A program made the translations under genes and the position numbers. From Kineosporia mesophila (GTDB taxonomy: Bacteria; Actinomycetota; Actinomycetes; Actinomycetales; Kineosporiaceae): 64,000 nt of DNA. Location: NCBI RefSeq assembly GCF_021129235.1, contig NZ_JAJOMA010000033.1, positions 1-64,000 of the forward strand, in the 5' to 3' direction. Every line of letters begins with the position of its first letter. Position 1 is the first letter of the stretch. The notes beneath the pieces are model-generated. The model saw only the letters and a program-made list of their open reading frames with translations. It was not told the origin of the DNA and searched no databases. Positions 1 through 64,000 of this stretch are shown here, one piece after another.

Positions 1-56
1 AGGCCCGGCCGGCAACCACCAACACAAGGCAAGGGGTACGTCGTCCTTCATCCCTG

Positions 57-76
57 TGCATGATCACGGAGGGGGA
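57..76 (+). repeat. Solo half-unit of dispersed palindromic repeat
   Basis: Contains TGCATGATCACGGAGGG, matching the distal part of the half-unit found complete at 21461-21485. It lies just before the first nucleoside hydrolase gene and is degenerate: the GGGGAGG part is missing. Assignment rests on the shared TGCATGATCACG core and intergenic position. Confidence 0.5.
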
Positions 77-138
77 GAGAGGACTGCGGTGCGGACAGGT
101 GGCACTGCGTTGGCTCGTCCATGGGTGAGGATAAGCGG

Positions 139-1110
139 GTGACTGACGACACCGCCCCCGCGCGCACGGTCCTGATCGACTGTGACCCCGGGCACGACGA
201 CGCCATCGCTCTGCTACTGGCCCAGGGCAATCCGTTGATCGATCTGGTGGCCGTCAGCACCGTCGCGGGCAATCAGACGCTGGCCAAGGTGACGCGCAAC
301 GCCCAGGCGATCGCGGCGGCCGGGGGCTTCAGCCATGTCCCGATCGCCCAGGGCGCTTCGCGAGGGCTGATCACCGAGCCGTTCGTCGCGGAAGAAATCC
401 ACGGCGAGACCGGTCTGGACGGGCCGCAGCTTCCTTCGGCCCAGGCCGAACTCGATCCGCGGCACGGCGTGAACCTCATCATCGACACCGTCATGAGCCG
501 CCCGGCCCGGACGGTGACCCTGGTCGCGACCGGTCCGCTGACCAATCTGGCGCTGGCGGTACGGCTGGAGCCCCGCATCGTCGAGCGTGTGCAAGAAGTG
601 GTGTTCATGGGCGGCGCCATCAACGGGGGCAACTACACGCCGGTGGCCGAGTTCAACATCGCGGTCGATCCGGAGGCCGCGCACGTCGTGGTGCACGAGA
701 ACTGGGACGTCACGATGGTGGGCCTCGACGTCACGCATCAGGCACTGGCGACGCCCCGGGTACGCACCGCGCTGGCCGCGGTCGGAACCCGGCCGGCGCA
801 GATCGTGGGGGAGATGCTCGACTTCTACGGCGCCGCGTACACCGAGAGCCAGGGGTTCGAGCACCCGCCGGTACACGATCCGGTCGCGGTGGCATTGGTG
901 ATCGACCCGACGGTGCTCACCGTGCGCCGGGCCGTGCTCGATGTCTCGCTGGCCGAGGGGCCGACGCGGGGCATGACGGTGGCCGACCTGCGCAGTCCGG
1001 CGCCCGAGGGATGCCGCACCAGGGTGGCGGTGGGACTGGATGCCGACCGGTACTGGGAACTCGTGGTCGACGCGCTGACCCGGATCGGCGAGCCGAATCA
1101 GCCGGAATGA
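139..1110 (+). CDS. Nucleoside hydrolase (IunH/RihA-like family)
   Basis: Predicted cytosolic N-ribohydrolase that splits ribonucleosides into base and ribose for purine or pyrimidine salvage. The N-terminal calcium-binding signature DCDPGHDDA is intact, followed by the family block VATGPLTNLALAV and the EFNIAVDPEAA segment that contacts the ribose. At 323 residues it has full family length. I chose GTG 139 because GAGGA at 127-131 sits seven bases upstream; an in-frame ATG at 121 would put that Shine-Dalgarno inside the gene. Substrate preference cannot be read from sequence. A second, only distantly similar nucleoside hydrolase lies at 28403. It ends about 110 bp before a convergent acetyltransferase, with a repeat half-unit between them. 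Confidence 0.93.
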   Translation: MTDDTAPARTVLIDCDPGHDDAIALLLAQGNPLIDLVAVSTVAGNQTLAKVTRNAQAIAAAGGFSHVPIAQGASRGLITEPFVAEEIHGETGLDGPQLPSAQAELDPRHGVNLIIDTVMSRPARTVTLVATGPLTNLALAVRLEPRIVERVQEVVFMGGAINGGNYTPVAEFNIAVDPEAAHVVVHENWDVTMVGLDVTHQALATPRVRTALAAVGTRPAQIVGEMLDFYGAAYTESQGFEHPPVHDPVAVALVIDPTVLTVRRAVLDVSLAEGPTRGMTVADLRSPAPEGCRTRVAVGLDADRYWELVVDALTRIGEPNQPE

Positions 1111-1176
1111 GACGGGCGCCCGTTGGAGCTTGGCCCCGGACGGTCACCCCTGAACACGCGATCCCAGCCTTCGGAC

Positions 1177-1203
1177 GGGGAAGGTTTGCATGATCACGGA
1201 GAG
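1177..1203 (+). repeat. Solo half-unit of dispersed palindromic repeat
   Basis: GGGGAAGGTTTGC followed by ATGATCACGGAG: a near-complete half-unit between the convergent ends of the nucleoside hydrolase and the acetyltransferase. Compared with the copy at 21461 it differs in the AGGTT spacing and the terminal GAAC. Confidence 0.7.
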
Positions 1204-1221
1204 AGGGGTGGGGCGCCGCAA

Positions 1222-1773
1222 CTAGGAGCGGTCGAGCCACTCCTCGCGGGTGATCGCGTACTCCACCTCACCCTGCTCGGAACCCGGGATCGGCTCGTCC
1301 CAGTGCTGATGGAACGTGCGCACGTGACGCAGGCCGATCTTCGACATCGTGGCCCGCGAGCCCTGGTTCACGGCCATGGTCGCGCCGAACACCCGCTGTA
1401 GCCGCAGGTCTTCGAATGCGTGACGCAGGAGCTCCACCGATCCTTCGGAGGCCAGGCCGCGACGCCAGAAGGTGGGCAGCAGCCGGTACCCGATCTCGGC
1501 CTCGCCGTCGCGCCCGATGGAGGGTTCGAGCAGCCACCAGCCGACGAAGGCGCCGTCGAGGAGACCGGCCCAGAAGCCGTACCCGGGATGGTCTTTCCCT
1601 ACGGCCAGGCGCCGGTGATGAGCTGCGACGATGTCTTCGAGGGGGCGGGGCCGGCCGTTGAACAGGTACCGCATCACGTCCGGGTCGGAGTCCAGCTCGA
1701 TCTCCTGCGGCAGGTGCGCCGGCGTGAGGGGAACGAGCACGAGGTGGGACGTTCGCAAGGGCGCCTGGGTCAT
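1222..1773 (-). CDS. GNAT-family N-acetyltransferase (RimJ/RimL type)
   Basis: A 183-residue acetyl-CoA-dependent acetyltransferase of the RimJ/RimL/SpeG-like class. The start of the fold reads LRTSHLVLVPLTPAHL, the central strand GEAEIGYRLLPTFWRRGLA carries the family pattern around the acetyl-CoA pyrophosphate loop, and a later segment VNQGSRATMSKIGLRHV gives the typical N-S/R-x-x-x-x-x-x-x-G-L closing motif. ATG 1773 is preferred over an upstream in-frame start at 1800 because homologues begin with this strand. The acceptor could be an antibiotic, a ribosomal protein N-terminus or a small molecule; nothing nearby decides it. Confidence 0.9.
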   Translation of the reverse strand: MTQAPLRTSHLVLVPLTPAHLPQEIELDSDPDVMRYLFNGRPRPLEDIVAAHHRRLAVGKDHPGYGFWAGLLDGAFVGWWLLEPSIGRDGEAEIGYRLLPTFWRRGLASEGSVELLRHAFEDLRLQRVFGATMAVNQGSRATMSKIGLRHVRTFHQHWDEPIPGSEQGEVEYAITREEWLDRS

Positions 1774-1877
1774 GGTCGCCAGTGTGCCGGACCCAGCCAC
1801 CCCGGAAGGTGAGCTGAGGTGCGTCCACCATGTGAGCTTTTGGACGCTTCACAATGATTTAGCACTAGATTGCGCCA

Positions 1878-2711
1878 ATGGTGGACGAATCGGCACGCGT
1901 GCAGTTGCTCGACCGGCGTTACCGCGAACTGGCCATGTCCACCTTCGTCTTCGAGAACCGGCTGGCCCACCGGCTGAGCTATCTGCGCGTGTTCGCATCA
2001 CCCCGGATTGCGGGGCTGCTCAAGCACACCGGCCAGATACAGGCCGAGCCGCGGCGGCGCGCGCACGACACCGGTCTGCTCATGTACTCACTGATCGAGG
2101 CCGGCCTGGAGTCGCACGACGGTCGTCACGGGGTGGCCCGCCTCAACGAGATGCATCGTCGCTGGAACATCACCAACGACGACTACATCTGGGTACTGGG
2201 TACTTTCGCGGTGATGAGCATCCGCACCATCATGACTGCGGGTTGGCGACCGATCACCGAGGCGGAGAAGCAGGTGGTGATCGACTGGCACCTGGAACTG
2301 GGCACCCGGATGGGCATCGCCGACGTTCCTACGGATTTCGATTCCTACGACGCCTGGTTCAGCGCCTATGAGGCGCGCATGCTGCACCGCACCGAGGCCG
2401 GCGAGCAACTACGTGACCTGGCGCTGGGCGTACTCCTCACCCCGATCCCGCGTCCGCTGCGGCGCGCGACGAAGGCCCTGATTCCGGTTCTTATCGATGA
2501 ACCCGCCCGCCGTGCGCTGGGTTTCCGTCGTCCGAATCTGCTGGCCCGGGCGACGGTCGCGACGATCCTGAGGGTCGGGGCGCGGCGTCGCCGCCGGAAC
2601 GGCCCTCCGGCACCCTTCTTCGAGATGGGTGCCCCGAACATCACCTACCCCGACGGCTGGACGCTCGACGACCTCGGCCCGCACCAGGCCCGGCAGACCC
2701 ATCAGAGGTGA
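1878..2711 (+). CDS. DUF2236 / MpaB-like oxygenase family protein
   Basis: The 277-residue protein resembles the DUF2236 group, which includes latex-clearing protein and fungal MpaB, enzymes that use a b-type heme. The conserved layout is visible: an arginine-rich helix, a first histidine in RRRAHDTG, a central helix around GRHGVARLNEMHRRW, and the tryptophan/threonine region DDYIWVLGTFAVM followed by several hydrophobic helices. No signal peptide is evident. It converges with the MerR gene, and the two overlap by ten bases at their stops. Function in this genome is unknown; most actinobacteria carry several such paralogues. Confidence 0.75.
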   Translation: MVDESARVQLLDRRYRELAMSTFVFENRLAHRLSYLRVFASPRIAGLLKHTGQIQAEPRRRAHDTGLLMYSLIEAGLESHDGRHGVARLNEMHRRWNITNDDYIWVLGTFAVMSIRTIMTAGWRPITEAEKQVVIDWHLELGTRMGIADVPTDFDSYDAWFSAYEARMLHRTEAGEQLRDLALGVLLTPIPRPLRRATKALIPVLIDEPARRALGFRRPNLLARATVATILRVGARRRRRNGPPAPFFEMGAPNITYPDGWTLDDLGPHQARQTHQR

Positions 2712-3178
2712 TGATCCGCCATCTCGACCGGAAAGCGTTCGGCGAACACCTCGTCCGCCATCTGGTCGGACTCCGGATCCTCGCAGTCCAGGCCGGACGC
2801 GACCATGGCCTGGTAACTCACGAGCTTCGCCCGGATCACGGCGCGGTCTTCCTGTAACTGGGCCAGCTGCTCGTCGATCGCCGTGGACTGCTTCTCGAGC
2901 AGCTCGAGCCGGCGCTCGTGCTTCTCCATCGGCTCGGGCCCGGCGTGGATGAACTCGCGCACCTCGGACACGGGCATTCCGGTGCGGCGCAGGGCCTGCA
3001 CGGTACGCACCCACCGCAGCATCATCGGCGTGTAGCGCCGCCGGCCGTCCGGACCCCGCTCCACCCCGACGAGCAGGCCCTCCTTCTCGTACCAGCGCAG
3101 CGTGTCCACGCTGATGCCCGTGCGTTCGGAGACCTCACGAATGCCGATCGCGTCCGGTTCGTCAGTCACGTCCACCAC
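2702..3178 (-). CDS. MerR-family transcriptional regulator
   Basis: A 158-residue MerR-type activator. The N-terminal winged helix reads IGIREVSERTGISVDTLRWY followed by EKEGLL, a complete DNA-binding motif, then a second helix pair and a long coiled dimerisation helix (about residues 80-125). There is no cysteine pattern like metal-sensing MerR proteins, so an aldehyde or small-molecule signal is more likely. It lies downstream of a zinc alcohol dehydrogenase on the same strand, whose promoter carries a typical MerR dyad within a 19-bp spacer. That pairing is known for aldehyde-responsive AdhR-like systems. GTG 3178 was taken as start. Confidence 0.92.
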   Translation of the reverse strand: MVDVTDEPDAIGIREVSERTGISVDTLRWYEKEGLLVGVERGPDGRRRYTPMMLRWVRTVQALRRTGMPVSEVREFIHAGPEPMEKHERRLELLEKQSTAIDEQLAQLQEDRAVIRAKLVSYQAMVASGLDCEDPESDQMADEVFAERFPVEMADHHL

Positions 3179-3335
3179 GATAGGTGGTCTCGTGCGGCGC
3201 TGCAGAACGTCGGGTCGGGTGGGCGCAATGATGGACGGGCCGGCCCGGACACGCCGCGGGGAGCCATGGACCAGCGGGGCGTGCCGGTGCCGTTCGTGTT
3301 CGTCCTGCGCCGCAAGCCCGGCGCCACCCCCTGAT

Positions 3336-4364
3336 TCAGGCGTCTACCGTGAGGTTCACCACGAACCTCCAGCGCGCCTCGTTACGGGCGAGCCGGTCCA
3401 GGGCCTCCTGAATCCGGTGGGCCGGTAGCACTTCGACATCCGCGGTGATGCCGTGCTCGGCCGCGAAGGCGAGCATCTCGCGGGTGTCCCGGACCCCGCC
3501 GGAGCCGGACGAGGTGACGTGCCGCCGGCCGAGCAGCAGGGCCATGGCGTCGACCTCGTACTTCGGCGGGATCCCGAGCATGCAGATCGTTCCGTCGTAG
3601 TCCAGGGCGAGCGCATAGGGCGAGATGTCGTGGGCGGCGGAGGCGGTGTCGATGATGACGTCGAAAGCGTAGCCGTGGGAAGCCATGTCTTCCGGTGAGG
3701 TGGAGAGCACCACCTCGTCGGCCCCGAGGGCCAGAGCTAGATCGCGCTTGGTGGACGAGGTGGTGAACACTGCCACCGAGGCACCCAGCGCCTTGGCGAA
3801 CTTCACAGCCAGGTGGCCGAGCCCACCCAGACCGACGACGCCGACCCGGGTGCCCGGACCGACGCGCAGACGGCGCAGGGGCTGCCAGACCGTGATGCCG
3901 GCGCACATCAGGGGCGCCACGCCGGCCGGGTCAAGTCCTTCGGGCATGGCGTAGACGAAACGGTCACGCACCACCATCTCGTCCGAGTAGGCACCGTAGC
4001 GGGGCGTGCCGTCGTGCCGGTCCACGCCGCCGTAGGTCAGGGTGGGGAACGCCCGGCAGTACGACTCCTCCTCGTCCAAGCAGGCCGCACAGGTACCGCA
4101 GGAGTCGACGATGTTGCCGACGGCCACGGGGTCACCGGCGCTGAACGTGGTCACGGCGGGGCCGACCTCGGTCACGACGCCGGTGAACTCGTGACCGGGT
4201 ACCAGGGGCAGTTGCGAGGCGTCCTCGATGGCATGCAGGTCGCTGTGGCACACACCGCAGTGGGTGATGCGGATGCGGACGTCGTCGGGTCGCAGGTCAC
4301 GGCGCTCGAAGGTCCAGGGCTCGAGCTTTCCGCCGGGGTGGAGCAGGGCATATCCGGTAGTCAT
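3336..4364 (-). CDS. Zinc-dependent NAD(P) alcohol dehydrogenase (CAD/YahK type)
   Basis: A 342-residue medium-chain dehydrogenase that would interconvert aldehydes and alcohols in the cytosol. Catalytic zinc ligands are visible at Cys39-His40 (GVCHSD) and His58-Glu59 (PGHEFTG). The structural zinc cysteines are at 89, 92, 95 and 103. The Rossmann glycines appear as VVGLGGLGHLAVKFA. The cinnamyl-alcohol/YahK subfamily fits best because of the GVCHSDLH and YGAYSDE segments. Its promoter contains a MerR operator and its -10 box lies only seven bases from the ATG, so the transcript is probably leaderless. The downstream MerR regulator likely controls it, suggesting aldehyde detoxification. Confidence 0.95.
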   Translation of the reverse strand: MTTGYALLHPGGKLEPWTFERRDLRPDDVRIRITHCGVCHSDLHAIEDASQLPLVPGHEFTGVVTEVGPAVTTFSAGDPVAVGNIVDSCGTCAACLDEEESYCRAFPTLTYGGVDRHDGTPRYGAYSDEMVVRDRFVYAMPEGLDPAGVAPLMCAGITVWQPLRRLRVGPGTRVGVVGLGGLGHLAVKFAKALGASVAVFTTSSTKRDLALALGADEVVLSTSPEDMASHGYAFDVIIDTASAAHDISPYALALDYDGTICMLGIPPKYEVDAMALLLGRRHVTSSGSGGVRDTREMLAFAAEHGITADVEVLPAHRIQEALDRLARNEARWRFVVNLTVDA

Positions 4365-4371
4365 GAGGAAG

Positions 4372-4402
4372 AGGCTAGGAACTGGAGTGCACTCCAGCGC
4401 AA
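4372..4402 (-). promoter_or_regulatory. MerR-type promoter of the alcohol dehydrogenase
   Basis: Read on the minus strand: -35 TTGCGC (4402-4397), a 19-bp spacer, then -10 TAGCCT (4377-4372). The spacer is filled by the perfect palindrome CTGGAGTGCACTCCAG (4382-4397). A 19-bp spacer with a centred dyad is the hallmark of MerR activators, which untwist the DNA to realign the boxes. The start codon at 4364 is where transcription should begin, implying a leaderless mRNA. Confidence 0.88.
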
Positions 4403-4480
4403 GCCGTGGCGCGCCGGAGGGTTCTCCTGGTGCCCGGGAACGTCATAGTGGTGCCCTGCTCGTGAGAAGCCTTGGGGGAC

Positions 4481-5422
4481 ATGGTGATCGCAAGAGTTTT
4501 GGTGGCCTGTGTCGCGTTTCTGGCGATGGCCGGGTGCGGTGCGCACGAACCGGCGGAGATCAGGAACGAGAAGCCGGCCGCCGGCGACGCCCCGCCGGAG
4601 GGGTGGCGCTGGGAGACCTACCGGAACGTCCGGCTCGCGGTGCCGGAGGGCTGGGGTTACGGGACAACTGGACGCCAGTGGTGCGGGAGGGCGGACGACG
4701 AGAGTCCGTTCGTGGGTCGTCCGGGCTCCCTGCGCATGTACGGCTGCGGGTCCCAGGTCGAAGGCACGATGCTCGAGTCCGGCGGCGAGTTCGTCTGGTT
4801 CGGGGCCGATGCCGGCCCTGGTGCACCGGCCCGGGTCGCGGGGCGCATCGGGAATGCGCAGATGACGGGCGAACGGGCCTACCTGCAGGCGGGCCTGGTC
4901 ACAGTCGCGGTACAGGCCCCGGAAGTTCTCCGGCAGAAGATCATCGACAGCATCGGCCTGGTGAACACCGACCAGAACGGATGCTCCGCGAAGGCGCCCT
5001 TCGCCGGGAACCCTGACTGGCGTCCTCAAGCAGTTGCGGTCACTGAACTGGTCGGCATCGAAGCGGTTTCGGCCTGCCAATACGTGGAAGCGCACTTGCG
5101 CTCGTCGACCCGGCTGACCGGCGACGAGGCGGTGCGGGCCGTCCGGGCCATCACCGAGGCGCCGCTGGGCGCCGGGCCGAACTCTCCGGCGAGCGAATGC
5201 GTACCGGACGAGATCACCACCATGGAACATCTGGTGCTGCAGATCGACGCCGAGCGACCGGGTGTCGTGGATCTGCGCTACGGCGGTTGTTTCCATCGCG
5301 GACTGGACGACGGCACGACGGTGCGCACACTCACGCGCGCCGCCGTGCAGCCGTTCGTCCAGGGCCCCAACCGGGTGTGGGGGTGGAGCGGGGACGAGCT
5401 CTCCGGGATTCTCGAGCCCTGA
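4481..5422 (+). CDS. Predicted lipoprotein of unknown function
   Basis: The 313-residue product starts with a hydrophobic signal peptide ending in a lipobox (FLAMAGC, modified cysteine at residue 19), so it should be exported and lipid-anchored on the outer face of the membrane. The mature part is rich in glycine, proline and charged residues and holds several cysteines (WCG, YGCGSQ, NGCSA, SACQYVE, SECVPDE, GGCFHRG), suggesting disulfide bonds. I recognise no catalytic motif. Starts at TTG 4472 or GTG 4484 are also possible. It converges with the sulfatase gene, three bases apart. Confidence 0.8.
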   Translation: MVIARVLVACVAFLAMAGCGAHEPAEIRNEKPAAGDAPPEGWRWETYRNVRLAVPEGWGYGTTGRQWCGRADDESPFVGRPGSLRMYGCGSQVEGTMLESGGEFVWFGADAGPGAPARVAGRIGNAQMTGERAYLQAGLVTVAVQAPEVLRQKIIDSIGLVNTDQNGCSAKAPFAGNPDWRPQAVAVTELVGIEAVSACQYVEAHLRSSTRLTGDEAVRAVRAITEAPLGAGPNSPASECVPDEITTMEHLVLQIDAERPGVVDLRYGGCFHRGLDDGTTVRTLTRAAVQPFVQGPNRVWGWSGDELSGILEP

Positions 5423-5425
5423 GCC

Positions 5426-7801
5426 CTACTGCGCGCCCATCACCCGCGCGTACTTCCCGCCGTCGTTACCGCTGTGCCCGCTCTGGTCCTCGCCCAGATC
5501 GATGCGGACCTCGTGGACCAGCCCGGTCAGGGCGTTGTCGAGACGCGGGTACTCGGTGCTCACCGGCGTGCCGAGATCGACGCCGATGTTGAGGGTCTCG
5601 TCGAAGGAGAAGTAGTAGGGGATGGTCGCCCCGACGCGGCCCTTGCCGTCGCAGACGTCGTTCACGTAGATGTCCACCGAACCACCCAGCCCGGCGCCTT
5701 CGCCGTCGTAGGTGAACTCGGCCCGCACCTGGTGCCGGCCGGTCGGCAGCGGGCTCTGTGTGCGAATGGTGAACCGCTGCAACGCGAAATAGTTGTAGTG
5801 GTAGGTGGGGTAGCCGTCGACCAGATACAGGCTCCACCCGCCGAACGCACCACCCTGGGCGATCACCACACCGTCCGCACCCTCGGCCACCTCGATGTCG
5901 GCGGTGATGGAGTGCGAACGGTTCTTCACGTTCGGGGTGGTCTCCTCGGTGAGACGCCGCATCCCGCCGTGGTAGGTGATCGAGCGCCGTTCCCCGAGCA
6001 GGTCGATACGGCCCGCGAGCGTGGGGTTCTCCCGCTCGGTGACCCGGTCGTCGAGCGGGAACACCTGGTGCTTGGCCGCTTCCACCAGGAACAGGTCCTG
6101 CAGCTGACGGAGCCGCCCGGGTTGCGCGGCGGCCAGGTCGCTGGACTGCGTCCAGTCGGTGGTGAGGTCGTACAGCTCCCACACGTCGTTCTCGAAACGC
6201 CGGTCCGGGTCGGGGATCATCTGCCACGGGATGCCGTGACGGGTCACCGCCATCCAGCCCTCGTGGTAGATGCCGCGGTTGCCACACATCTCGAAGTACT
6301 GCGTGGTGCGGCGGTCGGCGGCCTGCGGGTCGTCGAACGTGTACCGCATGCTCGTACCCTCGATCGGCTGCTGCTGCACGCCGTTCACCGAGACCGGCGC
6401 GGGCACGCCCACGCAGTCGAGAATGGTCGGCAGCACGTCGATCACGTGGTGGAACTGGGGGCGGATCCCTGGGCCCTCGATACCTTCGGGCCAGTGGATG
6501 ACCAGACCGTCGCGGGTGCCGCCGAAGTGGGAGGCGACCTGCTTCGTCCACTGGTAGGGGGTGTTGAGCGCCACGGCCCACCCGGCCGGGCCGATCGCGT
6601 AACTGTCGGGAGTGCCGAGCAGATCGATCTCGTTGATCATCACGTCGGGGTCGTCGGCGATGCCGTGCCCCAGGCGGTGCTCGTTGAGAGTGCCGTCCAC
6701 ACCGCCCTCCCCCGAGGCCCCGTTGTCGCCGAGCAGGTACACGAAGATGGTGTTGTCCAGCTCGCCGAGGCCTTCCAGGGCGTCGACGAGGCGCCCGACC
6801 TGGGTGTCGCAGTGCTCGGTGAACCCGGCGAAGGTCTCCATGAACCGGGCCGAGATCTGCTTCTGGTTGTCCGACAGCTCGTCCCAGTGCGGCAGTCCGT
6901 CCGCCCAGGGGGCCAGCTCGGCGTCTTCCGGGATCACCCCGAGTTCCTTCTGCCGGGCCAGGATCTCCTCGCGGGCGACGTCCCAGCCGGCGTCGAACCG
7001 GCCGGCGTACTTCTCCCGCCACTGCGGGGCCACGTGCAGCGGTGCGTGCGAGGCGCCCATGGCCAGATAGGTGAAGAAGGGACGCCCGGGGGTCAGGGAA
7101 CGCTGGGTGCGGATCCAGTCGATGCTCTGGTCGACCAGGTCTTCGGACAGGTGGTAGCCGTCTTCGGGGCGCCGGGCCGGCTCGAACGGCGTGGTGCCGC
7201 GGTACAGCTGCGGGTACCAGTGGTTCATCTCGGCGCCCATGAAACCGTAGAAGCTGTCGAAGCCCTCACCGGTGGGCCAGCGGTCGAACGGGCCGACCGG
7301 GCTGATCTCGCGCGGCGGGGTCTGGTGCCACTTGCCGAAGGCCGCCGTGCTGTAGCCGTTGCCGTGCAGGATCTGCGCCAGCGTGGCGGCGCTGGCGGGC
7401 CGGAAACCGCTGTAGCCGGGCGCGGCCGTGGCCATCTCGGTGGTGCCGCCCATGCCCACGGAATGGCAGTTACGGCCGGTCATCAGCGACTGGCGCGTCG
7501 GCGAGCACAGGGCGTTGACGTGAAACCGGTTGTAGCGCAGGCCCTGCGTGGCCAGGCGCTCGGCCGTGGGCATGTGGCAGGGGCCACCGAAGGCGCTCGA
7601 GGAGCCGAAACCCAGGTCGTCGAGCACCACGATGACCACGTTGGGCGCCGCGGGCGGCGGCGTGGTCGGGCCGATCGCCTCGAACGGCGCGTGCTGGTCG
7701 TGGATCCCGACCGCCGTCACCACGGTCTGCTTGCGTTCGGGCTCGGGCAGCACGTGCCGTCCGGCTTCAAAAACCGCCACGGGCAGCTCCACTTCGTACA
7801 C
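5426..7801 (-). CDS. Arylsulfatase (type I, formylglycine-dependent)
   Basis: A 791-residue sulfatase that would hydrolyse sulfate esters. The metal-binding aspartates (VVLDDLGFG, residues 61-62) and the maturation motif CSPTR (Cys99 to Arg103) are intact, so the cysteine can be oxidised to formylglycine. Downstream motifs GKWHQTP and GDNGASGEGG fit the alkaline-phosphatase fold. The large size and C-terminal beta-rich domain (from about residue 600) match the bacterial arylsulfatases of the PAS/AtsA type of some 700-800 residues. No clear signal peptide is seen, so it may be cytosolic. The formylglycine-generating enzyme is not in this window. GTG 7801 lacks a good Shine-Dalgarno, so the exact start is uncertain. 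Confidence 0.93.
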   Translation of the reverse strand: MYEVELPVAVFEAGRHVLPEPERKQTVVTAVGIHDQHAPFEAIGPTTPPPAAPNVVIVVLDDLGFGSSSAFGGPCHMPTAERLATQGLRYNRFHVNALCSPTRQSLMTGRNCHSVGMGGTTEMATAAPGYSGFRPASAATLAQILHGNGYSTAAFGKWHQTPPREISPVGPFDRWPTGEGFDSFYGFMGAEMNHWYPQLYRGTTPFEPARRPEDGYHLSEDLVDQSIDWIRTQRSLTPGRPFFTYLAMGASHAPLHVAPQWREKYAGRFDAGWDVAREEILARQKELGVIPEDAELAPWADGLPHWDELSDNQKQISARFMETFAGFTEHCDTQVGRLVDALEGLGELDNTIFVYLLGDNGASGEGGVDGTLNEHRLGHGIADDPDVMINEIDLLGTPDSYAIGPAGWAVALNTPYQWTKQVASHFGGTRDGLVIHWPEGIEGPGIRPQFHHVIDVLPTILDCVGVPAPVSVNGVQQQPIEGTSMRYTFDDPQAADRRTTQYFEMCGNRGIYHEGWMAVTRHGIPWQMIPDPDRRFENDVWELYDLTTDWTQSSDLAAAQPGRLRQLQDLFLVEAAKHQVFPLDDRVTERENPTLAGRIDLLGERRSITYHGGMRRLTEETTPNVKNRSHSITADIEVAEGADGVVIAQGGAFGGWSLYLVDGYPTYHYNYFALQRFTIRTQSPLPTGRHQVRAEFTYDGEGAGLGGSVDIYVNDVCDGKGRVGATIPYYFSFDETLNIGVDLGTPVSTEYPRLDNALTGLVHEVRIDLGEDQSGHSGNDGGKYARVMGAQ

Positions 7802-7828
7802 CAGTCACACCGGTCATCATCACGAGCC

Positions 7829-7846
7829 AGGTTGACATGATCGCGG
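7829..7846 (+). repeat. Degenerate repeat half-unit
   Basis: AGGTTGACATGATCGCGG resembles the end of the copy at 41278-41297, which reads AGGTTTTGCATGATCGCGG. It lies between the start of the sulfatase and the cobalt-ATPase remnant. The match is partial, so confidence is low. Confidence 0.3.
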
Positions 7847-7942
7847 GCCGCCGGACAACGAGCGGTGCCGGGGCAAGCGATACGGGTTCGTAATGGGTGT
7901 CAGAGGTGGGCGCTATGAGTGCATATGGCGCCACCTCCGCGA

Positions 7943-8260
7943 TCACCCGAGTGCGGCCGGTAATGACGGCTCGTCCCGCACCGGTGTCTCCTGCCCCAGC
8001 ACGCCCCGGGCTCGCAATCGCGCGGCCACCGACAGCACCCGGGGCCGGCGCAGGCGGGCCGGCGTGAGCAGCGTGTCGTCGCCCAGAAGTTTCTCCGGCG
8101 GTCCTTGCCGCACCAGGCTACCCACCAGCACGGCGACCCGGTCGGCCCAGGCGAGCGCCAGGTCGACGTCGTGCGTGGCCACGACCAGGGTGGTGCCCCG
8201 GGCGAGCGCGGCGATCGCCTCCTGGCCGGCGGCCGGGTCGAGCCCGGCGGTCGGCGGGAG
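7943..8260 (-). pseudogene. C-terminal remnant of cobalt ABC transporter ATPase (CbiO-like)
   Basis: The minus-strand frame preserves only the last third of an ABC ATPase: a decayed Walker B/D-loop reading PPTAGLDPAAGQEAI where an intact gene has LDEPTAGLDP, then the switch region TTLVVATHDVDLALAWADR and the closing VLVGSLVRQGPPEKLL. There is no Walker A, no ABC signature and no plausible start codon, so it cannot be functional. Directly upstream sits a cobalamin riboswitch, which in many bacteria controls cbiMNQO cobalt uptake genes. The simplest reading is deletion of a cobalt transport operon that left its riboswitch and the tail of cbiO. Confidence 0.8.
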
Positions 8261-8317
8261 GGCGGCCTTCAGGCCCAGCGGGCTCAGCTCCTCGGGTCCG
8301 CGCCCTGGATCGATGCG

Positions 8318-8480
8318 AGGGCCGAAGTCTCCTGGCTTCCCGGACCGAAGCTCGCCCCGGCCTGGTCGGACAGGCCAGGGCACGGCGTGGGGCCTGCTCC
8401 CGGTGGCAGTGGCGGGACCGCGCCGGATTCTCACCGGCTTCCGTCACTGCCGTCGCGGTTCGTGGTCGATTGGTGGGGGA
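8318..8480 (-). promoter_or_regulatory. Cobalamin (AdoCbl) riboswitch
   Basis: On the minus strand the core elements occur in order: GGAAGCCGGTGAGAATCC, then GGCGCGGTCCCGCCACTG, a variable hairpin region, and the B12 box AGCCAGGAGAC at about 8337-8327. These match the conserved cobalamin aptamer core closely. The ends are approximate because I could not fold it. It reads toward the CbiO-like remnant, so it now appears to control nothing intact. Confidence 0.9.
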
Positions 8481-8567
8481 ATCTGACCACGCGGTGTCCG
8501 ATATGCGCACCGCGCTCCTGTCTAGACTCAGGCTCCCTACGTGCGGCAGGGAACGGGAGGACGCGGC

Positions 8568-8921
8568 GTGGTACGGCGGGATCATCTGGAACGGGCTGTG
8601 CTGGAGTCTCTCTGGGGCAATCCGGACGGCCTGACGGCGCCGGAGGTGGTGGATCTGCTCGCGGATCGTCACCTGGCCCTGACCACGGTGCACACCGTGC
8701 TCGACCGGCTCCGGGCCAAGGACATGGTGGTGCGTGAACGCGACGGCCGGGTGTTCCGGCACCGGGCCACCCGTGACCGCGAGGAGATGACCGCCGACGC
8801 GATGCTCGCGGTGCTGGCCGACAGCGCCGACCACACGCTGGCCCTGTCGATGTTCGTCCGGTCCGTCTCCCCGGCGGACGCCGAGGCGATCAGGAAGGCG
8901 CTGGGCGGGCGGCGGGTGTGA
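8568..8921 (+). CDS. BlaI/MecI/CopY-family transcriptional repressor
   Basis: A 117-residue winged-helix repressor. The pattern LERAVLESLWGNPDGLTAPEV and TTVHTVLDRLRAKDMVVRE is the BlaI wHTH, with the C-terminal helices serving for dimerisation. In the classical system the partner metallopeptidase cleaves this repressor when a signal arrives. GTG 8568 is preferred because GGGAGG (8555-8560) sits seven bases upstream. It overlaps the M56 peptidase start by four bases (GTGA), so both are cotranslated. In actinobacteria such pairs often control genes other than beta-lactamase; no beta-lactamase lies here. Confidence 0.93.
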   Translation: MVRRDHLERAVLESLWGNPDGLTAPEVVDLLADRHLALTTVHTVLDRLRAKDMVVRERDGRVFRHRATRDREEMTADAMLAVLADSADHTLALSMFVRSVSPADAEAIRKALGGRRV

Positions 8922-9655
8922 CCGGGGTCTTCCTGCTGCTCCTGGCCGCACTGCTCGGGCCGGTGCCGCGTCTGCTGTCGAACGCGCGCTGGGCCGGCCG
9001 GGTGCCGCGGGCGGCCGCGATCACCTGGGTGGTGTACGCGTTCGTCACGGCCTACCTGCTGTTGCTGAACCTGGTCTTCGTCATCTCGTGGCTGGTCGCC
9101 GGGGTGCTGCTGGCCTGGATGATCGGCCGGCTGGTGCACACCGTGCTGACCCTGCGCCGCACGCAGCGCCGCCACCAGGAGATGCTCGCCATGGTGGCCG
9201 AGTGGGACCCGGGCCGGCGGGTGCACGTGATCGACGACGACCGGGCCCTGGCCTACTGCCTGCCCAACGGCGCGGCCCCGATGGTCGTGGTCACCCGCGG
9301 CTGCCTGGAACTCGCCGACGACGCCGAGCTGCGCGCCATTCTCGCCCACGAGCGCAGCCACGCCCGGAACCGGCACGACCTGTTGGTCGCCGGATTCCTG
9401 GCGTGGCAGCGCATCCTGCCCTTCGTACCGTCCTGCCGCCTGGCGGCCGACGCGGTCGGGGCCGCGACCGAGGCCTGGGCCGACGACGCGGCCGTCGCCG
9501 CGGTCAGCCACGACGTGACGCTGCGGGCCATCATCCGGATGGGCTCCGGCGGCGCGGACGGGCCGGTGTGGGACCCGGACCCGCCCACTCTGCGGCGGAT
9601 CCGGCGGCTGCTCGACCAGATGCCCGGTCCGAGGGCCGGGCATCTGGTGCGTTGA
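8918..9655 (+). CDS. M56-family membrane metallopeptidase (BlaR1/MecR1-like)
   Basis: A 245-residue integral membrane zinc peptidase. Hydrophobic segments occupy roughly residues 3-18 and 33-75, followed by a cytosolic peptidase region with the zinc motif HERSH (His144, Glu145, His148). It lacks the C-terminal penicillin-binding sensor domain of BlaR1, as is usual for short actinobacterial members. It starts inside the stop of the upstream BlaI repressor and presumably degrades it after sensing an unknown envelope signal. Confidence 0.9.
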   Translation: MTGVFLLLLAALLGPVPRLLSNARWAGRVPRAAAITWVVYAFVTAYLLLLNLVFVISWLVAGVLLAWMIGRLVHTVLTLRRTQRRHQEMLAMVAEWDPGRRVHVIDDDRALAYCLPNGAAPMVVVTRGCLELADDAELRAILAHERSHARNRHDLLVAGFLAWQRILPFVPSCRLAADAVGAATEAWADDAAVAAVSHDVTLRAIIRMGSGGADGPVWDPDPPTLRRIRRLLDQMPGPRAGHLVR

Positions 9656-9672
9656 GTGGTGCCCGGAACAAA

Positions 9673-10911
9673 TCAGACCTCGACCAGTTCGGACTCCCGC
9701 TCGACCGGACGCCGCGAGATCCGCGTCGTGCGGGTGATGCGGGCGCCGGTCAGGGTCGGGCGCGCCACGAGCAGCAGCACGAAGGCCACGGCGCACAGCA
9801 CCGCGCCGATCAGGTAGGCCTGCCGGTAGCCGAAACCGGCGGCGGCGCCGAGGATCGGGCCGGCCAGCATAGCCCCGACGGGCCCGGCGCTGATGAACAG
9901 CGTGGAGGCGTGGCCCGGGCGGCTGGGCAGCATGTCCTGCACGTAGCTGATGCCCAGCCCCTGGAGCAGCGCGATCGCGGCCGCGTTGACGACCTGCGCC
10001 GCGGCGAGCTGCCAGGTGGCGGACGAGACCGCCACGACCGCCGTGTAGACCAGGGCCAGCGCCGGCCCGGCCAGCATCAGCCGGCGCAGTGGGAACCGGG
10101 CCGCGAGCAGACCGAAGCCCAGCATCAGCGGTATCTCCAGCCCGGCGCACAGGCCCAGGATGAGGCCCGCGTCACCCAGCCCGGCGTGCAGTTCGCTCTT
10201 CAGGAACAACGGAAGTGCTTGCAGCGAAAGGTTTCCGGTGCACTGCAGGAGCACGAGCGCAATCATGGTGAGCACGAGCACCCGGCGGCTCTCGTCCTGG
10301 CCGGGCTCCGACTCCAGGGTCTGCGCCGTGACGGCGGCCGTCGGGACGGGCGTCGCGGGGAACATCCGCCACGTCACCACCGCGGCGATCGTGAACATCG
10401 TGGCCGCGAAACCGTAGACGGCGGTGAAGTCACCGGCGGTGAGCAGCATCGTCGCCAGGAACGGCCCGCCCACCCAGGACAGCGAGAGCACTGTGCGCAG
10501 GGTGGTCATGGTCATCACGGCACTGGGTGAACCGGCCAGGCTGACCCGCGCGTGGGCGAACACCTGGGGCACGAGCGCGCTCGCGATGGCCGTCGCGGTG
10601 ACGGTCAGGCCCAGGAGCAGCCAGTAGTCCCGCAGCCAGGCCGTCAGCAGGGAGCCGACGGCGCCGGTCAGCGCGGCCGCGACGATCAGGCCGCGCCGCG
10701 AGGGCAGACGGTCCGACCAGCGGGCGAGCGCCAGGGACACCACCACGGACGACAGCGGGGCGGCGACGAGGAACACGGTGATCTGCAGACCACTGGCGTG
10801 CACCGCGTCGGTGAGGAAGAGGGTGAGGAAGGGAGCGGCCATCGCGCTGGCCAGGCCGACACAGAGGAAAACCAGCGCCAGGGGGAAGTGCTGGCGCACA
10901 GGGTGAAACAC
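9673..10911 (-). CDS. MFS transporter, sugar-efflux (SetA/SetB)-like
   Basis: A 412-residue major facilitator with about twelve hydrophobic segments. The loop between helices 2 and 3 (ALARWSDRLPSRRG) is the MFS signature, and the first helix LASAMAAPFLTLFLTDAV resembles the Set sugar-efflux subgroup. The reading frame is open far upstream to 11232, but the homologous part begins near GTG 10911, which has GAGG five bases upstream, so I chose it. The substrate is not determined; sugar or drug efflux is inferred from family resemblance. It is divergent from the DUF4235 gene, with about 185 bp between them. Confidence 0.85.
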   Translation of the reverse strand: MFHPVRQHFPLALVFLCVGLASAMAAPFLTLFLTDAVHASGLQITVFLVAAPLSSVVVSLALARWSDRLPSRRGLIVAAALTGAVGSLLTAWLRDYWLLLGLTVTATAIASALVPQVFAHARVSLAGSPSAVMTMTTLRTVLSLSWVGGPFLATMLLTAGDFTAVYGFAATMFTIAAVVTWRMFPATPVPTAAVTAQTLESEPGQDESRRVLVLTMIALVLLQCTGNLSLQALPLFLKSELHAGLGDAGLILGLCAGLEIPLMLGFGLLAARFPLRRLMLAGPALALVYTAVVAVSSATWQLAAAQVVNAAAIALLQGLGISYVQDMLPSRPGHASTLFISAGPVGAMLAGPILGAAAGFGYRQAYLIGAVLCAVAFVLLLVARPTLTGARITRTTRISRRPVERESELVEV

Positions 10912-11095
10912 AAAGACCTCAAGACAGGCAGAACGAACGGTCGGACACGAGGCGCTGCCGCCCTGCAGGGCCCCGCTGTTTCTAACGGCACCAGCGTCCC
11001 CGGTGTTACACCTCGGGTCGCTCCACTTGCCGATCCGCCGGGGCAGGCCACCGTAGAGACGCACTATCCATACTCGTGACCTGCAAGGAGAGACC

Positions 11096-11374
11096 GTGGC
11101 CAACACATCCGCCCGAATTCTGTACAAGCCCTTCGGCCTGGCGGGCAGCGTCGGTGCCGGCCTGATCGCGGGCGTGCTCTTCAAGCAGGTGTGGAAGCAC
11201 GTGTCCGACGCCGACGACACCCCCGAGGCCAACGACCGGCGCTTCGGCTGGGGTCAGGTGCTGCTGGCCGCCACGGTCCAGGGCGCGATCTTCGCCGCGG
11301 TGAAGGCCGCCGTCGACCGCGGGGGAGCCGTGGCGTTCGAGCGCTGGACGGGGGAGTGGCCCGGCGAGGAGTGA
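11096..11374 (+). CDS. DUF4235 small membrane protein
   Basis: A 92-residue actinobacterial DUF4235 protein. It begins ARILYKPFGLAGSVGAGLIA, a typical family opening with a short hydrophobic helix, and has a second amphipathic segment LLAATVQGAIFAAVKAAVDR. Function of the family is unknown; it is predicted to associate with the membrane. The GTG start is well supported by AAGGAGA at 11085-11091. It is probably expressed independently of the VOC gene that follows 47 bases later. Confidence 0.9.
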   Translation: MANTSARILYKPFGLAGSVGAGLIAGVLFKQVWKHVSDADDTPEANDRRFGWGQVLLAATVQGAIFAAVKAAVDRGGAVAFERWTGEWPGEE

Positions 11375-11421
11375 GGAAAACCGGGTGCGCGCCCGCCCCC
11401 GGACGGCGCACACTCGGGTGC

Positions 11422-12111
11422 ATGACGGCTCAGCTGGTCGCTTTGTGCTTCGACACCGAAGACCCCGCCCGCCTGGCCGGATTCTGGGCGGGGTTCCTGG
11501 GCTGGGAGGTGCGGGACGGCACCACCGCGTACGCCCCGGCCGCGCTGGATCCGGGTTTCGTGCTGCGGTTCCTGCCCACCGACGAGCCGAAGACCGCGCC
11601 CAACCAGATGCACTTCGACCTGACCAGCAGTTCCCTGGACGATCAGCGGCAGACCGTCGAGCGGGCCCTGGCCCTGGGGGCGCGGCACCACGACGTCGGC
11701 CAGCGGCCCGAAGAGGGGCACGTGGTGCTCGCCGACCCGGGCGGCAACGAGTTCTGCGTGATCGAGCCCGGCAACCGGTTCCTGGCCGGGACCGGCGCCA
11801 TCGGCGCGCTCGCCGGCGACGGATCGCAGGCCACCGGGTACTTCTGGAGCCAGGTGCTGGACTGGCCGCTGGTCTGGGACCAGGACGAGGAGACCGCGAT
11901 CCGGTCTCCACGCGGCGGTCCCAAGATCACCTGGGGCGGTCCGCCCGTGGCCCCGAGAACCGGCCGCCGGTATCGTCCCCACTTCGACATCGCCCCCGCG
12001 CCCGGCACCGGCCGGCCGGCCGAGCTGGAGCGCCTGATCGGCCTGGGCGCGACCGTTCGCACCAGCGGGCAGCTGGCCGACCCCGACGGGCACGAGTTCT
12101 GCCTGCTCTAA
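11422..12111 (+). CDS. VOC-superfamily protein with two glyoxalase-like domains
   Basis: A 229-residue protein made of two beta-alpha-beta-beta-beta VOC modules of about 110 residues each. The first runs from LVALCFDTEDPARLAGFWAG to VVLADPGGNEFCVIEPG; the second starts near residue 125 and ends with [12 protein letters not shown]. The repeated closing motif (DPxGxEFC) marks the metal or ligand edge. Members act as glyoxalases, dioxygenases or drug-binding proteins, and the activity cannot be assigned. It is the first gene in its frame with ATG 11422; longer in-frame extensions are not family-like. Its stop overlaps the stop of the convergent small gene. Confidence 0.85.
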   Translation: MTAQLVALCFDTEDPARLAGFWAGFLGWEVRDGTTAYAPAALDPGFVLRFLPTDEPKTAPNQMHFDLTSSSLDDQRQTVERALALGARHHDVGQRPEEGHVVLADPGGNEFCVIEPGNRFLAGTGAIGALAGDGSQATGYFWSQVLDWPLVWDQDEETAIRSPRGGPKITWGGPPVAPRTGRRYRPHFDIAPAPGTGRPAELERLIGLGATVRTSGQLADPDGHEFCLL

Positions 12112-12404
12112 AGCCCCCAGTGCTGGTGCAGCCGGAAGGCGTCACTGAGCCGGCGCAACTGCTGGGTGTGTAGCTCGGCGATGACCGGCGACTGGTCGCC
12201 CGAGGCCTGGAAGTGCCCGTAAACGAAGGGGTAACACGTCGGACCGACAGCCGTCACGTGCTGCAGCACAGCTTTCCCGGGGACGGACGGGAGGCCGAGC
12301 CCACCCGCCGTGAGCGGTGCGTGACGGCTTCTGGTCAGGTGTTCCTCGAGCGCCGCGACCTGCGTCATCTCGAGGGTGGTGCCGGACATCGAACGGTGAT
12401 TCAT
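12108..12404 (-). CDS. Small conserved-looking protein of unknown function
   Basis: A 98-residue product starting [21 protein letters not shown] very good Shine-Dalgarno (GCAGGAGGCG) is positioned just before ATG 12404, which argues it is real. The N-terminal half looks helical; the C-terminal half carries [21 protein letters not shown] do not recognise the family. It is divergent from pflB, with about 160 bp between that could hold shared control elements, so a role in the anaerobic or stress response is possible but only inferred. Confidence 0.6.
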
Positions 12405-12478
12405 CTGCGCCTCCTGCCGATCTCGAGAATGGTGGCTTGAGGACGAGGCGCGCACCGGCCGTACGTCGGTGCGGTTAC

Positions 12479-12504
12479 GGGACCAAGGGCCTTCGACCAA
12501 GGAC
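12479..12504 (+). promoter_or_regulatory. Candidate DosR/DevR-like boxes upstream of pflB
   Basis: Two overlapping sequences, GGGACCAAGGGCC (12479-12491) and AGGGCCTTCGACC (12486-12498), resemble actinobacterial DevR/DosR dormancy boxes (GGGAC followed by a near-palindromic GGCCC). They lie 60-85 bp before pflB, where oxygen-limitation control would be expected. The match is by eye and imperfect. Confidence 0.4.
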
Positions 12505-12564
12505 TGTTTGAACAGGGGCACTTGGCCTCTACAGGTCCCGTTGCGGCGGGCGGACGATGCCGTC

Positions 12565-14835
12565 ATGGACACCCTGCAGACCACGGAACATTCGGCCGCT
12601 CCGGCTGCCTGGCGTGGATTCGCCGGGCAGGAGTGGCGTAACCGGATCGACGTCAGCGCCTTCATCAAGGCCAACGTCACGCCCTACGAGGGCGACGAGA
12701 CATTCCTGGCGACGGCGACCCCTCGCACGGAGTCGATCCACCAGCGCATCAGCGAACTGGCGAAGATCGAGCGCGAGCGCGGCATCCTGGATGCCGACGC
12801 GAAGACACCCTCGACGATCACCAGTCACGCCCCCGGGTACATCGACCGGGACGCCGAGCTGATCGTCGGGCTGCAGACAGACGCGCCGCTGAAGCGGGCC
12901 ATCATGCCCAAGGGCGGGCTGCGGATGGTCGAGAACGGCCTGGCTGCCTACGGATACGAGATCGACCCGGTGGTGAAGGAGATCTTCACCCTGCACCGCA
13001 AGACCCACAACCAGGGCGTCTTCGACGCCTACACCCCGGAGATCCTGGCGGCCCGTAAGGCCGGCATCATCACCGGTCTGCCCGACGCCTACGGCCGGGG
13101 CCGCATCATCGGTGACTTCCGTCGGGTGGCCCTCTACGGCGTGGACGCGCTGATCGAGGACAAGGACCGGGAAAAGGCCCTGCTCAACGGTTTCCGCGCG
13201 AGTGAGGACGTGATCCGCGACCGCGAGGAACTGTCCGAGCAGATCCGGGCGCTGCGCGACCTGAAGACGATGGCCGCCGGCTACGGCTTCGACGTCTCCC
13301 ACCCGGCGACCAGCGCCCAGGAGGCGATCCAGTGGCTGTACCTGGCCTACCTGGCCGGCGCCAAGGAGGGCAACGGCGCGGCGATGTCGTTCGGCCGCAC
13401 CTCCAGCTTCATCGACATCTACGTGCAGCGTGACCGGGCGGACGGCTCGCTGACCGAGTCGCAGGCCCAGGAACTCGTCGACGACCTGGTGATGAAGCTG
13501 CGGATCATCCGCTTCCTGCGCACCCCGGACTACGACGCGCTGTTCTCCGGCGACCCGACCTGGGTCACCGAGTCGATCGGCGGCGTGACCCAGGAGGGCG
13601 TGCCGCTCGTCACCCGCACCTCGTTCCGGTTCCTGCAGACCCTGTACAACCTCGGTCCGGCCCCGGAGCCGAACCTGACCGTGCTGTGGTCGCCGCGTCT
13701 GCCGGAGGGCTTCAAGCGATTCTGCTCGCAGGTCTCCATCGACACCAGCGCCATCCAGTTCGAGAACGACGAGCTGCTGCGCCCGATGAACGGTGACGAC
13801 GCGGCGATCGCCTGCTGCGTCTCGGGGGCCGCGGTCGGCAAGGCCATGCAGTTCTTCGGGGCCCGGGCCAACCTGGCGAAGGCCCTGCTGTACGCCATCA
13901 ACGGGGGCCGGGACGAGGTCAGCGGTGCCCAGGTGGCCCCGGGTGCCCAGCCGGTCACCGGTGACACGCTCGACTTCGACGACGTGATGCGGCGTTACGA
14001 CGAGATGCTGGACTGGCTGGCCGACACCTACGTCGACGCGCTGAACATCATCCACTTCATGCACGACAAGTACGCGTACGAGGCCGTGCAGATGGCCCTG
14101 CACGATTACCCGGTGCACCGGATGCTGGCCTGCGGCATCGCCGGCCTGTCGGTCGCGGCCGACTCGCTGTCGGCGATCCGGTACGCGTCGGTCACGCCGG
14201 TGCGGGACGAGACCGGGCTCGTGGTCGACTACTCGGTCGAGGGCGAGTACCCCTGCTACGGCAACGGGGACGACCGGGCCGACGCCATCGCGACCGACCT
14301 GGTGCACCGGTTCATGGAGAAGCTGCGCACCCACTCCACCTACCGCGACGCCGAGATCACCCAGTCCGTGCTGACCATCACCTCGAACGTGGTCTACGGC
14401 AAGAAGACCGGGAACACCCCGGACGGACGCCGCGCGGGGGAGCCCTTCGCCCCCGGCGCCAACCCGATGAACGGCCGGGACAAGCACGGTCTGCTCACCT
14501 CGGCACTGAGTGTGGCGAAGATCGACTACGCGGACGCCCGGGACGGCATCTCGCTGACCTCGACCACGGTGCCGCAGGCGCTCGGACGCACTCCCGAGGA
14601 CCGGATCAGCAGCCTGGTCGGTGTGCTGGACGCGTACATGACCTCCGGCGGATACCACATGAACGTCAACGTGCTGGAGCGCGCGACACTCGTGGAGGCC
14701 ATGGAACACCCGGAGAACTACCCGAACCTCACCATCCGGGTCTCGGGCTACGCGGTCAACTTCGTCCGCCTCACCAAGGAGCAGCAGATGGACGTCATCA
14801 ACCGCACCTTCCACGGCGACCCGCTCGTCAAATGA
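12565..14835 (+). CDS. pflB: Formate C-acetyltransferase (pyruvate formate-lyase)
   Basis: A 756-residue glycyl-radical enzyme converting pyruvate plus CoA to acetyl-CoA and formate under anaerobic conditions. Active-site cysteines lie adjacent in [10 protein letters not shown] (Cys417-Cys418) and the radical site is in [13 protein letters not shown] (Gly728), both intact; the adjacent cysteine pair separates true PFL from diol dehydratases. ATG 12565 gives the family N-terminus ([15 protein letters not shown]); an upstream in-frame extension to 12469 is unlikely. It overlaps pflA by four bases (ATGA). Its presence in an otherwise aerobic-looking actinomycete implies survival in micro-oxic or anoxic niches. 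Confidence 0.97.
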
Positions 14836-15638
14836 ACTCCATCAGCATCGCCCTGATGGCCGCACCGCGTCCGCCGCTTCCCGGGTACGACCCGGAGATC
14901 TGGCGGCGCGGGGAGGCCGGCTGGGTGCACTCGTGGGACACCTCCACGGGGGTGGACGGTCCGGGCACCCGGTTCGTGATGTTCACCGCCGGCTGCCCCC
15001 TGCGGTGCCAGTACTGCGAGAACCCCGATACCTGGACGCCCCGGGGCGGTCAGGTGACGAAGGTCGACGAGGTGCTGGACCGGGTGCGCGGCTACCGGGC
15101 GGCGCTGGTCGCCGGGAAGGGTGGTGTCACGGTCTCCGGCGGTGAGCCGCTCACCCAGCCCCGGTTCGTGGCGAACTTCCTGCGCGGCTGCCGCGAGATG
15201 GGGCTGCACACGGCCCTGGACACGGCCGGGTTCCTCGGTCATCTCGCGACCGACGAGATGCTGGACGACACCAGCCTGGTGCTGCTCGACATCAAGTCGT
15301 TCGACCCGGACACCTACCAGCGGGTCACCGGGCGCGAACTCGCCCCCACCCTGCGGTTCGCGAAACGTCTGGCCGAGATGGGCAAGCCGGTGAACATGCG
15401 GTTCGTGCTCGTGCCGGGCCTCACCGACGACCCCGCGAACATCGACGGGCTGGCCGATTTCGCGGCGGGCCTGGGCAACGTCGAGCGGGTGGACGTGCTG
15501 GCCTACCACCGTCTCGGGGTGGACAAGTACGACCGGCTGCGGATCCGGTACCGGCTGGAGGGCACCGAGCCGCCGACCTGGGAGCAGGTGGAGGACGCCC
15601 GCCGCCGGTTCGCCGACCGCGGGCTCACGGTGAGCTGA
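14832..15638 (+). CDS. pflA: Pyruvate formate-lyase-activating enzyme (radical SAM)
   Basis: A 268-residue radical-SAM protein that generates the glycyl radical on PflB using S-adenosylmethionine and a 4Fe-4S cluster. The cluster motif CxxxCxxC is Cys55, Cys59, Cys62 (GCPLRCQYC), followed by the SAM-binding GGEPL segment ([10 protein letters not shown]). It is translationally coupled to pflB through an ATGA overlap. A short stem-loop follows, which could terminate transcription from both this gene and the convergent regulator. Confidence 0.97.
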
Positions 15639-15654
15639 AGGGGAGGGCCCAGGA

Positions 15655-15682
15655 GGCCGGATCGCGCCGCAGCGGTCCGGCC
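15655..15682 (+). terminator. Candidate bidirectional terminator
   Basis: GGCCGGA (15655-15661) pairs with TCCGGCC (15676-15682) around a 14-base GC-rich loop, between the convergent stops of pflA and the XRE regulator. There is no strong T-run. Confidence 0.5.
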
Positions 15683-15683
15683 T

Positions 15684-16550
15684 TCAGGCCTGTGCGGGTG
15701 AGACCGCCCAGGACGCGAGCATCTTCAGCGCGTCGGCGGTCGGGGTGCCGCTCGCGGCCGTGTAGATGTTCAGCCGCAGGTCGGGCTCGGAGGCCAGTTC
15801 CATCGACTCGAAGTCCAGGTCGAGCTGCCCCACCACGGGGTGCCGCAATCGTTTCGTGCCGCTGCGGTGGAACTTCACGTTGTGCGCGGCCCAGCGCTGC
15901 CGGAAGAGCTCCGAATGCGTGGACAGCTCACCGACCAGCTCGATCAGCGCCTTGTCGTTCGGCCGGCGCCCGGCCTCCAGCCGCAGCATGGCCGCGGCGT
16001 CGGCGGCGATGCGGTCGTAGTCGACGAAGAAGTCCTCGGCGGCCGGGTCCATGAAGACGAACCAGGTGGTGTTGGCCGGCCGGCGGACCCCGGTCAGCAC
16101 GGGGGAGTACAGGGCCCGGGCCATCTGGTTCATCGCGATGATGTCGTGCCGGCCGTTGCGCACCCAGGCCGGGGTGTCCGGCATGGCGTCCAGCACCTGC
16201 TGGATCACCGGGCGCACCTTGGTGTGCGGCGCCGGCGAGCGCCGCGACCGGGTCACCGGCGCGCTCTGGTGGGCCAGGTCGAACAGGTGGGACCGCTCGG
16301 CCTCGTCCAGGTGCAGCGCGTCGGCCAGGCCCTCCAGCACGCTGTCGGAGGCGCCGCTGAGATTGCCGCGCTCCATGCGCACGTAGTAGTCCACCGACAC
16401 GCCCGCGAGCATGGCGACCTCCTCGCGGCGCAGCCCCTTGACCCGGCGGTTCCCGCCGTAGGCGGGCAGACCGGCCTGTTCCGGGGTGATCCGGGCCCGC
16501 CGGCTGGCCAGGAAGTCGCGGATCTGGGTACGGACCTCGGTGGAACTCAT
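15684..16550 (-). CDS. XRE-family regulator with MmyB-like ligand-binding domain
   Basis: A 288-residue regulator. The N-terminal helix-turn-helix reads KGLRREEVAMLAGVSVDYYV plus RMERG (about residues 35-60), typical of the actinobacterial XRE/MmyB group. The remainder (from about residue 110) is the PAS-like MmyB domain that binds fatty acids or similar ligands, recognisable by PAWVRNGRHDIIAMNQMAR and FVFMDPAAEDFFVDYD. Members usually sit beside and control a dehydrogenase or short-chain reductase, but here the upstream neighbour is an aminotransferase on the same strand, 83 bp away. The target is therefore unclear. Confidence 0.92.
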   Translation of the reverse strand: MSSTEVRTQIRDFLASRRARITPEQAGLPAYGGNRRVKGLRREEVAMLAGVSVDYYVRMERGNLSGASDSVLEGLADALHLDEAERSHLFDLAHQSAPVTRSRRSPAPHTKVRPVIQQVLDAMPDTPAWVRNGRHDIIAMNQMARALYSPVLTGVRRPANTTWFVFMDPAAEDFFVDYDRIAADAAAMLRLEAGRRPNDKALIELVGELSTHSELFRQRWAAHNVKFHRSGTKRLRHPVVGQLDLDFESMELASEPDLRLNIYTAASGTPTADALKMLASWAVSPAQA

Positions 16551-16633
16551 ACCCCCACGGTAGACACGCCCGCCGCGTCGTGGCAGGTACTGGCGTTACC
16601 GGCCACGCCCAGACCTCACCGACCTCACCGACC

Positions 16634-17704
16634 TCACTGCCGGAACAGGCGCGGCAGCGCGGCGAGCACCCGGTCGCTCGTCGCGCGGTCCGCGACGGTG
16701 ATCCGGATGCCGTCACCCGGATAGGCGCGCACCAGGATGCCCGCGGCGGCCAGGGCCTCGACCGTGTGCCGGCTGGCGGCGTCGTCCAGCCGCAGCCAGA
16801 CGAAGTTGGCCGCGCTGTCGGGCCCGGACCGGCCCTGCGCCCGCAGCCCGGCGGCCAGGTAGGCCCGCTCGGTGACGACCTCGGCCACCCGGTGGGAGAT
16901 CTCGTCACGGGCGTCCAGCGAGGCGATCGCCGCGTCCTGGGCCAGCGCCGTGACCCCGAACGGGATGGCGGTGCGCCGGGCGCCCTCGGCCAGCTCGGTC
17001 TGCGCGATCGCGTACCCGATGCGCAGGCCCGCCAGCCCGTACGCCTTGGAGAACGTTCTCAGGACACAGAGATTCGGGTGCCGGCGGTAGGCGGCCAGCG
17101 CGTCGGCGCGGTCGGGACCGGTGACGAACTCGATGTACGCCTCGTCGAGCACCACGAGCACGTGCGCGGGCACCGCGTCCAGGAAGGCCGTCAGCTCCCG
17201 GTGCGAGATCGCCACGCCGGTGGGGTTGTTCGGCGAGCAGAGCAGCACCGCGCGGGTGGCCGGGCCGATCGCCGCGAGCATCCCGGGCAGGTCGTGGTGC
17301 TCGTCCGGGGTGAGCGGCACCGGCACGCTGACCCCGCCCGCGATCGCGATCAGGATCGGGTAGGCCTCGAAGGAACGCCAGGCGTGCACCACCTCGTCAC
17401 CCGGGTCGAGCACGGCCTGCAGCAACTGCTGGAGCACACCCACGCTGCCCGGACCGGCGACCACCTCGTCCGCACTGGTGAGACCGAACTCGGCCGCGAT
17501 GCGCTCGCGCAGGGCCAGGCAGCTCAGGTCGGGGTAGCGGTGCACCCGGTGCGCGGCGTCGAGCACCTTGGCCCGCACCGAGGGCAGCGGGTCGAAATGG
17601 CTCTCGTTGGAGGCCAGGGCGGCCACGTCGGCGCCGGCCGAGCGGCGGCCGGGGACGTAGGCGGGCAGGCTGCTGACGGCGGCGCGCAGCAGGGGGCGGG
17701 TCAC
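16634..17704 (-). CDS. HisC/Pat-type aminotransferase (histidinol-phosphate or aromatic)
   Basis: A 356-residue fold-type I PLP enzyme. LLCSPNNPTGVAISHREL and the PLP lysine in LRTFSKAYGLAGLRIGYA are intact, and the length is right for HisC. Actinobacterial paralogues outside the his operon are often aromatic aminotransferases (Pat). Here the gene overlaps by four bases the upstream keto-acid decarboxylase gene. A transaminase that makes a 2-keto acid and a decarboxylase that turns it into an aldehyde is the Ehrlich or indole-3-pyruvate pathway, so an aromatic or branched amino acid substrate is more plausible than histidinol phosphate. That assignment is inference. Confidence 0.88.
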   Translation of the reverse strand: MTRPLLRAAVSSLPAYVPGRRSAGADVAALASNESHFDPLPSVRAKVLDAAHRVHRYPDLSCLALRERIAAEFGLTSADEVVAGPGSVGVLQQLLQAVLDPGDEVVHAWRSFEAYPILIAIAGGVSVPVPLTPDEHHDLPGMLAAIGPATRAVLLCSPNNPTGVAISHRELTAFLDAVPAHVLVVLDEAYIEFVTGPDRADALAAYRRHPNLCVLRTFSKAYGLAGLRIGYAIAQTELAEGARRTAIPFGVTALAQDAAIASLDARDEISHRVAEVVTERAYLAAGLRAQGRSGPDSAANFVWLRLDDAASRHTVEALAAAGILVRAYPGDGIRITVADRATSDRVLAALPRLFRQ

Positions 17705-19338
17705 TGCGCACCCCCACCGTTGCGCCCGGCCAGTTCCTGGAGCAGGGGCGGGGAGTCGAACATGTCCAGAACCACCTCCAGCAGCACCATCTCGTCGGTG
17801 GGCGCCTCGGCCAGGGCGGCCTCGAGCTCACCGTTGGTCCACACCGTGCGCGTGCTCACCAGGCCACCGCCCAGGGCCAGCGCGAGCGCCGTCCAGTCCC
17901 AGGCGGCGATGTCGTTGTAGGCGGCCTTCGGGCTCTGCAGGGCCCGCTCGATCGTGTAGCCGTCGTTGTTGATCAGCACCACCACCGGGGTCAGCCCGGC
18001 CCGGACGATCGTGCTCAGCTCCTGCACGGTCATCTGGGCCGCGCCGTCACCGACGAACAGCACCGGGCGGCGGTCCGGTTCGGCCAGGCCCAGGCCGAGC
18101 GTGGCGGGCAGCGCGTACCCGATGGAGTTCCAGACCGGCTGGCCGACGTACACGGTGTCGTCGGGCAGGGTCATCCGCACCGAGCCGAAGAACGCGGTGC
18201 CGGTGTCGGCGAGCACGGCCGTGCCGGACGGGAGCCAGGTCTCGATCGTCTGCCAGAGCGATTCCTGAGTGAGGGCGTCGTCCGGGTCGACCGGCACCGG
18301 GGTCCGCGGCGGCCGGGCCGGGTACTCCCGGTCGGGGAACCGCACCGTGGCACAGACCTGCGCCAGGACCCGTACGGCGTCGGCGAACAGGACCTCGTGC
18401 TCACCGGCGCGGGTGGCCGAGAAGTGGATGTCCCGAACGTCTTCCACCCGGTGGGTGAAGAAGCCGGTGAGCACGTCACTGGCCACCGTACCCAGCTCGA
18501 CGACCAGGTCCGCCTCCGCGACCAGAGCCGCAGTCGACGCGTCCACCATCGTGCCCGCGTAGTCGCCCCGGTGCAGCGGCTGGGAGGCATCGATCGCGCC
18601 CTTGGCGGCGAGCGAGGTGACCAGCGGGATGTTGGCGGCGCGGGCGGCCTCGAGCACGGCGGCGGAGAGATCGAAACGGGGAACGAGGTGCCCGACGACG
18701 AACACGGGTTTCGTTGCGCCGGTGAGCCTTCGGGTCAGATCGGCGGTGAGGTCCCGGAGCCCGGCGGGGTCGCTGAGACTGCGCAGCGGGGTGGTCAGGC
18801 GCCCGGCGTCGAGGGGGAGCGTGGCCAGGTCCATCGGGATGCTCAGGTAGGTGGGGCGGCGGTGCGTGGTCGCGGCGAGCAGCACGGCGTCGATCTGCTC
18901 GGCGGCGCGGTCGGCGGTCACCGTCTCCTGGTGCACCACCACCTGGGCGAACGCGGTCGAGAACCGGTCGAAGACCCCGTCCGCCAGCGTGTGGTGGACC
19001 TTCCGGCCCTGAGTGACGGCCGCGGTGGAGGGGCTGCCGACGATGTGCACCACGGGCACGTCCTCGGCCGCGCTGCCGGCCACCGCGTTGAAAGCACTGA
19101 GTTCGCCCACGCCGTAGGTGGTCACGAGTGCGGCCAGGCCCCGGGAGCGGGCGTAGGCGTCGGCCGCGTACCCGGCGTTGAGCTCGTTGGGTGAACCGGT
19201 CCACTGCAGGTCCGGGACCTTCGTCAGGTGGTCGAGCAGGGTCAGGTTGAAGTCGCCGGGCACGCCGAACAGGTGCCCGACGCCGGCCTGCCGCAGTCGG
19301 TGCCCCAGGTACTCCGCCAGAGTGATCTGCTCCGTCAT
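17701..19338 (-). CDS. Thiamine-dependent 2-keto acid decarboxylase (indolepyruvate/pyruvate type)
   Basis: A 545-residue ThDP enzyme decarboxylating a 2-keto acid to an aldehyde. The N-terminal domain begins LAEYLGHRLRQAGVGHLFGV and contains the catalytic glutamate in GSPNELNAGYAADAYAR. The C-terminal ThDP motif runs from GDGAAQMTVQE to INNDGYTIE. The overall pattern matches indolepyruvate, phenylpyruvate or branched-chain decarboxylases (IpdC/KdcA); pyruvate decarboxylase is an alternative. ATG 19338 begins MTEQITLAEYL. It is the first gene of an operon with the aminotransferase, divergent from an Lrp-type regulator whose intergenic palindromes probably control both. Confidence 0.93.
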   Translation of the reverse strand: MTEQITLAEYLGHRLRQAGVGHLFGVPGDFNLTLLDHLTKVPDLQWTGSPNELNAGYAADAYARSRGLAALVTTYGVGELSAFNAVAGSAAEDVPVVHIVGSPSTAAVTQGRKVHHTLADGVFDRFSTAFAQVVVHQETVTADRAAEQIDAVLLAATTHRRPTYLSIPMDLATLPLDAGRLTTPLRSLSDPAGLRDLTADLTRRLTGATKPVFVVGHLVPRFDLSAAVLEAARAANIPLVTSLAAKGAIDASQPLHRGDYAGTMVDASTAALVAEADLVVELGTVASDVLTGFFTHRVEDVRDIHFSATRAGEHEVLFADAVRVLAQVCATVRFPDREYPARPPRTPVPVDPDDALTQESLWQTIETWLPSGTAVLADTGTAFFGSVRMTLPDDTVYVGQPVWNSIGYALPATLGLGLAEPDRRPVLFVGDGAAQMTVQELSTIVRAGLTPVVVLINNDGYTIERALQSPKAAYNDIAAWDWTALALALGGGLVSTRTVWTNGELEAALAEAPTDEMVLLEVVLDMFDSPPLLQELAGRNGGGAQ

Positions 19339-19354
19339 CCCAACAACATGAGGG

Positions 19355-19406
19355 TTGCGCGGCAGAATGCGCAATATGCTGTTTTGAGGTTGAGCAATCT
19401 GCTCAA
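19355..19406. promoter_or_regulatory. Two inverted repeats, likely Lrp-family operators
   Basis: TTGCGC (19355-19360) and GCGCAA (19369-19374) form one dyad, and TTGAGCAATCTGCTCAA (19390-19406) forms a second with perfect 7-bp arms and a 3-bp centre. Both lie between the decarboxylase and the Lrp regulator start, so they could serve cross- and autoregulation. Confidence 0.7.
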
Positions 19407-19431
19407 TGAGTCGTCGTCGAAAGGATTGGCA

Positions 19432-19917
19432 TTGAGCAAGCTGACACCTGTGGATGCCACCGACGCGCGCATCCTGCTGGCCCTCGACCGCGACCCTCAG
19501 GCCACGGTGGTCGCGCTCGCGAACGATCTTCAGCTGGCCCGCAACACCGTGCAGGCCCGGTTGCGGAGGATGAGTGAGAACGGCGCCCTGAGCCGCATCA
19601 GCTGCCGGGTCGAGCCCGAGGCCGTGGGGTACCCGCTGCTGGCGCTGGTGACGGTGTCGATCAGCCAGCGCATGCGGGAGGAGGCCACCCGGGCGCTGGA
19701 CTCGCTGCCCGAGGTGGTCGAGCTGCTCGCCACCACCGGCGACGGCGACCTGCTGGCGCGGGTGGTGGCGAGGGACACGGGCGACCTCAACCGGATCACC
19801 GAGATGCTCGTCGACATGCCCGGTATCGAGCGCACCAGCACCGCGATCGTGCTGCGGCGGGTGCGGTCGCTGCGGATGGACCCGTTGCTGGAGCGTCTGG
19901 CCGGCTCTAGGGAGTGA
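19432..19917 (+). CDS. Lrp/AsnC-family transcriptional regulator
   Basis: A 161-residue regulator. The N-terminal helix-turn-helix is VDATDARILLALDRDPQATV then ALANDLQLARNTVQARLRRM, and the C-terminal RAM/ligand domain starts near residue 65 (VGYPLLALVTVSI). TTG 19432 was selected because AAGGA (19421-19425) lies six bases ahead. An in-frame upstream ATG at 19348 would place the operator palindromes inside the gene. It is divergent from the decarboxylase/aminotransferase operon, the standard arrangement for an amino-acid-sensing Lrp regulator of a degradation pathway. Its stop overlaps by eleven bases the stop of the convergent gene. Confidence 0.9.
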   Translation: MSKLTPVDATDARILLALDRDPQATVVALANDLQLARNTVQARLRRMSENGALSRISCRVEPEAVGYPLLALVTVSISQRMREEATRALDSLPEVVELLATTGDGDLLARVVARDTGDLNRITEMLVDMPGIERTSTAIVLRRVRSLRMDPLLERLAGSRE

Positions 19918-21136
19918 TCTCGGTCCGGTCGAGCGCCGAAAGCAGGTCATGCAGCAGGTCTTCGGGGTCTTCCAGGCCGACCGACAGGCGCAGGTGGCCG
20001 TATCGCAGGAACGGCTCCGGGTAGTGCTCGCTGCCGCCCCGGGCGTCCGGGCCGACGTGCACGACGAGCGACTCGTCGTGGCCCAGCGAGACGGCCGACG
20101 TGATCACCCTCAGCTGCCCCACGAACCGGTTCTGGGTGGCGGAGTCACCGGCCAGGGCGAAGGCCATCATGCCCCCGAAACCCCGGCCGCCGAACTGTTC
20201 CCGGGCCAGGTCGTGCTGCGGGTGGGACGGCAGGCCGGGATAGGCGACGAACGCGATCCGGGGGTCGCCCGCGAGGAACCCGGCGACCCGTTCGGCCGAC
20301 GCCAGATGTTGTTTCAGCCGCAGCGGCAGGGTCACCGAGCCGCGCATGATCATCCACGCGTTGAACGGCGAGATCACGCCGCCCACATCGACAATGGCGT
20401 CGTGGCGGATGCGCCCGATGGTCTCCGCGTCACCGATCACCGCCCCGCCCATGGCGTCGCCGTGGCCGTTGATGTACTTCGTCAGCGAATGGACGACCAG
20501 GTCGGCTCCGTCGGTCAGCGCGCGGTAGAGCGGTGGTGGGGTGAAGGTGGCGTCCACGGTCAGCCGGGCGCCGGCGGCGTGGGCGATCTGCGCCAGCTCC
20601 CGGATGCCGGCCACCTTGGTGGTCGGGTTGGCGATGGTCTCGACGTGGACGATGCGGGTGTTCGGCCGGATCGCGGCGCGCACGGCGTCCAGGTCGGCGA
20701 CGTCGACGAACGTCGCCTCGATGCCGTAGCGATCGGGCAGCAGCTGGGCGAACAATCGCCACACGGCCTCGTAGGTCACGTCCGAGACCACCACGTGGTC
20801 ACCGCTCTTCAGCAGGGTGAAGAAGACCCCGTGCAGCGCCGCGACCCCGGTGGCGAACACCGCCGCCGCCTCACCACCCTCCATCGCCGCGAGCTTGCGC
20901 TCCAGCCCGGCCTGGTTGGCGTTGCCGTTACGCGTGTACAGCGGCCGGTCGGTGGCCGACCAGTTCATCGCCGCCGGGTCTTCGGGCAGCCGGTAGGAGT
21001 TCGCCATCACCAGGGGCGTGCGGATCGCCCCGCTGCCCTCGTCCACCCGGTTGCCGCCGTGCACCGCCCAGGTGCTGTCACCCACACTGGCCGGGTCGTG
21101 CTTGTCGGGCCGGTGTTCGTCCTCGATCTCCATCAC
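19907..21136 (-). CDS. Cystathionine gamma-synthase/lyase-family PLP enzyme
   Basis: A 409-residue enzyme of the trans-sulfuration family (cystathionine gamma-synthase, gamma-lyase, methionine gamma-lyase). Family signatures include LYTRNGNANQAGLERKLAAM, the ATGVAALHG stretch, and the PLP lysine in VVHSLTKYINGHGD. Replacement of the usual YSR(x)GNPT motif by LYTRNGNANQ is notable and seen in less-characterised subgroups, so the exact substrate is not assignable. The first residues (MMEIEDEHRPDKHDPASVGD) look like a polar extension. No sulfur-metabolism genes are adjacent; the gene stands alone and converges with the Lrp regulator. Confidence 0.88.
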   Translation of the reverse strand: MMEIEDEHRPDKHDPASVGDSTWAVHGGNRVDEGSGAIRTPLVMANSYRLPEDPAAMNWSATDRPLYTRNGNANQAGLERKLAAMEGGEAAAVFATGVAALHGVFFTLLKSGDHVVVSDVTYEAVWRLFAQLLPDRYGIEATFVDVADLDAVRAAIRPNTRIVHVETIANPTTKVAGIRELAQIAHAAGARLTVDATFTPPPLYRALTDGADLVVHSLTKYINGHGDAMGGAVIGDAETIGRIRHDAIVDVGGVISPFNAWMIMRGSVTLPLRLKQHLASAERVAGFLAGDPRIAFVAYPGLPSHPQHDLAREQFGGRGFGGMMAFALAGDSATQNRFVGQLRVITSAVSLGHDESLVVHVGPDARGGSEHYPEPFLRYGHLRLSVGLEDPEDLLHDLLSALDRTEITP

Positions 21137-21396
21137 CGCACCCTATTGATCAGTGCATGACCTACGGCCGGGCCACCCGGTAGCCGCCCGGCCAGGGCAC
21201 CGACGCGTCCCTGATCTGGAGTTCGTGGGTGGTGGTCCCGCCCTGGCCAACCGGTTCGGCCTCGTCACGGGGGTGGACGACCCGATCGATGGTGGACGCG
21301 GGTGGGCCTCGTGCGGGTGCCGCGGGAGCAACCTGGGCGAGCCGGACGACCCGCCCGGCGTAGTTACCCGGCCCAGACCGATGCGACCCCCCACCT
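21137..21396. other. Intergenic stretch without a supportable gene
   Basis: Between the start of the cystathionine synthase-type gene and the paired repeat. A plus-strand open frame crosses it, but it has no good start, no Shine-Dalgarno and no recognisable family; I read it as non-coding or decayed sequence. Confidence 0.5.
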
Positions 21397-21485
21397 GTTC
21401 GTGATCATGCAAAACCTCCCCGGCGTTCTAGAACTCTGAAGGCCACAGTTCTAGAAGTCTGGGGAGGTTTTGCATGATCACGAAC
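21397..21485. repeat. Paired (inverted) copy of the dispersed palindromic repeat
   Basis: The left arm reads GTTCGTGATCATGC then AAAACCTCCCC (21397-21421); the right arm GGGGAGGTTTTGC then ATGATCACGAAC (21461-21485) is its exact reverse complement over 25 bases. The interior carries two TTCTAGAA palindromes that can extend the stem. It lies about 30 bp beyond the stop of the minus-strand hydrolase gene, so it could also terminate or protect that transcript. Confidence 0.9.
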
Positions 21486-21513
21486 AAAAGGGGTAGGGAA
21501 GGGGGCCCGGTCG

Positions 21514-22992
21514 TCAGAGCCGCTCGGCCAGCAGAGCCCTCACGACCCTCGGCAGCGGACGCAGCATCCACCGGGCGAAACGCCAGGCCATCTGGGTGAA
21601 CAGGGTGCCCGCGGTGCCGACGACCAGCCCGGACACGAAGGTCTGCATGGCCACGCGTTCCATCGTGAAGCCGGGTTGGACGTCGGGCCAGGACACGATG
21701 GTGACGTCGGTGATGAGCACCCGGGGGTCGGCCTCGGCGGACGAGCCGGTCACCAGCCGGGCCGTCAGCAGGTGGTCGCCGGCGCTGCCGTCGGCGAGCG
21801 CGATGTAGCGGCCCGAGGCGGGTACCGGGTAGCGCGCGAGGCTGATGAAGACGGGCACGGCGTCGAGCTCGAGCAGGATCTGCTCGGTGCCGTCACTACC
21901 GCTGACCTCGATGTCGAAGGTGATCAGCCCGTCGCCCGGCAGTAACCGCAAAACCTTGGCGGACGCGGGAAAACGCCGGTTGAGGTGCAGCTCGACATCG
22001 GTCACACGGCTGTCGCGGTGCGGGACGGGCAGGGGGCGCTGGGCGCCCATCAGCTGCTGCAGGCCGGCCCGGCGCCCGAGCACCAGGGGCTTCTTGCGGC
22101 CGCGCGAGTGGTAGTACGAGGAGAGATGGCCGACATCGGCGTCGTGCAGGGGCGACCAGCCGTACCCGACGCCGCGCGCGGCCTCGCGCACCGAGAGCGC
22201 GTACCAGTCCACGGCGTACAGGTGGGCTTCGGAAACCGCCTCGAAGAACGTGGGTCTCAGGGCGAGACCGGCGTACAGCGAGACGTCGACGACGGCCGAC
22301 ATCCCGCCCTTGCGATGGTAGGGACGGCCGAACACCGAGGCGTACGAGTCCACGAACGGGCCCTCGTCGTCGCGGGTGGGGCGGATGCGCGGCAGCACCA
22401 CGTCGATCAGGTCCGCGGCGCCGCTGAGCCGGCTGAGCCGGTTCTCCGGGGCGTCGAGCAACGTCACCTGGCGCGGGGCGCGGCCCAGGGCGGCCGCGGC
22501 GTGCACGGCGACGGCGCTGCCGTGACTGTGGCCGATGAGATGAAGCTGGGCCTGGGGGTTTTTCAGCGACTGCTGCAGGGCCGCGGCCAGGCGCCGGCCG
22601 TTGACCTGGGTGGCCTGGCGTGAACGGTGGGCCATCATCACGCCGACGTCGGTCGCGGACTCGTCGATCCACGAGTAGTGCAGCACGCAGTGGTCGGGGC
22701 CCAGCGCCTCCAGGGCCCCCAGCAGCTCCACGTGGTACGAGCTGAGGGTGCGCCCGACCGGATCGACCAGGCGCGGGTCCCAGGCCGGCAGCGCGGGCAC
22801 CAGGTCGGTGATGGCGTGCAGCCGTTCCTGCAGCCGGAAGCCGGGCTGCCAGCCGTGCACGAACACATGGACGTAGCGCTCGGTGACGCTGGACTCCTCG
22901 ACAGGATGGAATATCACCCCGTCGAAACGACTCAGCCGACGTAACGGAGTGTCCCACCCTGCTCGCGCAGCGGCACCGAATCCCAAGCGCAC
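21514..22992 (-). CDS. Alpha/beta-hydrolase with C-terminal membrane segment
   Basis: A 492-residue protein whose core holds the lipase-type nucleophile elbow LHLIGHSHGSAVAVHAAAAL (serine in GHSHG) preceded by the strand YVHVFVHGWQPG that would form the oxyanion region. A long beta-rich segment follows, and the final 60 residues contain a hydrophobic stretch (TFVSGLVVGTAGTLFTQMAW) followed by basic residues, suggesting a C-terminal membrane anchor. No signal peptide is visible. It resembles class 3 lipase or esterase-like proteins, but substrate is unknown. GTG 22992 is the longest start; a shorter start at the segment beginning RYVHVFVHG is possible. Confidence 0.7.
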   Translation of the reverse strand: MRLGFGAAARAGWDTPLRRLSRFDGVIFHPVEESSVTERYVHVFVHGWQPGFRLQERLHAITDLVPALPAWDPRLVDPVGRTLSSYHVELLGALEALGPDHCVLHYSWIDESATDVGVMMAHRSRQATQVNGRRLAAALQQSLKNPQAQLHLIGHSHGSAVAVHAAAALGRAPRQVTLLDAPENRLSRLSGAADLIDVVLPRIRPTRDDEGPFVDSYASVFGRPYHRKGGMSAVVDVSLYAGLALRPTFFEAVSEAHLYAVDWYALSVREAARGVGYGWSPLHDADVGHLSSYYHSRGRKKPLVLGRRAGLQQLMGAQRPLPVPHRDSRVTDVELHLNRRFPASAKVLRLLPGDGLITFDIEVSGSDGTEQILLELDAVPVFISLARYPVPASGRYIALADGSAGDHLLTARLVTGSSAEADPRVLITDVTIVSWPDVQPGFTMERVAMQTFVSGLVVGTAGTLFTQMAWRFARWMLRPLPRVVRALLAERL

Positions 22993-23011
22993 GGTCCTAC
23001 TTTGGCAGTAA

Positions 23012-23647
23012 TCACGAGCGCCCCGGGGCAGCGGGGGAACGGCGGCGGTTCACCAGGGCGACGATCTGCGTCACCACCAGCGCGATCACCAGCGCGGCGA
23101 CCACCCCCTGCCAGGGCTCGGGGAAGATGCGGCCGCCCACCGTGCCCATCGCCCCGTAGACGAGCGACCACAGAGCGCAGGCGGGCGCGTTCGCGACCAG
23201 GAAGGTGCGCCAGTCGAGCCCGAGGAACGCCGCGGCCAGCAGCACCGGGATGCGCCCGCCCGGCAGCAGTCGCGACACCAGCAGGGTCTGCAGGGGATGG
23301 GCGTTCAGCCGGTCCTCCACCGCGCCCAGGTGCTCGTCGTCGCGCAGCCAGCGCAGACGGCGGGCCATCGCCTGACCGCCCAGCCGGCAGATCGCGTAGG
23401 TGGCCAGGTCGCCCAGGTAGGCCCCGGCCGCCCCCAGCGCCAGCACGACGACCAGCACCCAGGGCTCGTTGTGCCAGGCGAACGCCGCCGACGCGCTCAC
23501 GGCCGCCCCGGTCGGCACGACGGGCACGATCGCGCCCAGGGTCACGGCCAGGAACAGGCCCGCGAGCGCGGCGGCGCCCAGGCCCGAGGAGAGATCCACG
23601 GCATCGGCCGGACTGACTGCGTGCACGCCCGTGAGGCTCCTCTGCAT
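23012..23647 (-). CDS. DedA-family membrane protein
   Basis: A 211-residue polytopic protein of the DedA/VTT family, many of which flip or transport lipids. Hydrophobic segments occur at about residues 22-45, 55-75, 125-140, 150-170 and 175-195. The typical elements GAYLGDLATYAICRLGG and LVSRLLPGGRIPVLLAAAFL, with a conserved arginine and glycines, are present. ATG 23647 gives the family-length protein. It is divergent from the MBL-fold hydrolase, with an inverted repeat GGCACGT/ACGTGCC (23662-23682) in between. Confidence 0.9.
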   Translation of the reverse strand: MQRSLTGVHAVSPADAVDLSSGLGAAALAGLFLAVTLGAIVPVVPTGAAVSASAAFAWHNEPWVLVVVLALGAAGAYLGDLATYAICRLGGQAMARRLRWLRDDEHLGAVEDRLNAHPLQTLLVSRLLPGGRIPVLLAAAFLGLDWRTFLVANAPACALWSLVYGAMGTVGGRIFPEPWQGVVAALVIALVVTQIVALVNRRRSPAAPGRS

Positions 23648-23713
23648 CCGTGCTCGGCGCGGGCACGTCACCTCGACGTGCCGGGCGGGTCCGCCCAGGA
23701 GCATGCTGGCACG

Positions 23714-24505
23714 GTGCCGGCCGAAAATGTTCCCCGAAGTCCCCTGATCTCCTGGCTGGGTCACTCGACCGTGCTGCTGGAGGCCGGGGGAGCCCGGATC
23801 CTGACCGACCCACTTCTGCTCCGGCACAACGGGCCGCTGCGCCGCCGAGGCGCGCGACCGTCCTCCATCGTGTGGGAGAAGCCCGACGTCGTGCTGCTCA
23901 GCCACCTGCACCACGACCATGCCGAACTGCGCTCGCTGCGGCGGGTGGCCCCGGCCCCGGTGCTGACCGCGCCGGCGAACGCGGCCTGGCTGCGGGCCAG
24001 GGGGCTGAACGGGACCGGCCTGGAACCGGAGCAGGTGCACGACGTGCCGGGTACCAAGGCCCAGGTGCGCCTGGTGCGCGCCGATCACGGGCACCGGCCG
24101 ATGCCGCACCGCCCCAACGCTGTGAACGGTCATCTGGTCACGGCGCCGGGTCTGTCGGTGTGGCTGGCGGGTGACACCAGCCTGCACGAGGAGATGGAGC
24201 GCCTGCCCGAGCTGGCCGGTGGCCGGATCGACCTGGCGGTCGTGCCGATCGGGGGCTGGGGCCCGCGGCTGTCGGGTGGTCACATGGACCCGGAACAGGC
24301 GGCGCTGGCGTGTGCCCGCGTGGGTGCCCGGGCGGCGGTCCCGGTGCATTGGGGGACGTTGCGCGCACCGGTCGTGGGCCGGTTCCCTCGGGGGTGGATG
24401 GACGCGGGTGGGCCCGCTTTCGCGCGGGCCCTGGAGCGGGTGGCCCCGGACTGCCGCCCGATGGTGCTGGGGCTGGGCGAGCAGGCCGGGATTCCCGTCC
24501 CCTAG
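23714..24505 (+). CDS. MBL-fold metallohydrolase (UlaG/RomA-like)
   Basis: A 263-residue beta-lactamase-fold hydrolase. The metal-binding motif is SHLHHDHAELRSL (HxHxDH), with further ligands in RADHGH, LAGDTS and PVHWGTL. The opening ISWLGHSTVLLEAGGARILT, without signal peptide, is characteristic of the UlaG/RomA-type or NAPE-PLD-like group, which act on sugar lactones or lipids. GTG 23714 is the chosen start; nothing upstream is family-like. The substrate is not assignable from context. Confidence 0.9.
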   Translation: MPAENVPRSPLISWLGHSTVLLEAGGARILTDPLLLRHNGPLRRRGARPSSIVWEKPDVVLLSHLHHDHAELRSLRRVAPAPVLTAPANAAWLRARGLNGTGLEPEQVHDVPGTKAQVRLVRADHGHRPMPHRPNAVNGHLVTAPGLSVWLAGDTSLHEEMERLPELAGGRIDLAVVPIGGWGPRLSGGHMDPEQAALACARVGARAAVPVHWGTLRAPVVGRFPRGWMDAGGPAFARALERVAPDCRPMVLGLGEQAGIPVP

Positions 24506-24508
24506 AAC

Positions 24509-25432
24509 TCAGCCTGCGGCGCGGTAGGCCTTACCGGCCTTGGTGGCGGTACCGCCCGGGCGGTACAGCCCGGTCTCGTCCTTGCCGTTGGTCGAGGTCG
24601 GGAAGGCGAACCAGGAGTAGTGCTCCACGTAGGAGAGCTTCTGGAGCATGGCCGTGGACTGCTTCACGAACGTCGCCTGGTTGGTGGCGGTCGGGAACTT
24701 GCTCCCGGCGCCGAAGTTGATCAGCGAGTACTCGGTGATCCAGATCTTCTTCTTCGGGTACTTCTGGTGCACCCCCTGGATGTACGACTTCAGCTGCTGC
24801 GTGGCGTTCTTGCTGTTGAAGTCGGAGCCGTACCAGTGCAGCGTGATGAAATCGACGCGGTAGCCGCGCTTCTTGGCGCCCTTCATGAACTTGTCGAGCC
24901 ACTGGCCGTTCTGGTCGGCGCCCCAGGCCACGGCCGGGCTGCCCAGACGCATCTTGGTCTTCTCCAGCTTCGGCCACAGGTTCAGGGCCTTCGTCACGCT
25001 CATGTTCGACTGCTCGGCCAGGTCCGGCTCGTTGAAGCCCAGCAGGGTGTCGCCGTTCTTCCTGGCCGTGGCCAGGTTGGCCGTGGTCACCGAGTCGGCG
25101 CCCCAGATCATCGGGACGAAGTCCACGCCCTGGGGCGCCTTCACCCCGTTCGGGGCGGACGACCAGTTGTAGAACCAGGAGACGCCCGAGTTCTTCAGCG
25201 ACTGGGTGATGCCCTTCTGGTTCCAGAGGGCGGCGCCCTTCTTGACGCTGCCGATGGTGTCCTTCCGGGCGGCGGGCCGGGTCACGGCGGTCTGGGTGAC
25301 AGAGGACGACGTGGTCGCCTTCGCGGTGTCACCGGAGGTCTTGTTCACGGCGGTGGCCGCGGTGGCGGACGCGGTCAGGGCCACGGCCGCGGTCGCCACG
25401 AGGGCAGTGGTGCGCTTGGTCAGGGACGGCAT
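24509..25432 (-). CDS. Secreted GH128-like glycoside hydrolase (beta-1,3-glucanase type)
   Basis: A 307-residue exported enzyme. A signal peptide lies at residues 1-30 (TTALVATAAVALTASATAAT), then a Thr/Ser-rich linker to about residue 65. The catalytic domain has the TIM-barrel motifs WFYNWSSAP, LLGFNEPDLAEQSNMS (acid/base glutamate) and KKIWITEYSLINFG (nucleophile glutamate), the GH128/Asl1 pattern of endo-beta-1,3-glucanases. The likely substrate is fungal or plant beta-glucan, consistent with a soil lifestyle. ATG 25432 was selected because it begins the signal peptide. Confidence 0.88.
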   Translation of the reverse strand: MPSLTKRTTALVATAAVALTASATAATAVNKTSGDTAKATTSSSVTQTAVTRPAARKDTIGSVKKGAALWNQKGITQSLKNSGVSWFYNWSSAPNGVKAPQGVDFVPMIWGADSVTTANLATARKNGDTLLGFNEPDLAEQSNMSVTKALNLWPKLEKTKMRLGSPAVAWGADQNGQWLDKFMKGAKKRGYRVDFITLHWYGSDFNSKNATQQLKSYIQGVHQKYPKKKIWITEYSLINFGAGSKFPTATNQATFVKQSTAMLQKLSYVEHYSWFAFPTSTNGKDETGLYRPGGTATKAGKAYRAAG

Positions 25433-25496
25433 GGTGGTGGAGCCTAGGACCCCGCGGAGCCTGCCGGAGTAGGGCAAAGGTCCTGGCGCGGAGATT

Positions 25497-27614
25497 TCAC
25501 GCAGGCTTGGACCGGTCTTGAATGTCTTCGTCCGGAAACACTTCCGAGGACGGCGCCCGCCGTGCGCCGCAGCGTTCCAGCCAGCGAACGAGCTGCTGGT
25601 GCACGACGTCGGCGCCGTAGAGTAGTTCCTCGCCCTCGACCGAGCGGTCGAGCAGGTCCTCGTCGACGAACCAGCCGGCCGGGTGCACCAGCGCCGCCTG
25701 GTTCTGCCAGCCGCCCAGCCCGCCGTGGGATCCGACGAGTTCCTCGAAGGCGTGCACCTCACCGGTGCGCGGGTGGATCGAGGAGTGCACGTACAGGTCG
25801 GGGCAGTTCTTCATGGTGGCCACCCGCAGCAGGTCCTTGACGGCGCGGGGCCCGAACGGGGCGAGGGGGTCCTCACCCTCCACGGCGTTCTCGAGCAGCA
25901 GGCGCACCCCCTGGGGGCCGATCACCAGAGGACCGCGCACGCTGTCGGCCAGGACGAAGCCCACACCGGGCTCGGTGACCAGGCCGGGAATGAGGCCGGG
26001 ATGAATCTCGGTGAAGGTCTCCACGGTCACCCGCCCGGGCAGGCGCGGGAACCAGACCAGGCCGAGGTTGCCGGAACCGACGACGACCAGTTCCGGGCGC
26101 TCCTTCTCTTCCTCGTCGTCACCGCGCTGGGGGCCGACGAGCACACCGGCCGGGCTGCGCCGGCTGGCCCACCGGGCTTTCGGGCGGGACGCGAGCACGT
26201 CACCGAGCAGGGCGTTGATGGGGCCCCAGCCCTCCACGTCACCGGTGTTCTCGACGCTGCGGCCCGTCGGGGCGCCGCAGTACGAGCGCACCGCGGCCTC
26301 CAGCGTGCGCCCGGTGAGCTGCCGGAACGTCGAGCCCTGGCTCTGGCCGTGGTCGGACAGCACCACGAACCGGTACTCGCGCGGAGCGGCGTCGGCCACC
26401 CGCTCCAGTGTGTGCAGCACCAGGTCCAGGCCGGTCAGCGCGTCCATCGACTCGCTGCGGGAGACCCCGGCGTGGTGGGCGATCTCGTCGTAGTCGACGA
26501 AGTCCACAAAGATCGACGGGGCCCCGGCCATCATGTGCTCGGCGACCAGTGCCACGTTCAGGTCGCGCAGCACCACGTTGGTCAGCCCGCGCAACGCGAC
26601 GTACGAGCCCCGGCGGCGGATCCGCGGCTCGATGCCGCGCACCCGCTGCTGACGGCCCTGGTAGAGCTCCTTGACGATCTCGGCGACCGTCAGCACCAGG
26701 GCCCGGGCGAGCACGAACGGGCTGAAGAAGAAGCGGATGTACGCGCTGCCCGGCCCCAGGTCGCCCCGGCGGGCGGCGCGGCTCATCACCATCAGGGCGG
26801 TCGGGGCGTCACCGCTGAACATGTTGCTGACGCTGACCCCGCCGTCGGCCAGCAGACCGCGTCCGTCGGAGAGCCGGTCCTCGATGATCGCGGCGTCGGC
26901 CGGGCGGTTGGCCACCATCAGCCGCCCGGAGTCCTTCTCGTACCAGCGGAAGGCCGGGATGCCGTCGTTGCTGCCGTGCAGCAGCGCGGCCTGGCTGGCC
27001 GGCGTGGTCGAGGGCACCCGGGCCCACCACGGCATCATCTCGTGGCTGCCCGAACGCACCCAGCGCGACAGCGTGGGCAGCACCCCGGAGACGATGCCGC
27101 TCTGCAGCAGGGGGTAGGGCAGGCCGTCGATCTGCACGATGACGACGCCGGCCGGGTCGTCGTGACGCCGGTGGTGCCCGTTGCGCCGCCGGCGGGACTC
27201 CCCCCGCCGGATCAGGTCGGCGACCAGGTAGGAGCTGTCGTTGACCCCGACCAGCCAGCGGGTGCACGCGGCCAGCAGGGCGGCCAGCAGCAGGGTCTGC
27301 GCGACCGCGTCGATCCCGGTGAACACCACGCCCGGCACCACGAGCAGCGCGGTCATGATCAGCACGAGCTGGGCGCTCAGGCCGAGCGCCAGGGCGGTGA
27401 AGGCCCCGGCCAGACCGGCCACCAGCCGCAGGGCCGGGCGCGCGAGCGCGTCGACCGCGGCGGTCACCGCGGCCACCGCGAACGCCCACCACCAGTGGTC
27501 GATCTCCAGGTCGGCGAGGATCCACGACGACACCAGGAGGGCAGCCGCGTTCGGCACGAGGCCGATCAGGGCGTCGCGCAGGTCCCGGCTGCTGATGTTC
27601 AGCCCTTTCGGCAT
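25497..27614 (-). CDS. Membrane protein with holin-like N-terminus and alkaline-phosphatase-family domain
   Basis: A 705-residue fusion. Residues 1-130 hold four hydrophobic segments resembling the phage-holin-4_2 domain, followed by a basic linker (RRGESRRRRNGHHRRHDD) and then a phosphatase/phosphodiesterase domain: metal site VIVQIDGLPYPLL, nucleophile region PSTTPASQAALLHG, and metal ligands in VDYDEIAHHAG and VVLSDHGQSQGSTF. The catalytic part resembles nucleotide pyrophosphatase or phosphoglycerol transferase families and should face the cytosol if the linker follows positive-inside. The role may be in envelope or lipid phosphate metabolism. Similar fusions occur in other actinobacteria. 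Confidence 0.88.
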   Translation of the reverse strand: MPKGLNISSRDLRDALIGLVPNAAALLVSSWILADLEIDHWWWAFAVAAVTAAVDALARPALRLVAGLAGAFTALALGLSAQLVLIMTALLVVPGVVFTGIDAVAQTLLLAALLAACTRWLVGVNDSSYLVADLIRRGESRRRRNGHHRRHDDPAGVVIVQIDGLPYPLLQSGIVSGVLPTLSRWVRSGSHEMMPWWARVPSTTPASQAALLHGSNDGIPAFRWYEKDSGRLMVANRPADAAIIEDRLSDGRGLLADGGVSVSNMFSGDAPTALMVMSRAARRGDLGPGSAYIRFFFSPFVLARALVLTVAEIVKELYQGRQQRVRGIEPRIRRRGSYVALRGLTNVVLRDLNVALVAEHMMAGAPSIFVDFVDYDEIAHHAGVSRSESMDALTGLDLVLHTLERVADAAPREYRFVVLSDHGQSQGSTFRQLTGRTLEAAVRSYCGAPTGRSVENTGDVEGWGPINALLGDVLASRPKARWASRRSPAGVLVGPQRGDDEEEKERPELVVVGSGNLGLVWFPRLPGRVTVETFTEIHPGLIPGLVTEPGVGFVLADSVRGPLVIGPQGVRLLLENAVEGEDPLAPFGPRAVKDLLRVATMKNCPDLYVHSSIHPRTGEVHAFEELVGSHGGLGGWQNQAALVHPAGWFVDEDLLDRSVEGEELLYGADVVHQQLVRWLERCGARRAPSSEVFPDEDIQDRSKPA

Positions 27615-27672
27615 TCGGGCAGGTTACGGGGTTGCGCGAGGTGTCCCGCGTCACAGGAGTCCCGGGAAATAT

Positions 27673-27684
27673 TTGAACATTCAA
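27673..27684. promoter_or_regulatory. Candidate operator TTGAA-N2-TTCAA
   Basis: TTGAACATTCAA is a small perfect dyad 60-70 bp before the following oxidoreductase gene. Such short TTGAA/TTCAA dyads are common for MarR/HxlR-type regulators of redox genes; no such regulator is adjacent. Confidence 0.4.
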
Positions 27685-27743
27685 CTACCTTGAGGATGGT
27701 GCGGCTGCCGGACGGGCAGCCCCCGGATCGCGAGGAGCACGAC

Positions 27744-28310
27744 ATGACGCACGTCAGCATCATCGGTAACGGCAACATGGGCCCGGCCATCGCCGACCTC
27801 GTCACCAAGGGCGGCAACACGGTCGAGATCCTGGGCCGCGACGACCGCGTCACCGGCGAGATCGTGGTGCTCGCCGTGCCCTTCCCGGCTGTCGAGGGCA
27901 TCGTCGCCGCCCGCCGCGACGAGCTGGCCGGCAAGATCGTCGTCGACATCACCAACCCGCTGAACTTCGAGACCTTCGACTCGCTCACGGTGCCCGCCGA
28001 CTCCTCCGCCGCGGCCCAGATCGCCGCCGCCCTGCCGGACGCGCGTGTGCTCAAGGCGTTCAACACCAACTTCGCCGCCACCCTGGCCACCCGCACGATC
28101 GGGTCACAGGCCACCACCGTGCTCGTCGCCGGGGACGACACCGACGCCAAGAACCTGCTCGCCGCGGTCGTGACCGCCGGTGGCGCCCGGGCCGTCGACG
28201 CCGGATCCCTGCGCCGCGCCCGCGAGCTGGAGGCACTCGGATTCCTCCAGCTCACCCTCGCCGCCTCGGAGAAGATCTCCTGGACCGGCGGTTTCGGCCT
28301 GAACAACTGA
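27744..28310 (+). CDS. NADPH-dependent F420 reductase-like oxidoreductase
   Basis: A 188-residue Rossmann protein of the NADP/F420-reductase family. The nucleotide-binding start VSIIGNGNMGPAIADLVTKG is clear, and the segment VVLAVPFPAVEGIV matches the second strand region. The C-terminal part (LKAFNTNFAATLATRTIG) is typical of these small reductases that interconvert NADPH and reduced F420 or reduce quinone-like compounds. ATG 27744 is preceded by GAGGAG (27732-27737), a good Shine-Dalgarno. A stem-loop follows its stop. Confidence 0.9.
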   Translation: MTHVSIIGNGNMGPAIADLVTKGGNTVEILGRDDRVTGEIVVLAVPFPAVEGIVAARRDELAGKIVVDITNPLNFETFDSLTVPADSSAAAQIAAALPDARVLKAFNTNFAATLATRTIGSQATTVLVAGDDTDAKNLLAAVVTAGGARAVDAGSLRRARELEALGFLQLTLAASEKISWTGGFGLNN

Positions 28311-28318
28311 CATCCGGC

Positions 28319-28360
28319 GCCGGTGGGGGTGCCCCGGAGTCCATCCGGGCCCCCACCGGC
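28319..28360 (+). terminator. Strong intrinsic-type terminator hairpin
   Basis: GCCGGTGGGGG (28319-28329) pairs with CCCCCACCGGC (28350-28360), with CCCGGA/TCCGGG pairing inside. It sits nine bases after the stop of the F420-type reductase and isolates it from the next gene. There is no T-run. Confidence 0.8.
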
Positions 28361-28402
28361 TAGATTCCTCCCGTCAGACCTGGACGTTGGAGGAAGAAAC
28401 CC

Positions 28403-29365
28403 GTGAGCATCCCCCTGGTGATCGACACCGACACCGCGCAGGACGACTGCGTCGCGATCCTGGCCGGCCTTCTCACCGAGGGAGCCGACCTGCGGGCGAT
28501 CACCATGGTGGCCGGTAACGTCGGCTTCGACCGGCAGGTGCGCAACGCGTACCTGACCCTGAACGCCGGCGACCGGCTCGGTGCCGTGCCCATCCACCTG
28601 GGCTCGCGTCGTCCTCTGGTACGCCCGTGGGTCTCCGCCGAGAACGTGCACGGTGACGGCGCCGGCGGCCTCGACATGGACTTCGCCGGGCTGGAGCCCG
28701 AGACCGAGCACGCCGTCGACGCCCTGCTGCGCCTGGCCGACGAGGCCGGCGGCGAACTCAGCATCGTGGCCATCGGGCCGCTCACCAACATCGCGCTCGC
28801 CGTCGTCAAGCGCCCCGAGTTTGCCCAGCAGGTCAAGCATCTCGTGGTGATGGGCGGCTCGAACAACGCCCGCGGCAACATCACCGCCGCGGCCGAGTTC
28901 AACTTCTACGTCGACCCCGAGGCCGCGAAAATCGTTTTCGACGCCGGGTTCCACGTCACCGTCGTGCCCTGGGCCCCGTTGACGTTGCAGCAGGCCGTCT
29001 TCGGGCGCCCGGTGCTCGACCGCATCGCCGCCATCGGCACCCCGCTGTCGGACTTCTTCACCCGGGTCTGCTCGTCCACCCTGGCCTTCGACGAGAGCGT
29101 CGGCATTCCCGGCACCACGCACCCGGACTCGCTGTCGGTGGCCGTGCTGCTGCGCCCGGACCTGGTGACGAAGTCGGCGCAGTACCACGTCGACATCGAG
29201 ACCGGCTCCGAGCTGACCCGCGGCTACGCGGCCATGTCGTGGGGCGTGCACGGCCTGACCCCGAACGCCACGGTGGTCGAGGAGATCGACGCCCCCGGCT
29301 TCGAGGCGTTCCTGCTCGGGATGCTGGCCACGCCGACCACCCCGCCCCGCCCCTTCACCGCTTAG
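28403..29365 (+). CDS. Second nucleoside hydrolase
   Basis: A 320-residue N-ribohydrolase of the IunH family with the calcium site VIDTDTAQDDC and the family blocks VAIGPLTNIALAV and EFNFYVDPEAA. It differs from the gene at 139 in the N-terminal loop (DTAQDD instead of DPGHDD), which replaces the common glycine-histidine pair, so substrate range may differ. GTG 28403 is well supported by GGAGGAAG (28389-28396). It ends 40 bp before a convergent RelA/SpoT gene, with a repeat fragment between. Confidence 0.92.
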   Translation: MSIPLVIDTDTAQDDCVAILAGLLTEGADLRAITMVAGNVGFDRQVRNAYLTLNAGDRLGAVPIHLGSRRPLVRPWVSAENVHGDGAGGLDMDFAGLEPETEHAVDALLRLADEAGGELSIVAIGPLTNIALAVVKRPEFAQQVKHLVVMGGSNNARGNITAAAEFNFYVDPEAAKIVFDAGFHVTVVPWAPLTLQQAVFGRPVLDRIAAIGTPLSDFFTRVCSSTLAFDESVGIPGTTHPDSLSVAVLLRPDLVTKSAQYHVDIETGSELTRGYAAMSWGVHGLTPNATVVEEIDAPGFEAFLLGMLATPTTPPRPFTA

Positions 29366-29380
29366 ACCCCGGAAACCGCC

Positions 29381-29396
29381 GTGATCACGAACCAGG
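29381..29396. repeat. Fragment of dispersed repeat half-unit
   Basis: GTGATCACGAACCAGG, the distal end of the half-unit, between the convergent ends of the second nucleoside hydrolase and the RelA/SpoT gene. Confidence 0.4.
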
Positions 29397-29406
29397 GGGG
29401 CCGGGG

Positions 29407-31677
29407 TCAGCGCACCAGCGCCGAGCGCACCCCGGGCAGCTCGCGCAGCCTCGTCGACAGCTGCGACCGGCTGCCCGGGTGCACGACCTCGTAGGTCTGG
29501 TGCCCGGCGCCGTCCTCACCGATGTACGAGGACGACGACTCGATGTCGCAGTCCAGGTCGGCCAGGGCCAGCACCACCCGGGCCACCATGCCCGGGGTGT
29601 TCTCGCAGACCAGGTCGATCATCGACATCTGCGAGCCGGCGCGGACCCAGGCCAGGCGGGCGTTGCGGGCCGGGTCCCTGGCCAGGTGGGCCAGGGCCTG
29701 GGGGCAGCCGGAGGCGTGCACCACGACGCCGCGCGTGCGGGACAGCACGCCCAGCAGGCCCCGGCCGGGCACCGCGTGGCAGCAGCCCGGCCAGGTCAGG
29801 CTCACGCCGGTCAGGCCCGGGGCGGTGACGTGCAGGAGCGGCACGCCCGCCGGGGTGGGGGCCGGGCCGGGTGCCAGGTCGTCCTCGAAACCGGAGGGCC
29901 CGACGGGCCGGTCCGGGGTCGGGAGCGTGGGTGGTCCGGGCGTGTGCGGGGTGGAGGTCGCGGTGAGGACCTGGGAAAGGGTCTCCATCTCGATCCGCCC
30001 GGCGCCCACCTCCTCGGCCAGGGTGTCGAGGGAGTCCAGGCCGGTGGCCCGCAGCAGCGCGGTCTCGGCCTGGGCCCGGGGCAGCCGCCGGCGGGACAGC
30101 AACTGCACCAGGGCGGCCTCGCCGGTGGCGCGCTCGCTGTCGCGGCGGTGCCGGGTGTGCCAGGCCCGCACGCGCTGGCGGGCCCGGGCGGTGACGGTCC
30201 ACTCCAGCCAGTCCAGCGACGGGCCGGTGGTGCGGCGGGTGATGATCTCGACCGTATTGCCGCTGATCAGGCGGGTGTTCAGGGGGACCAGGGCGCCGTT
30301 GACGCGGGCCCCGGAGGTACGGTCGCCGATCTCGGAGTGCACGGCGTAGGCGAAGTCGACCACGGACGCGCCGGCTGGCAGCGAGATCACGTCACCCCGC
30401 GGGGTGAGTACCCAGATCTCCTCGGACGTCAGTTCACCGGCGACGGCGGAGAGGTACTCGCTGTCGTCGGCGTCGTGCCAGTCCAGCACCCGCGACAGCC
30501 ACTGCGGCTCGACGCCGGTCTCGTGCTTGTAGGCGTGATGGGCGGCGCTGCCGTGCTCGGCGGCGGTGTGCATCTCGCGGGTGCGCACCTGCACCTCGAC
30601 CATGCGCCCGTTCAGCAGCACGGTGGTGTGCAGCGAGCGATAGGCATTGAACTTAGGGCGGGCGATGTAGTCCTTGAACCGGTCGGGCACGGGTTCCCAG
30701 AGGGCGTGCACCAGGCCGAGCACCCGGTAGCAGTCCTCCACGTCGTCCACCACGACCCGCACGCCGATCAGGTCGTGCAGGCTCTCCAGGTCGCGTCCGC
30801 TGGTGTGCGTCTTGCGGTAGATGCTCCACAGATGCTTGATGCGGCCGGTGATCTCGTGCTGGTTCGCGCCGGTGGTGCCGTCGGCCGCCTCGAGATGCGC
30901 CTGCAGGGCCGTCATCGCCTCCTGGAGGGTTTCCTCCAGGTGCGGGCGGTTGATCAGCTCGGCGCGCAGTTCCAGGTACTCGTCCGGGTAGGCCACCGCG
31001 AACGCGCGGTCCTCGAGCTCGGCCTTCAGCAGCGCGAAACCCAGCCGGTGGGCGAGCGGCCCGTGGATGGCCAGTGACTCCCGGCCGATCCTCGCCGCCT
31101 TCGCCGAGGGCAGTGAGCCGATCGTGCGCAGGTTGTGCAGCCGGTCGGCCAGCTTGATGGTGACCACCCGGGGATCGGCGGCCAGGGCCACGAAAAGCTT
31201 GCGCAGGCGCGCTGCCTCGGTGGTGTCCGGGTCGTCGCCGCGCACCGCGGCCACCTTCGTGGCGCCGTCCACGAGCACGGCCACCTGCGGGCCGAAGGTG
31301 GTGCGCACGTCGTCCAGTGTCACCTCGGTGTCCTCGACGGTGTCGTGCAGCACCGCGCCGATCACCGTGGCCGGCTGCGCCCCGAGTCCGGCCACGATCG
31401 TGGCGACCGCGAGCGGGTGCGTGATGTACGGCTCGCCGCTGCGGCGGAACTGCCCGTCGTGGGCCCGGATGCCGTAGTCGACGGCCTTTCTCAGGTCCTC
31501 GCGGGCGGCCGGTTCCCAGTCCGCGACCGCGCTCTGGAGGCTCAGGACCGCCGCGGCGATGTAACGGTCGTCGGTCGCGGGATCGGCAGGCACCCGGGTG
31601 CGATCGGCAGGAGGCGGGGTCGGGTGAAGCGTTTGCTTCCGACCTTCGCTGCCCGTGTGACGCACGAGAATCGACAA
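29407..31677 (-). CDS. Long RelA/SpoT-type (p)ppGpp synthetase/hydrolase
   Basis: A 756-residue RSH protein. The HD hydrolase domain has His111-Asp112 and Glu115-Asp116 (HDTVEDT). The synthetase domain has RFKD (333-336), KFNAYRSLHTTV and EVQVRTREMH. TGS (IWVLTPRGDVISLPAG), zinc-finger (WPGCCHAVPG) and ACT (ENTPGMVARVVLAL) domains follow, so all RSH parts are present. The RxKD motif marks a bifunctional rather than synthetase-only enzyme. Two conserved positions differ from the usual: PVPDRFKDY has Asp where the family has Gly, and AAHHAYK has His where Trp is usual. With no secDF-apt neighbours this looks like a second, divergent RSH. It follows a GGDEF-EAL gene by 44 bp on the same strand. 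Confidence 0.93.
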   Translation of the reverse strand: MSILVRHTGSEGRKQTLHPTPPPADRTRVPADPATDDRYIAAAVLSLQSAVADWEPAAREDLRKAVDYGIRAHDGQFRRSGEPYITHPLAVATIVAGLGAQPATVIGAVLHDTVEDTEVTLDDVRTTFGPQVAVLVDGATKVAAVRGDDPDTTEAARLRKLFVALAADPRVVTIKLADRLHNLRTIGSLPSAKAARIGRESLAIHGPLAHRLGFALLKAELEDRAFAVAYPDEYLELRAELINRPHLEETLQEAMTALQAHLEAADGTTGANQHEITGRIKHLWSIYRKTHTSGRDLESLHDLIGVRVVVDDVEDCYRVLGLVHALWEPVPDRFKDYIARPKFNAYRSLHTTVLLNGRMVEVQVRTREMHTAAEHGSAAHHAYKHETGVEPQWLSRVLDWHDADDSEYLSAVAGELTSEEIWVLTPRGDVISLPAGASVVDFAYAVHSEIGDRTSGARVNGALVPLNTRLISGNTVEIITRRTTGPSLDWLEWTVTARARQRVRAWHTRHRRDSERATGEAALVQLLSRRRLPRAQAETALLRATGLDSLDTLAEEVGAGRIEMETLSQVLTATSTPHTPGPPTLPTPDRPVGPSGFEDDLAPGPAPTPAGVPLLHVTAPGLTGVSLTWPGCCHAVPGRGLLGVLSRTRGVVVHASGCPQALAHLARDPARNARLAWVRAGSQMSMIDLVCENTPGMVARVVLALADLDCDIESSSSYIGEDGAGHQTYEVVHPGSRSQLSTRLRELPGVRSALVR

Positions 31678-31721
31678 TAAGCGGTAAAGCGGATGCCCGC
31701 GCGTCCGGCCGGGGGTGGCGC

Positions 31722-34022
31722 TCAGGCCGGGTGGTCGTTGCCGGCCTGTCGGGTGGCCACCGTCTCACCTGCGGGTTTCGGCCGTCCGAGGTAGTAGCCC
31801 TGGGCCAGCTCGCAGCCCATGGCGGCGAGCCGGTCGAGCTGCTCCCGGGTCTCCACCCCCTCGGCCACCACGTCGAGGTGGAAGGCATGCGCGGCGGTGA
31901 CCATCAGTTCGACGAGCGACTGCGTGGCCCGGTCGTCGGCGTGCAGGAAACTCTGGTCGATCTTCAGGCTGTCGACCTGGAGCTTCTGGAGCTGGCCGAT
32001 GCTCGTGTAGCCGGTGCCGAAGTCGTCGAGGCTCACAGCGACGCCCAGTGCCCGCAGGTCGCGCAGGTGGGCGTCGGCCGTCGGCTCGTCCATCAGGGCG
32101 GTCTCGGTGATCTCGAGCACCAGCCGGGCCGCCTCCAGCCCGCTGTCGTGCAGGGCCTGGCGCACCTCCTCGACCAGGGACGGCGAGGCCAGGTGACGGG
32201 CCGAGACGTTGACGGCCACGGTCACGTCGCGATGCGTCTGCGGGTCGGCCCAGATCCAGTCGGCCAGCTGCTTCGTGGCCGTGGCCAGCACCCAGCGCCC
32301 GACCTCGCAGATCAGCAGGGACTCCTCGGCGGCCGGGATGAAGTCGGCGGGCGGCACCAGGCCGCGCTCGGGGTGGTGCCAGCGGATCAGGGCCTCGTAG
32401 GAACGCAGCCGCCCGTCGGTCACCCCCAGCACCGGCTGGTAATGCAGCTCGAACTGCCCCTGCGCCAGCCCGGTGCGCACGTCCGACTCCAGCTGGGCGC
32501 GGGCCTCCAGCTCGGTGCGCAGAGCCTGGTCGAAGATCTCGGCCCGGCCGCGCCCGGCGCTCTTGGCCCGGTAGGCGGCCAGATCGGCGTCCTGCAAGAG
32601 TTTCTCCGGGTCGACCTCGCCGTCCCGAGCCAGCGCGATGCCGATGCTGGCGCCCACGGCCGCCTTGCCCCCGGCGGTCATGATCGGGTCGCTGACCCGG
32701 CTCACCAGGCGCTCGGCGATGGCCATCAACTCGGCCGGGGCCGGGACCGGGTCGATGAGCACGACGAACTCGTCGCCGCCCTGGCGCCCGATCACGTCGC
32801 CCGCGCGCAGCACGCTCTTCATCCGCTCGGTGACGGTGCGCAGGACCTCGTCGCCGGCGGCATGGCCGAGCTGGTCGTTGACGCGTTTGAAGAAGTCGAG
32901 GTCGACGAAGAGGACGGCGACTTCGCTGCCGCTGCGGCGGGCGCGTTGCATCTGGGCGGCCAGGAGTTCCATCAGGTAGGCGCGGTTGGGCAGGTCGGTG
33001 AGGGGGTCGTGGGCGGCTTGATGGACGAGGTCGTCGCGGAAGGCGTCGCGCTGGGCGGTCGAGAGCGCCAGCTGGTGGGTCGAGAGCCACATCCGCAGCG
33101 GCACGAGCAGGAACAGCAGCGACGAGAACAGCGCCAGCGGAAGGTGGTTCAGCCGCAACTCGTGGTACTTGTCGTACAGCAGGACACCCGGCACGACCAT
33201 CAGGGCGGTAGAGGTGAACACCAGCCGGGTGGGGGAGAACAGACCGGTCGCGTCCGCGGGGGCCCGGACCGGGGAGGTGGCCGCGCTCAGCGCACCGTGG
33301 CCCAGCCCCACGAACATCAGCAGGAAAAGGGTCTCGAGCCAGCGCGTCTGCAGGCTGACGCTGCCGGCGGTGGCCCCGAAGACCACGTTGCCGCTCAGGC
33401 CGGACAGCACCCCGGCGGTGAAACCCGCTGCCGACCCGCGGTTCACTGGGGCGGGGGAGCGGTTCACCAGCGACATCACCGCGGCCAGCAGGACGAAGGA
33501 GAACAGGGGGTAGAGGAGCCCGACGACCTCGGCGAAATCGAACCCGTTGTGCAGTGACCCGGACGAGGACACCCAGAGCACCAGGCCACCGGCCCCGCTG
33601 ATCACGGCGGTGTCGAGCAGGCCGGCGGTGTCCACCCGCCGGTCACGTTGCAGCAGGACCAGACCGAGACCGATCGCGATGTAGGTGGCCAGCCAGCCGG
33701 CGTCCGACCAGGCCGGGAAGGGCAGGGGCACGCCTTGCGCGGCGGCCAGGGCGTCACCGGCGACGCTGGTCGCCGTCCCGAGGCAGAAGAGCAGCCAGAT
33801 CCCGCGCCGCTCCCGGTCCCGGTGGAGCGCCACCGCCATCGCCAGGCACGAGGAGGAGGTCACGGCCAGCTGCGCCAGGGCCCGGGGCACACCTCCTGGT
33901 ACCAGCCAGTAAAAGCCGAGCAGGACAGCCGCGACGATCAGGTACCGCCGTCCGGCGTCGAGGCGCATGGTCTGACTTCGGGCCGGGCGGGCCCGCGGTT
34001 CAGTCGTGGCCCCGCGCGTCAT
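31722..34022 (-). CDS. Membrane GGDEF-EAL protein (c-di-GMP synthesis and breakdown)
   Basis: A 766-residue signalling protein. About ten hydrophobic segments fill residues 25-320, followed by a GGDEF cyclase domain (GGDEF at 415-419, intact) and an EAL phosphodiesterase domain (EAL at 543-545, with NVSARHLASPSLV and DDFGTGYTSIGQLQ later). Both active sites look complete, so it could make or degrade cyclic di-GMP depending on its membrane-sensed signal. It sits 18 bp downstream of a PucR regulator and 44 bp upstream of a (p)ppGpp synthetase/hydrolase, all on the same strand. The first 18 residues are polar; ATG 33968 is an alternative start. Confidence 0.95.
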   Translation of the reverse strand: MTRGATTEPRARPARSQTMRLDAGRRYLIVAAVLLGFYWLVPGGVPRALAQLAVTSSSCLAMAVALHRDRERRGIWLLFCLGTATSVAGDALAAAQGVPLPFPAWSDAGWLATYIAIGLGLVLLQRDRRVDTAGLLDTAVISGAGGLVLWVSSSGSLHNGFDFAEVVGLLYPLFSFVLLAAVMSLVNRSPAPVNRGSAAGFTAGVLSGLSGNVVFGATAGSVSLQTRWLETLFLLMFVGLGHGALSAATSPVRAPADATGLFSPTRLVFTSTALMVVPGVLLYDKYHELRLNHLPLALFSSLLFLLVPLRMWLSTHQLALSTAQRDAFRDDLVHQAAHDPLTDLPNRAYLMELLAAQMQRARRSGSEVAVLFVDLDFFKRVNDQLGHAAGDEVLRTVTERMKSVLRAGDVIGRQGGDEFVVLIDPVPAPAELMAIAERLVSRVSDPIMTAGGKAAVGASIGIALARDGEVDPEKLLQDADLAAYRAKSAGRGRAEIFDQALRTELEARAQLESDVRTGLAQGQFELHYQPVLGVTDGRLRSYEALIRWHHPERGLVPPADFIPAAEESLLICEVGRWVLATATKQLADWIWADPQTHRDVTVAVNVSARHLASPSLVEEVRQALHDSGLEAARLVLEITETALMDEPTADAHLRDLRALGVAVSLDDFGTGYTSIGQLQKLQVDSLKIDQSFLHADDRATQSLVELMVTAAHAFHLDVVAEGVETREQLDRLAAMGCELAQGYYLGRPKPAGETVATRQAGNDHPA

Positions 34023-34040
34023 CCGAGCGACGGGCTCCGG

Positions 34041-35693
34041 TCACTCAGAGCGACGCTGCCGGGCCAGTTCGTCCGCCACCAGGGCCACGTGCAGCGAGAC
34101 CCGGATGTCGGGGTCGTCCAGGTCCAGGCCGAGCAGTTTCTCCAGGCGGGCCAGCCGGTCGTAGAAGGCGGCGCGGGACAGGTGCAGGGCGGCCGCGGCA
34201 CCGGACTTGCTGGCCGGGTGGGTGAGCAGGGCGCGCAGCACCGGCAGCAGCGGGGCGGCCCGGCCCCCGGGAGCGGCGTCGTGCTCCCGCAGCGGGCGCA
34301 GTTCCCGGTCGGTGAACAGGCGCAGCCGGTCGTCGTCGCCCAGCAGGGTGAGCAGTCCGCGCAGGTGCACGTCCTCGAGCCGGTGGACGCCGGTGCGCGC
34401 CTGCTCGGGGCTCCCGGACGCGCGCACGGGGAGGGAGTCGGCGACCTGGCGGGCCTCCAGCAGGGTGCGGTCGATCGTGGCGGGGTCGGAGGAGACCCGT
34501 CCGGCGCAGACCACCACGGCGTGCCGCTGGGCCACCCGCCCGGCGAGCCGGTCGACGTCCCCCTCGACGTCGGCGGCGCGCGGGATCGAGACGAGAACCC
34601 GGATCTCCCGGTCGATCTCGCAGACCAGGGCGGGTGTGCGGGTGGCGTGGGAGGCGCCCACCACCGCGGCGATGAGGTCGTCCAGGTCCTGCCGCCCCGC
34701 ACCCACCAGGGCGGGGCGGAACACCAGCCCGACGAACTGGCGGTGGTCCACCGGCAGCCCGGCCAGTTCGCAGCGTTGCAGCACGTCGTCGCCCGCCGGT
34801 CCGGTCTGCAGGGTCACCAGCAGCTCGTGATGGCGGCGCCGGGTCAGGTTGTCGCGGTCCCGGTCGTGGAGCCGGTGCAGGGCCAGCGACGCGGCGGCCC
34901 GTTCCGCGACGGCCACGAGCCGTTGCGGCGGTGGGGCGGGGGAACCGATGACCAGGCGCCCCCACGAGCGCTCCCGGGTACCCAGACGGGTCACCAGCCA
35001 GCCGTTGTCCTCGTGCCATCCGGTACGCCCGGTGATCGTGACCCGGGACGAGCGTGCCTGCCAGCCCTCCAGGAAGGCGGGCGACCCGTCCGGCCCGGGC
35101 AGGAAGTCCAGGGGCCGGTGCTGCTCGTTCTCCAGCACGACCGGGGCGGCGGCCAGAGCGCGCACGGCCTCCAGCACCTCGGTGTGCCCGGCCTCGCCGA
35201 AGCTCAGCTCGGTGAACGTCTCGTGCACGCGCTCGGCGTCGCGCAGCTCGGCGACCTGCCGGTCCACCACGAGTTCGCCGACGGTCTGGATCACGGCCGC
35301 GAAGCGGGTCTCGTGGGTGAGTGCCACCAGCGGCAGGCCCAGGTCCTCGCAGGCACCGACCAGGGGAGCCGGCAGCCGGTCCTGCCAGCGTCGTCCGTAC
35401 TCGACCATGATCCCCGCGCACTCGGCCTCGGCGAGACTGCGCGCGAACCGCCGCAGCGCCGCCGCGTCGACGTCGTCCGGCAGCCCGACCCCGGTGGTCA
35501 GCACCAGGTCACCCGGTCGCAGGAGCGGGGCGATGTCGGCCAGCTCGGTGGCGTGCACCCAGCGCAGGGGCCGGTCCAGGCCCGCCCGTCCGGCCAGCAC
35601 CACCGGGCCGCCCTGGCGGACGACGGGCAGGCGCAGCACGTCGGCAACGGTCAGGAGCGCCGTCGGGCCGGCCGCGGGACGAGGGTGGGGCAC
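34041..35693 (-). CDS. PucR-family transcriptional regulator
   Basis: A 550-residue regulator with the N-terminal PucR domain (LTVADVLRLPVVRQGGPVVL, then GLDRPLRWVHATELADIAPL) and the C-terminal CdaR/HTH-30 helix-turn-helix (RALLTHPASKSGAAAALHLS and AFYDRLARLEKLLGLDLDD). In related actinobacteria such regulators control purine, polyamine or omega-amino-acid catabolism. It is divergent from a methylmalonate-semialdehyde dehydrogenase and aminotransferase pair, the likely targets. GTG 35693 was chosen because it starts the domain; there is no strong Shine-Dalgarno there, so the start is uncertain. Confidence 0.92.
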   Translation of the reverse strand: MPHPRPAAGPTALLTVADVLRLPVVRQGGPVVLAGRAGLDRPLRWVHATELADIAPLLRPGDLVLTTGVGLPDDVDAAALRRFARSLAEAECAGIMVEYGRRWQDRLPAPLVGACEDLGLPLVALTHETRFAAVIQTVGELVVDRQVAELRDAERVHETFTELSFGEAGHTEVLEAVRALAAAPVVLENEQHRPLDFLPGPDGSPAFLEGWQARSSRVTITGRTGWHEDNGWLVTRLGTRERSWGRLVIGSPAPPPQRLVAVAERAAASLALHRLHDRDRDNLTRRRHHELLVTLQTGPAGDDVLQRCELAGLPVDHRQFVGLVFRPALVGAGRQDLDDLIAAVVGASHATRTPALVCEIDREIRVLVSIPRAADVEGDVDRLAGRVAQRHAVVVCAGRVSSDPATIDRTLLEARQVADSLPVRASGSPEQARTGVHRLEDVHLRGLLTLLGDDDRLRLFTDRELRPLREHDAAPGGRAAPLLPVLRALLTHPASKSGAAAALHLSRAAFYDRLARLEKLLGLDLDDPDIRVSLHVALVADELARQRRSE

Positions 35694-35807
35694 ACCTGAC
35701 AGTCTGCCGGAGCAGGGCGCCCGGGACCGGCGGTGTGTCGTTCCGGACATCACGGCCGGGATCCGGTGCCCCGGGGCCGTCGACGTTGTGTCCAGGAATT
35801 AACACGA

Positions 35808-35828
35808 CCGCCGACGGATTGTCGGCGG
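35808..35828. promoter_or_regulatory. Inverted repeat between PucR and mmsA, likely operator
   Basis: CCGCCGAC (35808-35815) and GTCGGCGG (35821-35828) form perfect 8-bp arms around GGATT, 35 bp before the mmsA start. It is the only clear dyad in the divergent promoter region and so the best PucR-site candidate. Confidence 0.6.
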
Positions 35829-35862
35829 CGATCATGGGCCCGGCGTTGCAGCATGCTGAACC

Positions 35863-37389
<1,527 letters not shown>

Positions 37390-37398
37390 GAGCTCCCG

Positions 37399-38742
37399 AT
37401 GTCAGACCTCGACGCCACGCACGACCCGCAGCGGGCCTACGACCTCGACCGCGCCCACGTCTTCCACTCCTGGTCGGCCCAGGGCTCGCTGAAGCCCATG
37501 GTCATCACCAAGGCAGAGGGCCCCTACATCTGGGACGGTGACGGAAAGCGCCTGCTGGACTTCACCTCCCAGCTGGTCTACACCAACCTCGGCCACCAGC
37601 ACCCGCGCATCGTGGCCGCGATCCAGGAACAGGCCGCGACGCTGTGCACGGTCGCGCCCGCCTACGTCAACGGGGCCCGCTCGGAGGCCGCGCGGCTCAT
37701 TGCCTCGCACACGCCGGGCGACCTGAACCACGTGTTCTTCACCAACGGCGGCGCCGACGCCAACGAGCACGCGATCCGGATGGCCCGGCTGCACACCGGT
37801 AAGCACAAGGTGCTCTCCACCTACCGCTCCTACCACGGTGGCACGCACCTGGCCGTGAACGTGACCGGGGACCCGCGGCGCTGGGCGAACGACAACGGGT
37901 CGTCCGGCACCGTGCACTTCTTCGGGCCGTTCCTGTACCGCAGCGCCTTCTCGGCGACCACGCCGCAGGAGGAGTCGCAGCGCGCGCTCGCCCACCTGGA
38001 GCAGGTGATCACGCTGGAGGGCGCCTCCACGATCGCCGCGATCGTGCTGGAGTCGATCCCCGGCACCGCGGGCATCATGATCCCGCCGCCCGGCTACCTG
38101 GCCGGCGTGCGGGAACTGTGCGACCGGTACGGCATCGTGTTCATCGCCGACGAGGTGATGTCCGGGTTCGGCCGTTCCGGGCGGTGGTTCGCGATCGAGC
38201 ACGCCGATGTCGTGCCCGACCTGCTGACCTTCGCCAAGGGCGTCAACTCCGGGTACGTGCCGCTGGGCGGCGTCGCCATCAGCGACGCGATCTACGCGAC
38301 CTTCGCCGAGCGCGTCTATCCCGGCGGGCTGACCTACTCGGGCCATCCGCTCGCCTGTGCGGCGGCGGTGGCGACGATCCGCACGATGGAGGACGAGGAG
38401 ACCGTCGCCGGGGCGGCCTGGCTGGGTGAGGACGTGATCGGCCCCGCGCTGGCGGAACTCGCCGGGAAGCACGACTGGATCGGCGAGGTCCGCGGCACCG
38501 GGGCCTTCTGGGCCCTGGAGCTGGTGGCCGACCGCGAGACCCGGGAGCCCCTGGCCCCGTACGGGGGCAGCAGCCCGGCGATGGCGGCGGTGCTGACGGC
38601 GTGCCGGGAGCAGGGTCTGCTGCCGTTCGCCAACTACAACCGCATCCACGTGGTACCGCCGCTGAACATCACGGAGGATCAGGCCCGGGAGGGCCTGGCC
38701 GCCCTGGACGCCGCCCTGACCCAGGCCCGCGCGGCGCTCTGA
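37399..38742 (+). CDS. Class III (omega-amino acid) aminotransferase
   Basis: A 447-residue PLP enzyme of the beta-alanine:pyruvate/GABA transaminase group. The motifs NGGADANEHAIRMAR, FIADEVMSGFGRSG and the PLP lysine in LTFAKGVNSGYVPLGGV are intact. It starts nine bases after mmsA, clearly in the same operon: the transaminase would give malonate or methylmalonate semialdehyde, and MmsA would convert it to an acyl-CoA. A strong hairpin follows its stop. Confidence 0.94.
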   Translation: MSDLDATHDPQRAYDLDRAHVFHSWSAQGSLKPMVITKAEGPYIWDGDGKRLLDFTSQLVYTNLGHQHPRIVAAIQEQAATLCTVAPAYVNGARSEAARLIASHTPGDLNHVFFTNGGADANEHAIRMARLHTGKHKVLSTYRSYHGGTHLAVNVTGDPRRWANDNGSSGTVHFFGPFLYRSAFSATTPQEESQRALAHLEQVITLEGASTIAAIVLESIPGTAGIMIPPPGYLAGVRELCDRYGIVFIADEVMSGFGRSGRWFAIEHADVVPDLLTFAKGVNSGYVPLGGVAISDAIYATFAERVYPGGLTYSGHPLACAAAVATIRTMEDEETVAGAAWLGEDVIGPALAELAGKHDWIGEVRGTGAFWALELVADRETREPLAPYGGSSPAMAAVLTACREQGLLPFANYNRIHVVPPLNITEDQAREGLAALDAALTQARAAL

Positions 38743-38752
38743 TCGCACGTCG

Positions 38753-38784
38753 GCCCGGTCCGGACCTGCACGTCCGGACCGGGC
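38753..38784 (+). terminator. Strong terminator hairpin
   Basis: GCCCGGTCCGGAC (38753-38765) and GTCCGGACCGGGC (38772-38784) pair perfectly over 13 bp around a 6-base loop, ten bases after the aminotransferase stop. No long T-run follows, as is common in high-GC actinobacteria. Confidence 0.85.
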
Positions 38785-38848
38785 CGGGGTGTTTCCCCAG
38801 CTTCCCCGGCAGACCCTTGGACGCCTCCACCGAACGGATCCCGCCCCG

Positions 38849-40459
38849 ATGCCCGACCGCACCGCCGATCTCGTCCTCGTCAACGGGCCCACCGAGCTGG
38901 CCGTGACCGGCGGCCGCATCAGCGCGGTCGGCGCCGGTGCCGCCGGCACGGCCGGTCCCGGCACCGAGGTGGTCGACCTGGCCGGGCGCCGGGTGCTGCC
39001 CGGGTTCCAGGACGCGCACGTGCACGCGGTCTTCGGCGGGCTCGAACTGGGGCAGTGCGACCTGTCCGGCACCACCGACCTGGGGGAGTACCGCCGCCGG
39101 ATCGGGGAGTACGCCGCCGCCCACCCGGAGCGGGAGTGGATCCTGGGTGGTGGCTGGTCGATGGAGAGCTTCCCGGGCGGGGTGCCCACGGCGGCGATGC
39201 TGGACGACGTGGTGGCGGACCGGCCGGTCTTCCTCTACAACCGCGACCACCACGGCGCCTGGGTGAACTCGCAGGCCCTGCGCCGGGCCGGGATCTCCCG
39301 CGACACGGTCGATCCGGCGGACGGGGTGATCAACCGGGACGCGGACGGTCACCCGGTCGGCTGCCTCCAGGAAGGAGCCGTGGCGCTCGTCGCCGATCTC
39401 GCCCCGAAGGCCACGGCCCAGGACCGGCTGGACGCCCTGCTGCGCGCCCAGAAGCTGTTCCACTCCCTGGGGATCACGGCCTGGCAGGACGCGATGCTCT
39501 GTGCCACGAACGGTTATCCCGATGTCTCCGACGCCTACCGCACCGCCGCGCTCGACGGCTCGCTGACGTCCTCCGTGGTGGGTGCCCTGTGGTGGGACCG
39601 TGACCGCGGCGCCGAGCAGATCCCCGAACTTGTCGCGAAACGCGACCATTTCAGCGTGGGCCGGCTGCGGACGTCCACCGTCAAGATCATGCAGGACGGG
39701 GTGGCCGAGAACTTCACCGCGGGCATGACCGCCCCCTACCGCGACTCCTGCGGCTGCGCGACCGGCAACAGCGGACTGAGCTTCGTCGATCCGGTGGCCC
39801 TGCGCGAATACGTCACGGCGCTGGACGCTCTCGACTTCCAGGTGCACGTGCACGCCCTCGGCGACCGGGCCGTACGGGAGGCCCTCGACGCCATCGAGGC
39901 GGCCCGCACCGCCCACGGATTCCGCGACACCCGGCCCCATCTCGCGCACCTGCAGGTCGTGCACCCGGACGACGTGAAGCGTTTCGCGCAGCTGGGGGTC
40001 ACGGCCAACCTCCAGCCGTTGTGGGCCGCCCACGAGCCGCAGATGGACGAGCTCACCATCCCCTTCCTGGGTGGCGACCTGGCCGACCACCAGTACCCTT
40101 TCGGCGACCTGCACCGGTCCGGCGCGCGACTGGCGGCGGGCAGCGACTGGCCGGTCAGCAGCCCCGATCCGCTGGCCGGCATCCACACCGCCGTCAACCG
40201 GCAGGTCCACGGCCACCCCGCACCGCCGTTCCGGCCGTCCCAGAGCCTCGACCTGGGCACGGCCGTCGAGGCGTACACCGCGGGCAGCGCCTACGTGAAC
40301 CACCTCGACGACACCGGCGCGCTGACGGTGGGCCACCGCGCCGACCTGGTGGTGCTCGACCGCGACCCGTTCGCCGGCCCGCCGCCGGAGATCGGTGCGG
40401 CGGCGGTGGATCTCACCTTCGTCGAGGGTGCCGAGGTGTACCGGTCGGGCGCGGTGTGA
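38849..40459 (+). CDS. Amidohydrolase family 3 protein (YtcJ-like)
   Basis: A 536-residue metal-dependent amidohydrolase. The first metal site GFQDAHVHAVFGG (HxH) is present, along with NRDHHGAWVNSQAL and late motifs VHVHALGDRAVREALD and GSDWPVSSPDPLAGI typical of the YtcJ/NfdA group, whose members hydrolyse amides or imides of unclear identity. It follows the mmsA-aminotransferase operon on the same strand but after a terminator, so it is probably separately transcribed. ATG 38849 was chosen, giving a family-like N-terminus. Confidence 0.92.
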   Translation: MPDRTADLVLVNGPTELAVTGGRISAVGAGAAGTAGPGTEVVDLAGRRVLPGFQDAHVHAVFGGLELGQCDLSGTTDLGEYRRRIGEYAAAHPEREWILGGGWSMESFPGGVPTAAMLDDVVADRPVFLYNRDHHGAWVNSQALRRAGISRDTVDPADGVINRDADGHPVGCLQEGAVALVADLAPKATAQDRLDALLRAQKLFHSLGITAWQDAMLCATNGYPDVSDAYRTAALDGSLTSSVVGALWWDRDRGAEQIPELVAKRDHFSVGRLRTSTVKIMQDGVAENFTAGMTAPYRDSCGCATGNSGLSFVDPVALREYVTALDALDFQVHVHALGDRAVREALDAIEAARTAHGFRDTRPHLAHLQVVHPDDVKRFAQLGVTANLQPLWAAHEPQMDELTIPFLGGDLADHQYPFGDLHRSGARLAAGSDWPVSSPDPLAGIHTAVNRQVHGHPAPPFRPSQSLDLGTAVEAYTAGSAYVNHLDDTGALTVGHRADLVVLDRDPFAGPPPEIGAAAVDLTFVEGAEVYRSGAV

Positions 40460-40475
40460 TGACGGCGGTCCGGCC

Positions 40476-41096
40476 TCAGATCACTTCGGGCGCCGGGCTT
40501 TCCGAGGTCTGGGCGGCTCTGGCGTACTCGTAGAGGTCGTTGAGGGAGGTCAGTCCCGCGGCCTCGAGCACCAGCTGGTGCACGTCGGGGCACTGTTCCC
40601 GGGTACGGGTGTCGAACTGGGCGTCGGCGAAGCTGCCCGCCTCGCCGACGCCGGTGGCCGCGATCGGCCGGGCCCAGAAGATGCCGAGGTTACGGGCCGT
40701 CTGCTCCGGGGTGTAGCTGTGCGGGATGCTGATCATCTGGACCGGCAGAACCTCGCAGGCCACGTGCCCGAGCCCGGCGACCCCGACGGTCGTGGCCATG
40801 TCGTACAGCACGTCGTTGGTGCGGTCGATCAGGTCGGCGTAGGCGGTCAGGGCCACCGGGCGGTCGTCCTCCACCGCCGGCCAGATCTTCGTCATCGTGG
40901 TCCTGATGTCGTCGAGCTCGGCCGTCCACGCGGTGTCCTGGGCGGGGTCCACGTCCCAGGTGCTGCTCACCGTGGGCACGGGGCCGCTACCGAACGCCGA
41001 ATGGGGTTCCGAGGTCACCGGGGCGCTCGTGCACGCGGCCAGCAGCAGGGCGGCCAGGGGTACGGCCGCCGCGGATCCCAGCACCGAGAGCCTCAT
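40476..41096 (-). CDS. Predicted lipoprotein of unknown function
   Basis: A 206-residue product with a signal peptide and lipobox (LLLAAC, modified cysteine 22), then a Ser/Thr/Pro-rich stretch and a helical domain containing two further cysteines. No catalytic motif is recognised. ATG 41096 is supported by AAGGAA just upstream; an in-frame extension to 41225 would run through the repeat and is unlikely. It converges with the amidohydrolase gene. Confidence 0.82.
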   Translation of the reverse strand: MRLSVLGSAAAVPLAALLLAACTSAPVTSEPHSAFGSGPVPTVSSTWDVDPAQDTAWTAELDDIRTTMTKIWPAVEDDRPVALTAYADLIDRTNDVLYDMATTVGVAGLGHVACEVLPVQMISIPHSYTPEQTARNLGIFWARPIAATGVGEAGSFADAQFDTRTREQCPDVHQLVLEAAGLTSLNDLYEYARAAQTSESPAPEVI

Positions 41097-41210
41097 TGTT
41101 CCTTTCGGTCGCCCGACGTGACGTGACCCGGCCGGACGCGCAGACAACGGGTGGCGGCTGACCAGGCTACCGAGGCCGATGGCCGTCAGCCTGTCCCACC
41201 CACCACCCCT

Positions 41211-41297
41211 GTCGTGATCATGCAAAACCTCCCCGGAGTTCTAGAACTGTGAGACCTGGAGTTCTAGAACGCCGGGGAGGTTTTGCATGATCGCGGA
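41211..41297. repeat. Paired (inverted) copy of the dispersed palindromic repeat
   Basis: Left arm GTCGTGATCATGC then AAAACCTCCCCGG; right arm CCGGGGAGGTTTTGC then ATGATCGCGG. The interior holds GTTCTAGAAC twice (41238-41247 and 41261-41270). It lies about 40 bp beyond the stop of the minus-strand PLDc_N gene. Confidence 0.9.
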
Positions 41298-41334
41298 AGA
41301 ATGGGGTTTTCTTCGCAGCGCCCCGGCCCCAGTC

Positions 41335-41727
41335 CTAGGCGCCTTCGCCGAGCTTGCGCTCGCGCTCCTTCAGGCTCTCCTCCCACTTGCGCAGGGCCTC
41401 CTCGTGCTCTCGGTCGACGCGTTCCTGATCGCGGCGTAGCTGCTCGTCGATGACGGCGGCGTCCTGCCGGTAGGTGCCCGGGCGCTCGTACTCGGGGAAG
41501 CCGGCCGTGGCCGTCGAGCGCCACGGCACCGCGTTGCCCGCCTGCGACGGCCAGGTGCGGCCGGCCACCAGCCAGGCGATCGAGCCGATCAGGGGCAGGA
41601 CGATGATGAGGATGATCCACAGTGGCTTGGGCAGGTTCCGCACCAGCACCGGGTCGGTCTGGATGCAGTCGATGAGGCAGAAGATGAGCAGCCCCAGCTC
41701 GACGAACACCGGCAGGAACCGCACCAT
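41335..41727 (-). CDS. PLDc_N-domain membrane protein
   Basis: A 130-residue actinobacterial protein with the PLDc_N (phospholipase D N-terminal-like) module: two hydrophobic helices, PVFVELGLLIFCLIDCI and PLWIILIIVLPLIGSIAW, joined by a short loop with NLPKPLW. A charged coiled-coil C-terminus follows (QLRRDQERVDREHEEALRKW). Such proteins resemble the membrane part of cardiolipin synthase but lack the catalytic HKD domain, so the function is unknown. It starts at ATG 41727. Confidence 0.9.
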   Translation of the reverse strand: MVRFLPVFVELGLLIFCLIDCIQTDPVLVRNLPKPLWIILIIVLPLIGSIAWLVAGRTWPSQAGNAVPWRSTATAGFPEYERPGTYRQDAAVIDEQLRRDQERVDREHEEALRKWEESLKERERKLGEGA

Positions 41728-41964
41728 CAGAATCTCCTAGGTCAAGGCACGAAGTGTCACCAGCTGCCGGATCGTAGCGCCCTCACAGTCGACGGGCATG
41801 GACTTTTTGATCACCTTTGAACACCGAGAATTCCGGCGGGGTGGACCGGGCGCGCACCCAGGCCTGAAACTGAACAGGCACACCGCGTCGATGTCCTGGG
41901 CGACCATGCAGTTCCTGCGCGTGGGCGGCCTGGCCCTCGCGGCCCTGCGCCACGCCCAGGCCGG

Positions 41965-42639
41965 TCAATTCTTGCGAGCGGGAGTCACCAGCCCCGCCTC
42001 GTAGGCGAACACCACCAGCTGGGCCCGGTCGCGCGCCCCGGTCTTCATCATCGCCCGGTTCACGTGGGTCTTCGCGGTGGCCGGGCTGATGAACAGGCGC
42101 ATCGCGATGTCCTGGTTGGAGAGCCCGGCGCCGACCAGGGTGGTGATCTCCTTCTCCCGCTCGGTCAGGGCGACCAGGGCCTGGGTGCTGACGGCGGTGG
42201 TGATCTGCGGCTGCTCCAGGAACCGCCCGATCAGGGCCGTGGTCGCGGACGGGGAGAGCAGCGACTCACCGGCCGCGACGGTGCGCACGGCGGCGATGAG
42301 TTCCTCGGGGGAGGCGCCCTTCCCGAGGAACCCGCTGGCCCCGGCCTGCAGGGCCCGCACCACCAGGTCGTCGGTCTCGAACGTGGTGAGCACGAGGATG
42401 CGCACCCCGGCCAGGTTCTCGTCGGCGGTGATCTGCCGGGTGGCCTCGATCCCGTCCATGTCCGGCATCCGGATGTCCATGACCACCACGTCGGCCCGGG
42501 TGCTGCGGGCGAGTTCGACCGCCTCGTGCCCGGTTCCGCCCTCCCCGACCAGGTCGACGTCGGGGGTGGCCCGGAACAGCAGGCCCAGGGTGGAGCGCAG
42601 CAGCGCCTGGTCGTCGACAAGAAGGACACGGATGCTCAT
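41965..42639 (-). CDS. NarL/LuxR-family response regulator
   Basis: A 224-residue two-component regulator: receiver domain with acidic pocket Asp9-Asp10, phospho-acceptor Asp55 (VVVMDIRMPDMDG) and a lysine near 107 (GFLGKG), then a LuxR helix-turn-helix (LTEREKEITTLVGAGLSNQD followed by IAMRLFISPATAKTHVNRAM). It overlaps its cognate histidine kinase by four bases. With the kinase and MMPL exporter upstream it forms a three-gene operon, so it probably controls that exporter in response to membrane stress or a drug. Confidence 0.95.
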   Translation of the reverse strand: MSIRVLLVDDQALLRSTLGLLFRATPDVDLVGEGGTGHEAVELARSTRADVVVMDIRMPDMDGIEATRQITADENLAGVRILVLTTFETDDLVVRALQAGASGFLGKGASPEELIAAVRTVAAGESLLSPSATTALIGRFLEQPQITTAVSTQALVALTEREKEITTLVGAGLSNQDIAMRLFISPATAKTHVNRAMMKTGARDRAQLVVFAYEAGLVTPARKN

Positions 42640-43838
42640 GCCGGGGGCTCCTGCGCGGTGTGGACGGGGATGCTGGCGCGCACGTCGAATCCTCCGGTCC
42701 GGGTGGGGCCGGCGGACAGCGATCCGCCGGCGGTGACGGCACGCTCGCGCATGCCGATGAGGCCGTGGCGGGTGCCCGGCCCCTGGAAACCCGGGGTGTG
42801 GCCCACCGGGTTGGTGATGCTCAGCGTCAGATTCCGCCGTTGCCAGTGCAGGCCGATCTCGACCGGGGCGCCGGGGGCGTGCTTGGTGGCGTTGGTGACC
42901 GCCTCCTGAATGATCCGGTACACGGCGAGGTCTTGCCCCACGGGCAGTTTCACCGGCTCACCGGTGGTCAGCAGTGAGACCTGGGTGCCCGCGGACCGGA
43001 AACCGTCGAGCAGCTCGCCGAGCTGGTCGGTGCCGGGGGTGGGGCGCAGCGGGTCGCCGTCGGAGGAGTCCCGCAGCATCCCCACCGTCGCCCGCAGCTC
43101 GTCCAGCGCCTGCCGGGTGTTGCCCGCGATGTCCCGCAACGCGTCGGAGGCGGCCGCCGGATCGGTGCGCAGCAGGTAGTCGGCCACCCCGGCCTGGGTG
43201 TTCACCAGGGTCAGGTGATGGGCCAGCACGTCGTGCAGGTCCTGGGCGATCCGGATCCGCTCGGCCACCACCTCACCGCGGATCTCCGTCTGCCGGTCGT
43301 GCTCGTCGCGGGCGACCCGCTCGCGGCGGTTGCTGATCAGCACCCCGGCGCCGACAGCCATCAGCGCCAGGTCGAACGCCACGAAGCTGGTCGCCAGCAG
43401 CACCCGCCCGTGCACGGCGATGCCGATGGCCAGCAGCGCGCACGACGCCGCCACCCCCGGCGCCCAGCCCCGGCGGCCCGGGACCAGGGCCGCGAGGGTG
43501 AACGCGGCCGCCATCGTGGCCAGGGGTACCGGCTGGAATGCGCCCATCGCCACGTTCGCGGTCGGATCGGGCGGCACCGAGACCCCGATCGCGATGTGCA
43601 CGACCTCCACGAAGGCCACGACCGCCAGCACCGCCGCCGGGTACCGGCGGCGCCGCAGCAGGGGCAGCCAGGACACCAGGACGAACGTGGTCAGCTCCGG
43701 GCCCGGATAGTCCCGCCCGCTCTCGCGCACGGTCGCGGTGACGAACATGCCCAGCAGGTAGAGCAGGTCGAACGCGGGCCAGGCCCAGGAGAAGGTTCTC
43801 TCCCGGGCCCGTCCACCGGCCGTCACGGCCTCTCCCAC
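42636..43838 (-). CDS. Sensor histidine kinase (HisKA_3, NarX/DesK type)
   Basis: A 400-residue membrane kinase. About six hydrophobic segments span residues 20-170; the phospho-acceptor motif is AQDLHDVLAHHLTLV (His202). The ATPase domain has NATKHAPGAPVEIGL and GTRHGLIGMRERAVTAGG. There is no extracellular sensor domain, which suggests sensing of membrane state. Its start (GTG 43838) is one base from the stop of the MMPL gene, and its end overlaps the regulator gene by ATGA, so all three are co-transcribed. Confidence 0.94.
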   Translation of the reverse strand: MGEAVTAGGRARERTFSWAWPAFDLLYLLGMFVTATVRESGRDYPGPELTTFVLVSWLPLLRRRRYPAAVLAVVAFVEVVHIAIGVSVPPDPTANVAMGAFQPVPLATMAAAFTLAALVPGRRGWAPGVAASCALLAIGIAVHGRVLLATSFVAFDLALMAVGAGVLISNRRERVARDEHDRQTEIRGEVVAERIRIAQDLHDVLAHHLTLVNTQAGVADYLLRTDPAAASDALRDIAGNTRQALDELRATVGMLRDSSDGDPLRPTPGTDQLGELLDGFRSAGTQVSLLTTGEPVKLPVGQDLAVYRIIQEAVTNATKHAPGAPVEIGLHWQRRNLTLSITNPVGHTPGFQGPGTRHGLIGMRERAVTAGGSLSAGPTRTGGFDVRASIPVHTAQEPPA

Positions 43839-43839
43839 G

Positions 43840-46020
43840 TCATCTCGTTCCCGTCGTCGTACCGGAGTTTCCGCTGTAGCTGTATACCGGCTCCGGCTCG
43901 GTCGCGGGAACCGGCGACTCGGCGTTCTCCAGCGCCAGCCGTGGCGTGATCGCGTCCAGCGGCTTCGGGTAGTACCAGTTGGCCCGCCCGATCAGCGTCA
44001 TCAGGGCCGGCATCAGCGTCAGCCGGATCACGAACGCGTCGACCACCACCGAGATGGCCATGCCCAGCCCGATCGCCGACACGATGCGCTGGCCGCTGAA
44101 GGCGAACGAGGCGAACACCGCCAGCATGATCGTGGCCGCCGCGACGATGACGCCCGCGCTCTCGGCCAGGCCGTCGCGCACCGCGGTGCGGTTGTCGCCG
44201 CTGCGGTGGAAGTTCTCGTGCATCGAGCTGACCAGGAACACCTGGTAGTCCATCGAGAGGCCGAAGATCACGCCGGCGATCAGCACCGGCACCAGGTAGA
44301 GGATCGGGGCCCCCTCTCCGACCCCGAGAAGTTCGCTGCCCCAGCCGAACTGGAACACCGCGGTGATCACGCCGAGGCCCACGCAGATCGTGGCCAGGTT
44401 GGTGACGGCGCCCAGCAACGGCACCAGCAGACTGCGGAAGGCCAGCACCAGCAGCAGGAACCCGAGCACGGCGACGAGCACCAGGTAGATCGGCAGTTTG
44501 TCCATGATCGCGTCGGACAGGTCGATGTTCGTCGCGGTTGTCCCGCCGACGTACACGGTGACTCCGCTGTCCGGGATCACGCTGTCGCGCAAGGTGTGCA
44601 CCAGGTCGGAGGTCTCCTCCGTCTGGGCGCTACCGGTCGGGGTCAGTGCCGCCACCGAGATGCCGTCGGCCTGTGAGGTGAGCACGGCCGAGGCGACGTC
44701 CGGCACCGTCGGCAGGGTCTCGACCATGTCGGCGAAGGCCTTGACCGAGGAGGCATCGGGGGTCTTGCCGACCAGGAGCAGCGTGGCGTCGGCACCCTCG
44801 CCGAAACCTTCCGACATCAGCTCGAAGTACTGGCGCGAGGCCGATCCGGACGGGTCGCTGCTGGCGTCGGCGTTGCCCAGCCGCAGGCTCAGGGCGGGCA
44901 CGGCCAGGGTCGCCACGACCACCAGCGCGGCCACGGCGGCCAGGATCGGATGGCGCTGCACGCCGTCCGCCCAGCGGGCGGCCAGTTTCGGCCTGTCTGA
45001 TGGGGGACGCGTGTCCGCGTGGACCTGGGTGCGCTGCCGGCGGGACAGAACCCTGAGCTTGAGCACCCGCAGCAGCGCGGGCAGCAGGGTGTTGGCCGCG
45101 ACCACGGTGGCCAGCACGGTGAAGGCGGCCGCGAAGGCCATGCCGGTGAGGATGCCCACACCGATCACGTACATCCCGACCAGGGCCGCGATCACGGTCA
45201 GGCCGGCGAACACCACGGCCCGCCCGGACGTGTTCAGAGCCTGGGCGATCGCCCCCGGCAAGTCGGAACCGGCCATCAGCGCCTTGCGGTGCCGGTTCAC
45301 GATGAACAGCGCGTAGTCGATACCGACCCCGAGCCCGATCAGCGCGCCCATCGTCAGCGAATTCGCGGACAGGTCGACCACGTGCGACACGGCCATCACA
45401 CCGAGCAGCGAGACCCCGACCCCGGCGACCCCGGTGACGATCGGCAGCACCGCCGCCGCGAACGACCGGAAGAACAGGAGCAGCAGCACCAGCGCCACGA
45501 TCAGCCCGATCGCCTCGGTGCCGCCACTGGCACCCGGCTGCTCCGTGAACGCCTGCCCACCCGCCTCGATCGCGAGCCCACCGGCCCGCGCGCTGTCGAC
45601 AACGTCCACCATCGGCTCGATGTCGGCATCGGCGGCGACCGTGACCGTCGCGAACGCGGTGTTCGCCTCCCGGTTGATCTGGCTCGCCCCCGCCTTCGTG
45701 TAGGGGCTGACCACCTGGAGCACACCCTCGGTGTTCTTCAGGGTGCCGAGCAGGGTGGTGATCTCGGCGCGCGTCGCCCGGCCGGTCACCGAGGTGCCGT
45801 CCGCGGTCTGCCAGACGATCCGGCCGGTCTCCGTGTCCGCGCTCGCCGAGCTACCGAGAAGGCTGTACGCGGTGGCCGATTCGCTGTCGGGCAGCTCGGC
45901 CGAGTCGGTGAAGGCGGTACCGTTCGCCACGACGAGCCCGGCGAGCGCGATCAGCGCGACCAGCCAGCCCCCGATGACGAGGTACCACCTACGGGTGCAC
46001 CAGTTTGCCAGTCTGACCAC
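43840..46020 (-). CDS. MMPL-family RND exporter
   Basis: A 726-residue transporter with the two-fold MMPL layout: helix 1 near residue 12-35, two large outside domains, and two six-helix bundles, each including the characteristic GLGVGIDYALFIVNRHR and FGLSMDYQVFLVSSMHE segments (proton relay aspartates). Lipid or drug export is expected. GTG 46020 is favoured because AAGGAA lies at about 46027-46032, while the longer ORF adds a polar tail unlike the family. It heads an operon with a histidine kinase and response regulator. Confidence 0.93.
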   Translation of the reverse strand: MVRLANWCTRRWYLVIGGWLVALIALAGLVVANGTAFTDSAELPDSESATAYSLLGSSASADTETGRIVWQTADGTSVTGRATRAEITTLLGTLKNTEGVLQVVSPYTKAGASQINREANTAFATVTVAADADIEPMVDVVDSARAGGLAIEAGGQAFTEQPGASGGTEAIGLIVALVLLLLFFRSFAAAVLPIVTGVAGVGVSLLGVMAVSHVVDLSANSLTMGALIGLGVGIDYALFIVNRHRKALMAGSDLPGAIAQALNTSGRAVVFAGLTVIAALVGMYVIGVGILTGMAFAAAFTVLATVVAANTLLPALLRVLKLRVLSRRQRTQVHADTRPPSDRPKLAARWADGVQRHPILAAVAALVVVATLAVPALSLRLGNADASSDPSGSASRQYFELMSEGFGEGADATLLLVGKTPDASSVKAFADMVETLPTVPDVASAVLTSQADGISVAALTPTGSAQTEETSDLVHTLRDSVIPDSGVTVYVGGTTATNIDLSDAIMDKLPIYLVLVAVLGFLLLVLAFRSLLVPLLGAVTNLATICVGLGVITAVFQFGWGSELLGVGEGAPILYLVPVLIAGVIFGLSMDYQVFLVSSMHENFHRSGDNRTAVRDGLAESAGVIVAAATIMLAVFASFAFSGQRIVSAIGLGMAISVVVDAFVIRLTLMPALMTLIGRANWYYPKPLDAITPRLALENAESPVPATEPEPVYSYSGNSGTTTGTR

Positions 46021-46125
46021 GGGAAGTTCCTTCGGCTCAGGGGTGATGGGGGACGACGACGCACTCGCCGTCGTACCCACCACTCTTCCTTCGCCGGGCC
46101 CGCAGGACGTCAGCCCCGCGGGGCG

Positions 46126-46395
46126 TCAGCCGTACCGCGGGCGCGGTACTTCCCGGCCGACGGTGGTCTCGAGCGTCACCGGGATGTTGCCGCAGGTGGC
46201 GTTGGAGTAGGGGCACACTCCGGGCGCGGCCTCGGCCAGCTCGTCGGCCGCGGCCTGGTCGATCGGGCCGATCTCTGGGCGCAGGGTGACATCCAGGGCG
46301 AAACCGGTGTGATCGGCGGTCGGGCCGAGGCATCGGGCACCATCGAGCCGGCCGGGCCGCTCGCTGTCAGCGACGATCTCGACCCCGACCGGGCC
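46126..46395 (-). pseudogene. Truncated OsmC/Ohr-family (organic hydroperoxide resistance) remnant
   Basis: The frame keeps only the C-terminal half of an Ohr-like protein: TGFALDVTLRPEIGPIDQAA, then ELAEAAPGVCPYSNATCGN followed by IPVTLETTV, the characteristic segment with the second redox cysteine (VCPYS). The N-terminal half with the first catalytic cysteine and any start codon is missing, and the upstream end runs into a copy of the dispersed repeat. It cannot encode an active thiol peroxidase. Confidence 0.75.
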
Positions 46396-46438
46396 GGGCC
46401 CGGAGATCGTCGCCCCACCAGGACAGGCCCTCGAACGC

Positions 46439-46470
46439 CGGGGAGGTTTCGCCTGATCACGGAAGGTTCG
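46439..46470 (+). repeat. Solo half-unit of dispersed palindromic repeat
   Basis: CGGGGAGGTTTCGC then CTGATCACGG and AAGGTTCG. It lies between the Ohr remnant and the end of the lactate-oxidase-type gene, and is preceded by TCGAACGC as in the 41268-41277 copy. Confidence 0.7.
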
Positions 46471-46478
46471 TGGGGTGG

Positions 46479-47717
46479 TCAGCTGCGGCGGACGGGGGCC
46501 AGGCGTTCCAGCTGGGTGACGTGATGCGGGGTGAGTTCTTCCAGGGAGTGGGCGCCGAGCAGTTTCATGGTGCGGACGATCTGGTCGGAGAGGATCTCGA
46601 CGGTCTTGTCCACGCCCTGGCGCCCGCCGGCCATCAGGCCGTAGAGGTAGGCGCGGCCGATCAGGGTGAACTTCGCGCCCAGGGCGATCGAGGCGACGAT
46701 GTCGGCGCCGTTCATGATGCCGGTGTCGACCACCACCTCGACGTCCTGGCCCACCTCCCGCACCACGGTGGGCAGCAGGTGGAAGGGGACGGGGGCGCGG
46801 TCGAGCTGGCGGCCGCCGTGGTTGGACAGCACGATCCCGTCGACACCGAGGGAGGCGAGCTTGCGTGCGTCCTCGAGGTTCTGCACGCCCTTGATCGCGA
46901 TCCGGCCGGGCCACATCTCGCGGATGATGCGCAGGTCCTCGTAGCTGATGGTGGGGTCCATCGCGAAGTCCAGCAGCTCACCGACCGTGCCGCCGGTGGC
47001 GGACAGCGAGGCGAACTCCAGCTTGGGCGTGGTCAGGAAGTCGTACCACCACCAGGGCCGTGGGATCGCGTTGAGGATGGTGCCCGCGCCGATCTGCGGC
47101 GGGATGGAGAAACCGTTGCGCTTGTCGCGCAGCCGGGCGCCGGCCACCGGAGTGTCGACGGTGAAGAACAGCGTGTCGAAACCGCTGGCGGCGGCGCGTT
47201 CCACCAGGGCGTAGGAGATCTCCCGCTGCTTCATCACGTAGAGCTGGAACCAGTTACGGCCCAGCGGGTTCGTGGCCTTCACGTCTTCGATCGACGTGGT
47301 CCCCAGCGTGGACAGGCAGAACGGGATGCCCGTGGCCGCGGCGGCCCCGGCCCCGGCGATCTCGCCCTCGGTCTGCATCAGCCGGGTGAAACCGGTCGGC
47401 GCGATACCGAAGGGCAGCGCCGAGGGCCCGCCGAAGACCGTGGTGGAGGTGTCGACCTGGGCGACGTCGCGCAGCACCGAGGGGTGGAACTCGACGTCTT
47501 CGAAGGCCTGCCGGGCGCGCTCGAGCGAGAGCTCACCCTCGGCGGCGCCGTCGGTGTAGTCGAACGCCGCGCGCGGCGTGCGGCGCCTGGCGATGTCGCG
47601 CAGGTCGTAGATCGTCAGCGCCTTGTCGAGACGGCGCTTGCGGCCGTTGAACTCGGGCTTCTTGAACTGCAGCAGCTCGAAGACCTCGGCGGGCCTCGGG
47701 AACTGGCGTTGCACCAC
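46479..47717 (-). CDS. FMN-dependent alpha-hydroxy-acid (L-lactate) dehydrogenase/oxidase
   Basis: A 412-residue FMN enzyme of the LldD/lactate oxidase/glycolate oxidase family. The active-site block [16 protein letters not shown] (catalytic His and Arg) and the FMN-binding stretch [20 protein letters not shown] are intact. The start GTG 47717 follows AAGGAG, which overlaps the stop of the upstream rhamnulokinase gene. As the last gene of the rhamnose operon it would oxidise L-lactate, the product of the aldolase-dehydrogenase fusion, to pyruvate. Whether it passes electrons to quinones or oxygen cannot be seen. Confidence 0.92.
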
Positions 47718-47727
47718 GATGTGCTCC

Positions 47728-49185
47728 TTACTGGGTGCGGGGCTCGTAACGGTCCGGGGTGAAGGCCCGCGCGACCAGGTCGCGCATCGACGCGAGATCA
47801 CCCTCGACCAGGCCCGCGGTGCGGCCCTGCACGAGGATGTTACCGACGGCGGTGGCCTCGACCGGGCCGGCCAGCACGGGCAGTCCGCCGCGGTCGGCGG
47901 TGGCCTGGCACAGCAACCGGTTCTGGGCGCCGCCACCGACGAAGTGGATCACCTCGACCGGGTGGCCGGCGATCTTCACGGCGGCCAGCACGGTGTCGGC
48001 GAACGCCTGGGCCAGGCTCTCGATGATCGCCCGGGTGAACTCCGCCGGGGTCCGCGGCGCGGGCAGGCCGTGTTCGGTGTACCAGCCCGCGATCCGGGCC
48101 GGTATGTCGCCGGGGGCCATGAACCGCGGGTCGTCGACGTCGAAGATCTCGGCCGGTGGGGGTACCGAAGACGCCTCGGCGAGCAGCTGCTCCAGGGTGC
48201 TGGACCGCTGGCTGCTGTTGGCGGCCCGGTCCCACGAGCGCACCGACTCCGACAGCAGCCACAGGCCCATCACATTGTGCAGGAACCGGATCCGGCCGTC
48301 GACGCCGCCCTCGTTGGTGAAGTTGGCCTCCCGGGCGGCATCGCTGAACACCGGTTCGTCGAGCTCCAGCCCGACCAGACCCCAGGTGCCGCAGGAGATG
48401 TAGGCGAAGTCGCGCCCGGTGTTGGGCACGGCCACGACCGCCGAGGCGGTGTCGTGCGAGCCGACGGTGACGACCGGAAGAGCTCGCCCGACCACGCCCG
48501 CCGCCTCGGGGCCGAGGGAACCGACGTCAGTGCCGGCGTCCACCAGCCGGGGAAGCAGGGACGACGAAAGACCCAGTTCGCGGGCCAGAGCCAGGTCCCA
48601 CCGACCCGTGCGCGGGTCGAGGAGGCCGGTGGTGGACGCGTTGGTGCGCTCGGCCACCACGGCACCGGTGAGCCAGTACGTCAGCAGGTCGGGGATCAGC
48701 AGCATGGTCTCGGCCACGTCCAGGAAACCCTCGCAGGCCAGCTGGAACACGGTGTTGAACGGCAGGTGCTGAAGGCCGTTGCGCCGGTAGAGCTCGGCGG
48801 CGCCGAACCGCTCGTGCACGGTGTCGACCCCGGCCGCGGTGCGGGCGTCCCGGTAGTGGAACGGCACGCCCAGCAGCTCGCCGCCCCGCAGCAGGCCGTA
48901 GTCCACGGCCCAGGAGTCGATGCCGACGCTGACGATCTCGCCGGGAGCCTGCCGCTCGGCCGCCGCGAGCCCGGACAGGATCTGCCGGTAGAGCTCCACG
49001 ACGTTCCAGTGCAGGCCGCCGCCGAAACTCACCGGGTCGTTGGGGAACCGGGCGACGTGACGCATCTGCAGGCCGCCGTCGGCGAACGATCCGAGGATCA
49101 CCCGGCCGCTGGTGGCACCCAGGTCGACGGCGGCCACGGTGGCCGGGCCCTGCGGCAGAGCCCGGCCGGGCGAGGTGCTCGTCAT
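47728..49185 (-). CDS. rhaB: Rhamnulokinase
   Basis: A 485-residue FGGY-family sugar kinase phosphorylating L-rhamnulose with ATP. The N-terminal phosphate-binding motif [16 protein letters not shown] is the rhamnulokinase signature; [13 protein letters not shown] and the ATP-site [19 protein letters not shown] are also present. It overlaps the aldolase fusion upstream by four bases and its stop overlaps the ribosome-binding site of the lactate-oxidase gene. Full family length. Confidence 0.96.
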
Positions 49186-51218
49186 CGCAGGAAGGCTGCC
49201 GCGACACCGCTGTCGACGGGCACGTGCAGGCCGGTGGTGCGGCTGAGCTCGTCACCGGTCAGCACGAACACCGCGTCGGCGACGTGCTCGGGCAGCACCT
49301 CGCGCTTGAGGATCGTGCGGTCGGCGTAGAACTGGCCCAGATCCTCTTCCTTGACCCCGTACGTGGCGGCGCGGTTGGCGCCCCAGCCGGAGGCGAAGAT
49401 GCCCGAACCGCGCACCACGCCGTCGGGGTTCACGCCGTTCACCCGCACGCCGTAGGCGCCGAGCTCGACCGCCAGCAACCGCACCTGGTGGGCCTGGTCG
49501 GCCTTGGTGGCGGAGTAGGCGATGTTGTTCGGGCCGGCGAAAACGCCGTTTTTGGAGGAGATGTAGATGATGTCGCCGCCCAGGCCCTGCTCGATGAGCG
49601 CCTGGGCCGCGGCCCTGGACACCAGGAACGAGCCCTTGGCCATCACGTCGTGCTGCAGGTCCCAGTCGGCCTCGGTGGTCTCCAGCAGCGGCTTGCTCAG
49701 CGACAGCCCGGCGTTGTTGACCACCAGGTCCAGGCCGCCGAACGCGAGAAGGGCCTCGTTGACGGCATTCTGGACGGCCGTACCGTCAGCCACGTTCGCC
49801 GCCACCCCGATCGCCACGTCGCTGTTCCCGATCTCGGCCGCCGCGGCCCGGGCCTTCTCCAGGTCCAGGTCGGCCACCACGACGCAGGCGCCCTCGGCGG
49901 CCAGGCGCTGGGCGATCGCCTTGCCGATGCCCGAGGCGGCGCCGGTGACGAGGGCGATGCGGCCGGCGTGCGGCTTGGGCTTGGGCATGCGCTGGAGCTT
50001 GGCCTCTTCCAGCGCCCAGTACTCGATGCGGAACTTCTCCGCGTCCGAGATGGGGGAGTACGTCGACAGCGACTCGGCGCCGCGCATCACGTTGATGGCG
50101 TTGACGTAGAACTCACCGGCCACTCGGGCCGTCTGCTTGTTCGCGCCGTAGCTGAACATGCCCACGCCCGGGATCAGCACGATCAGCGGGTCGGCGCCGC
50201 GGATGGCGGGACTGTCCGGCGTGGCGTGCTTCTCGTAGTAGGCGGTGTAGTCCGCCCGGTACTCCTCGTGCAGTTCCTTCAGCCGGGCGATGCTCTCCTC
50301 GACGCTCGCCGCGGCCGGCAGGTCGAGGATCAGCGGCTTGACCTTGGTGCGCAGGAAGTGGTCGGGACAGCTGGTGCCCAGAGCGGCCAGCTCGGGTGCC
50401 CTTTCGCTGGCCAGGAAGTCGAGCACCACGTCGGCGTCGGTGAAGTGACCGACCTGGCGCTTGTCGCGGCTGGCGATACCCCGCACGGTCGCGGCCAGAG
50501 CCGCGGCCTTGGCACGGCGCTCGCCGGCGGGCAGGGCCTCGTAGCCCGCGCGGACCTCACCGAAGGGCTTCCCGGATCCGTTGGCCTCGATGTAGGCGGC
50601 CGCGGTCTCGATGATCCACAGCGAGTTCTTCTCGGACTCCTCGCTGGTGTCGCCCCAGGCCGTGATGCCGTGGCCGCCCAGGATCGTGCCGATGGCCTGC
50701 GGGTTGGCCTTCTTGATCGCGGCGATGTCCAGGCCGAGCTGGAAACCCGGGCGGCGCCAGGGAACCCACACCACCGCCTCGCCGAAGACCTGCTGGGTCA
50801 GCGCCTCGCCGTCGGCGGCGGTCGCGATCGCGATACCGCTGTCGGGGTGCAGGTGGTCGACGTGTGCGGCGTCGACCAGCCCGTGCATGGCGGTGTCGAT
50901 GCTCGGCGCCGCGCCCCCCTTGCCGTGCAGGCAGTAGTCGAACGCGGCGACCATCTCGTCCTCGCGCTCGATGCCCGGGTAGACGTTCACCAGGGCGAGC
51001 ATGCGGTCCAGACGCAGGGCGGCCAGGCCCTTCCCGGTCAGGGTGCCCAGGTCGCCACCCGAGCCCTTGACCCAGACCAGTTCCACGGGCTGCCCGGTGA
51101 CCGGGTCGGTCTCGGTTCCCTTGGCCGAGGTGTTGCCCCCGGCGTAGTTGGTGTTCTTCGGGTCGGCGCCCAGGCGGTTGCTACGGGCGATGAGCGCGGC
51201 GACGGTTTCGTTCGTCAT
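49182..51218 (-). CDS. Bifunctional rhamnulose-1-phosphate aldolase/lactaldehyde dehydrogenase
   Basis: A 678-residue fusion. Residues 1-420 form a class II aldolase/adducin-type aldolase (NYAGGNTSAKGTE near the start; zinc-region DAAHVDHLHPDSG). The C-terminal 250 residues form a short-chain dehydrogenase with the NAD motif ALVTGAASGIGKAIAQRL, NNAGLSLSKPLL and the active-site YSATKADQAH. It cleaves rhamnulose-1-phosphate to DHAP and L-lactaldehyde and oxidises the latter to L-lactate. This is the RhaEW-type fusion known from actinobacteria and Bacillus. It lies between rhaI and rhaB, overlapping rhaB by four bases. Confidence 0.95.
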   Translation of the reverse strand: MTNETVAALIARSNRLGADPKNTNYAGGNTSAKGTETDPVTGQPVELVWVKGSGGDLGTLTGKGLAALRLDRMLALVNVYPGIEREDEMVAAFDYCLHGKGGAAPSIDTAMHGLVDAAHVDHLHPDSGIAIATAADGEALTQQVFGEAVVWVPWRRPGFQLGLDIAAIKKANPQAIGTILGGHGITAWGDTSEESEKNSLWIIETAAAYIEANGSGKPFGEVRAGYEALPAGERRAKAAALAATVRGIASRDKRQVGHFTDADVVLDFLASERAPELAALGTSCPDHFLRTKVKPLILDLPAAASVEESIARLKELHEEYRADYTAYYEKHATPDSPAIRGADPLIVLIPGVGMFSYGANKQTARVAGEFYVNAINVMRGAESLSTYSPISDAEKFRIEYWALEEAKLQRMPKPKPHAGRIALVTGAASGIGKAIAQRLAAEGACVVVADLDLEKARAAAAEIGNSDVAIGVAANVADGTAVQNAVNEALLAFGGLDLVVNNAGLSLSKPLLETTEADWDLQHDVMAKGSFLVSRAAAQALIEQGLGGDIIYISSKNGVFAGPNNIAYSATKADQAHQVRLLAVELGAYGVRVNGVNPDGVVRGSGIFASGWGANRAATYGVKEEDLGQFYADRTILKREVLPEHVADAVFVLTGDELSRTTGLHVPVDSGVAAAFLR

Positions 51219-51263
51219 TGCTTCCTCGTCTTGTCTTGGGGGGTGGTCGGGGGAACAGGGGAT

Positions 51264-52427
51264 TCAGGCGCCCCAGCCGGCCTGGGCCCCGCCCACCCGG
51301 TCGGCCTCGATCTGCTGCTGGTAGCCCGACTCGGCGTAGGCCTTCATCGGGTCGGCCGGAAGCCCCCGCGACTCGCGCCATTGCGCCAGTCCGGGACGCA
51401 CGTCGGTGTAGAAGGCATCCATCAGGATCGCGTTGGCGCCGAGCACGTCGCCGGCCTCCTGCGCGACCTTCAGGGCCCCGGTGTCCACCAGCAGGGCCCG
51501 GGCCGTCATCTCCTGCACGTTCAGCACCGAGCGCATCTGACCGGGGATCTTCTGCTCGATGTTGTGGCACTGGTCGAGCATGAAGGCCACGTCCGGGTTG
51601 GCGTAGCCACCGCCGCGCACCACCTCGAACAGGATGCGGAACAGCTGGAACGGGTCGGCCGCGCCCACGATCAGGTCGTCGTCGGCGTAGAACCGCGAGT
51701 TGAAGTCGAAGCTGCCGAGCTTCCCCAGCCGCAGCAGCTGCATGACGATGAACTCGATGTTCGTGCCCGGGGCGTGGTGACCGGTGTCGAGGCAGACCAC
51801 GGCGCGCTCACCGAGGGCGCTGACCTGCGCGTAGGAGGTGCCCCAGTCCGGCACGTCGGTGTGGTAGAACGCCGGCTCGAAGAACTTGTATTCGAGCACC
51901 AGGCGCTGGTTCTCACCGATGCGCTGGTAGATCGTGGCCAGTGATTCGGCCAGCCGGTCCTGCCGCCCGCGCAGATCGCCCTGGCCCGGGTAGTTGGTGC
52001 CCTCGGCCAGCCAGATCTTCAGGTCGCGGCTGCCGGTGGAGTCCATCACGTCGATGCACTCGAGGTGGTGGTCGATCGCCTTGCGGCGGATCGCGGCGTC
52101 GGTGTGGGTGAGGGCGCCGAGCTTGTAGTCGTCGTCCTGGAAGGTGTTGGAGTTGACCGTGCCCAGCTGCACCCCAAGGTCTTCCGCGTGCTGACGCAGG
52201 GCGTCGAACGACTCGACCCGGTCCCAGGGGATGTGGAGGGCGACGGAGGGGGCCAGCCCGGTGTACCGGTGCACCTGCGCGGCGTCGGCGATCTTCTCGA
52301 AGGGATCGCGCGCGGTGCCGGGCGAGCCGAAGACCTTGAAGCGCGTACCCGAGTTACCGAAGGCCCAGGAGGGAAGCTCGATCGCCTGCTGCGCCAGCTG
52401 GGGGGCGACATCGATGAGTCGAGTCAT
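51264..52427 (-). CDS. rhaI: L-rhamnose isomerase (actinobacterial RhaI type)
   Basis: A 387-residue TIM-barrel isomerase converting L-rhamnose to L-rhamnulose. Metal and substrate residues are in LEYKFFEPAFYHTDVPDWG, VVCLDTGHHAPGTNIEF and GSFDFNSRFYADDDLIVG, matching the L-rhamnose isomerase/xylose isomerase-like family of Actinobacteria and Pseudomonas (unlike E. coli RhaA). ATG 52427 gives the proper N-terminus; longer extensions cross the promoter. As first gene of a four-gene operon it is preceded by a LacI-type operator. No rhamnose permease or mutarotase is in the window. Confidence 0.95.
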   Translation of the reverse strand: MTRLIDVAPQLAQQAIELPSWAFGNSGTRFKVFGSPGTARDPFEKIADAAQVHRYTGLAPSVALHIPWDRVESFDALRQHAEDLGVQLGTVNSNTFQDDDYKLGALTHTDAAIRRKAIDHHLECIDVMDSTGSRDLKIWLAEGTNYPGQGDLRGRQDRLAESLATIYQRIGENQRLVLEYKFFEPAFYHTDVPDWGTSYAQVSALGERAVVCLDTGHHAPGTNIEFIVMQLLRLGKLGSFDFNSRFYADDDLIVGAADPFQLFRILFEVVRGGGYANPDVAFMLDQCHNIEQKIPGQMRSVLNVQEMTARALLVDTGALKVAQEAGDVLGANAILMDAFYTDVRPGLAQWRESRGLPADPMKAYAESGYQQQIEADRVGGAQAGWGA

Positions 52428-52449
52428 GACGGCGTTGTCCGTTCGTCGC

Positions 52450-52461
52450 TGAAACGTTTCA
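52450..52461. promoter_or_regulatory. LacI-type operator O1 of the rhamnose operon
   Basis: TGAAACGTTTCA is a perfect palindrome 23-34 bp before rhaI, of the kind bound by LacI-family repressors. A TACGTT -10-like box lies on the minus strand at 52472-52467, placing the operator over the transcription start. Confidence 0.8.
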
Positions 52462-52879
52462 AGGGAACGTAGCACGGGCGGGGCGGGGGCATCCAGTACG
52501 CGTCGGCGGGAGATTGCGGCCGTCGGTGGGCGGTCACCCGGGTGGGCGCCGAGAGGTTCGTAGGGTGGCGCGAAATGGTGGACGACAACCGGCTCGCGCG
52601 AGCCCGGCGGCATACCGGCCCGGTGCCTGGTGAAACGTCTCAGTAAGGACGGGCGGCCTGATCCGGGCAGAACGGTCGCCCGGTGCGCCTCGCAATGACG
52701 GCCCGACACGAAGATCGCGCCGGGCCTCGAACGTTCACGGATCAGGCGGAGTCCCGCCGGCGGGACGGCCCCCGTTTCGCAACACGCTCGCGTTGCGGAC
52801 AGGACGGGCAGGGTGTGCGGCCCGGTCCTGAGCGGGCTCATCCCCCGGGTCGCACCGGAGCGCCACGGATGAACCAGCG
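52462..52879. other. Long non-coding region upstream of the rhamnose operon
   Basis: About 420 bp with no supportable gene. Short open frames lack starts, Shine-Dalgarno sites and family likeness. It contains the second operator at 52631. Confidence 0.6.
52631..52642. promoter_or_regulatory. Second LacI-type operator O2, imperfect
   Basis: TGAAACGTCTCA, one mismatch from the first operator and 181 bp away centre to centre (about 17 helical turns), a spacing compatible with DNA looping. Confidence 0.6.
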
Positions 52880-52926
52880 GATCGGGGAAGGTTCGTGCGG
52901 CCGCACCGCACGAACCTTCCCCGATC
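52880..52926 (-). terminator. Perfect 21-bp hairpin after the beta-glucosidase
   Basis: Left arm 52880-52900 (GATCGGGGAAGGTTCGTGCGG, 21 bases shown as start GATCGGGGAAGG and end TTCGTGCGG) pairs exactly with 52906-52926; the loop is CCGCA. It lies seven bases beyond the beta-glucosidase stop and is the strongest hairpin I noticed in the window. Confidence 0.85.
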
Positions 52927-52932
52927 TCCGGG

Positions 52933-55170
52933 TCAGGCCCGGGTCTTCTGCAGCAGGGTGTTCAGGGTGCCCTGGATGTCGGGCTCGCCGGTGAACGAGA
53001 GCATGCTCGTCATCGGGATGCCGGCCAGGAGCTTGCGGCTCTCCGGGTCGCGGAACATCGCGGCGCTGTCGCCCAGGCCGGCCAGGAACTCCTCCAGCAC
53101 CTTCGAGCCCTGGGGGTGAGCCTCGAACTCCTCGAAGGTCGACTCGGTGTCGAGCTCGGGGGTGGGGAGGTCCACCTCCAGGGTGATCGACTCTCGGTGC
53201 CGGATGTCGCGGGACGAGGCACCGACCTCGATCACGTACGACCCCGGCTCGACCAGCCAGCCGGTCTTCGACCAGTAGGCGAAGGCCCGCTCGTCGAGTT
53301 CCAGCCTCACCCGCTGCGACTCGCCCGCGGCCAGGCGCACCTTGGCGAACGCCCGCAGCTCGTGCGCCGGGCGGTCGACGCCGGCCACCGGGTCGGCGAC
53401 GTAGACCTGCACGACCTCGGCGCCGGCCCGGTCGCCGGTGTTGGTCACGGTCACCTCGACCGTGGCGGTGGCCACGCGGGAGTCGGGGACGGTCACGGAC
53501 GCGTCGGTGAACGAGAAGGTGGTGTAGCCCAGGCCGTGGCCGAAGGGGAAGGCGACGTCGCGGTCGATCGTGTCGTACCAGCGGTAGCCCACGTAGACGC
53601 GCTCACCGTAGACGACCTCGCGGTCGCTGCCCGGCCAGTTCAGGTAGGCCGGGGTGTCCTGCAGCCGCACCGGAACCGTCTCGGCCAGCCGGCCCTGCGG
53701 CTCGGCCGTGCCGAAGAGGATGTCGGCCGCCGCGCTGCCGCTCGCCTGGCCGCCGAGCCACATCTCCAGCACCGCCTGGGCGGGGCCGGTCACATCGCCG
53801 AGCGCGACCACGGAACCGTTGCTCAGCACCACGACGATCTTCTGGCTGACCGCGGAAATGGCCTTCAGCAGACCGGTCTGGACCGCCGGCAGATCGATGT
53901 GCGGGCGGTCGAAGCCCTCCGACTCCTCGGCGTCGGGCAGTCCCAGGAAGACGACCACCACGTCCGCCGCCCGGGCCGCCTCGACCGCGGCGTCCTGCAG
54001 CGCCTGCGAGAACTCACCGTCGAGGGTGAAGCCGGGCTCGTAGGCCACGGCGCGGCTCGTGGCCGCGCGGATCGCGTCGAGTGCGCTGTCCAGGCGGGTG
54101 GGGTTGATGTGCGAGCTGCCGGCGCCCTGGTAGCGCGGGGTACGGGCGAACTCGCCGATCACGGCGATGCGCCCACCCTCGGAGGCCGAGAGGGGCAGCA
54201 GGCCGCCCTCGTTCGTCAGCAGCACCGAGCCGGCGGCCGCCGCGCGACGGGCCAGCTGGTGGTGCTGCTCGGTGGTGGTCTCCACCGACGAGGCCGGGGT
54301 GCGGGCCGCCCGCAGGCGGTCGTGCGTCGTCAGCACCCGCGAGACCGCCAGGTCGAGCAGTGACTCCTCGAGAGATCCGTCGTGAACCGCGTCCACAATC
54401 GCCGCCGGACCCCGCTCGCCGGAGGAGGGCATCTCCAGGTCGAGACCCGCCGCGACCGCAGCCACCGGGTCGACGACCGCACCCCAGTCGGACACCACGT
54501 AGCCCTCGAAACCCCAGTCGCCGCGCAGGACGTCGGTGAGCAGCCAGTGGTTCTGCGAGGCGAACACGCCGTTCACCCGGTTGTACGAGCACATCACGGT
54601 GGCCGGCTGCGAGGAGGTGACGGTCTGCTCGAAGGCCGGGAAGTAGATCTCGCGCAGCGAGCGCTCGTCGACCTGGGCGCTGACGCGCATCCGGTCGGTC
54701 TCCTGGTTGTTCGCCGCGTAGTGCTTGAGCGAGGCACCCACGCCGCGGGACTGCACGCCGGTCACCCAGGCGGAGCCGAGGGCGCCGGCCACCAGCGGGT
54801 CTTCGGAGAAGTACTCGAAGTTGCGGCCGCACAGCGGGGAACGCTTGATGTTGACGCCCGGGCCGAGCAGCACGTCGACGTCCAGGGCGCGGGACTCCTC
54901 GCCGAGGGCCTGGCCGATCTCCTCCACCAGCGCGGGGTCCCAGGACGAGCCCAGGGACGCGGCGGTCGGGAACGCGGTGGCGGGGTGGGCGGCGTTGATG
55001 CCGAGGTGGTCGGCATTGCCGGCCTGCATGCGCACGCCGTGGGGGCCGTCGGTCAGGGTCGCGCCCTGGATACCGACCCGTTCGACACCGCGGGTGGTCC
55101 AGAACGAGGCGCCCGACACCAGCGAGGCCTTCTCCTCGAGCGTCAGTTGCGCGATCAGCGGGTGAGTCAT
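52933..55170 (-). CDS. Glycoside hydrolase family 3 beta-glucosidase
   Basis: A 745-residue intracellular GH3 enzyme with no signal peptide. The nucleophile is the aspartate in GYVVSDWGAVVDPVAAV, preceded by substrate-site motifs LGPGVNIKRSPLCGRNFEYF and SLKHYAANNQETDRM. The second alpha/beta domain (VVVFLGLPDAEESEGFDRPH) and a C-terminal fibronectin-III-like domain complete the thermostable-type beta-glucosidase layout. ATG 55170 follows GAGGAG. It is divergent from a TetR regulator, with a 16-bp palindrome between. Likely releases glucose or related sugars from imported oligosaccharides. Confidence 0.95.
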   Translation of the reverse strand: MTHPLIAQLTLEEKASLVSGASFWTTRGVERVGIQGATLTDGPHGVRMQAGNADHLGINAAHPATAFPTAASLGSSWDPALVEEIGQALGEESRALDVDVLLGPGVNIKRSPLCGRNFEYFSEDPLVAGALGSAWVTGVQSRGVGASLKHYAANNQETDRMRVSAQVDERSLREIYFPAFEQTVTSSQPATVMCSYNRVNGVFASQNHWLLTDVLRGDWGFEGYVVSDWGAVVDPVAAVAAGLDLEMPSSGERGPAAIVDAVHDGSLEESLLDLAVSRVLTTHDRLRAARTPASSVETTTEQHHQLARRAAAAGSVLLTNEGGLLPLSASEGGRIAVIGEFARTPRYQGAGSSHINPTRLDSALDAIRAATSRAVAYEPGFTLDGEFSQALQDAAVEAARAADVVVVFLGLPDAEESEGFDRPHIDLPAVQTGLLKAISAVSQKIVVVLSNGSVVALGDVTGPAQAVLEMWLGGQASGSAAADILFGTAEPQGRLAETVPVRLQDTPAYLNWPGSDREVVYGERVYVGYRWYDTIDRDVAFPFGHGLGYTTFSFTDASVTVPDSRVATATVEVTVTNTGDRAGAEVVQVYVADPVAGVDRPAHELRAFAKVRLAAGESQRVRLELDERAFAYWSKTGWLVEPGSYVIEVGASSRDIRHRESITLEVDLPTPELDTESTFEEFEAHPQGSKVLEEFLAGLGDSAAMFRDPESRKLLAGIPMTSMLSFTGEPDIQGTLNTLLQKTRA

Positions 55171-55215
55171 GAGTGGTCTCCTCGTCGAGGGTGGTGAGCT
55201 GACCATAACCGAAAT

Positions 55216-55231
55216 TCGACCAAGTGGTCGA
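55216..55231. promoter_or_regulatory. TetR-type operator between beta-glucosidase and TetR
   Basis: TCGACCAAGTGGTCGA: 7-bp perfect arms with centre AG, in the middle of the 103-bp divergent promoter region. Confidence 0.75.
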
Positions 55232-55273
55232 GGATGGTTCCGCAGGTCACCCGTCAGCGGCTAATCTCGCGGA

Positions 55274-55876
55274 ATGTCCAGCCCAACGGCCCGCCGGCGG
55301 GGACCGTACGCGGGTACGGCCCAGCGGCGGCGCGCGATCCTCGAATCCGCGTTCGAGGTGTTCTCCCAGGTCGGTTACCGCAGTGGCTCGATGCGCGACA
55401 TCGCCCAGCGCATCGGCATCGCCCACACCACGCTGCTGCACCATTTCCCCACCAAGAGCGAACTGCTGGCGGGCGTGCTGGAGCTGCGCGATGAGCAGAC
55501 CAGCCCGGCGCCGGCCGGCGGCTCGGGCGCGGACTTCCTGCGGGGGATGGTCGAGGTGGTGCGCCGCAACCAGGGCACGCCCGGCCTGACCGAGCTCTAC
55601 TGCATCCTCTCGGCCGAGGCGACGAACCCCGGGCACCCGGCGCACGAGTACTTCCTGCGGCGCTACGAGGCCACCCGGGAACGGGTGCGGCAGGGGCTGG
55701 AGGAGATGGCGGCGCGGGCGGAACTGCGCGAGGGAGTGGACCCGGGCCGGGAGTCCCAGCGCATCATCGCGATGATGGACGGTCTTCAGGTGCAGTGGTT
55801 GCTCGACCGGGATTCGATGGACATGGCCGAGCAGGCCCGCGAGTACTTCCAGAGTCTGAGCGTGGCCCCGATCTGA
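55274..55876 (+). CDS. TetR/AcrR-family regulator, likely controlling the beta-glucosidase
   Basis: A 200-residue TetR protein. The DNA-binding helices read FSQVGYRSGSMRDIAQRIGI then AHTTLLHHFPTKSELLAGVL (about residues 36-75), and the C-terminal ligand domain is variable. Start at ATG 55274; the basic N-terminus (TARRRGPYAGTAQRRRAIL) is typical. Its position divergent from a GH3 gene and the palindrome between them make it the probable repressor of that gene. Confidence 0.92.
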   Translation: MSSPTARRRGPYAGTAQRRRAILESAFEVFSQVGYRSGSMRDIAQRIGIAHTTLLHHFPTKSELLAGVLELRDEQTSPAPAGGSGADFLRGMVEVVRRNQGTPGLTELYCILSAEATNPGHPAHEYFLRRYEATRERVRQGLEEMAARAELREGVDPGRESQRIIAMMDGLQVQWLLDRDSMDMAEQAREYFQSLSVAPI

Positions 55877-55892
55877 CGAGATCCAACGCGAT

Positions 55893-56267
55893 CTAACGAG
55901 GTGCCAGCCGCGGGTCGCTGCCGGTGTCGGGGGTGTGCTGGCGGAAGGCCAGGGCCCAGCCGGTGATCCAGGTGTACACGCTGGAGACGCGGGCGGTGTA
56001 AGGGTGGCCGTCAACCTGGCGGGCGCTGACCCGGTAGGACAGCACGGCGGTCTCGCCGTTGATCAGGACGTCACGCCGCTCGGCCAGGGTGTACTCGGCC
56101 CAGGCGGCCCGGTCCTGCCACTGCTGCAGCAGGTCGTCGCGGTTCAGCACCCGGTCGGGGACGACGACGAAGGCGTCCGAGGCCAGCACCCGCGCGTAGT
56201 GCTCGGCCACCCGCCCCTCGATGCCGGCCTGCCAGAAATCCTCTTCGCACTGCCACGCCTGATCCAT
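55893..56267 (-). CDS. SnoaL/DUF4440-like (NTF2-fold) protein
   Basis: A 124-residue protein of the NTF2-like superfamily: the helical start QCEEDFWQAGIEGRVAEHYA, then PDRVLNRDDLLQQWQ and the beta-sheet strands TAVLSYRVSARQVDGHPYTA and RVSSVYTWITGWALAFRQHT fit DUF4440/SnoaL-like families with enzymatic or ketosteroid-isomerase-like roles. ATG 56267 has GAGGG seven bases ahead. It lies 47 bp downstream of an MFS exporter on the same strand, possibly in the same operon. Confidence 0.8.
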   Translation of the reverse strand: MDQAWQCEEDFWQAGIEGRVAEHYARVLASDAFVVVPDRVLNRDDLLQQWQDRAAWAEYTLAERRDVLINGETAVLSYRVSARQVDGHPYTARVSSVYTWITGWALAFRQHTPDTGSDPRLAPR

Positions 56268-56314
56268 AGAGCTGCCCTCGTCCGTAGTCGTTCCCGCGGA
56301 CGACTGTGTAGCAG

Positions 56315-57805
56315 CTAATGGTGGGCGTCGGCCAGATCGAGGTCGCCCGGCACCCACCACCAGACCACGGCCGCGGTGAGCGCCACGGCGATCGCACCGG
56401 CCAGGCCGACCGTGGCGAAGGCGTCGACGAAGGACGCGGTGGCCGCCTTCTCGGAGGCGGTCCCCAGGGCGCCGGCCACCGATTCCGAGACCACGTCGTC
56501 CACCCCGCCGGGAAGGCCCGAGCGGTAGACGATCCCGGCCAGGCTGCCCAGCACCGAGACCCCGAGCACGGCACCGACCTCGAACGACATCTCCTCGATG
56601 GCGGCGGCCGACCCGGCCTGGTGGGCCGGGGCACTGCCCATCATCAGGGCCGACCCGACGCCCAGGGCGGCACCCCCCAGGCCGTTGCACAGCAGGGCGA
56701 CGGCGATGCCCGGGTAGGGCATCGGATGCGGCAGCACGGCGATGACGCCGAGGCCGGTCGCGGTGGTCAGCAGGCCGGTGACCAGCACGGTGCGCACGCC
56801 GATCCGGGCCGCCAGGGCCGGGGCGAAGGGCGAGCCGATCATCCCGCCCAGCGCCATCGGCAGCAGCGCCGCACCGGCCTTGAGCGGCGACCAGCCCTGC
56901 ACGAGCTGAAGCCACTGCGAGCCCACCAGCAGCAGGGCCATGGTGACGCCGCTGTGCGCGATCGCCGTGATCACACCCGAGCGGAACACCCGGTTGCCGA
57001 ACAGGTCGACGGCGAGCATGGGCTCGGACTGGGTCAGGCAGCGGTGGGCGAAGGCGGCCATGGCCACCAGACCGACCGCGAGGATGCCCAGGGGCAGCGG
57101 CTCGAACCCGTCCTTGCCGAGCTGCTTGACGGCGTAGACGATCGCGACCATCCCGCCGACCGACAGCACCACCCCGACGGCGTCGAGGCGGCCGGGCCGG
57201 TCCGATCGGCTCTCCGGCAGCAGCACCAGGCCGGCGATCACGGCCACCACCATCAGCGGCACGTTCACCAGGAACGCCGAGTGCCAGCTGAACATCTCCA
57301 GCAGGGCGCCGCCCAGGATCGGGCCGACGGCGCTGCCGAGCGAGGCCGTGGCGGCCCAGATGCCCAGCGCGGTGGCGCGTTCGACCGGATCCGGGAACAG
57401 CGTGCGGATCAGCGAGAGCGTGGTCGGCATGATCATGGCGCCGCCCACCCCGAGCGCGGCCCGCAGGGCGATGACCTGGCTCGGGGAGTCGGCCAGCAGC
57501 ACGAGCGCCGACGCGAGCCCGAACACGGTGAAGCCCGCCAGCAGCATGCGCCGCCGGCCCCACCGGTCGGCCAGGGAGGAGACCGGCACGAGCAGGCCGG
57601 CCAGCACCACGGGATAGGCGTCGACGATCCACAACTGTGACACGGCGCCGGGTTTCAGGTCGGCGATGAGGTCGGGCAGGGCGACGTTCAGCACCGTCAT
57701 GTCCATCACCACCACCAGCAGGCTGGCGGCGAGCACGGCGAGGCCGGCCCAGCGCCGGCGGCTCGGGGTGGTGGGGGTGGGCGGTGCGGTGATCTGGGCG
57801 GTCAT
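56315..57805 (-). CDS. MFS multidrug exporter, DHA2 (EmrB/QacA) family
   Basis: A 496-residue major facilitator with about fourteen hydrophobic segments. The DHA2 start LLVVVMDMTVLNVALPDLIA and the signature LADRWGRRRMLLAG are clear, as is motif C (GSAVGPILGGALLEMFSWHS). Drug or antibiotic efflux is expected. It is coupled to the upstream TetR gene by an ATGA overlap, so it is translated with its own repressor. ATG 57805 was chosen accordingly. Confidence 0.95.
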   Translation of the reverse strand: MTAQITAPPTPTTPSRRRWAGLAVLAASLLVVVMDMTVLNVALPDLIADLKPGAVSQLWIVDAYPVVLAGLLVPVSSLADRWGRRRMLLAGFTVFGLASALVLLADSPSQVIALRAALGVGGAMIMPTTLSLIRTLFPDPVERATALGIWAATASLGSAVGPILGGALLEMFSWHSAFLVNVPLMVVAVIAGLVLLPESRSDRPGRLDAVGVVLSVGGMVAIVYAVKQLGKDGFEPLPLGILAVGLVAMAAFAHRCLTQSEPMLAVDLFGNRVFRSGVITAIAHSGVTMALLLVGSQWLQLVQGWSPLKAGAALLPMALGGMIGSPFAPALAARIGVRTVLVTGLLTTATGLGVIAVLPHPMPYPGIAVALLCNGLGGAALGVGSALMMGSAPAHQAGSAAAIEEMSFEVGAVLGVSVLGSLAGIVYRSGLPGGVDDVVSESVAGALGTASEKAATASFVDAFATVGLAGAIAVALTAAVVWWWVPGDLDLADAHH

Positions 57806-58362
57806 TTCGCTCTCGTGCCGTCGAAGAAGGTGGAGATGACGTACTCGTCGAGCTCGGCGCGGGCGACCCGGCCGGTGGTGGACGCCTCGCGGGCGGCCAC
57901 GAGCAGTCCGTACAGCGCGGTCGACAGCCAGCGGGCGGGCAGGTCGGCGCGCAGGACGCCGGCTTTCTGCCCGGCGGCGAGCAGCTCGGTCTCGCGCTCG
58001 GCCAGGATCTCGGTGCGCTCGACGAGTTCGGGGGCGGTGCAGAGGTAGGGGTCGGTGAGGGCGAGCCCGAATTCCTCGTAGTCGGTGATGTAGCGGTGGA
58101 ACAGGTCGCGGATGCAGGCCTCGATCCGGGCCGTCTCGCCCGAGGCGATGGCCCCCGGCGCGTCGGCCTGCTCCATGCTCTGCTCCCACCGGTCGAGCGA
58201 GCGGATGCCGAGCACGTGCAGCAGTTCCTCGCGGGTGGAGAAGTGCCGGTGCAGGGTGGCGCGGCCCACGCCCGCCGAGGTGGCCAGTTCTGCCATCGAT
58301 GCCCGGGGGTCGACGTTGAGACGCCGCTGCGAGGCGGCCAGGATCGCGTCCCGGGAGTTCAC
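57802..58362 (-). CDS. TetR-family regulator of the DHA2 exporter
   Basis: A 186-residue TetR protein with the helix-turn-helix NVDPRASMAELATSAGVGRA then TLHRHFSTREELLHVL and a ligand domain around residues 70-180. GTG 58362 was preferred since GAAGGA is nine bases upstream and a TetR N-terminus begins here; an in-frame open extension to 58440 crosses the operator. The four half-site operator directly ahead and the overlap with the exporter mark it as a self- and exporter-repressing regulator. Confidence 0.92.
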   Translation of the reverse strand: MNSRDAILAASQRRLNVDPRASMAELATSAGVGRATLHRHFSTREELLHVLGIRSLDRWEQSMEQADAPGAIASGETARIEACIRDLFHRYITDYEEFGLALTDPYLCTAPELVERTEILAERETELLAAGQKAGVLRADLPARWLSTALYGLLVAAREASTTGRVARAELDEYVISTFFDGTRAK

Positions 58363-58384
58363 GTGGATCAGTCCTTCACTTGGC

Positions 58385-58424
58385 TTGAGACTCGACTGTC
58401 TCACATGAGACAGAAATGTCTCAA
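58385..58424. promoter_or_regulatory. TetR operator with four half-sites
   Basis: Inner palindrome TGTCTCACATGAGACA (58397-58412) nested within outer arms TTGAGAC (58385-58391) and GTCTCAA (58418-58424), giving four TGAGAC half-sites in alternating orientation directly before the TetR-exporter operon. Suits binding of two TetR dimers. Confidence 0.85.
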
Positions 58425-58456
58425 CTCCGTTCGCGCCCACGGGGCCGCTCCTCCCC

Positions 58457-58486
58457 GAGGAGGGATTGCCTGATCACGAACAAAGG
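58457..58486 (+). repeat. Solo half-unit of dispersed palindromic repeat
   Basis: GAGGAGGGATTGCC then TGATCACGAACAAAGG, between the divergent TetR gene and a small gene, close to the likely -35 region of the latter. Confidence 0.7.
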
Positions 58487-58512
58487 ATTTGCCGCGGTAC
58501 TAGGCTGAATCC

Positions 58513-58707
58513 ATGCAGATCCGGCTCGACTTCAGCAACGCGATGGACAGGCCCGAAGGATCGGACGTGCGCGGTGGTCTGGTGGTCGACTGGCCGGCCG
58601 TGCCGCGGGTCGGCGAGGACGTCGAGGCCGGGGCCGAGTCCTACGCCGTGCACGCGGTGATCTGGAGGCTCGAGGACGAGGGCGTGCCGACGGTCGTCGT
58701 GCGCTGA
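58513..58707 (+). CDS. Small protein of unknown function, likely leaderless
   Basis: A 64-residue acidic protein (MQIRLDFSNAMDRPEG, later VVDWPAVPRVGEDVEAGAES). The -10-like TAGGCT at 58501-58506 lies six bases before the ATG and there is no Shine-Dalgarno, which suggests a leaderless message. No family is recognised. It converges with the small membrane protein. Confidence 0.6.
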   Translation: MQIRLDFSNAMDRPEGSDVRGGLVVDWPAVPRVGEDVEAGAESYAVHAVIWRLEDEGVPTVVVR

Positions 58708-58712
58708 GTGGT

Positions 58713-58964
58713 CTAGCCGGCCTTCCGGGTCGCGCGGTAGTCGCGGACGTCGGTGGAGAGGGCATAGGCCACGAAGAGCAGGGCGGCGATGAAGAGGGCG
58801 CTGGCCCAGGTGGGGTGGCCCTGCCCCAGCTGCAGGAGGAGGAGCAGGCCCAGGACCAGGTGGTGAGCAACCTGTTTCGGCGTAGGGGCCACTGCGCGGG
58901 GAGGCCGGGGCTCGGCCGGTTCGTCGCTGAGGTGCCGGGGCTCCGTGGTGCTCATATCGGACAT
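58713..58964 (-). CDS. Small predicted membrane protein
   Basis: An 83-residue protein: a charged Pro-rich N-terminus (residues 1-32) followed by two hydrophobic stretches, VLGLLLLLQLG and ASALFIAALLFVAYALS, and a short basic tail. Function is unknown; ATG 58964 or 58955 could be the start. Confidence 0.65.
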   Translation of the reverse strand: MSDMSTTEPRHLSDEPAEPRPPRAVAPTPKQVAHHLVLGLLLLLQLGQGHPTWASALFIAALLFVAYALSTDVRDYRATRKAG

Positions 58965-59036
58965 CTTCCCATGATCGGGTGAGGGCGGAATGAGGGCCAG
59001 GGCGCTGACGGCGCTCGCGGTCGGCCCGGCCCGGCC

Positions 59037-59160
59037 CGGTCGAAAGCCCCTGCCGGAGACGGTCCGCGACCTTCACCCCGGCGAAGGCGCCGAGCGGGGC
59101 GAGGATCCGGGTGCGCCCGAGTATCTGCGCGTCGACAAGGCCCAGCCCGGCCGCGAACGG
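59037..59160 (-). pseudogene. Possible remnant of a TauE/SafE-type permease
   Basis: The minus-strand frame has FAAGLGLVDAQILGRTRIL then APLGAFAGVKVADRLRQGLS, reminiscent of a sulfite-exporter TauE/SafE C-terminal loop and helix, inside 250 bp with no other gene. No start, no rest of the protein. Resemblance is by eye only. Confidence 0.3.
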
Positions 59161-59213
59161 CACCGGCCGAGGTCCGCGCCGGGGGCGCGCCGGTCCGGCC
59201 GATCCGGAGCTTC

Positions 59214-59263
59214 TTGAGCGATCGCTCAACTGTTGCTACGGTCGCTGTTGAGCGATTGCTCAA
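59214..59263 (+). promoter_or_regulatory. Promoter with two 16-bp palindromes
   Basis: TTGAGCGATCGCTCAA (59214-59229) and TTGAGCGATTGCTCAA (59248-59263), 34 bp centre to centre. A -35-like TTGAGC (59214-59219) and a -10-like TACGGT (59237-59242), 17 bp apart, place the first palindrome on the -35 and spacer and the second at the transcription start. TetR-family sites often look like this. Confidence 0.8.
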
Positions 59264-59282
59264 CAGCGGTAGGGAGCCTGAT

Positions 59283-60281
59283 GTGAAGATCGTGATTCCT
59301 GGCGGTACCGGCCAGGTCGGAGGTGTGCTGCGCAGAGCCCTGGTGGCCCGCGGCGACGAGGTCACGGTGCTGAGCCGACGACCGGAGCGGCTTGAGGACG
59401 GCGTCCGTTACGTGGTGTGGGACGGCCGCACGCTCGGTGCGTGGGCGGAGGCGGTGGACGGTGCCGAAGCCGTGATCAACCTGGCCGGTCGCACGGTCAG
59501 CTGTCGCTACACCGACGAGAACCTGCGCCAGATGATGAACTCGCGCGTCGACTCGACGCGCGTGGTCGGTGAGGCGATCGCGCAGGCCGCCGCGCCGCCG
59601 AGGGTCTGGCTCCAGATGAGCACGGCCACGATCTATGCGGACGCGCGCAGCCGTCCCGACGATCTTCCCCAGGACGAGACCACCGGGACCATCGGCGGGA
59701 GCGAGCCCGTCGTCCCCTTGTACTGGGAGTACAGCGTACGGATCGCCCGGCGCTGGGAACAGGAACAGACGGACGCGGACACGCCGCGGACCCGCCGGGT
59801 GGCCCTGCGCACCGCGATGGTCATGACTCCTGACCGGGGTGGGGTCTACGACTACCTCTCGTGGATGACGCGGCTGCGGCTGGGCGGTGCCGTTGCCGGC
59901 GGGCAGCAGTACGTCTCCTGGATCCACGGAGAGGATTTCGTCCGGGCCGTAGAGCTTCTGCTGGAGCGGGACGACATCGAGGGGCCGGTCAACCTGGCGT
60001 CGCCCGGCCCGGTGCCGCAACGTGATCTGATGCGGTCGCTGAGAAAGGCCTGGGGTGTAGGTCTGGGGCTGCCGGCCACCCGGGCGATGGCCGAACTGGG
60101 CGCGCTGGTGCTGCGCACCGACACCGAACTGCTGCTGAAGAGCCGCCGGGTGGTGCCGGGCCGTTTGCTGGAGGCCGGTTTCGAGTTCCGGTACCCGAGC
60201 TGGCCGGAGGCTGCCGCGGATCTGTCCCGGGCGCGCAGAGCCCCGGCAGCGCCGTACGGGCCACGTGGGCAGGGTGTTTGA
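59283..60281 (+). CDS. TIGR01777-family NAD-dependent epimerase/SDR protein
   Basis: A 332-residue extended SDR. The nucleotide-binding start VKIVIPGGTGQVGGVLRRAL, the VDGAEAVINLAGRTV strand and the family-typical SRVDSTRVVGEAIAQA and QYVSWIHGEDFVRAVELLL are present; a C-terminal domain follows. TIGR01777 members (YfcH/SulA-like) have unknown substrate. GTG 59283 is preceded by AGGGAG at 59271-59276. Controlled by the double palindrome promoter upstream. Confidence 0.92.
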   Translation: MKIVIPGGTGQVGGVLRRALVARGDEVTVLSRRPERLEDGVRYVVWDGRTLGAWAEAVDGAEAVINLAGRTVSCRYTDENLRQMMNSRVDSTRVVGEAIAQAAAPPRVWLQMSTATIYADARSRPDDLPQDETTGTIGGSEPVVPLYWEYSVRIARRWEQEQTDADTPRTRRVALRTAMVMTPDRGGVYDYLSWMTRLRLGGAVAGGQQYVSWIHGEDFVRAVELLLERDDIEGPVNLASPGPVPQRDLMRSLRKAWGVGLGLPATRAMAELGALVLRTDTELLLKSRRVVPGRLLEAGFEFRYPSWPEAAADLSRARRAPAAPYGPRGQGV

Positions 60282-60543
60282 GGACGAGGCGCACGAGTCG
60301 TCGAGGAGCCATCAAGAAGAGCGGTGGGGGCTGTGAAGGGTGGACCCGACTCTGGCCGCTGTCCGACCGAGGAGCTGCCTGGCGGCGTTGGCCATCTCCT
60401 GCACCTGCCGGAGCTGCGCAACGGATTCCTTCAGATACTCATGCGTGCACTCGTACTGACTGGCCGGCCAAGTCCCAGCCGTGCTCGTAACTGCTCACGG
60501 CGAGGCGTTTCGCCGTTTGGCTGACCGGCAGCTGCTCTCGGGG
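60282..60543. other. Short region without supportable gene
   Basis: Open frames cross it on both strands, but none has a plausible start with a Shine-Dalgarno. A minus-strand stretch (EYLKESVAQLRQVQEMANAA) looks helical and may be a decayed fragment, but I cannot support it. Confidence 0.4.
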
Positions 60544-60984
60544 TCAGAGTACGCAGAACTCGTTGCCCTCGGGGTCCAGCATGACCACGTGATCCGGAAG
60601 GCCATGAGGGCCTTCGACGATCTGCTGGGTGCGGGCGCCGGCCTCGGTCAGGCGCTGCACCATCGCCTCGACCCGGGGCCAGCGCACCGCGTGCTCGACC
60701 GCCCGGCCGCCGCCGATCTGCACGTCCAGGTGGATGCGGTTCTTGACCGTCTTCGTCTCCGGCACCGCGAGGAAGGAGATTCGGGGCCGGCGGCCCTCAG
60801 GATCGACAATGGCCGCCACACCGGCCTTCTCGTCGTCCGTGAGGTCGAACCGCTCGTACCATTCCTCCCACGAACGCAAGCCTGCCGGGGGCGGGGAGGG
60901 CACGTAGCCCAGGGCGATCTGCCAGAACGCGGCCAGGGTGGGCGCGTGCCGGGCGTCGACGGTGATCGTCCATTCATTCGTCAT
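60544..60984 (-). CDS. VOC-superfamily (glyoxalase-like) protein
   Basis: A 146-residue single-module VOC protein. It opens WTITVDARHAPTLAAFWQIA and closes HVVMLDPEGNEFCVL, with the metal/ligand glutamate in the last motif. AAGGGAAAG precedes ATG 60984. Divergent from the first of two paralogous membrane proteins, 42 bp away. Activity unknown. Confidence 0.88.
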   Translation of the reverse strand: MTNEWTITVDARHAPTLAAFWQIALGYVPSPPPAGLRSWEEWYERFDLTDDEKAGVAAIVDPEGRRPRISFLAVPETKTVKNRIHLDVQIGGGRAVEHAVRWPRVEAMVQRLTEAGARTQQIVEGPHGLPDHVVMLDPEGNEFCVL

Positions 60985-61026
60985 CGTCTTTCCCTTCAGG
61001 AGAGGCGACCAGGCTACTCAGGGCGG

Positions 61027-61536
61027 ATGCACAGGCGGGAAATGTCCCCTTCCAGCATGATGGCGATCATGGAGCACTACACCGTGACCGCGGCCGGCGT
61101 GGAACTCGAGGTGGAACAGCCCGGGACAAGGACGGCCCGGATCCTGCGGGACGGGCAGGAAATACCACGAGATCAGCACGGGACGTGGCATTTCACTGGC
61201 GCCGACGGTCAGGCGCACCGGTTGCAGATGGGCACCAGTGTCTGGCGTTCGACGCCGATGATGCACGTGGACGACCGGCGCGAGGACACCGTCTACTTCC
61301 GGCCCCGGTCGCCCTGGTGGCTGATCGCCCACTACGCCGGCTTCTTCTTCTTGTACCCGCTGGCCTTGCGGGCTGGTCTCCTCAGTCTCCTGCTGCTCAT
61401 GCCGGCGTACGTTCTCCTCAACGTGCTGCTGTGGCGCTCGATGCACCGCGGGAACTACTGGCGGCACGGTCTCGCCGCCCTGCTGGTGCTCGTGGTCTCG
61501 TCCGGGCTCTACGTCTGGTTCTTCGGGGATCGTTGA
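61027..61536 (+). CDS. Membrane protein, first of a tandem paralogous pair
   Basis: A 169-residue protein: N-terminal soluble domain (MEHYTVTAAGVELEVEQPG, then ARILRDGQEIPRDQHGTW) followed by about three hydrophobic helices (residues 96-165). It is clearly related to the next gene, sharing the AGVxLEVExP and LRDGxxxPxD patterns. A -10-like CTACTC lies eight bases before ATG 61027, so it may be leaderless; an alternative start is ATG 61069, matching the paralogue. No known family is recognised. Confidence 0.72.
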   Translation: MHRREMSPSSMMAIMEHYTVTAAGVELEVEQPGTRTARILRDGQEIPRDQHGTWHFTGADGQAHRLQMGTSVWRSTPMMHVDDRREDTVYFRPRSPWWLIAHYAGFFFLYPLALRAGLLSLLLLMPAYVLLNVLLWRSMHRGNYWRHGLAALLVLVVSSGLYVWFFGDR

Positions 61537-61547
61537 AGGTGCGAGGT

Positions 61548-62036
61548 ATGCCCGGTTCGATCAGGATGGCGGACATGGAGCGCTACCCCGTCTCGCTGGC
61601 CGGTGTCGACCTGGAGGTGGAGAAGCCCTCGTCCAAGCATCCGAAGTTCCTGCGCGATGGCGCGGTCATGCCCCAGGATGTCTGGGGCAACTGGGTTCTC
61701 GTGGACGCGCAGGGAAAGAAGCACCATCCGACCATCGGGTACAGCCAGTGGCACAGGAGCCCGACCGTGCGGCTGGACGAACGCGAGGAGCCCGTGGTGC
61801 TGTGGCCACTGCCCCGGGCCGCGCGGATCGCCCTGATGGCGGCCTGGATCGTCGGAGCGGTCACCGGTCGGCTACCCGGGCTGCTGTGCGTCATGGCCGG
61901 CACCTACGTGTCCCTGCGGATATACCGGCAGCCTGATCGAAAAGCCTCTCACCGGTGGATGATCGCGGGGGTCTGGGTGGCGGTGGTGGTGCTCTACGTC
62001 ATCGTCGCCCTGATCATTCACAGCGTGCTCACCTGA
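61548..62036 (+). CDS. Membrane protein, second of the tandem pair
   Basis: A 162-residue paralogue of the upstream protein, 11 bp after its stop: the soluble domain MERYPVSLAGVDLEVEKPSS and FLRDGAVMPQDVWGNWVLVD aligns well, and the C-terminal half has hydrophobic helices near residues 95-155. GTGCGAGG upstream of ATG 61548 is an acceptable Shine-Dalgarno. It converges with the class V aminotransferase. Function unknown. Confidence 0.75.
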   Translation: MPGSIRMADMERYPVSLAGVDLEVEKPSSKHPKFLRDGAVMPQDVWGNWVLVDAQGKKHHPTIGYSQWHRSPTVRLDEREEPVVLWPLPRAARIALMAAWIVGAVTGRLPGLLCVMAGTYVSLRIYRQPDRKASHRWMIAGVWVAVVVLYVIVALIIHSVLT

Positions 62037-62042
62037 AAAGCC

Positions 62043-63182
62043 CTACACCTGCTTGAGGACGTCGTTGAGCCCCTCGATCCCGTCTCCGGTCAGGTCGGTG
62101 GTTGCGTGGATGCTGATCCGGATCCGGTCGGGTTCGTGGGCGGTCACTGTGATGCCCCGCGCGGCCAGCCGGTCCCGGACCACCGCCGACGGCCCGCCCG
62201 TCCTGACCACGACAATGCCCGCCCGCCAGGCTGGTTCGCGCGGTGAGAGGATCTCGACCCCGGAGGCGTCGAGCCGGTCGAGCAGCGCGCCCACCTTCTG
62301 CTCGATCAGTCCGGCGACGTCCACGGACTCGAGCAGTTCCAGCGCGTTCCACAACGCTGCGGAGGTGAACGGCGAGAGGTTGGTGACGGACAGCTGGTGC
62401 GCGCCCTGACGGACCGCATGCGGTTCGCCGTCGTAGTGCGTAGGTTCCTCGACCCCGGTCCAGCTGCCGAGCGTCGGACGGATCCGGTCCAGGGCCCGCG
62501 GCGACAGGGTCAGGAAACCGGTGCCCCAGCCCGCCCGCAGCCATTTCTGCCCACCGACCACGAGCGCGTCGGCGGCGGTCCAGTCCTGGTCGACCGCCCC
62601 GAATCCCTGGATGCCGTCGACGATGAGCAGCCGGTCGCCGATCACCTCGCGGATCCCCGCCAGGTCGGCCCGGTAGCCGGTGCGGAAGTCCACGGCGCTG
62701 ATCGCGACGGCGGTGGTGGCCGGGGTGAGAGCCGCGGCGATCGTTGCGGGCGTCATCCACCGGGGGACGTCCGCCACCTCCCGTTCCACGGTCCGGACCC
62801 GCATCCGCCCGGCCTCCTGCGCCCGCCACCACGGGTAGAGGTTGGACGGGAACTCGTCGCGGCCCAGGAGCACCTCACCGCCGAGGCCGAAGGCGACCTG
62901 CTGGAGCCCGGCCGAGGTACTGGTGGCGAGCAGACACCCCTCGCGGGCGAAACCGGTCAGCCGGGAGACCGCAGCCAGCGCCCGCTCGTCCTGCGCATGC
63001 AGGTTCGCCGCCGGTTCCCCGAGCGCGGCCGCCCGGGCGGTGGCGGTAATGGCCTCGACCACCCGGCCGGACGGCGGGCCGTAGGCCGCGAAGTTCAGAT
63101 AGCCGGACGGCTCCTGGAAGTCCGCGCCATACGCGTCCCGACCCCGGAGCCCACCGCTCAGTCCCTGTCCCAGCCCGTCCAT
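62043..63182 (-). CDS. Class V aminotransferase / cysteine-desulfurase-fold enzyme
   Basis: A 379-residue PLP enzyme. PLP lysine lies in ADALVVGGQKWLRAGWG, and the cofactor aspartate region reads LLIVDGIQGFGAVDQDW. The N-terminus LNFAAYGPPSGRVVEAITAT and TSTSAGLQQVAFGLGGEVLL match class V enzymes such as cysteine desulfurases or isopenicillin-N-epimerase-like proteins. No catalytic cysteine loop is obvious in the right place, so a desulfurase role is uncertain. Confidence 0.88.
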   Translation of the reverse strand: MDGLGQGLSGGLRGRDAYGADFQEPSGYLNFAAYGPPSGRVVEAITATARAAALGEPAANLHAQDERALAAVSRLTGFAREGCLLATSTSAGLQQVAFGLGGEVLLGRDEFPSNLYPWWRAQEAGRMRVRTVEREVADVPRWMTPATIAAALTPATTAVAISAVDFRTGYRADLAGIREVIGDRLLIVDGIQGFGAVDQDWTAADALVVGGQKWLRAGWGTGFLTLSPRALDRIRPTLGSWTGVEEPTHYDGEPHAVRQGAHQLSVTNLSPFTSAALWNALELLESVDVAGLIEQKVGALLDRLDASGVEILSPREPAWRAGIVVVRTGGPSAVVRDRLAARGITVTAHEPDRIRISIHATTDLTGDGIEGLNDVLKQV

Positions 63183-63223
63183 GGCCGCCGATCATGCCAC
63201 CGCCCGGAAACCCAGGTGAGCCC

Positions 63224-63313
63224 GGGGAGGTTTTGCATGATCACGAACAAAGGATGGGGAAGCCGCCCCGCTCCGCCCCCCTGTCCCGTTCGTGATCATG
63301 CAAAACCTCCCCG
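63224..63313. repeat. Everted pair of the dispersed repeat
   Basis: GGGGAGGTTTTGC then ATGATCACGAAC (63224-63248), a 39-base GC-rich spacer, and GTTCGTGATCATGC then AAAACCTCCCC (63288-63312). The two half-units face each other through their GAAC ends, the opposite arrangement to the copies at 21397 and 41211. Confidence 0.9.
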
Positions 63314-63588
63314 TTAATTATGGGGAAGCGCACCCCGGGCCAGCCCCTCGATTCAGCTGCGCTCGGAGCTCCCCAGCGCGGGGGCGAGCTTCGAGTCGGC
63401 CCGCCCGCTGTCAACGGTGCAATGCCACTGGCCCCATTCAACTGCATCGCGATTGCCGACAGGAGGGGCTGTCAAGTGCCGCAGCATTTGCTACGGCTGT
63501 GTTAACGGTTGCCTGACGTGGCTATTCGGGCGCATCGGACACGGCCGCAGCTCTTCCGTCCCTGAGAACGCTGTGCAATATTACTGCC
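63314..63588. other. Intergenic region before the FAD oxidoreductase
   Basis: About 275 bp without a supportable gene. A short AT-richer stretch (GTGCAATATTAC, 63573-63584) holds the probable -10 region of the next gene. No other feature is evident. Confidence 0.5.
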
Positions 63589-64000
63589 GTGGCTGAGCGA
63601 GGGCGTGTCGTAGTGATCGGGGCCGGCATCGTCGGCGCCGCGATCGCCCGTTCCCTCGGGCGCGCCGGGCACGAGGTGATCGTGCTCGACCGGGGGCCCA
63701 CCGCGGGTGGTACCTCGGCGAGCGGGGAAGGCAATCTTCTCGTGTCCGACAAGGGCCCCGGGGCCGAACTGGAACTCATGCAGCGGTCGCTGAAACTCTG
63801 GCGGGAGCTCGACGGGCAACTGCGCGACGAACTCCCCGCCGGATTTCCCTCCCTCGAACTGGATCACAAGGGTGGCCTGGTGGTGGCCACGACCGACCCG
63901 GGTGCCATGGCACTGCGGGAGTTCGCGGCCCTCCAGCGCACGTCGGGAGTCGTGGCGCAGGAGGTCGGCGAGCAGCAGGTACACGAGCTCGAACCCGACC
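63589..64000 (+). CDS. FAD-dependent oxidoreductase (DAO/DadA type), truncated by window end
   Basis: Only the first 137 residues are in the window. The FAD-binding start VVVIGAGIVGAAIARSLGRA (GxGxxG) and the segment EVIVLDRGPTAGGTSASGEG are typical of glycine oxidase, D-amino-acid dehydrogenase or sarcosine oxidase-like proteins. GTG 63589 lies only five to seven bases after an AT-rich -10-like box, suggesting a leaderless mRNA. The substrate cannot be assigned from the N-terminus. Confidence 0.85.
   Translation, partial: MAERGRVVVIGAGIVGAAIARSLGRAGHEVIVLDRGPTAGGTSASGEGNLLVSDKGPGAELELMQRSLKLWRELDGQLRDELPAGFPSLELDHKGGLVVATTDPGAMALREFAALQRTSGVVAQEVGEQQVHELEPD

Follow-up and report, generated by a model that had tools for sequence, protein, structure and literature searches.

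Repeat units in the window

The window, a stretch of 64,000 nucleotides, belongs to the genome G000, which we compared with its sister species (G005) and with the congeners G001-G004. The window carries a dispersed repeat whose half-unit, GGGGAGGTTTTGCATGATCACGAAC, was located together with its complement by a 25-mer scan allowing up to 7 mismatches. The units are as follows.

57-68 (+): solo core TGCATGATCACG, without inner stem; read from the sequence, missed by the 25-mer scan
1177-1201 (+): solo half-unit, diverged by 4 mismatches; G005 lacks it
21397-21421 (-) and 21461-21485 (+): full inverted element; arms of 25 bp with 0 mismatches, inner TTCTAGAAC repeats, variable loop
41210-41234 (-) and 41274-41298 (+): full inverted element; arms differ from the consensus half-unit at 2 and 3 positions
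46440-46464 (+): one half-unit, with 4 mismatches, left from a decayed element; the G005 site is a complete element
58457-58481 (+): solo half-unit, diverged by 4 mismatches; G005 lacks it
63224-63248 (+) and 63288-63312 (-): everted pair, 0 mismatches in both half-units

The original prediction had described perfect inverted pairs at 21397-21485 and 41211-41297, an everted pair at 63224, solo half-units at 57, 1177, 46439 and 58457, and a weak copy at 7829. The first inverted pair and the everted pair were found at the places given, with perfect half-units. The second pair is present at 41210-41298, but its arms are imperfect, because mismatches fall at the outer bases and one falls in the core. 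The solo half-units at 1177, 46439 (46440 here) and 58457 were recovered in diverged form, and at 57 the core is there but the rest of the half-unit is missing. The weak copy at 7829 lacks the core and resembles ordinary conserved sequence that G005 has as well.

The units had also been described as intergenic and mostly just past gene stops. According to home-made gene calls, four of the six window clusters sit 14-36 bp 3′ of a stop, and those at 58457 and 63224 lie between genes called as divergent. The element at 21397..21485 is 28 bp 3′ of the stop of a gene called at 21514-22917 (-), and its orthologous site in G005 is filled with a diverged loop; the element at 41210..41298 is 36 bp 3′ of the stop of a gene called at 41335-41727 (-), and its G005 site is filled as well. 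For the everted pair, G005 keeps the second half alone. TTCTAGAA occurs twice in each inverted element (21397 and 41210) and nowhere else in the window. Folding of the window elements gave z-scores of -11 to -14, whether as RNA or as DNA. An Rfam scan of 104 kb left the elements unmatched at the gathering score and returned only a tRNA and a cobalamin riboswitch, the latter at window 8327-8442 (-) with 51.1 bits. We also noted about 2.7 kb of extra sequence in G005 (C14:145562-148242), which adjoins the orthologue of the window element at 41210 (window 41200).

A many-copy family located behind genes

We found 64 complete inverted elements in G000, the two arms being 12-42 bp apart. A search for the 13-mer arms with up to 1 mismatch returned 263 arms (134 + 129) genome-wide, against 0 + 3 for the reversed control, and the 14-mer core TTGCATGATCACGR was present in 278 copies against 0 for the reversed pattern; the reversed pattern also had 0 matches in 1.02 Mb of stitched sequence. 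These results confirm that the repeat family is real, present in many copies and beyond chance.

The half-unit is made up of a fixed core (TGCATGATCACG), an inner stem (GGGGAGGTTT and GTTCTAGAAC) and a purine/G-rich outer flank. The commonest element reads as a 25-bp outer arm, 3 variable bases, GTTCTAGAAC and a loop of about 10 bp, followed by the mirrored GTTCTAGAAC, 3 bases and the arm; shorter forms carry a single TTCTAGAA or none, and the loop differs from copy to copy. Judged from its letters, a half-unit would not form a hairpin alone and would pair with a second, inverted half-unit. Outside the arms of 34 elements, the outward-reading strand is C-poor and G/A-rich as far as position 16-18 or so on either side, with the exception of position 5. 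An extended palindrome running through the outer flanks was considered and rejected, as complementarity within elements was not above that of re-paired flanks. Some arms hold a 29-bp insert, which also occurs in Streptomyces plasmids, in one of them inside a tnpB-type gene; we traced it to a short hairpin and treated it as a separate repeat. The hairpins of 29-32 bp in Streptomyces plasmids, which are like GTGGGGGCACCTCCCGGCCGAAGGCTGGGGGA, lie at the following positions.

L103, 2501-2532
L104, 2501-2531
L105, 2501-2529

With respect to genes, 0.70 Mb of G000 contained 45 clusters, of which 23 lay in tandem, 15 in convergent and 5 in divergent gaps and 2 inside genes, compared with 214 tandem, 57 convergent and 94 divergent intergenic gaps of at least 30 bp, all placements being based on home-made gene calls. 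The distance to the nearest gene 3′ end had a median of 31 bp (quartiles 17 and 76), and that to the 5′ end a median of 127.5 bp. We prefer the count of 45 clusters to this distance survey, because some loci of the latter overlap. With two of 45 clusters in called genes, the repeat is neither confined to a few places nor equally frequent inside genes, and its description as a dispersed, structured gene-end family stands. At the G003 gene end (L049) that is orthologous to window 46479, an unrelated long hairpin (CCACACACCCCCTAT...) was seen instead of the repeat.

A 12-bp core recurs in distantly related Actinomycetota

The invariant part of the repeat is the 12-bp core TGCATGATCACG, and the stems are lineage-specific. 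In G000 and G005, the information per position was about 2 bits over most of GCATGATCACG and lower in the inner stem; the stem is GGGTGGCGGGA in G013 and CGTGCAGA-like in G027. The 14-mer TTGCATGATCACGR was found 318 times in G005 and 228 times in G013, which belongs to another family, and 0-1 times in the congeners G001-G004; any copy was present in 11 of the 396 order genomes. A 20-mer was absent from four of the five congeners searched. The exact 12-mer reached at least 20 copies in eight of 394 class genomes (341, 288, 287, 100, 35, 29, 22 and 20 copies), and G858 is the genome with 287 copies, whereas its congener G819 had 0. When 11 short stretches around rare core matches in other order genomes were inspected, those of G027 and one of G452 looked family-like and the others background-like.

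Inverted cores were found in at least 59 stretches of named genomes, among them Planotetraspora, Actinomadura, Microbispora, another Streptosporangiaceae strain and three MAG contigs. Scattered and distantly related Actinomycetota carry the core in the form of inverted pairs or mirrored arrays. In Planotetraspora, its mirrored arrays repeat almost exactly every 53 bp, the interval of 139 of the 168 spacings in the same direction, and are accompanied by a second conserved block, GCAGGTCGG; these arrays lie at L160, L161, L165 and L189, among others, and 53 bp corresponds to about five helical turns. Core arrays with a 41-bp period were seen in Streptosporangiaceae NEAU-GS5. There were 0 divergent placements among 32 in Planotetraspora and 16 in Actinomadura, 7 and 5 more being at locus edges, and 7 of 77 placements in G013 were divergent. 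In the G013 loci L106-L135, a second palindrome, AGAATGCTG...CAGCATTCT, is frequently found between the core half-units or next to them.

Neither the window element nor paired cores were found in the plasmids and viral contigs searched, and the 16-mer TTGCATGATCACGAAC was present in 9 viral contigs. The exact 22-mer had 0 matches in a genome contig collection that may exclude G000 and its near relatives. Five papers contain the 11-mer of the core or its complement; judged by title, none of them is on repeats.

Matched arms and inverted interiors between sister species

Most of the blocks that were aligned show about 93% identity between G000 and G005, and many element sites are filled in both. 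Other sites are filled in one species alone or hold a remnant in the other (G000 C1:154642 and window 1177 and 58457; G005 C1:1559779 and 1600589), so that presence/absence differences between relatives are supported. At shared sites, the arms are near-identical and the loops have diverged. Moreover, at some of them the same core base was changed jointly in both arms (C1:62214 in G000 versus 1467982 in G005), and the 29-bp insert was present in both arms of one species and in neither arm of the other (144959 versus 1543642). The interiors were inverted between the two species at C1:1362 versus 1406632, at 205788 versus 1604372, and in a gene-bearing copy at 144959-146089.

The identity of the inner arms was 0.789 within 52 elements versus 0.702 after re-pairing, with 0 of 2000 shuffles as high, and 0.774 versus 0.622 in 22 pairs without the commonest arm, again with 0 of 2000 shuffles, in sets which include orthologous copies and are hence not independent. 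There was no signal of a wobble bias toward the transcribed strand (26 sense versus 23 antisense in tandem contexts, convergent contexts being left out), so that template switching or a similar process at the DNA level explains the data no less well than selection on the RNA. No precise insertion junction, target duplication or transposition was seen in the G000/G005 site pairs viewed, because sites that are empty in one species differ in their flanks too.

A nuclease gene enclosed by the palindrome

The gene-bearing copy, G000 C1:144959-146089, encloses a gene for a protein of 319 aa; no other widely spaced inverted pair was seen in the G000 tiles. The protein matched AbiEi_4 above and REase_MTES_1575 below the cut-off; it had no match to DUF559 (PF04480) at E 0.001, and three Tsukamurella homologues matched DUF559 above the cut-off. 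The G005 orthologue lies at the same site with 92% identity and is reversed within the arms. A homologue with 47% identity was found in the unrelated genus of G027, between arrays of the core TGCATGATCACG. E210, D243, EYDG 254-257 and H261 are invariant in seven aligned proteins, and the N-terminus is AbiEi-type in all seven. The best solved relative, a remote one, is 3hrl 'Endonuclease-Like Protein' (E 0.0079). The nuclease genes of G000, G005 and G027 were found through inspection of the repeats. The variable inner stem, the invariant cross-genus core and this gene had all been missed by the original prediction.

A survey of flanking genes for a recurrent mobiliser showed recurrence only at orthologous sites and in small clusters; the nuclease gene, with a GC3 of 0.75, is missing from that survey because the home-made gene caller did not call it. 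In G013, no homologue was found beside the core repeats in 0.96 Mb (overlaps included), covering the surroundings of the 100 listed (+) copies and the whole chromosome end in which the 18 unlisted ones must lie. G013 is among the richest carriers and lends the nuclease link no support. The core loci examined in Planotetraspora and Actinomadura, a tiny part of those genomes, also held no nuclease homologue.

The C-terminal part of the enclosed protein is of a nuclease family related to the DUF559/Vsr-like endonucleases, such as VsrA of Caulobacter (PMC12907096), and its N-terminal part is like AbiEi antitoxins. The roles known or proposed for these relatives are mismatch repair and toxin-antitoxin control.

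Several nuclease homologues in other genera are flanked by palindromes

We further compared the two flanks of the nuclease genes at 16 homologue loci. The flank-to-flank inverted-repeat score was above that of all 302 control genes from G000/G005 (maximum 16) at 10 of the 16 loci, and at 7 of 13 when the three repeat-found loci were left out, with a threshold (above the control maximum) that was chosen after the data had been seen and three positives barely above it (18, 19 and 20). The p value of 1.3e-9 refers to 6 of 13 versus 0 of 302, the final count being 7 of 13. The maximum for 18 neighbour genes from the named loci was 13.

Palindromes other than the core family wrapped three of five homologues in Tsukamurella, all three in Arthrobacter and the single one in Collinsella. 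Each of the three positive Tsukamurella genes has a palindrome of its own: L265 and L267 each have one hairpin repeated on both sides of the gene, and the gene of L268 lies between the arms of one hairpin. In Arthrobacter, L269 has hairpins of the same family on both flanks, L266 and L270 have a 65-66-bp match between the flanks, and L266 shows a clear hairpin upstream only. Below the threshold were Tsukamurella L273 (11) and L295 (10), Nonomuraea (13), a faecal phage record (15) and a viral contig (8) (together L264, L271 and L272), and G013 L259 (14), which has palindromes of the same type on both sides despite its score. The Collinsella aerofaciens plasmid 6 record (L294), from a different class, the Coriobacteriia, contains five hairpins of the TGTCTCRATCTGTAACA family, three before and two after the nuclease-family gene.

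These palindromes recur in their hosts: by BLAST counts that take both strands, so that the number of sites may be about half, that of L265 was found at 20 places in 8 records, that of L267 at 12 places in 9 records, that of L268 at 6 places in 4 records, and a relative of that of L270 at 38 places in 2 records. All 11 inspected copies of the Tsukamurella palindromes are 3′ of a gene stop, and in seven cases the neighbouring genes converge; six of the 11 had been chosen for having no gene under the match, and the five added later, with an annotated gene there, overlap it by a few bases at the gene end. The association between nuclease and palindrome is strong as a correlation; a mover role for the nuclease is inferred.

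A model for the spread of the palindromes

We propose that the repeats are non-autonomous REP-like palindromes, which are probably spread in trans by a palindrome-borne AbiEi/DUF559-type nuclease and not by a transposase; we give this reading a probability of about 0.5. Two inverted half-units would form a hairpin or a cruciform behind a gene stop. The candidate mover is the AbiEi/DUF559-type protein whose gene lies inside some of the palindromes, with a putative DNA-binding winged helix and a PD-(D/E)XK-like nuclease. This nuclease may recognise the core or the stem and may cleave either the folded palindrome, as hairpin or cruciform, or a target located 3′ of a gene. Repair templated by a palindrome copy would then give the target an insert or convert it, and switches of template inside the palindrome would both preserve the match between the arms and turn the interior round. 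The insert would be tolerated at gene ends and may also serve there as a terminator or as a 3′ mRNA structure.

More tentatively, such palindromes could be selfish elements found throughout the Actinomycetota, which either encode or depend in trans on a palindrome-specific AbiEi/DUF559-type nuclease, and whose hairpins would be copied to gene ends by cut-and-template repair without a transposase. Each lineage would have its own nuclease-palindrome pair, and several pairs per genome would be possible; we regard this generalisation as conceivable, with the balance somewhat against it. A nuclease wrapped in the local palindrome is a testable mover candidate for palindromic repeats with no known mover, such as the CGTC-tagged REPs (PMC3733652), and the conserved core is a simple handle for finding such systems. 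If the model is true, there is another kind of REP-associated gene beside the RAYTs, and a role is suggested for the sparsely described AbiEi/DUF559-type proteins. Among the literature matches listed, no report linked AbiEi/DUF559-type nucleases to palindromic repeats.

Comparison with known systems and alternative explanations

The element works like a REP, being short, dispersed, palindromic and situated 3′ of genes, and copies of the repeat flank an associated gene. GTAG-tagged REPs, BIMEs and REPINs are described in PMC3733652 as extragenic palindromes that lie mostly behind genes, often as head-to-head dimers, some copies of which flank a RAYT gene. The many extragenic copies behind genes and the enclosed gene are shared features, and the similar size, head-to-head pairing and general likeness to that account would favour movement by a RAYT (Y1 HUH) transposase, as the original prediction had suggested. 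However, a PF01797 (Y1/RAYT) profile search had no match in G000 (0 of 1) or in G005, G013, G027 and G003 (0 of 4), whose assemblies are 92-100% complete, while the same search was positive in 5 of 14 control genomes. The tag here is a 12-bp core, the enclosed gene is that of an AbiEi/DUF559-type nuclease, and the unit, as read from its letters, does not appear to be a stem-loop in itself, let alone one with a GTAG or GGAG tag. The repeat is therefore not of the GTAG/RAYT type, since it lacks the two defining features tested (the Y1 gene and the GTAG/GGAG-footed stem-loop unit), and we consider RAYT mobilisation highly improbable. CGTC-tagged REPs, according to PMC3733652, have a fixed short tag, species-specific stems, a position at convergent or unidirectional gene ends and no known transposase. 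The fixed tag, lineage-varying stems and gene-end position are alike here, but the CGTC REPs have stems of 8-9 bp, compared with 25-40 bp formed from two half-units around the core TGCATGATCACG. The main text of PMC3733652 nowhere contains the word stem 'actinobacter'. The arms might otherwise be the terminal inverted repeats of an IS, that is, classical MITEs moved by a DDE transposase encoded elsewhere. The inverted termini, the short interior without coding capacity and the presence/absence between species fit such elements, as do two transposase-like genes between inverted half-units in G013, which by ORF reading are IS3-like (L149, 16235-17804) and ISL3-like (L151, 2305-5558). Other spaced core pairs in G013 enclose unrelated genes. 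The widely spaced G000 pair, however, holds the nuclease gene and not a transposase, no parent IS with these ends was found in the regions read, and no family of flanking genes recurs widely; the tandem and mirrored 53-bp arrays of Planotetraspora are also unlike IS ends, and the co-varying arms set the repeat apart from MITEs. We find a MITE origin improbable.

The palindromes could instead be gene-end terminators or mRNA 3′ structures, multiplied by ordinary recombination and kept by selection, with the nuclease genes hitchhiking or landing there preferentially. The gene-end position in every lineage read, the very stable folds and the unrelated long hairpin at one same gene end in G003 speak in its favour. 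The core, however, is identical letter by letter across families, beyond the need of structure, the 20-mer is absent from four of the five congeners searched, the wobble mismatches have no strand bias, and the flanked nuclease genes carry a palindrome on the 5′ side too. We regard this explanation as unlikely, though it deserves serious consideration. It has also been considered that the core is a recognition site for another purpose (a DNA uptake signal, a site for a protein of the nucleoid or of partition, or a self-mark that protects the site from the nuclease), whose copies would be gained by drive. A strict 12-bp core amid variable surroundings and the near-helical array periods of 53 and 41 bp point in this direction, and uptake sequences also make inverted pairs at gene ends. 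Uptake sequences, however, are far denser and lie inside genes as well, whereas the 12-mer reaches 341 copies in 7.8 Mb and two of 45 clusters are in called genes, and within a genome conservation extends past the core into the stem; a recognition site of this kind therefore seems quite improbable to us.
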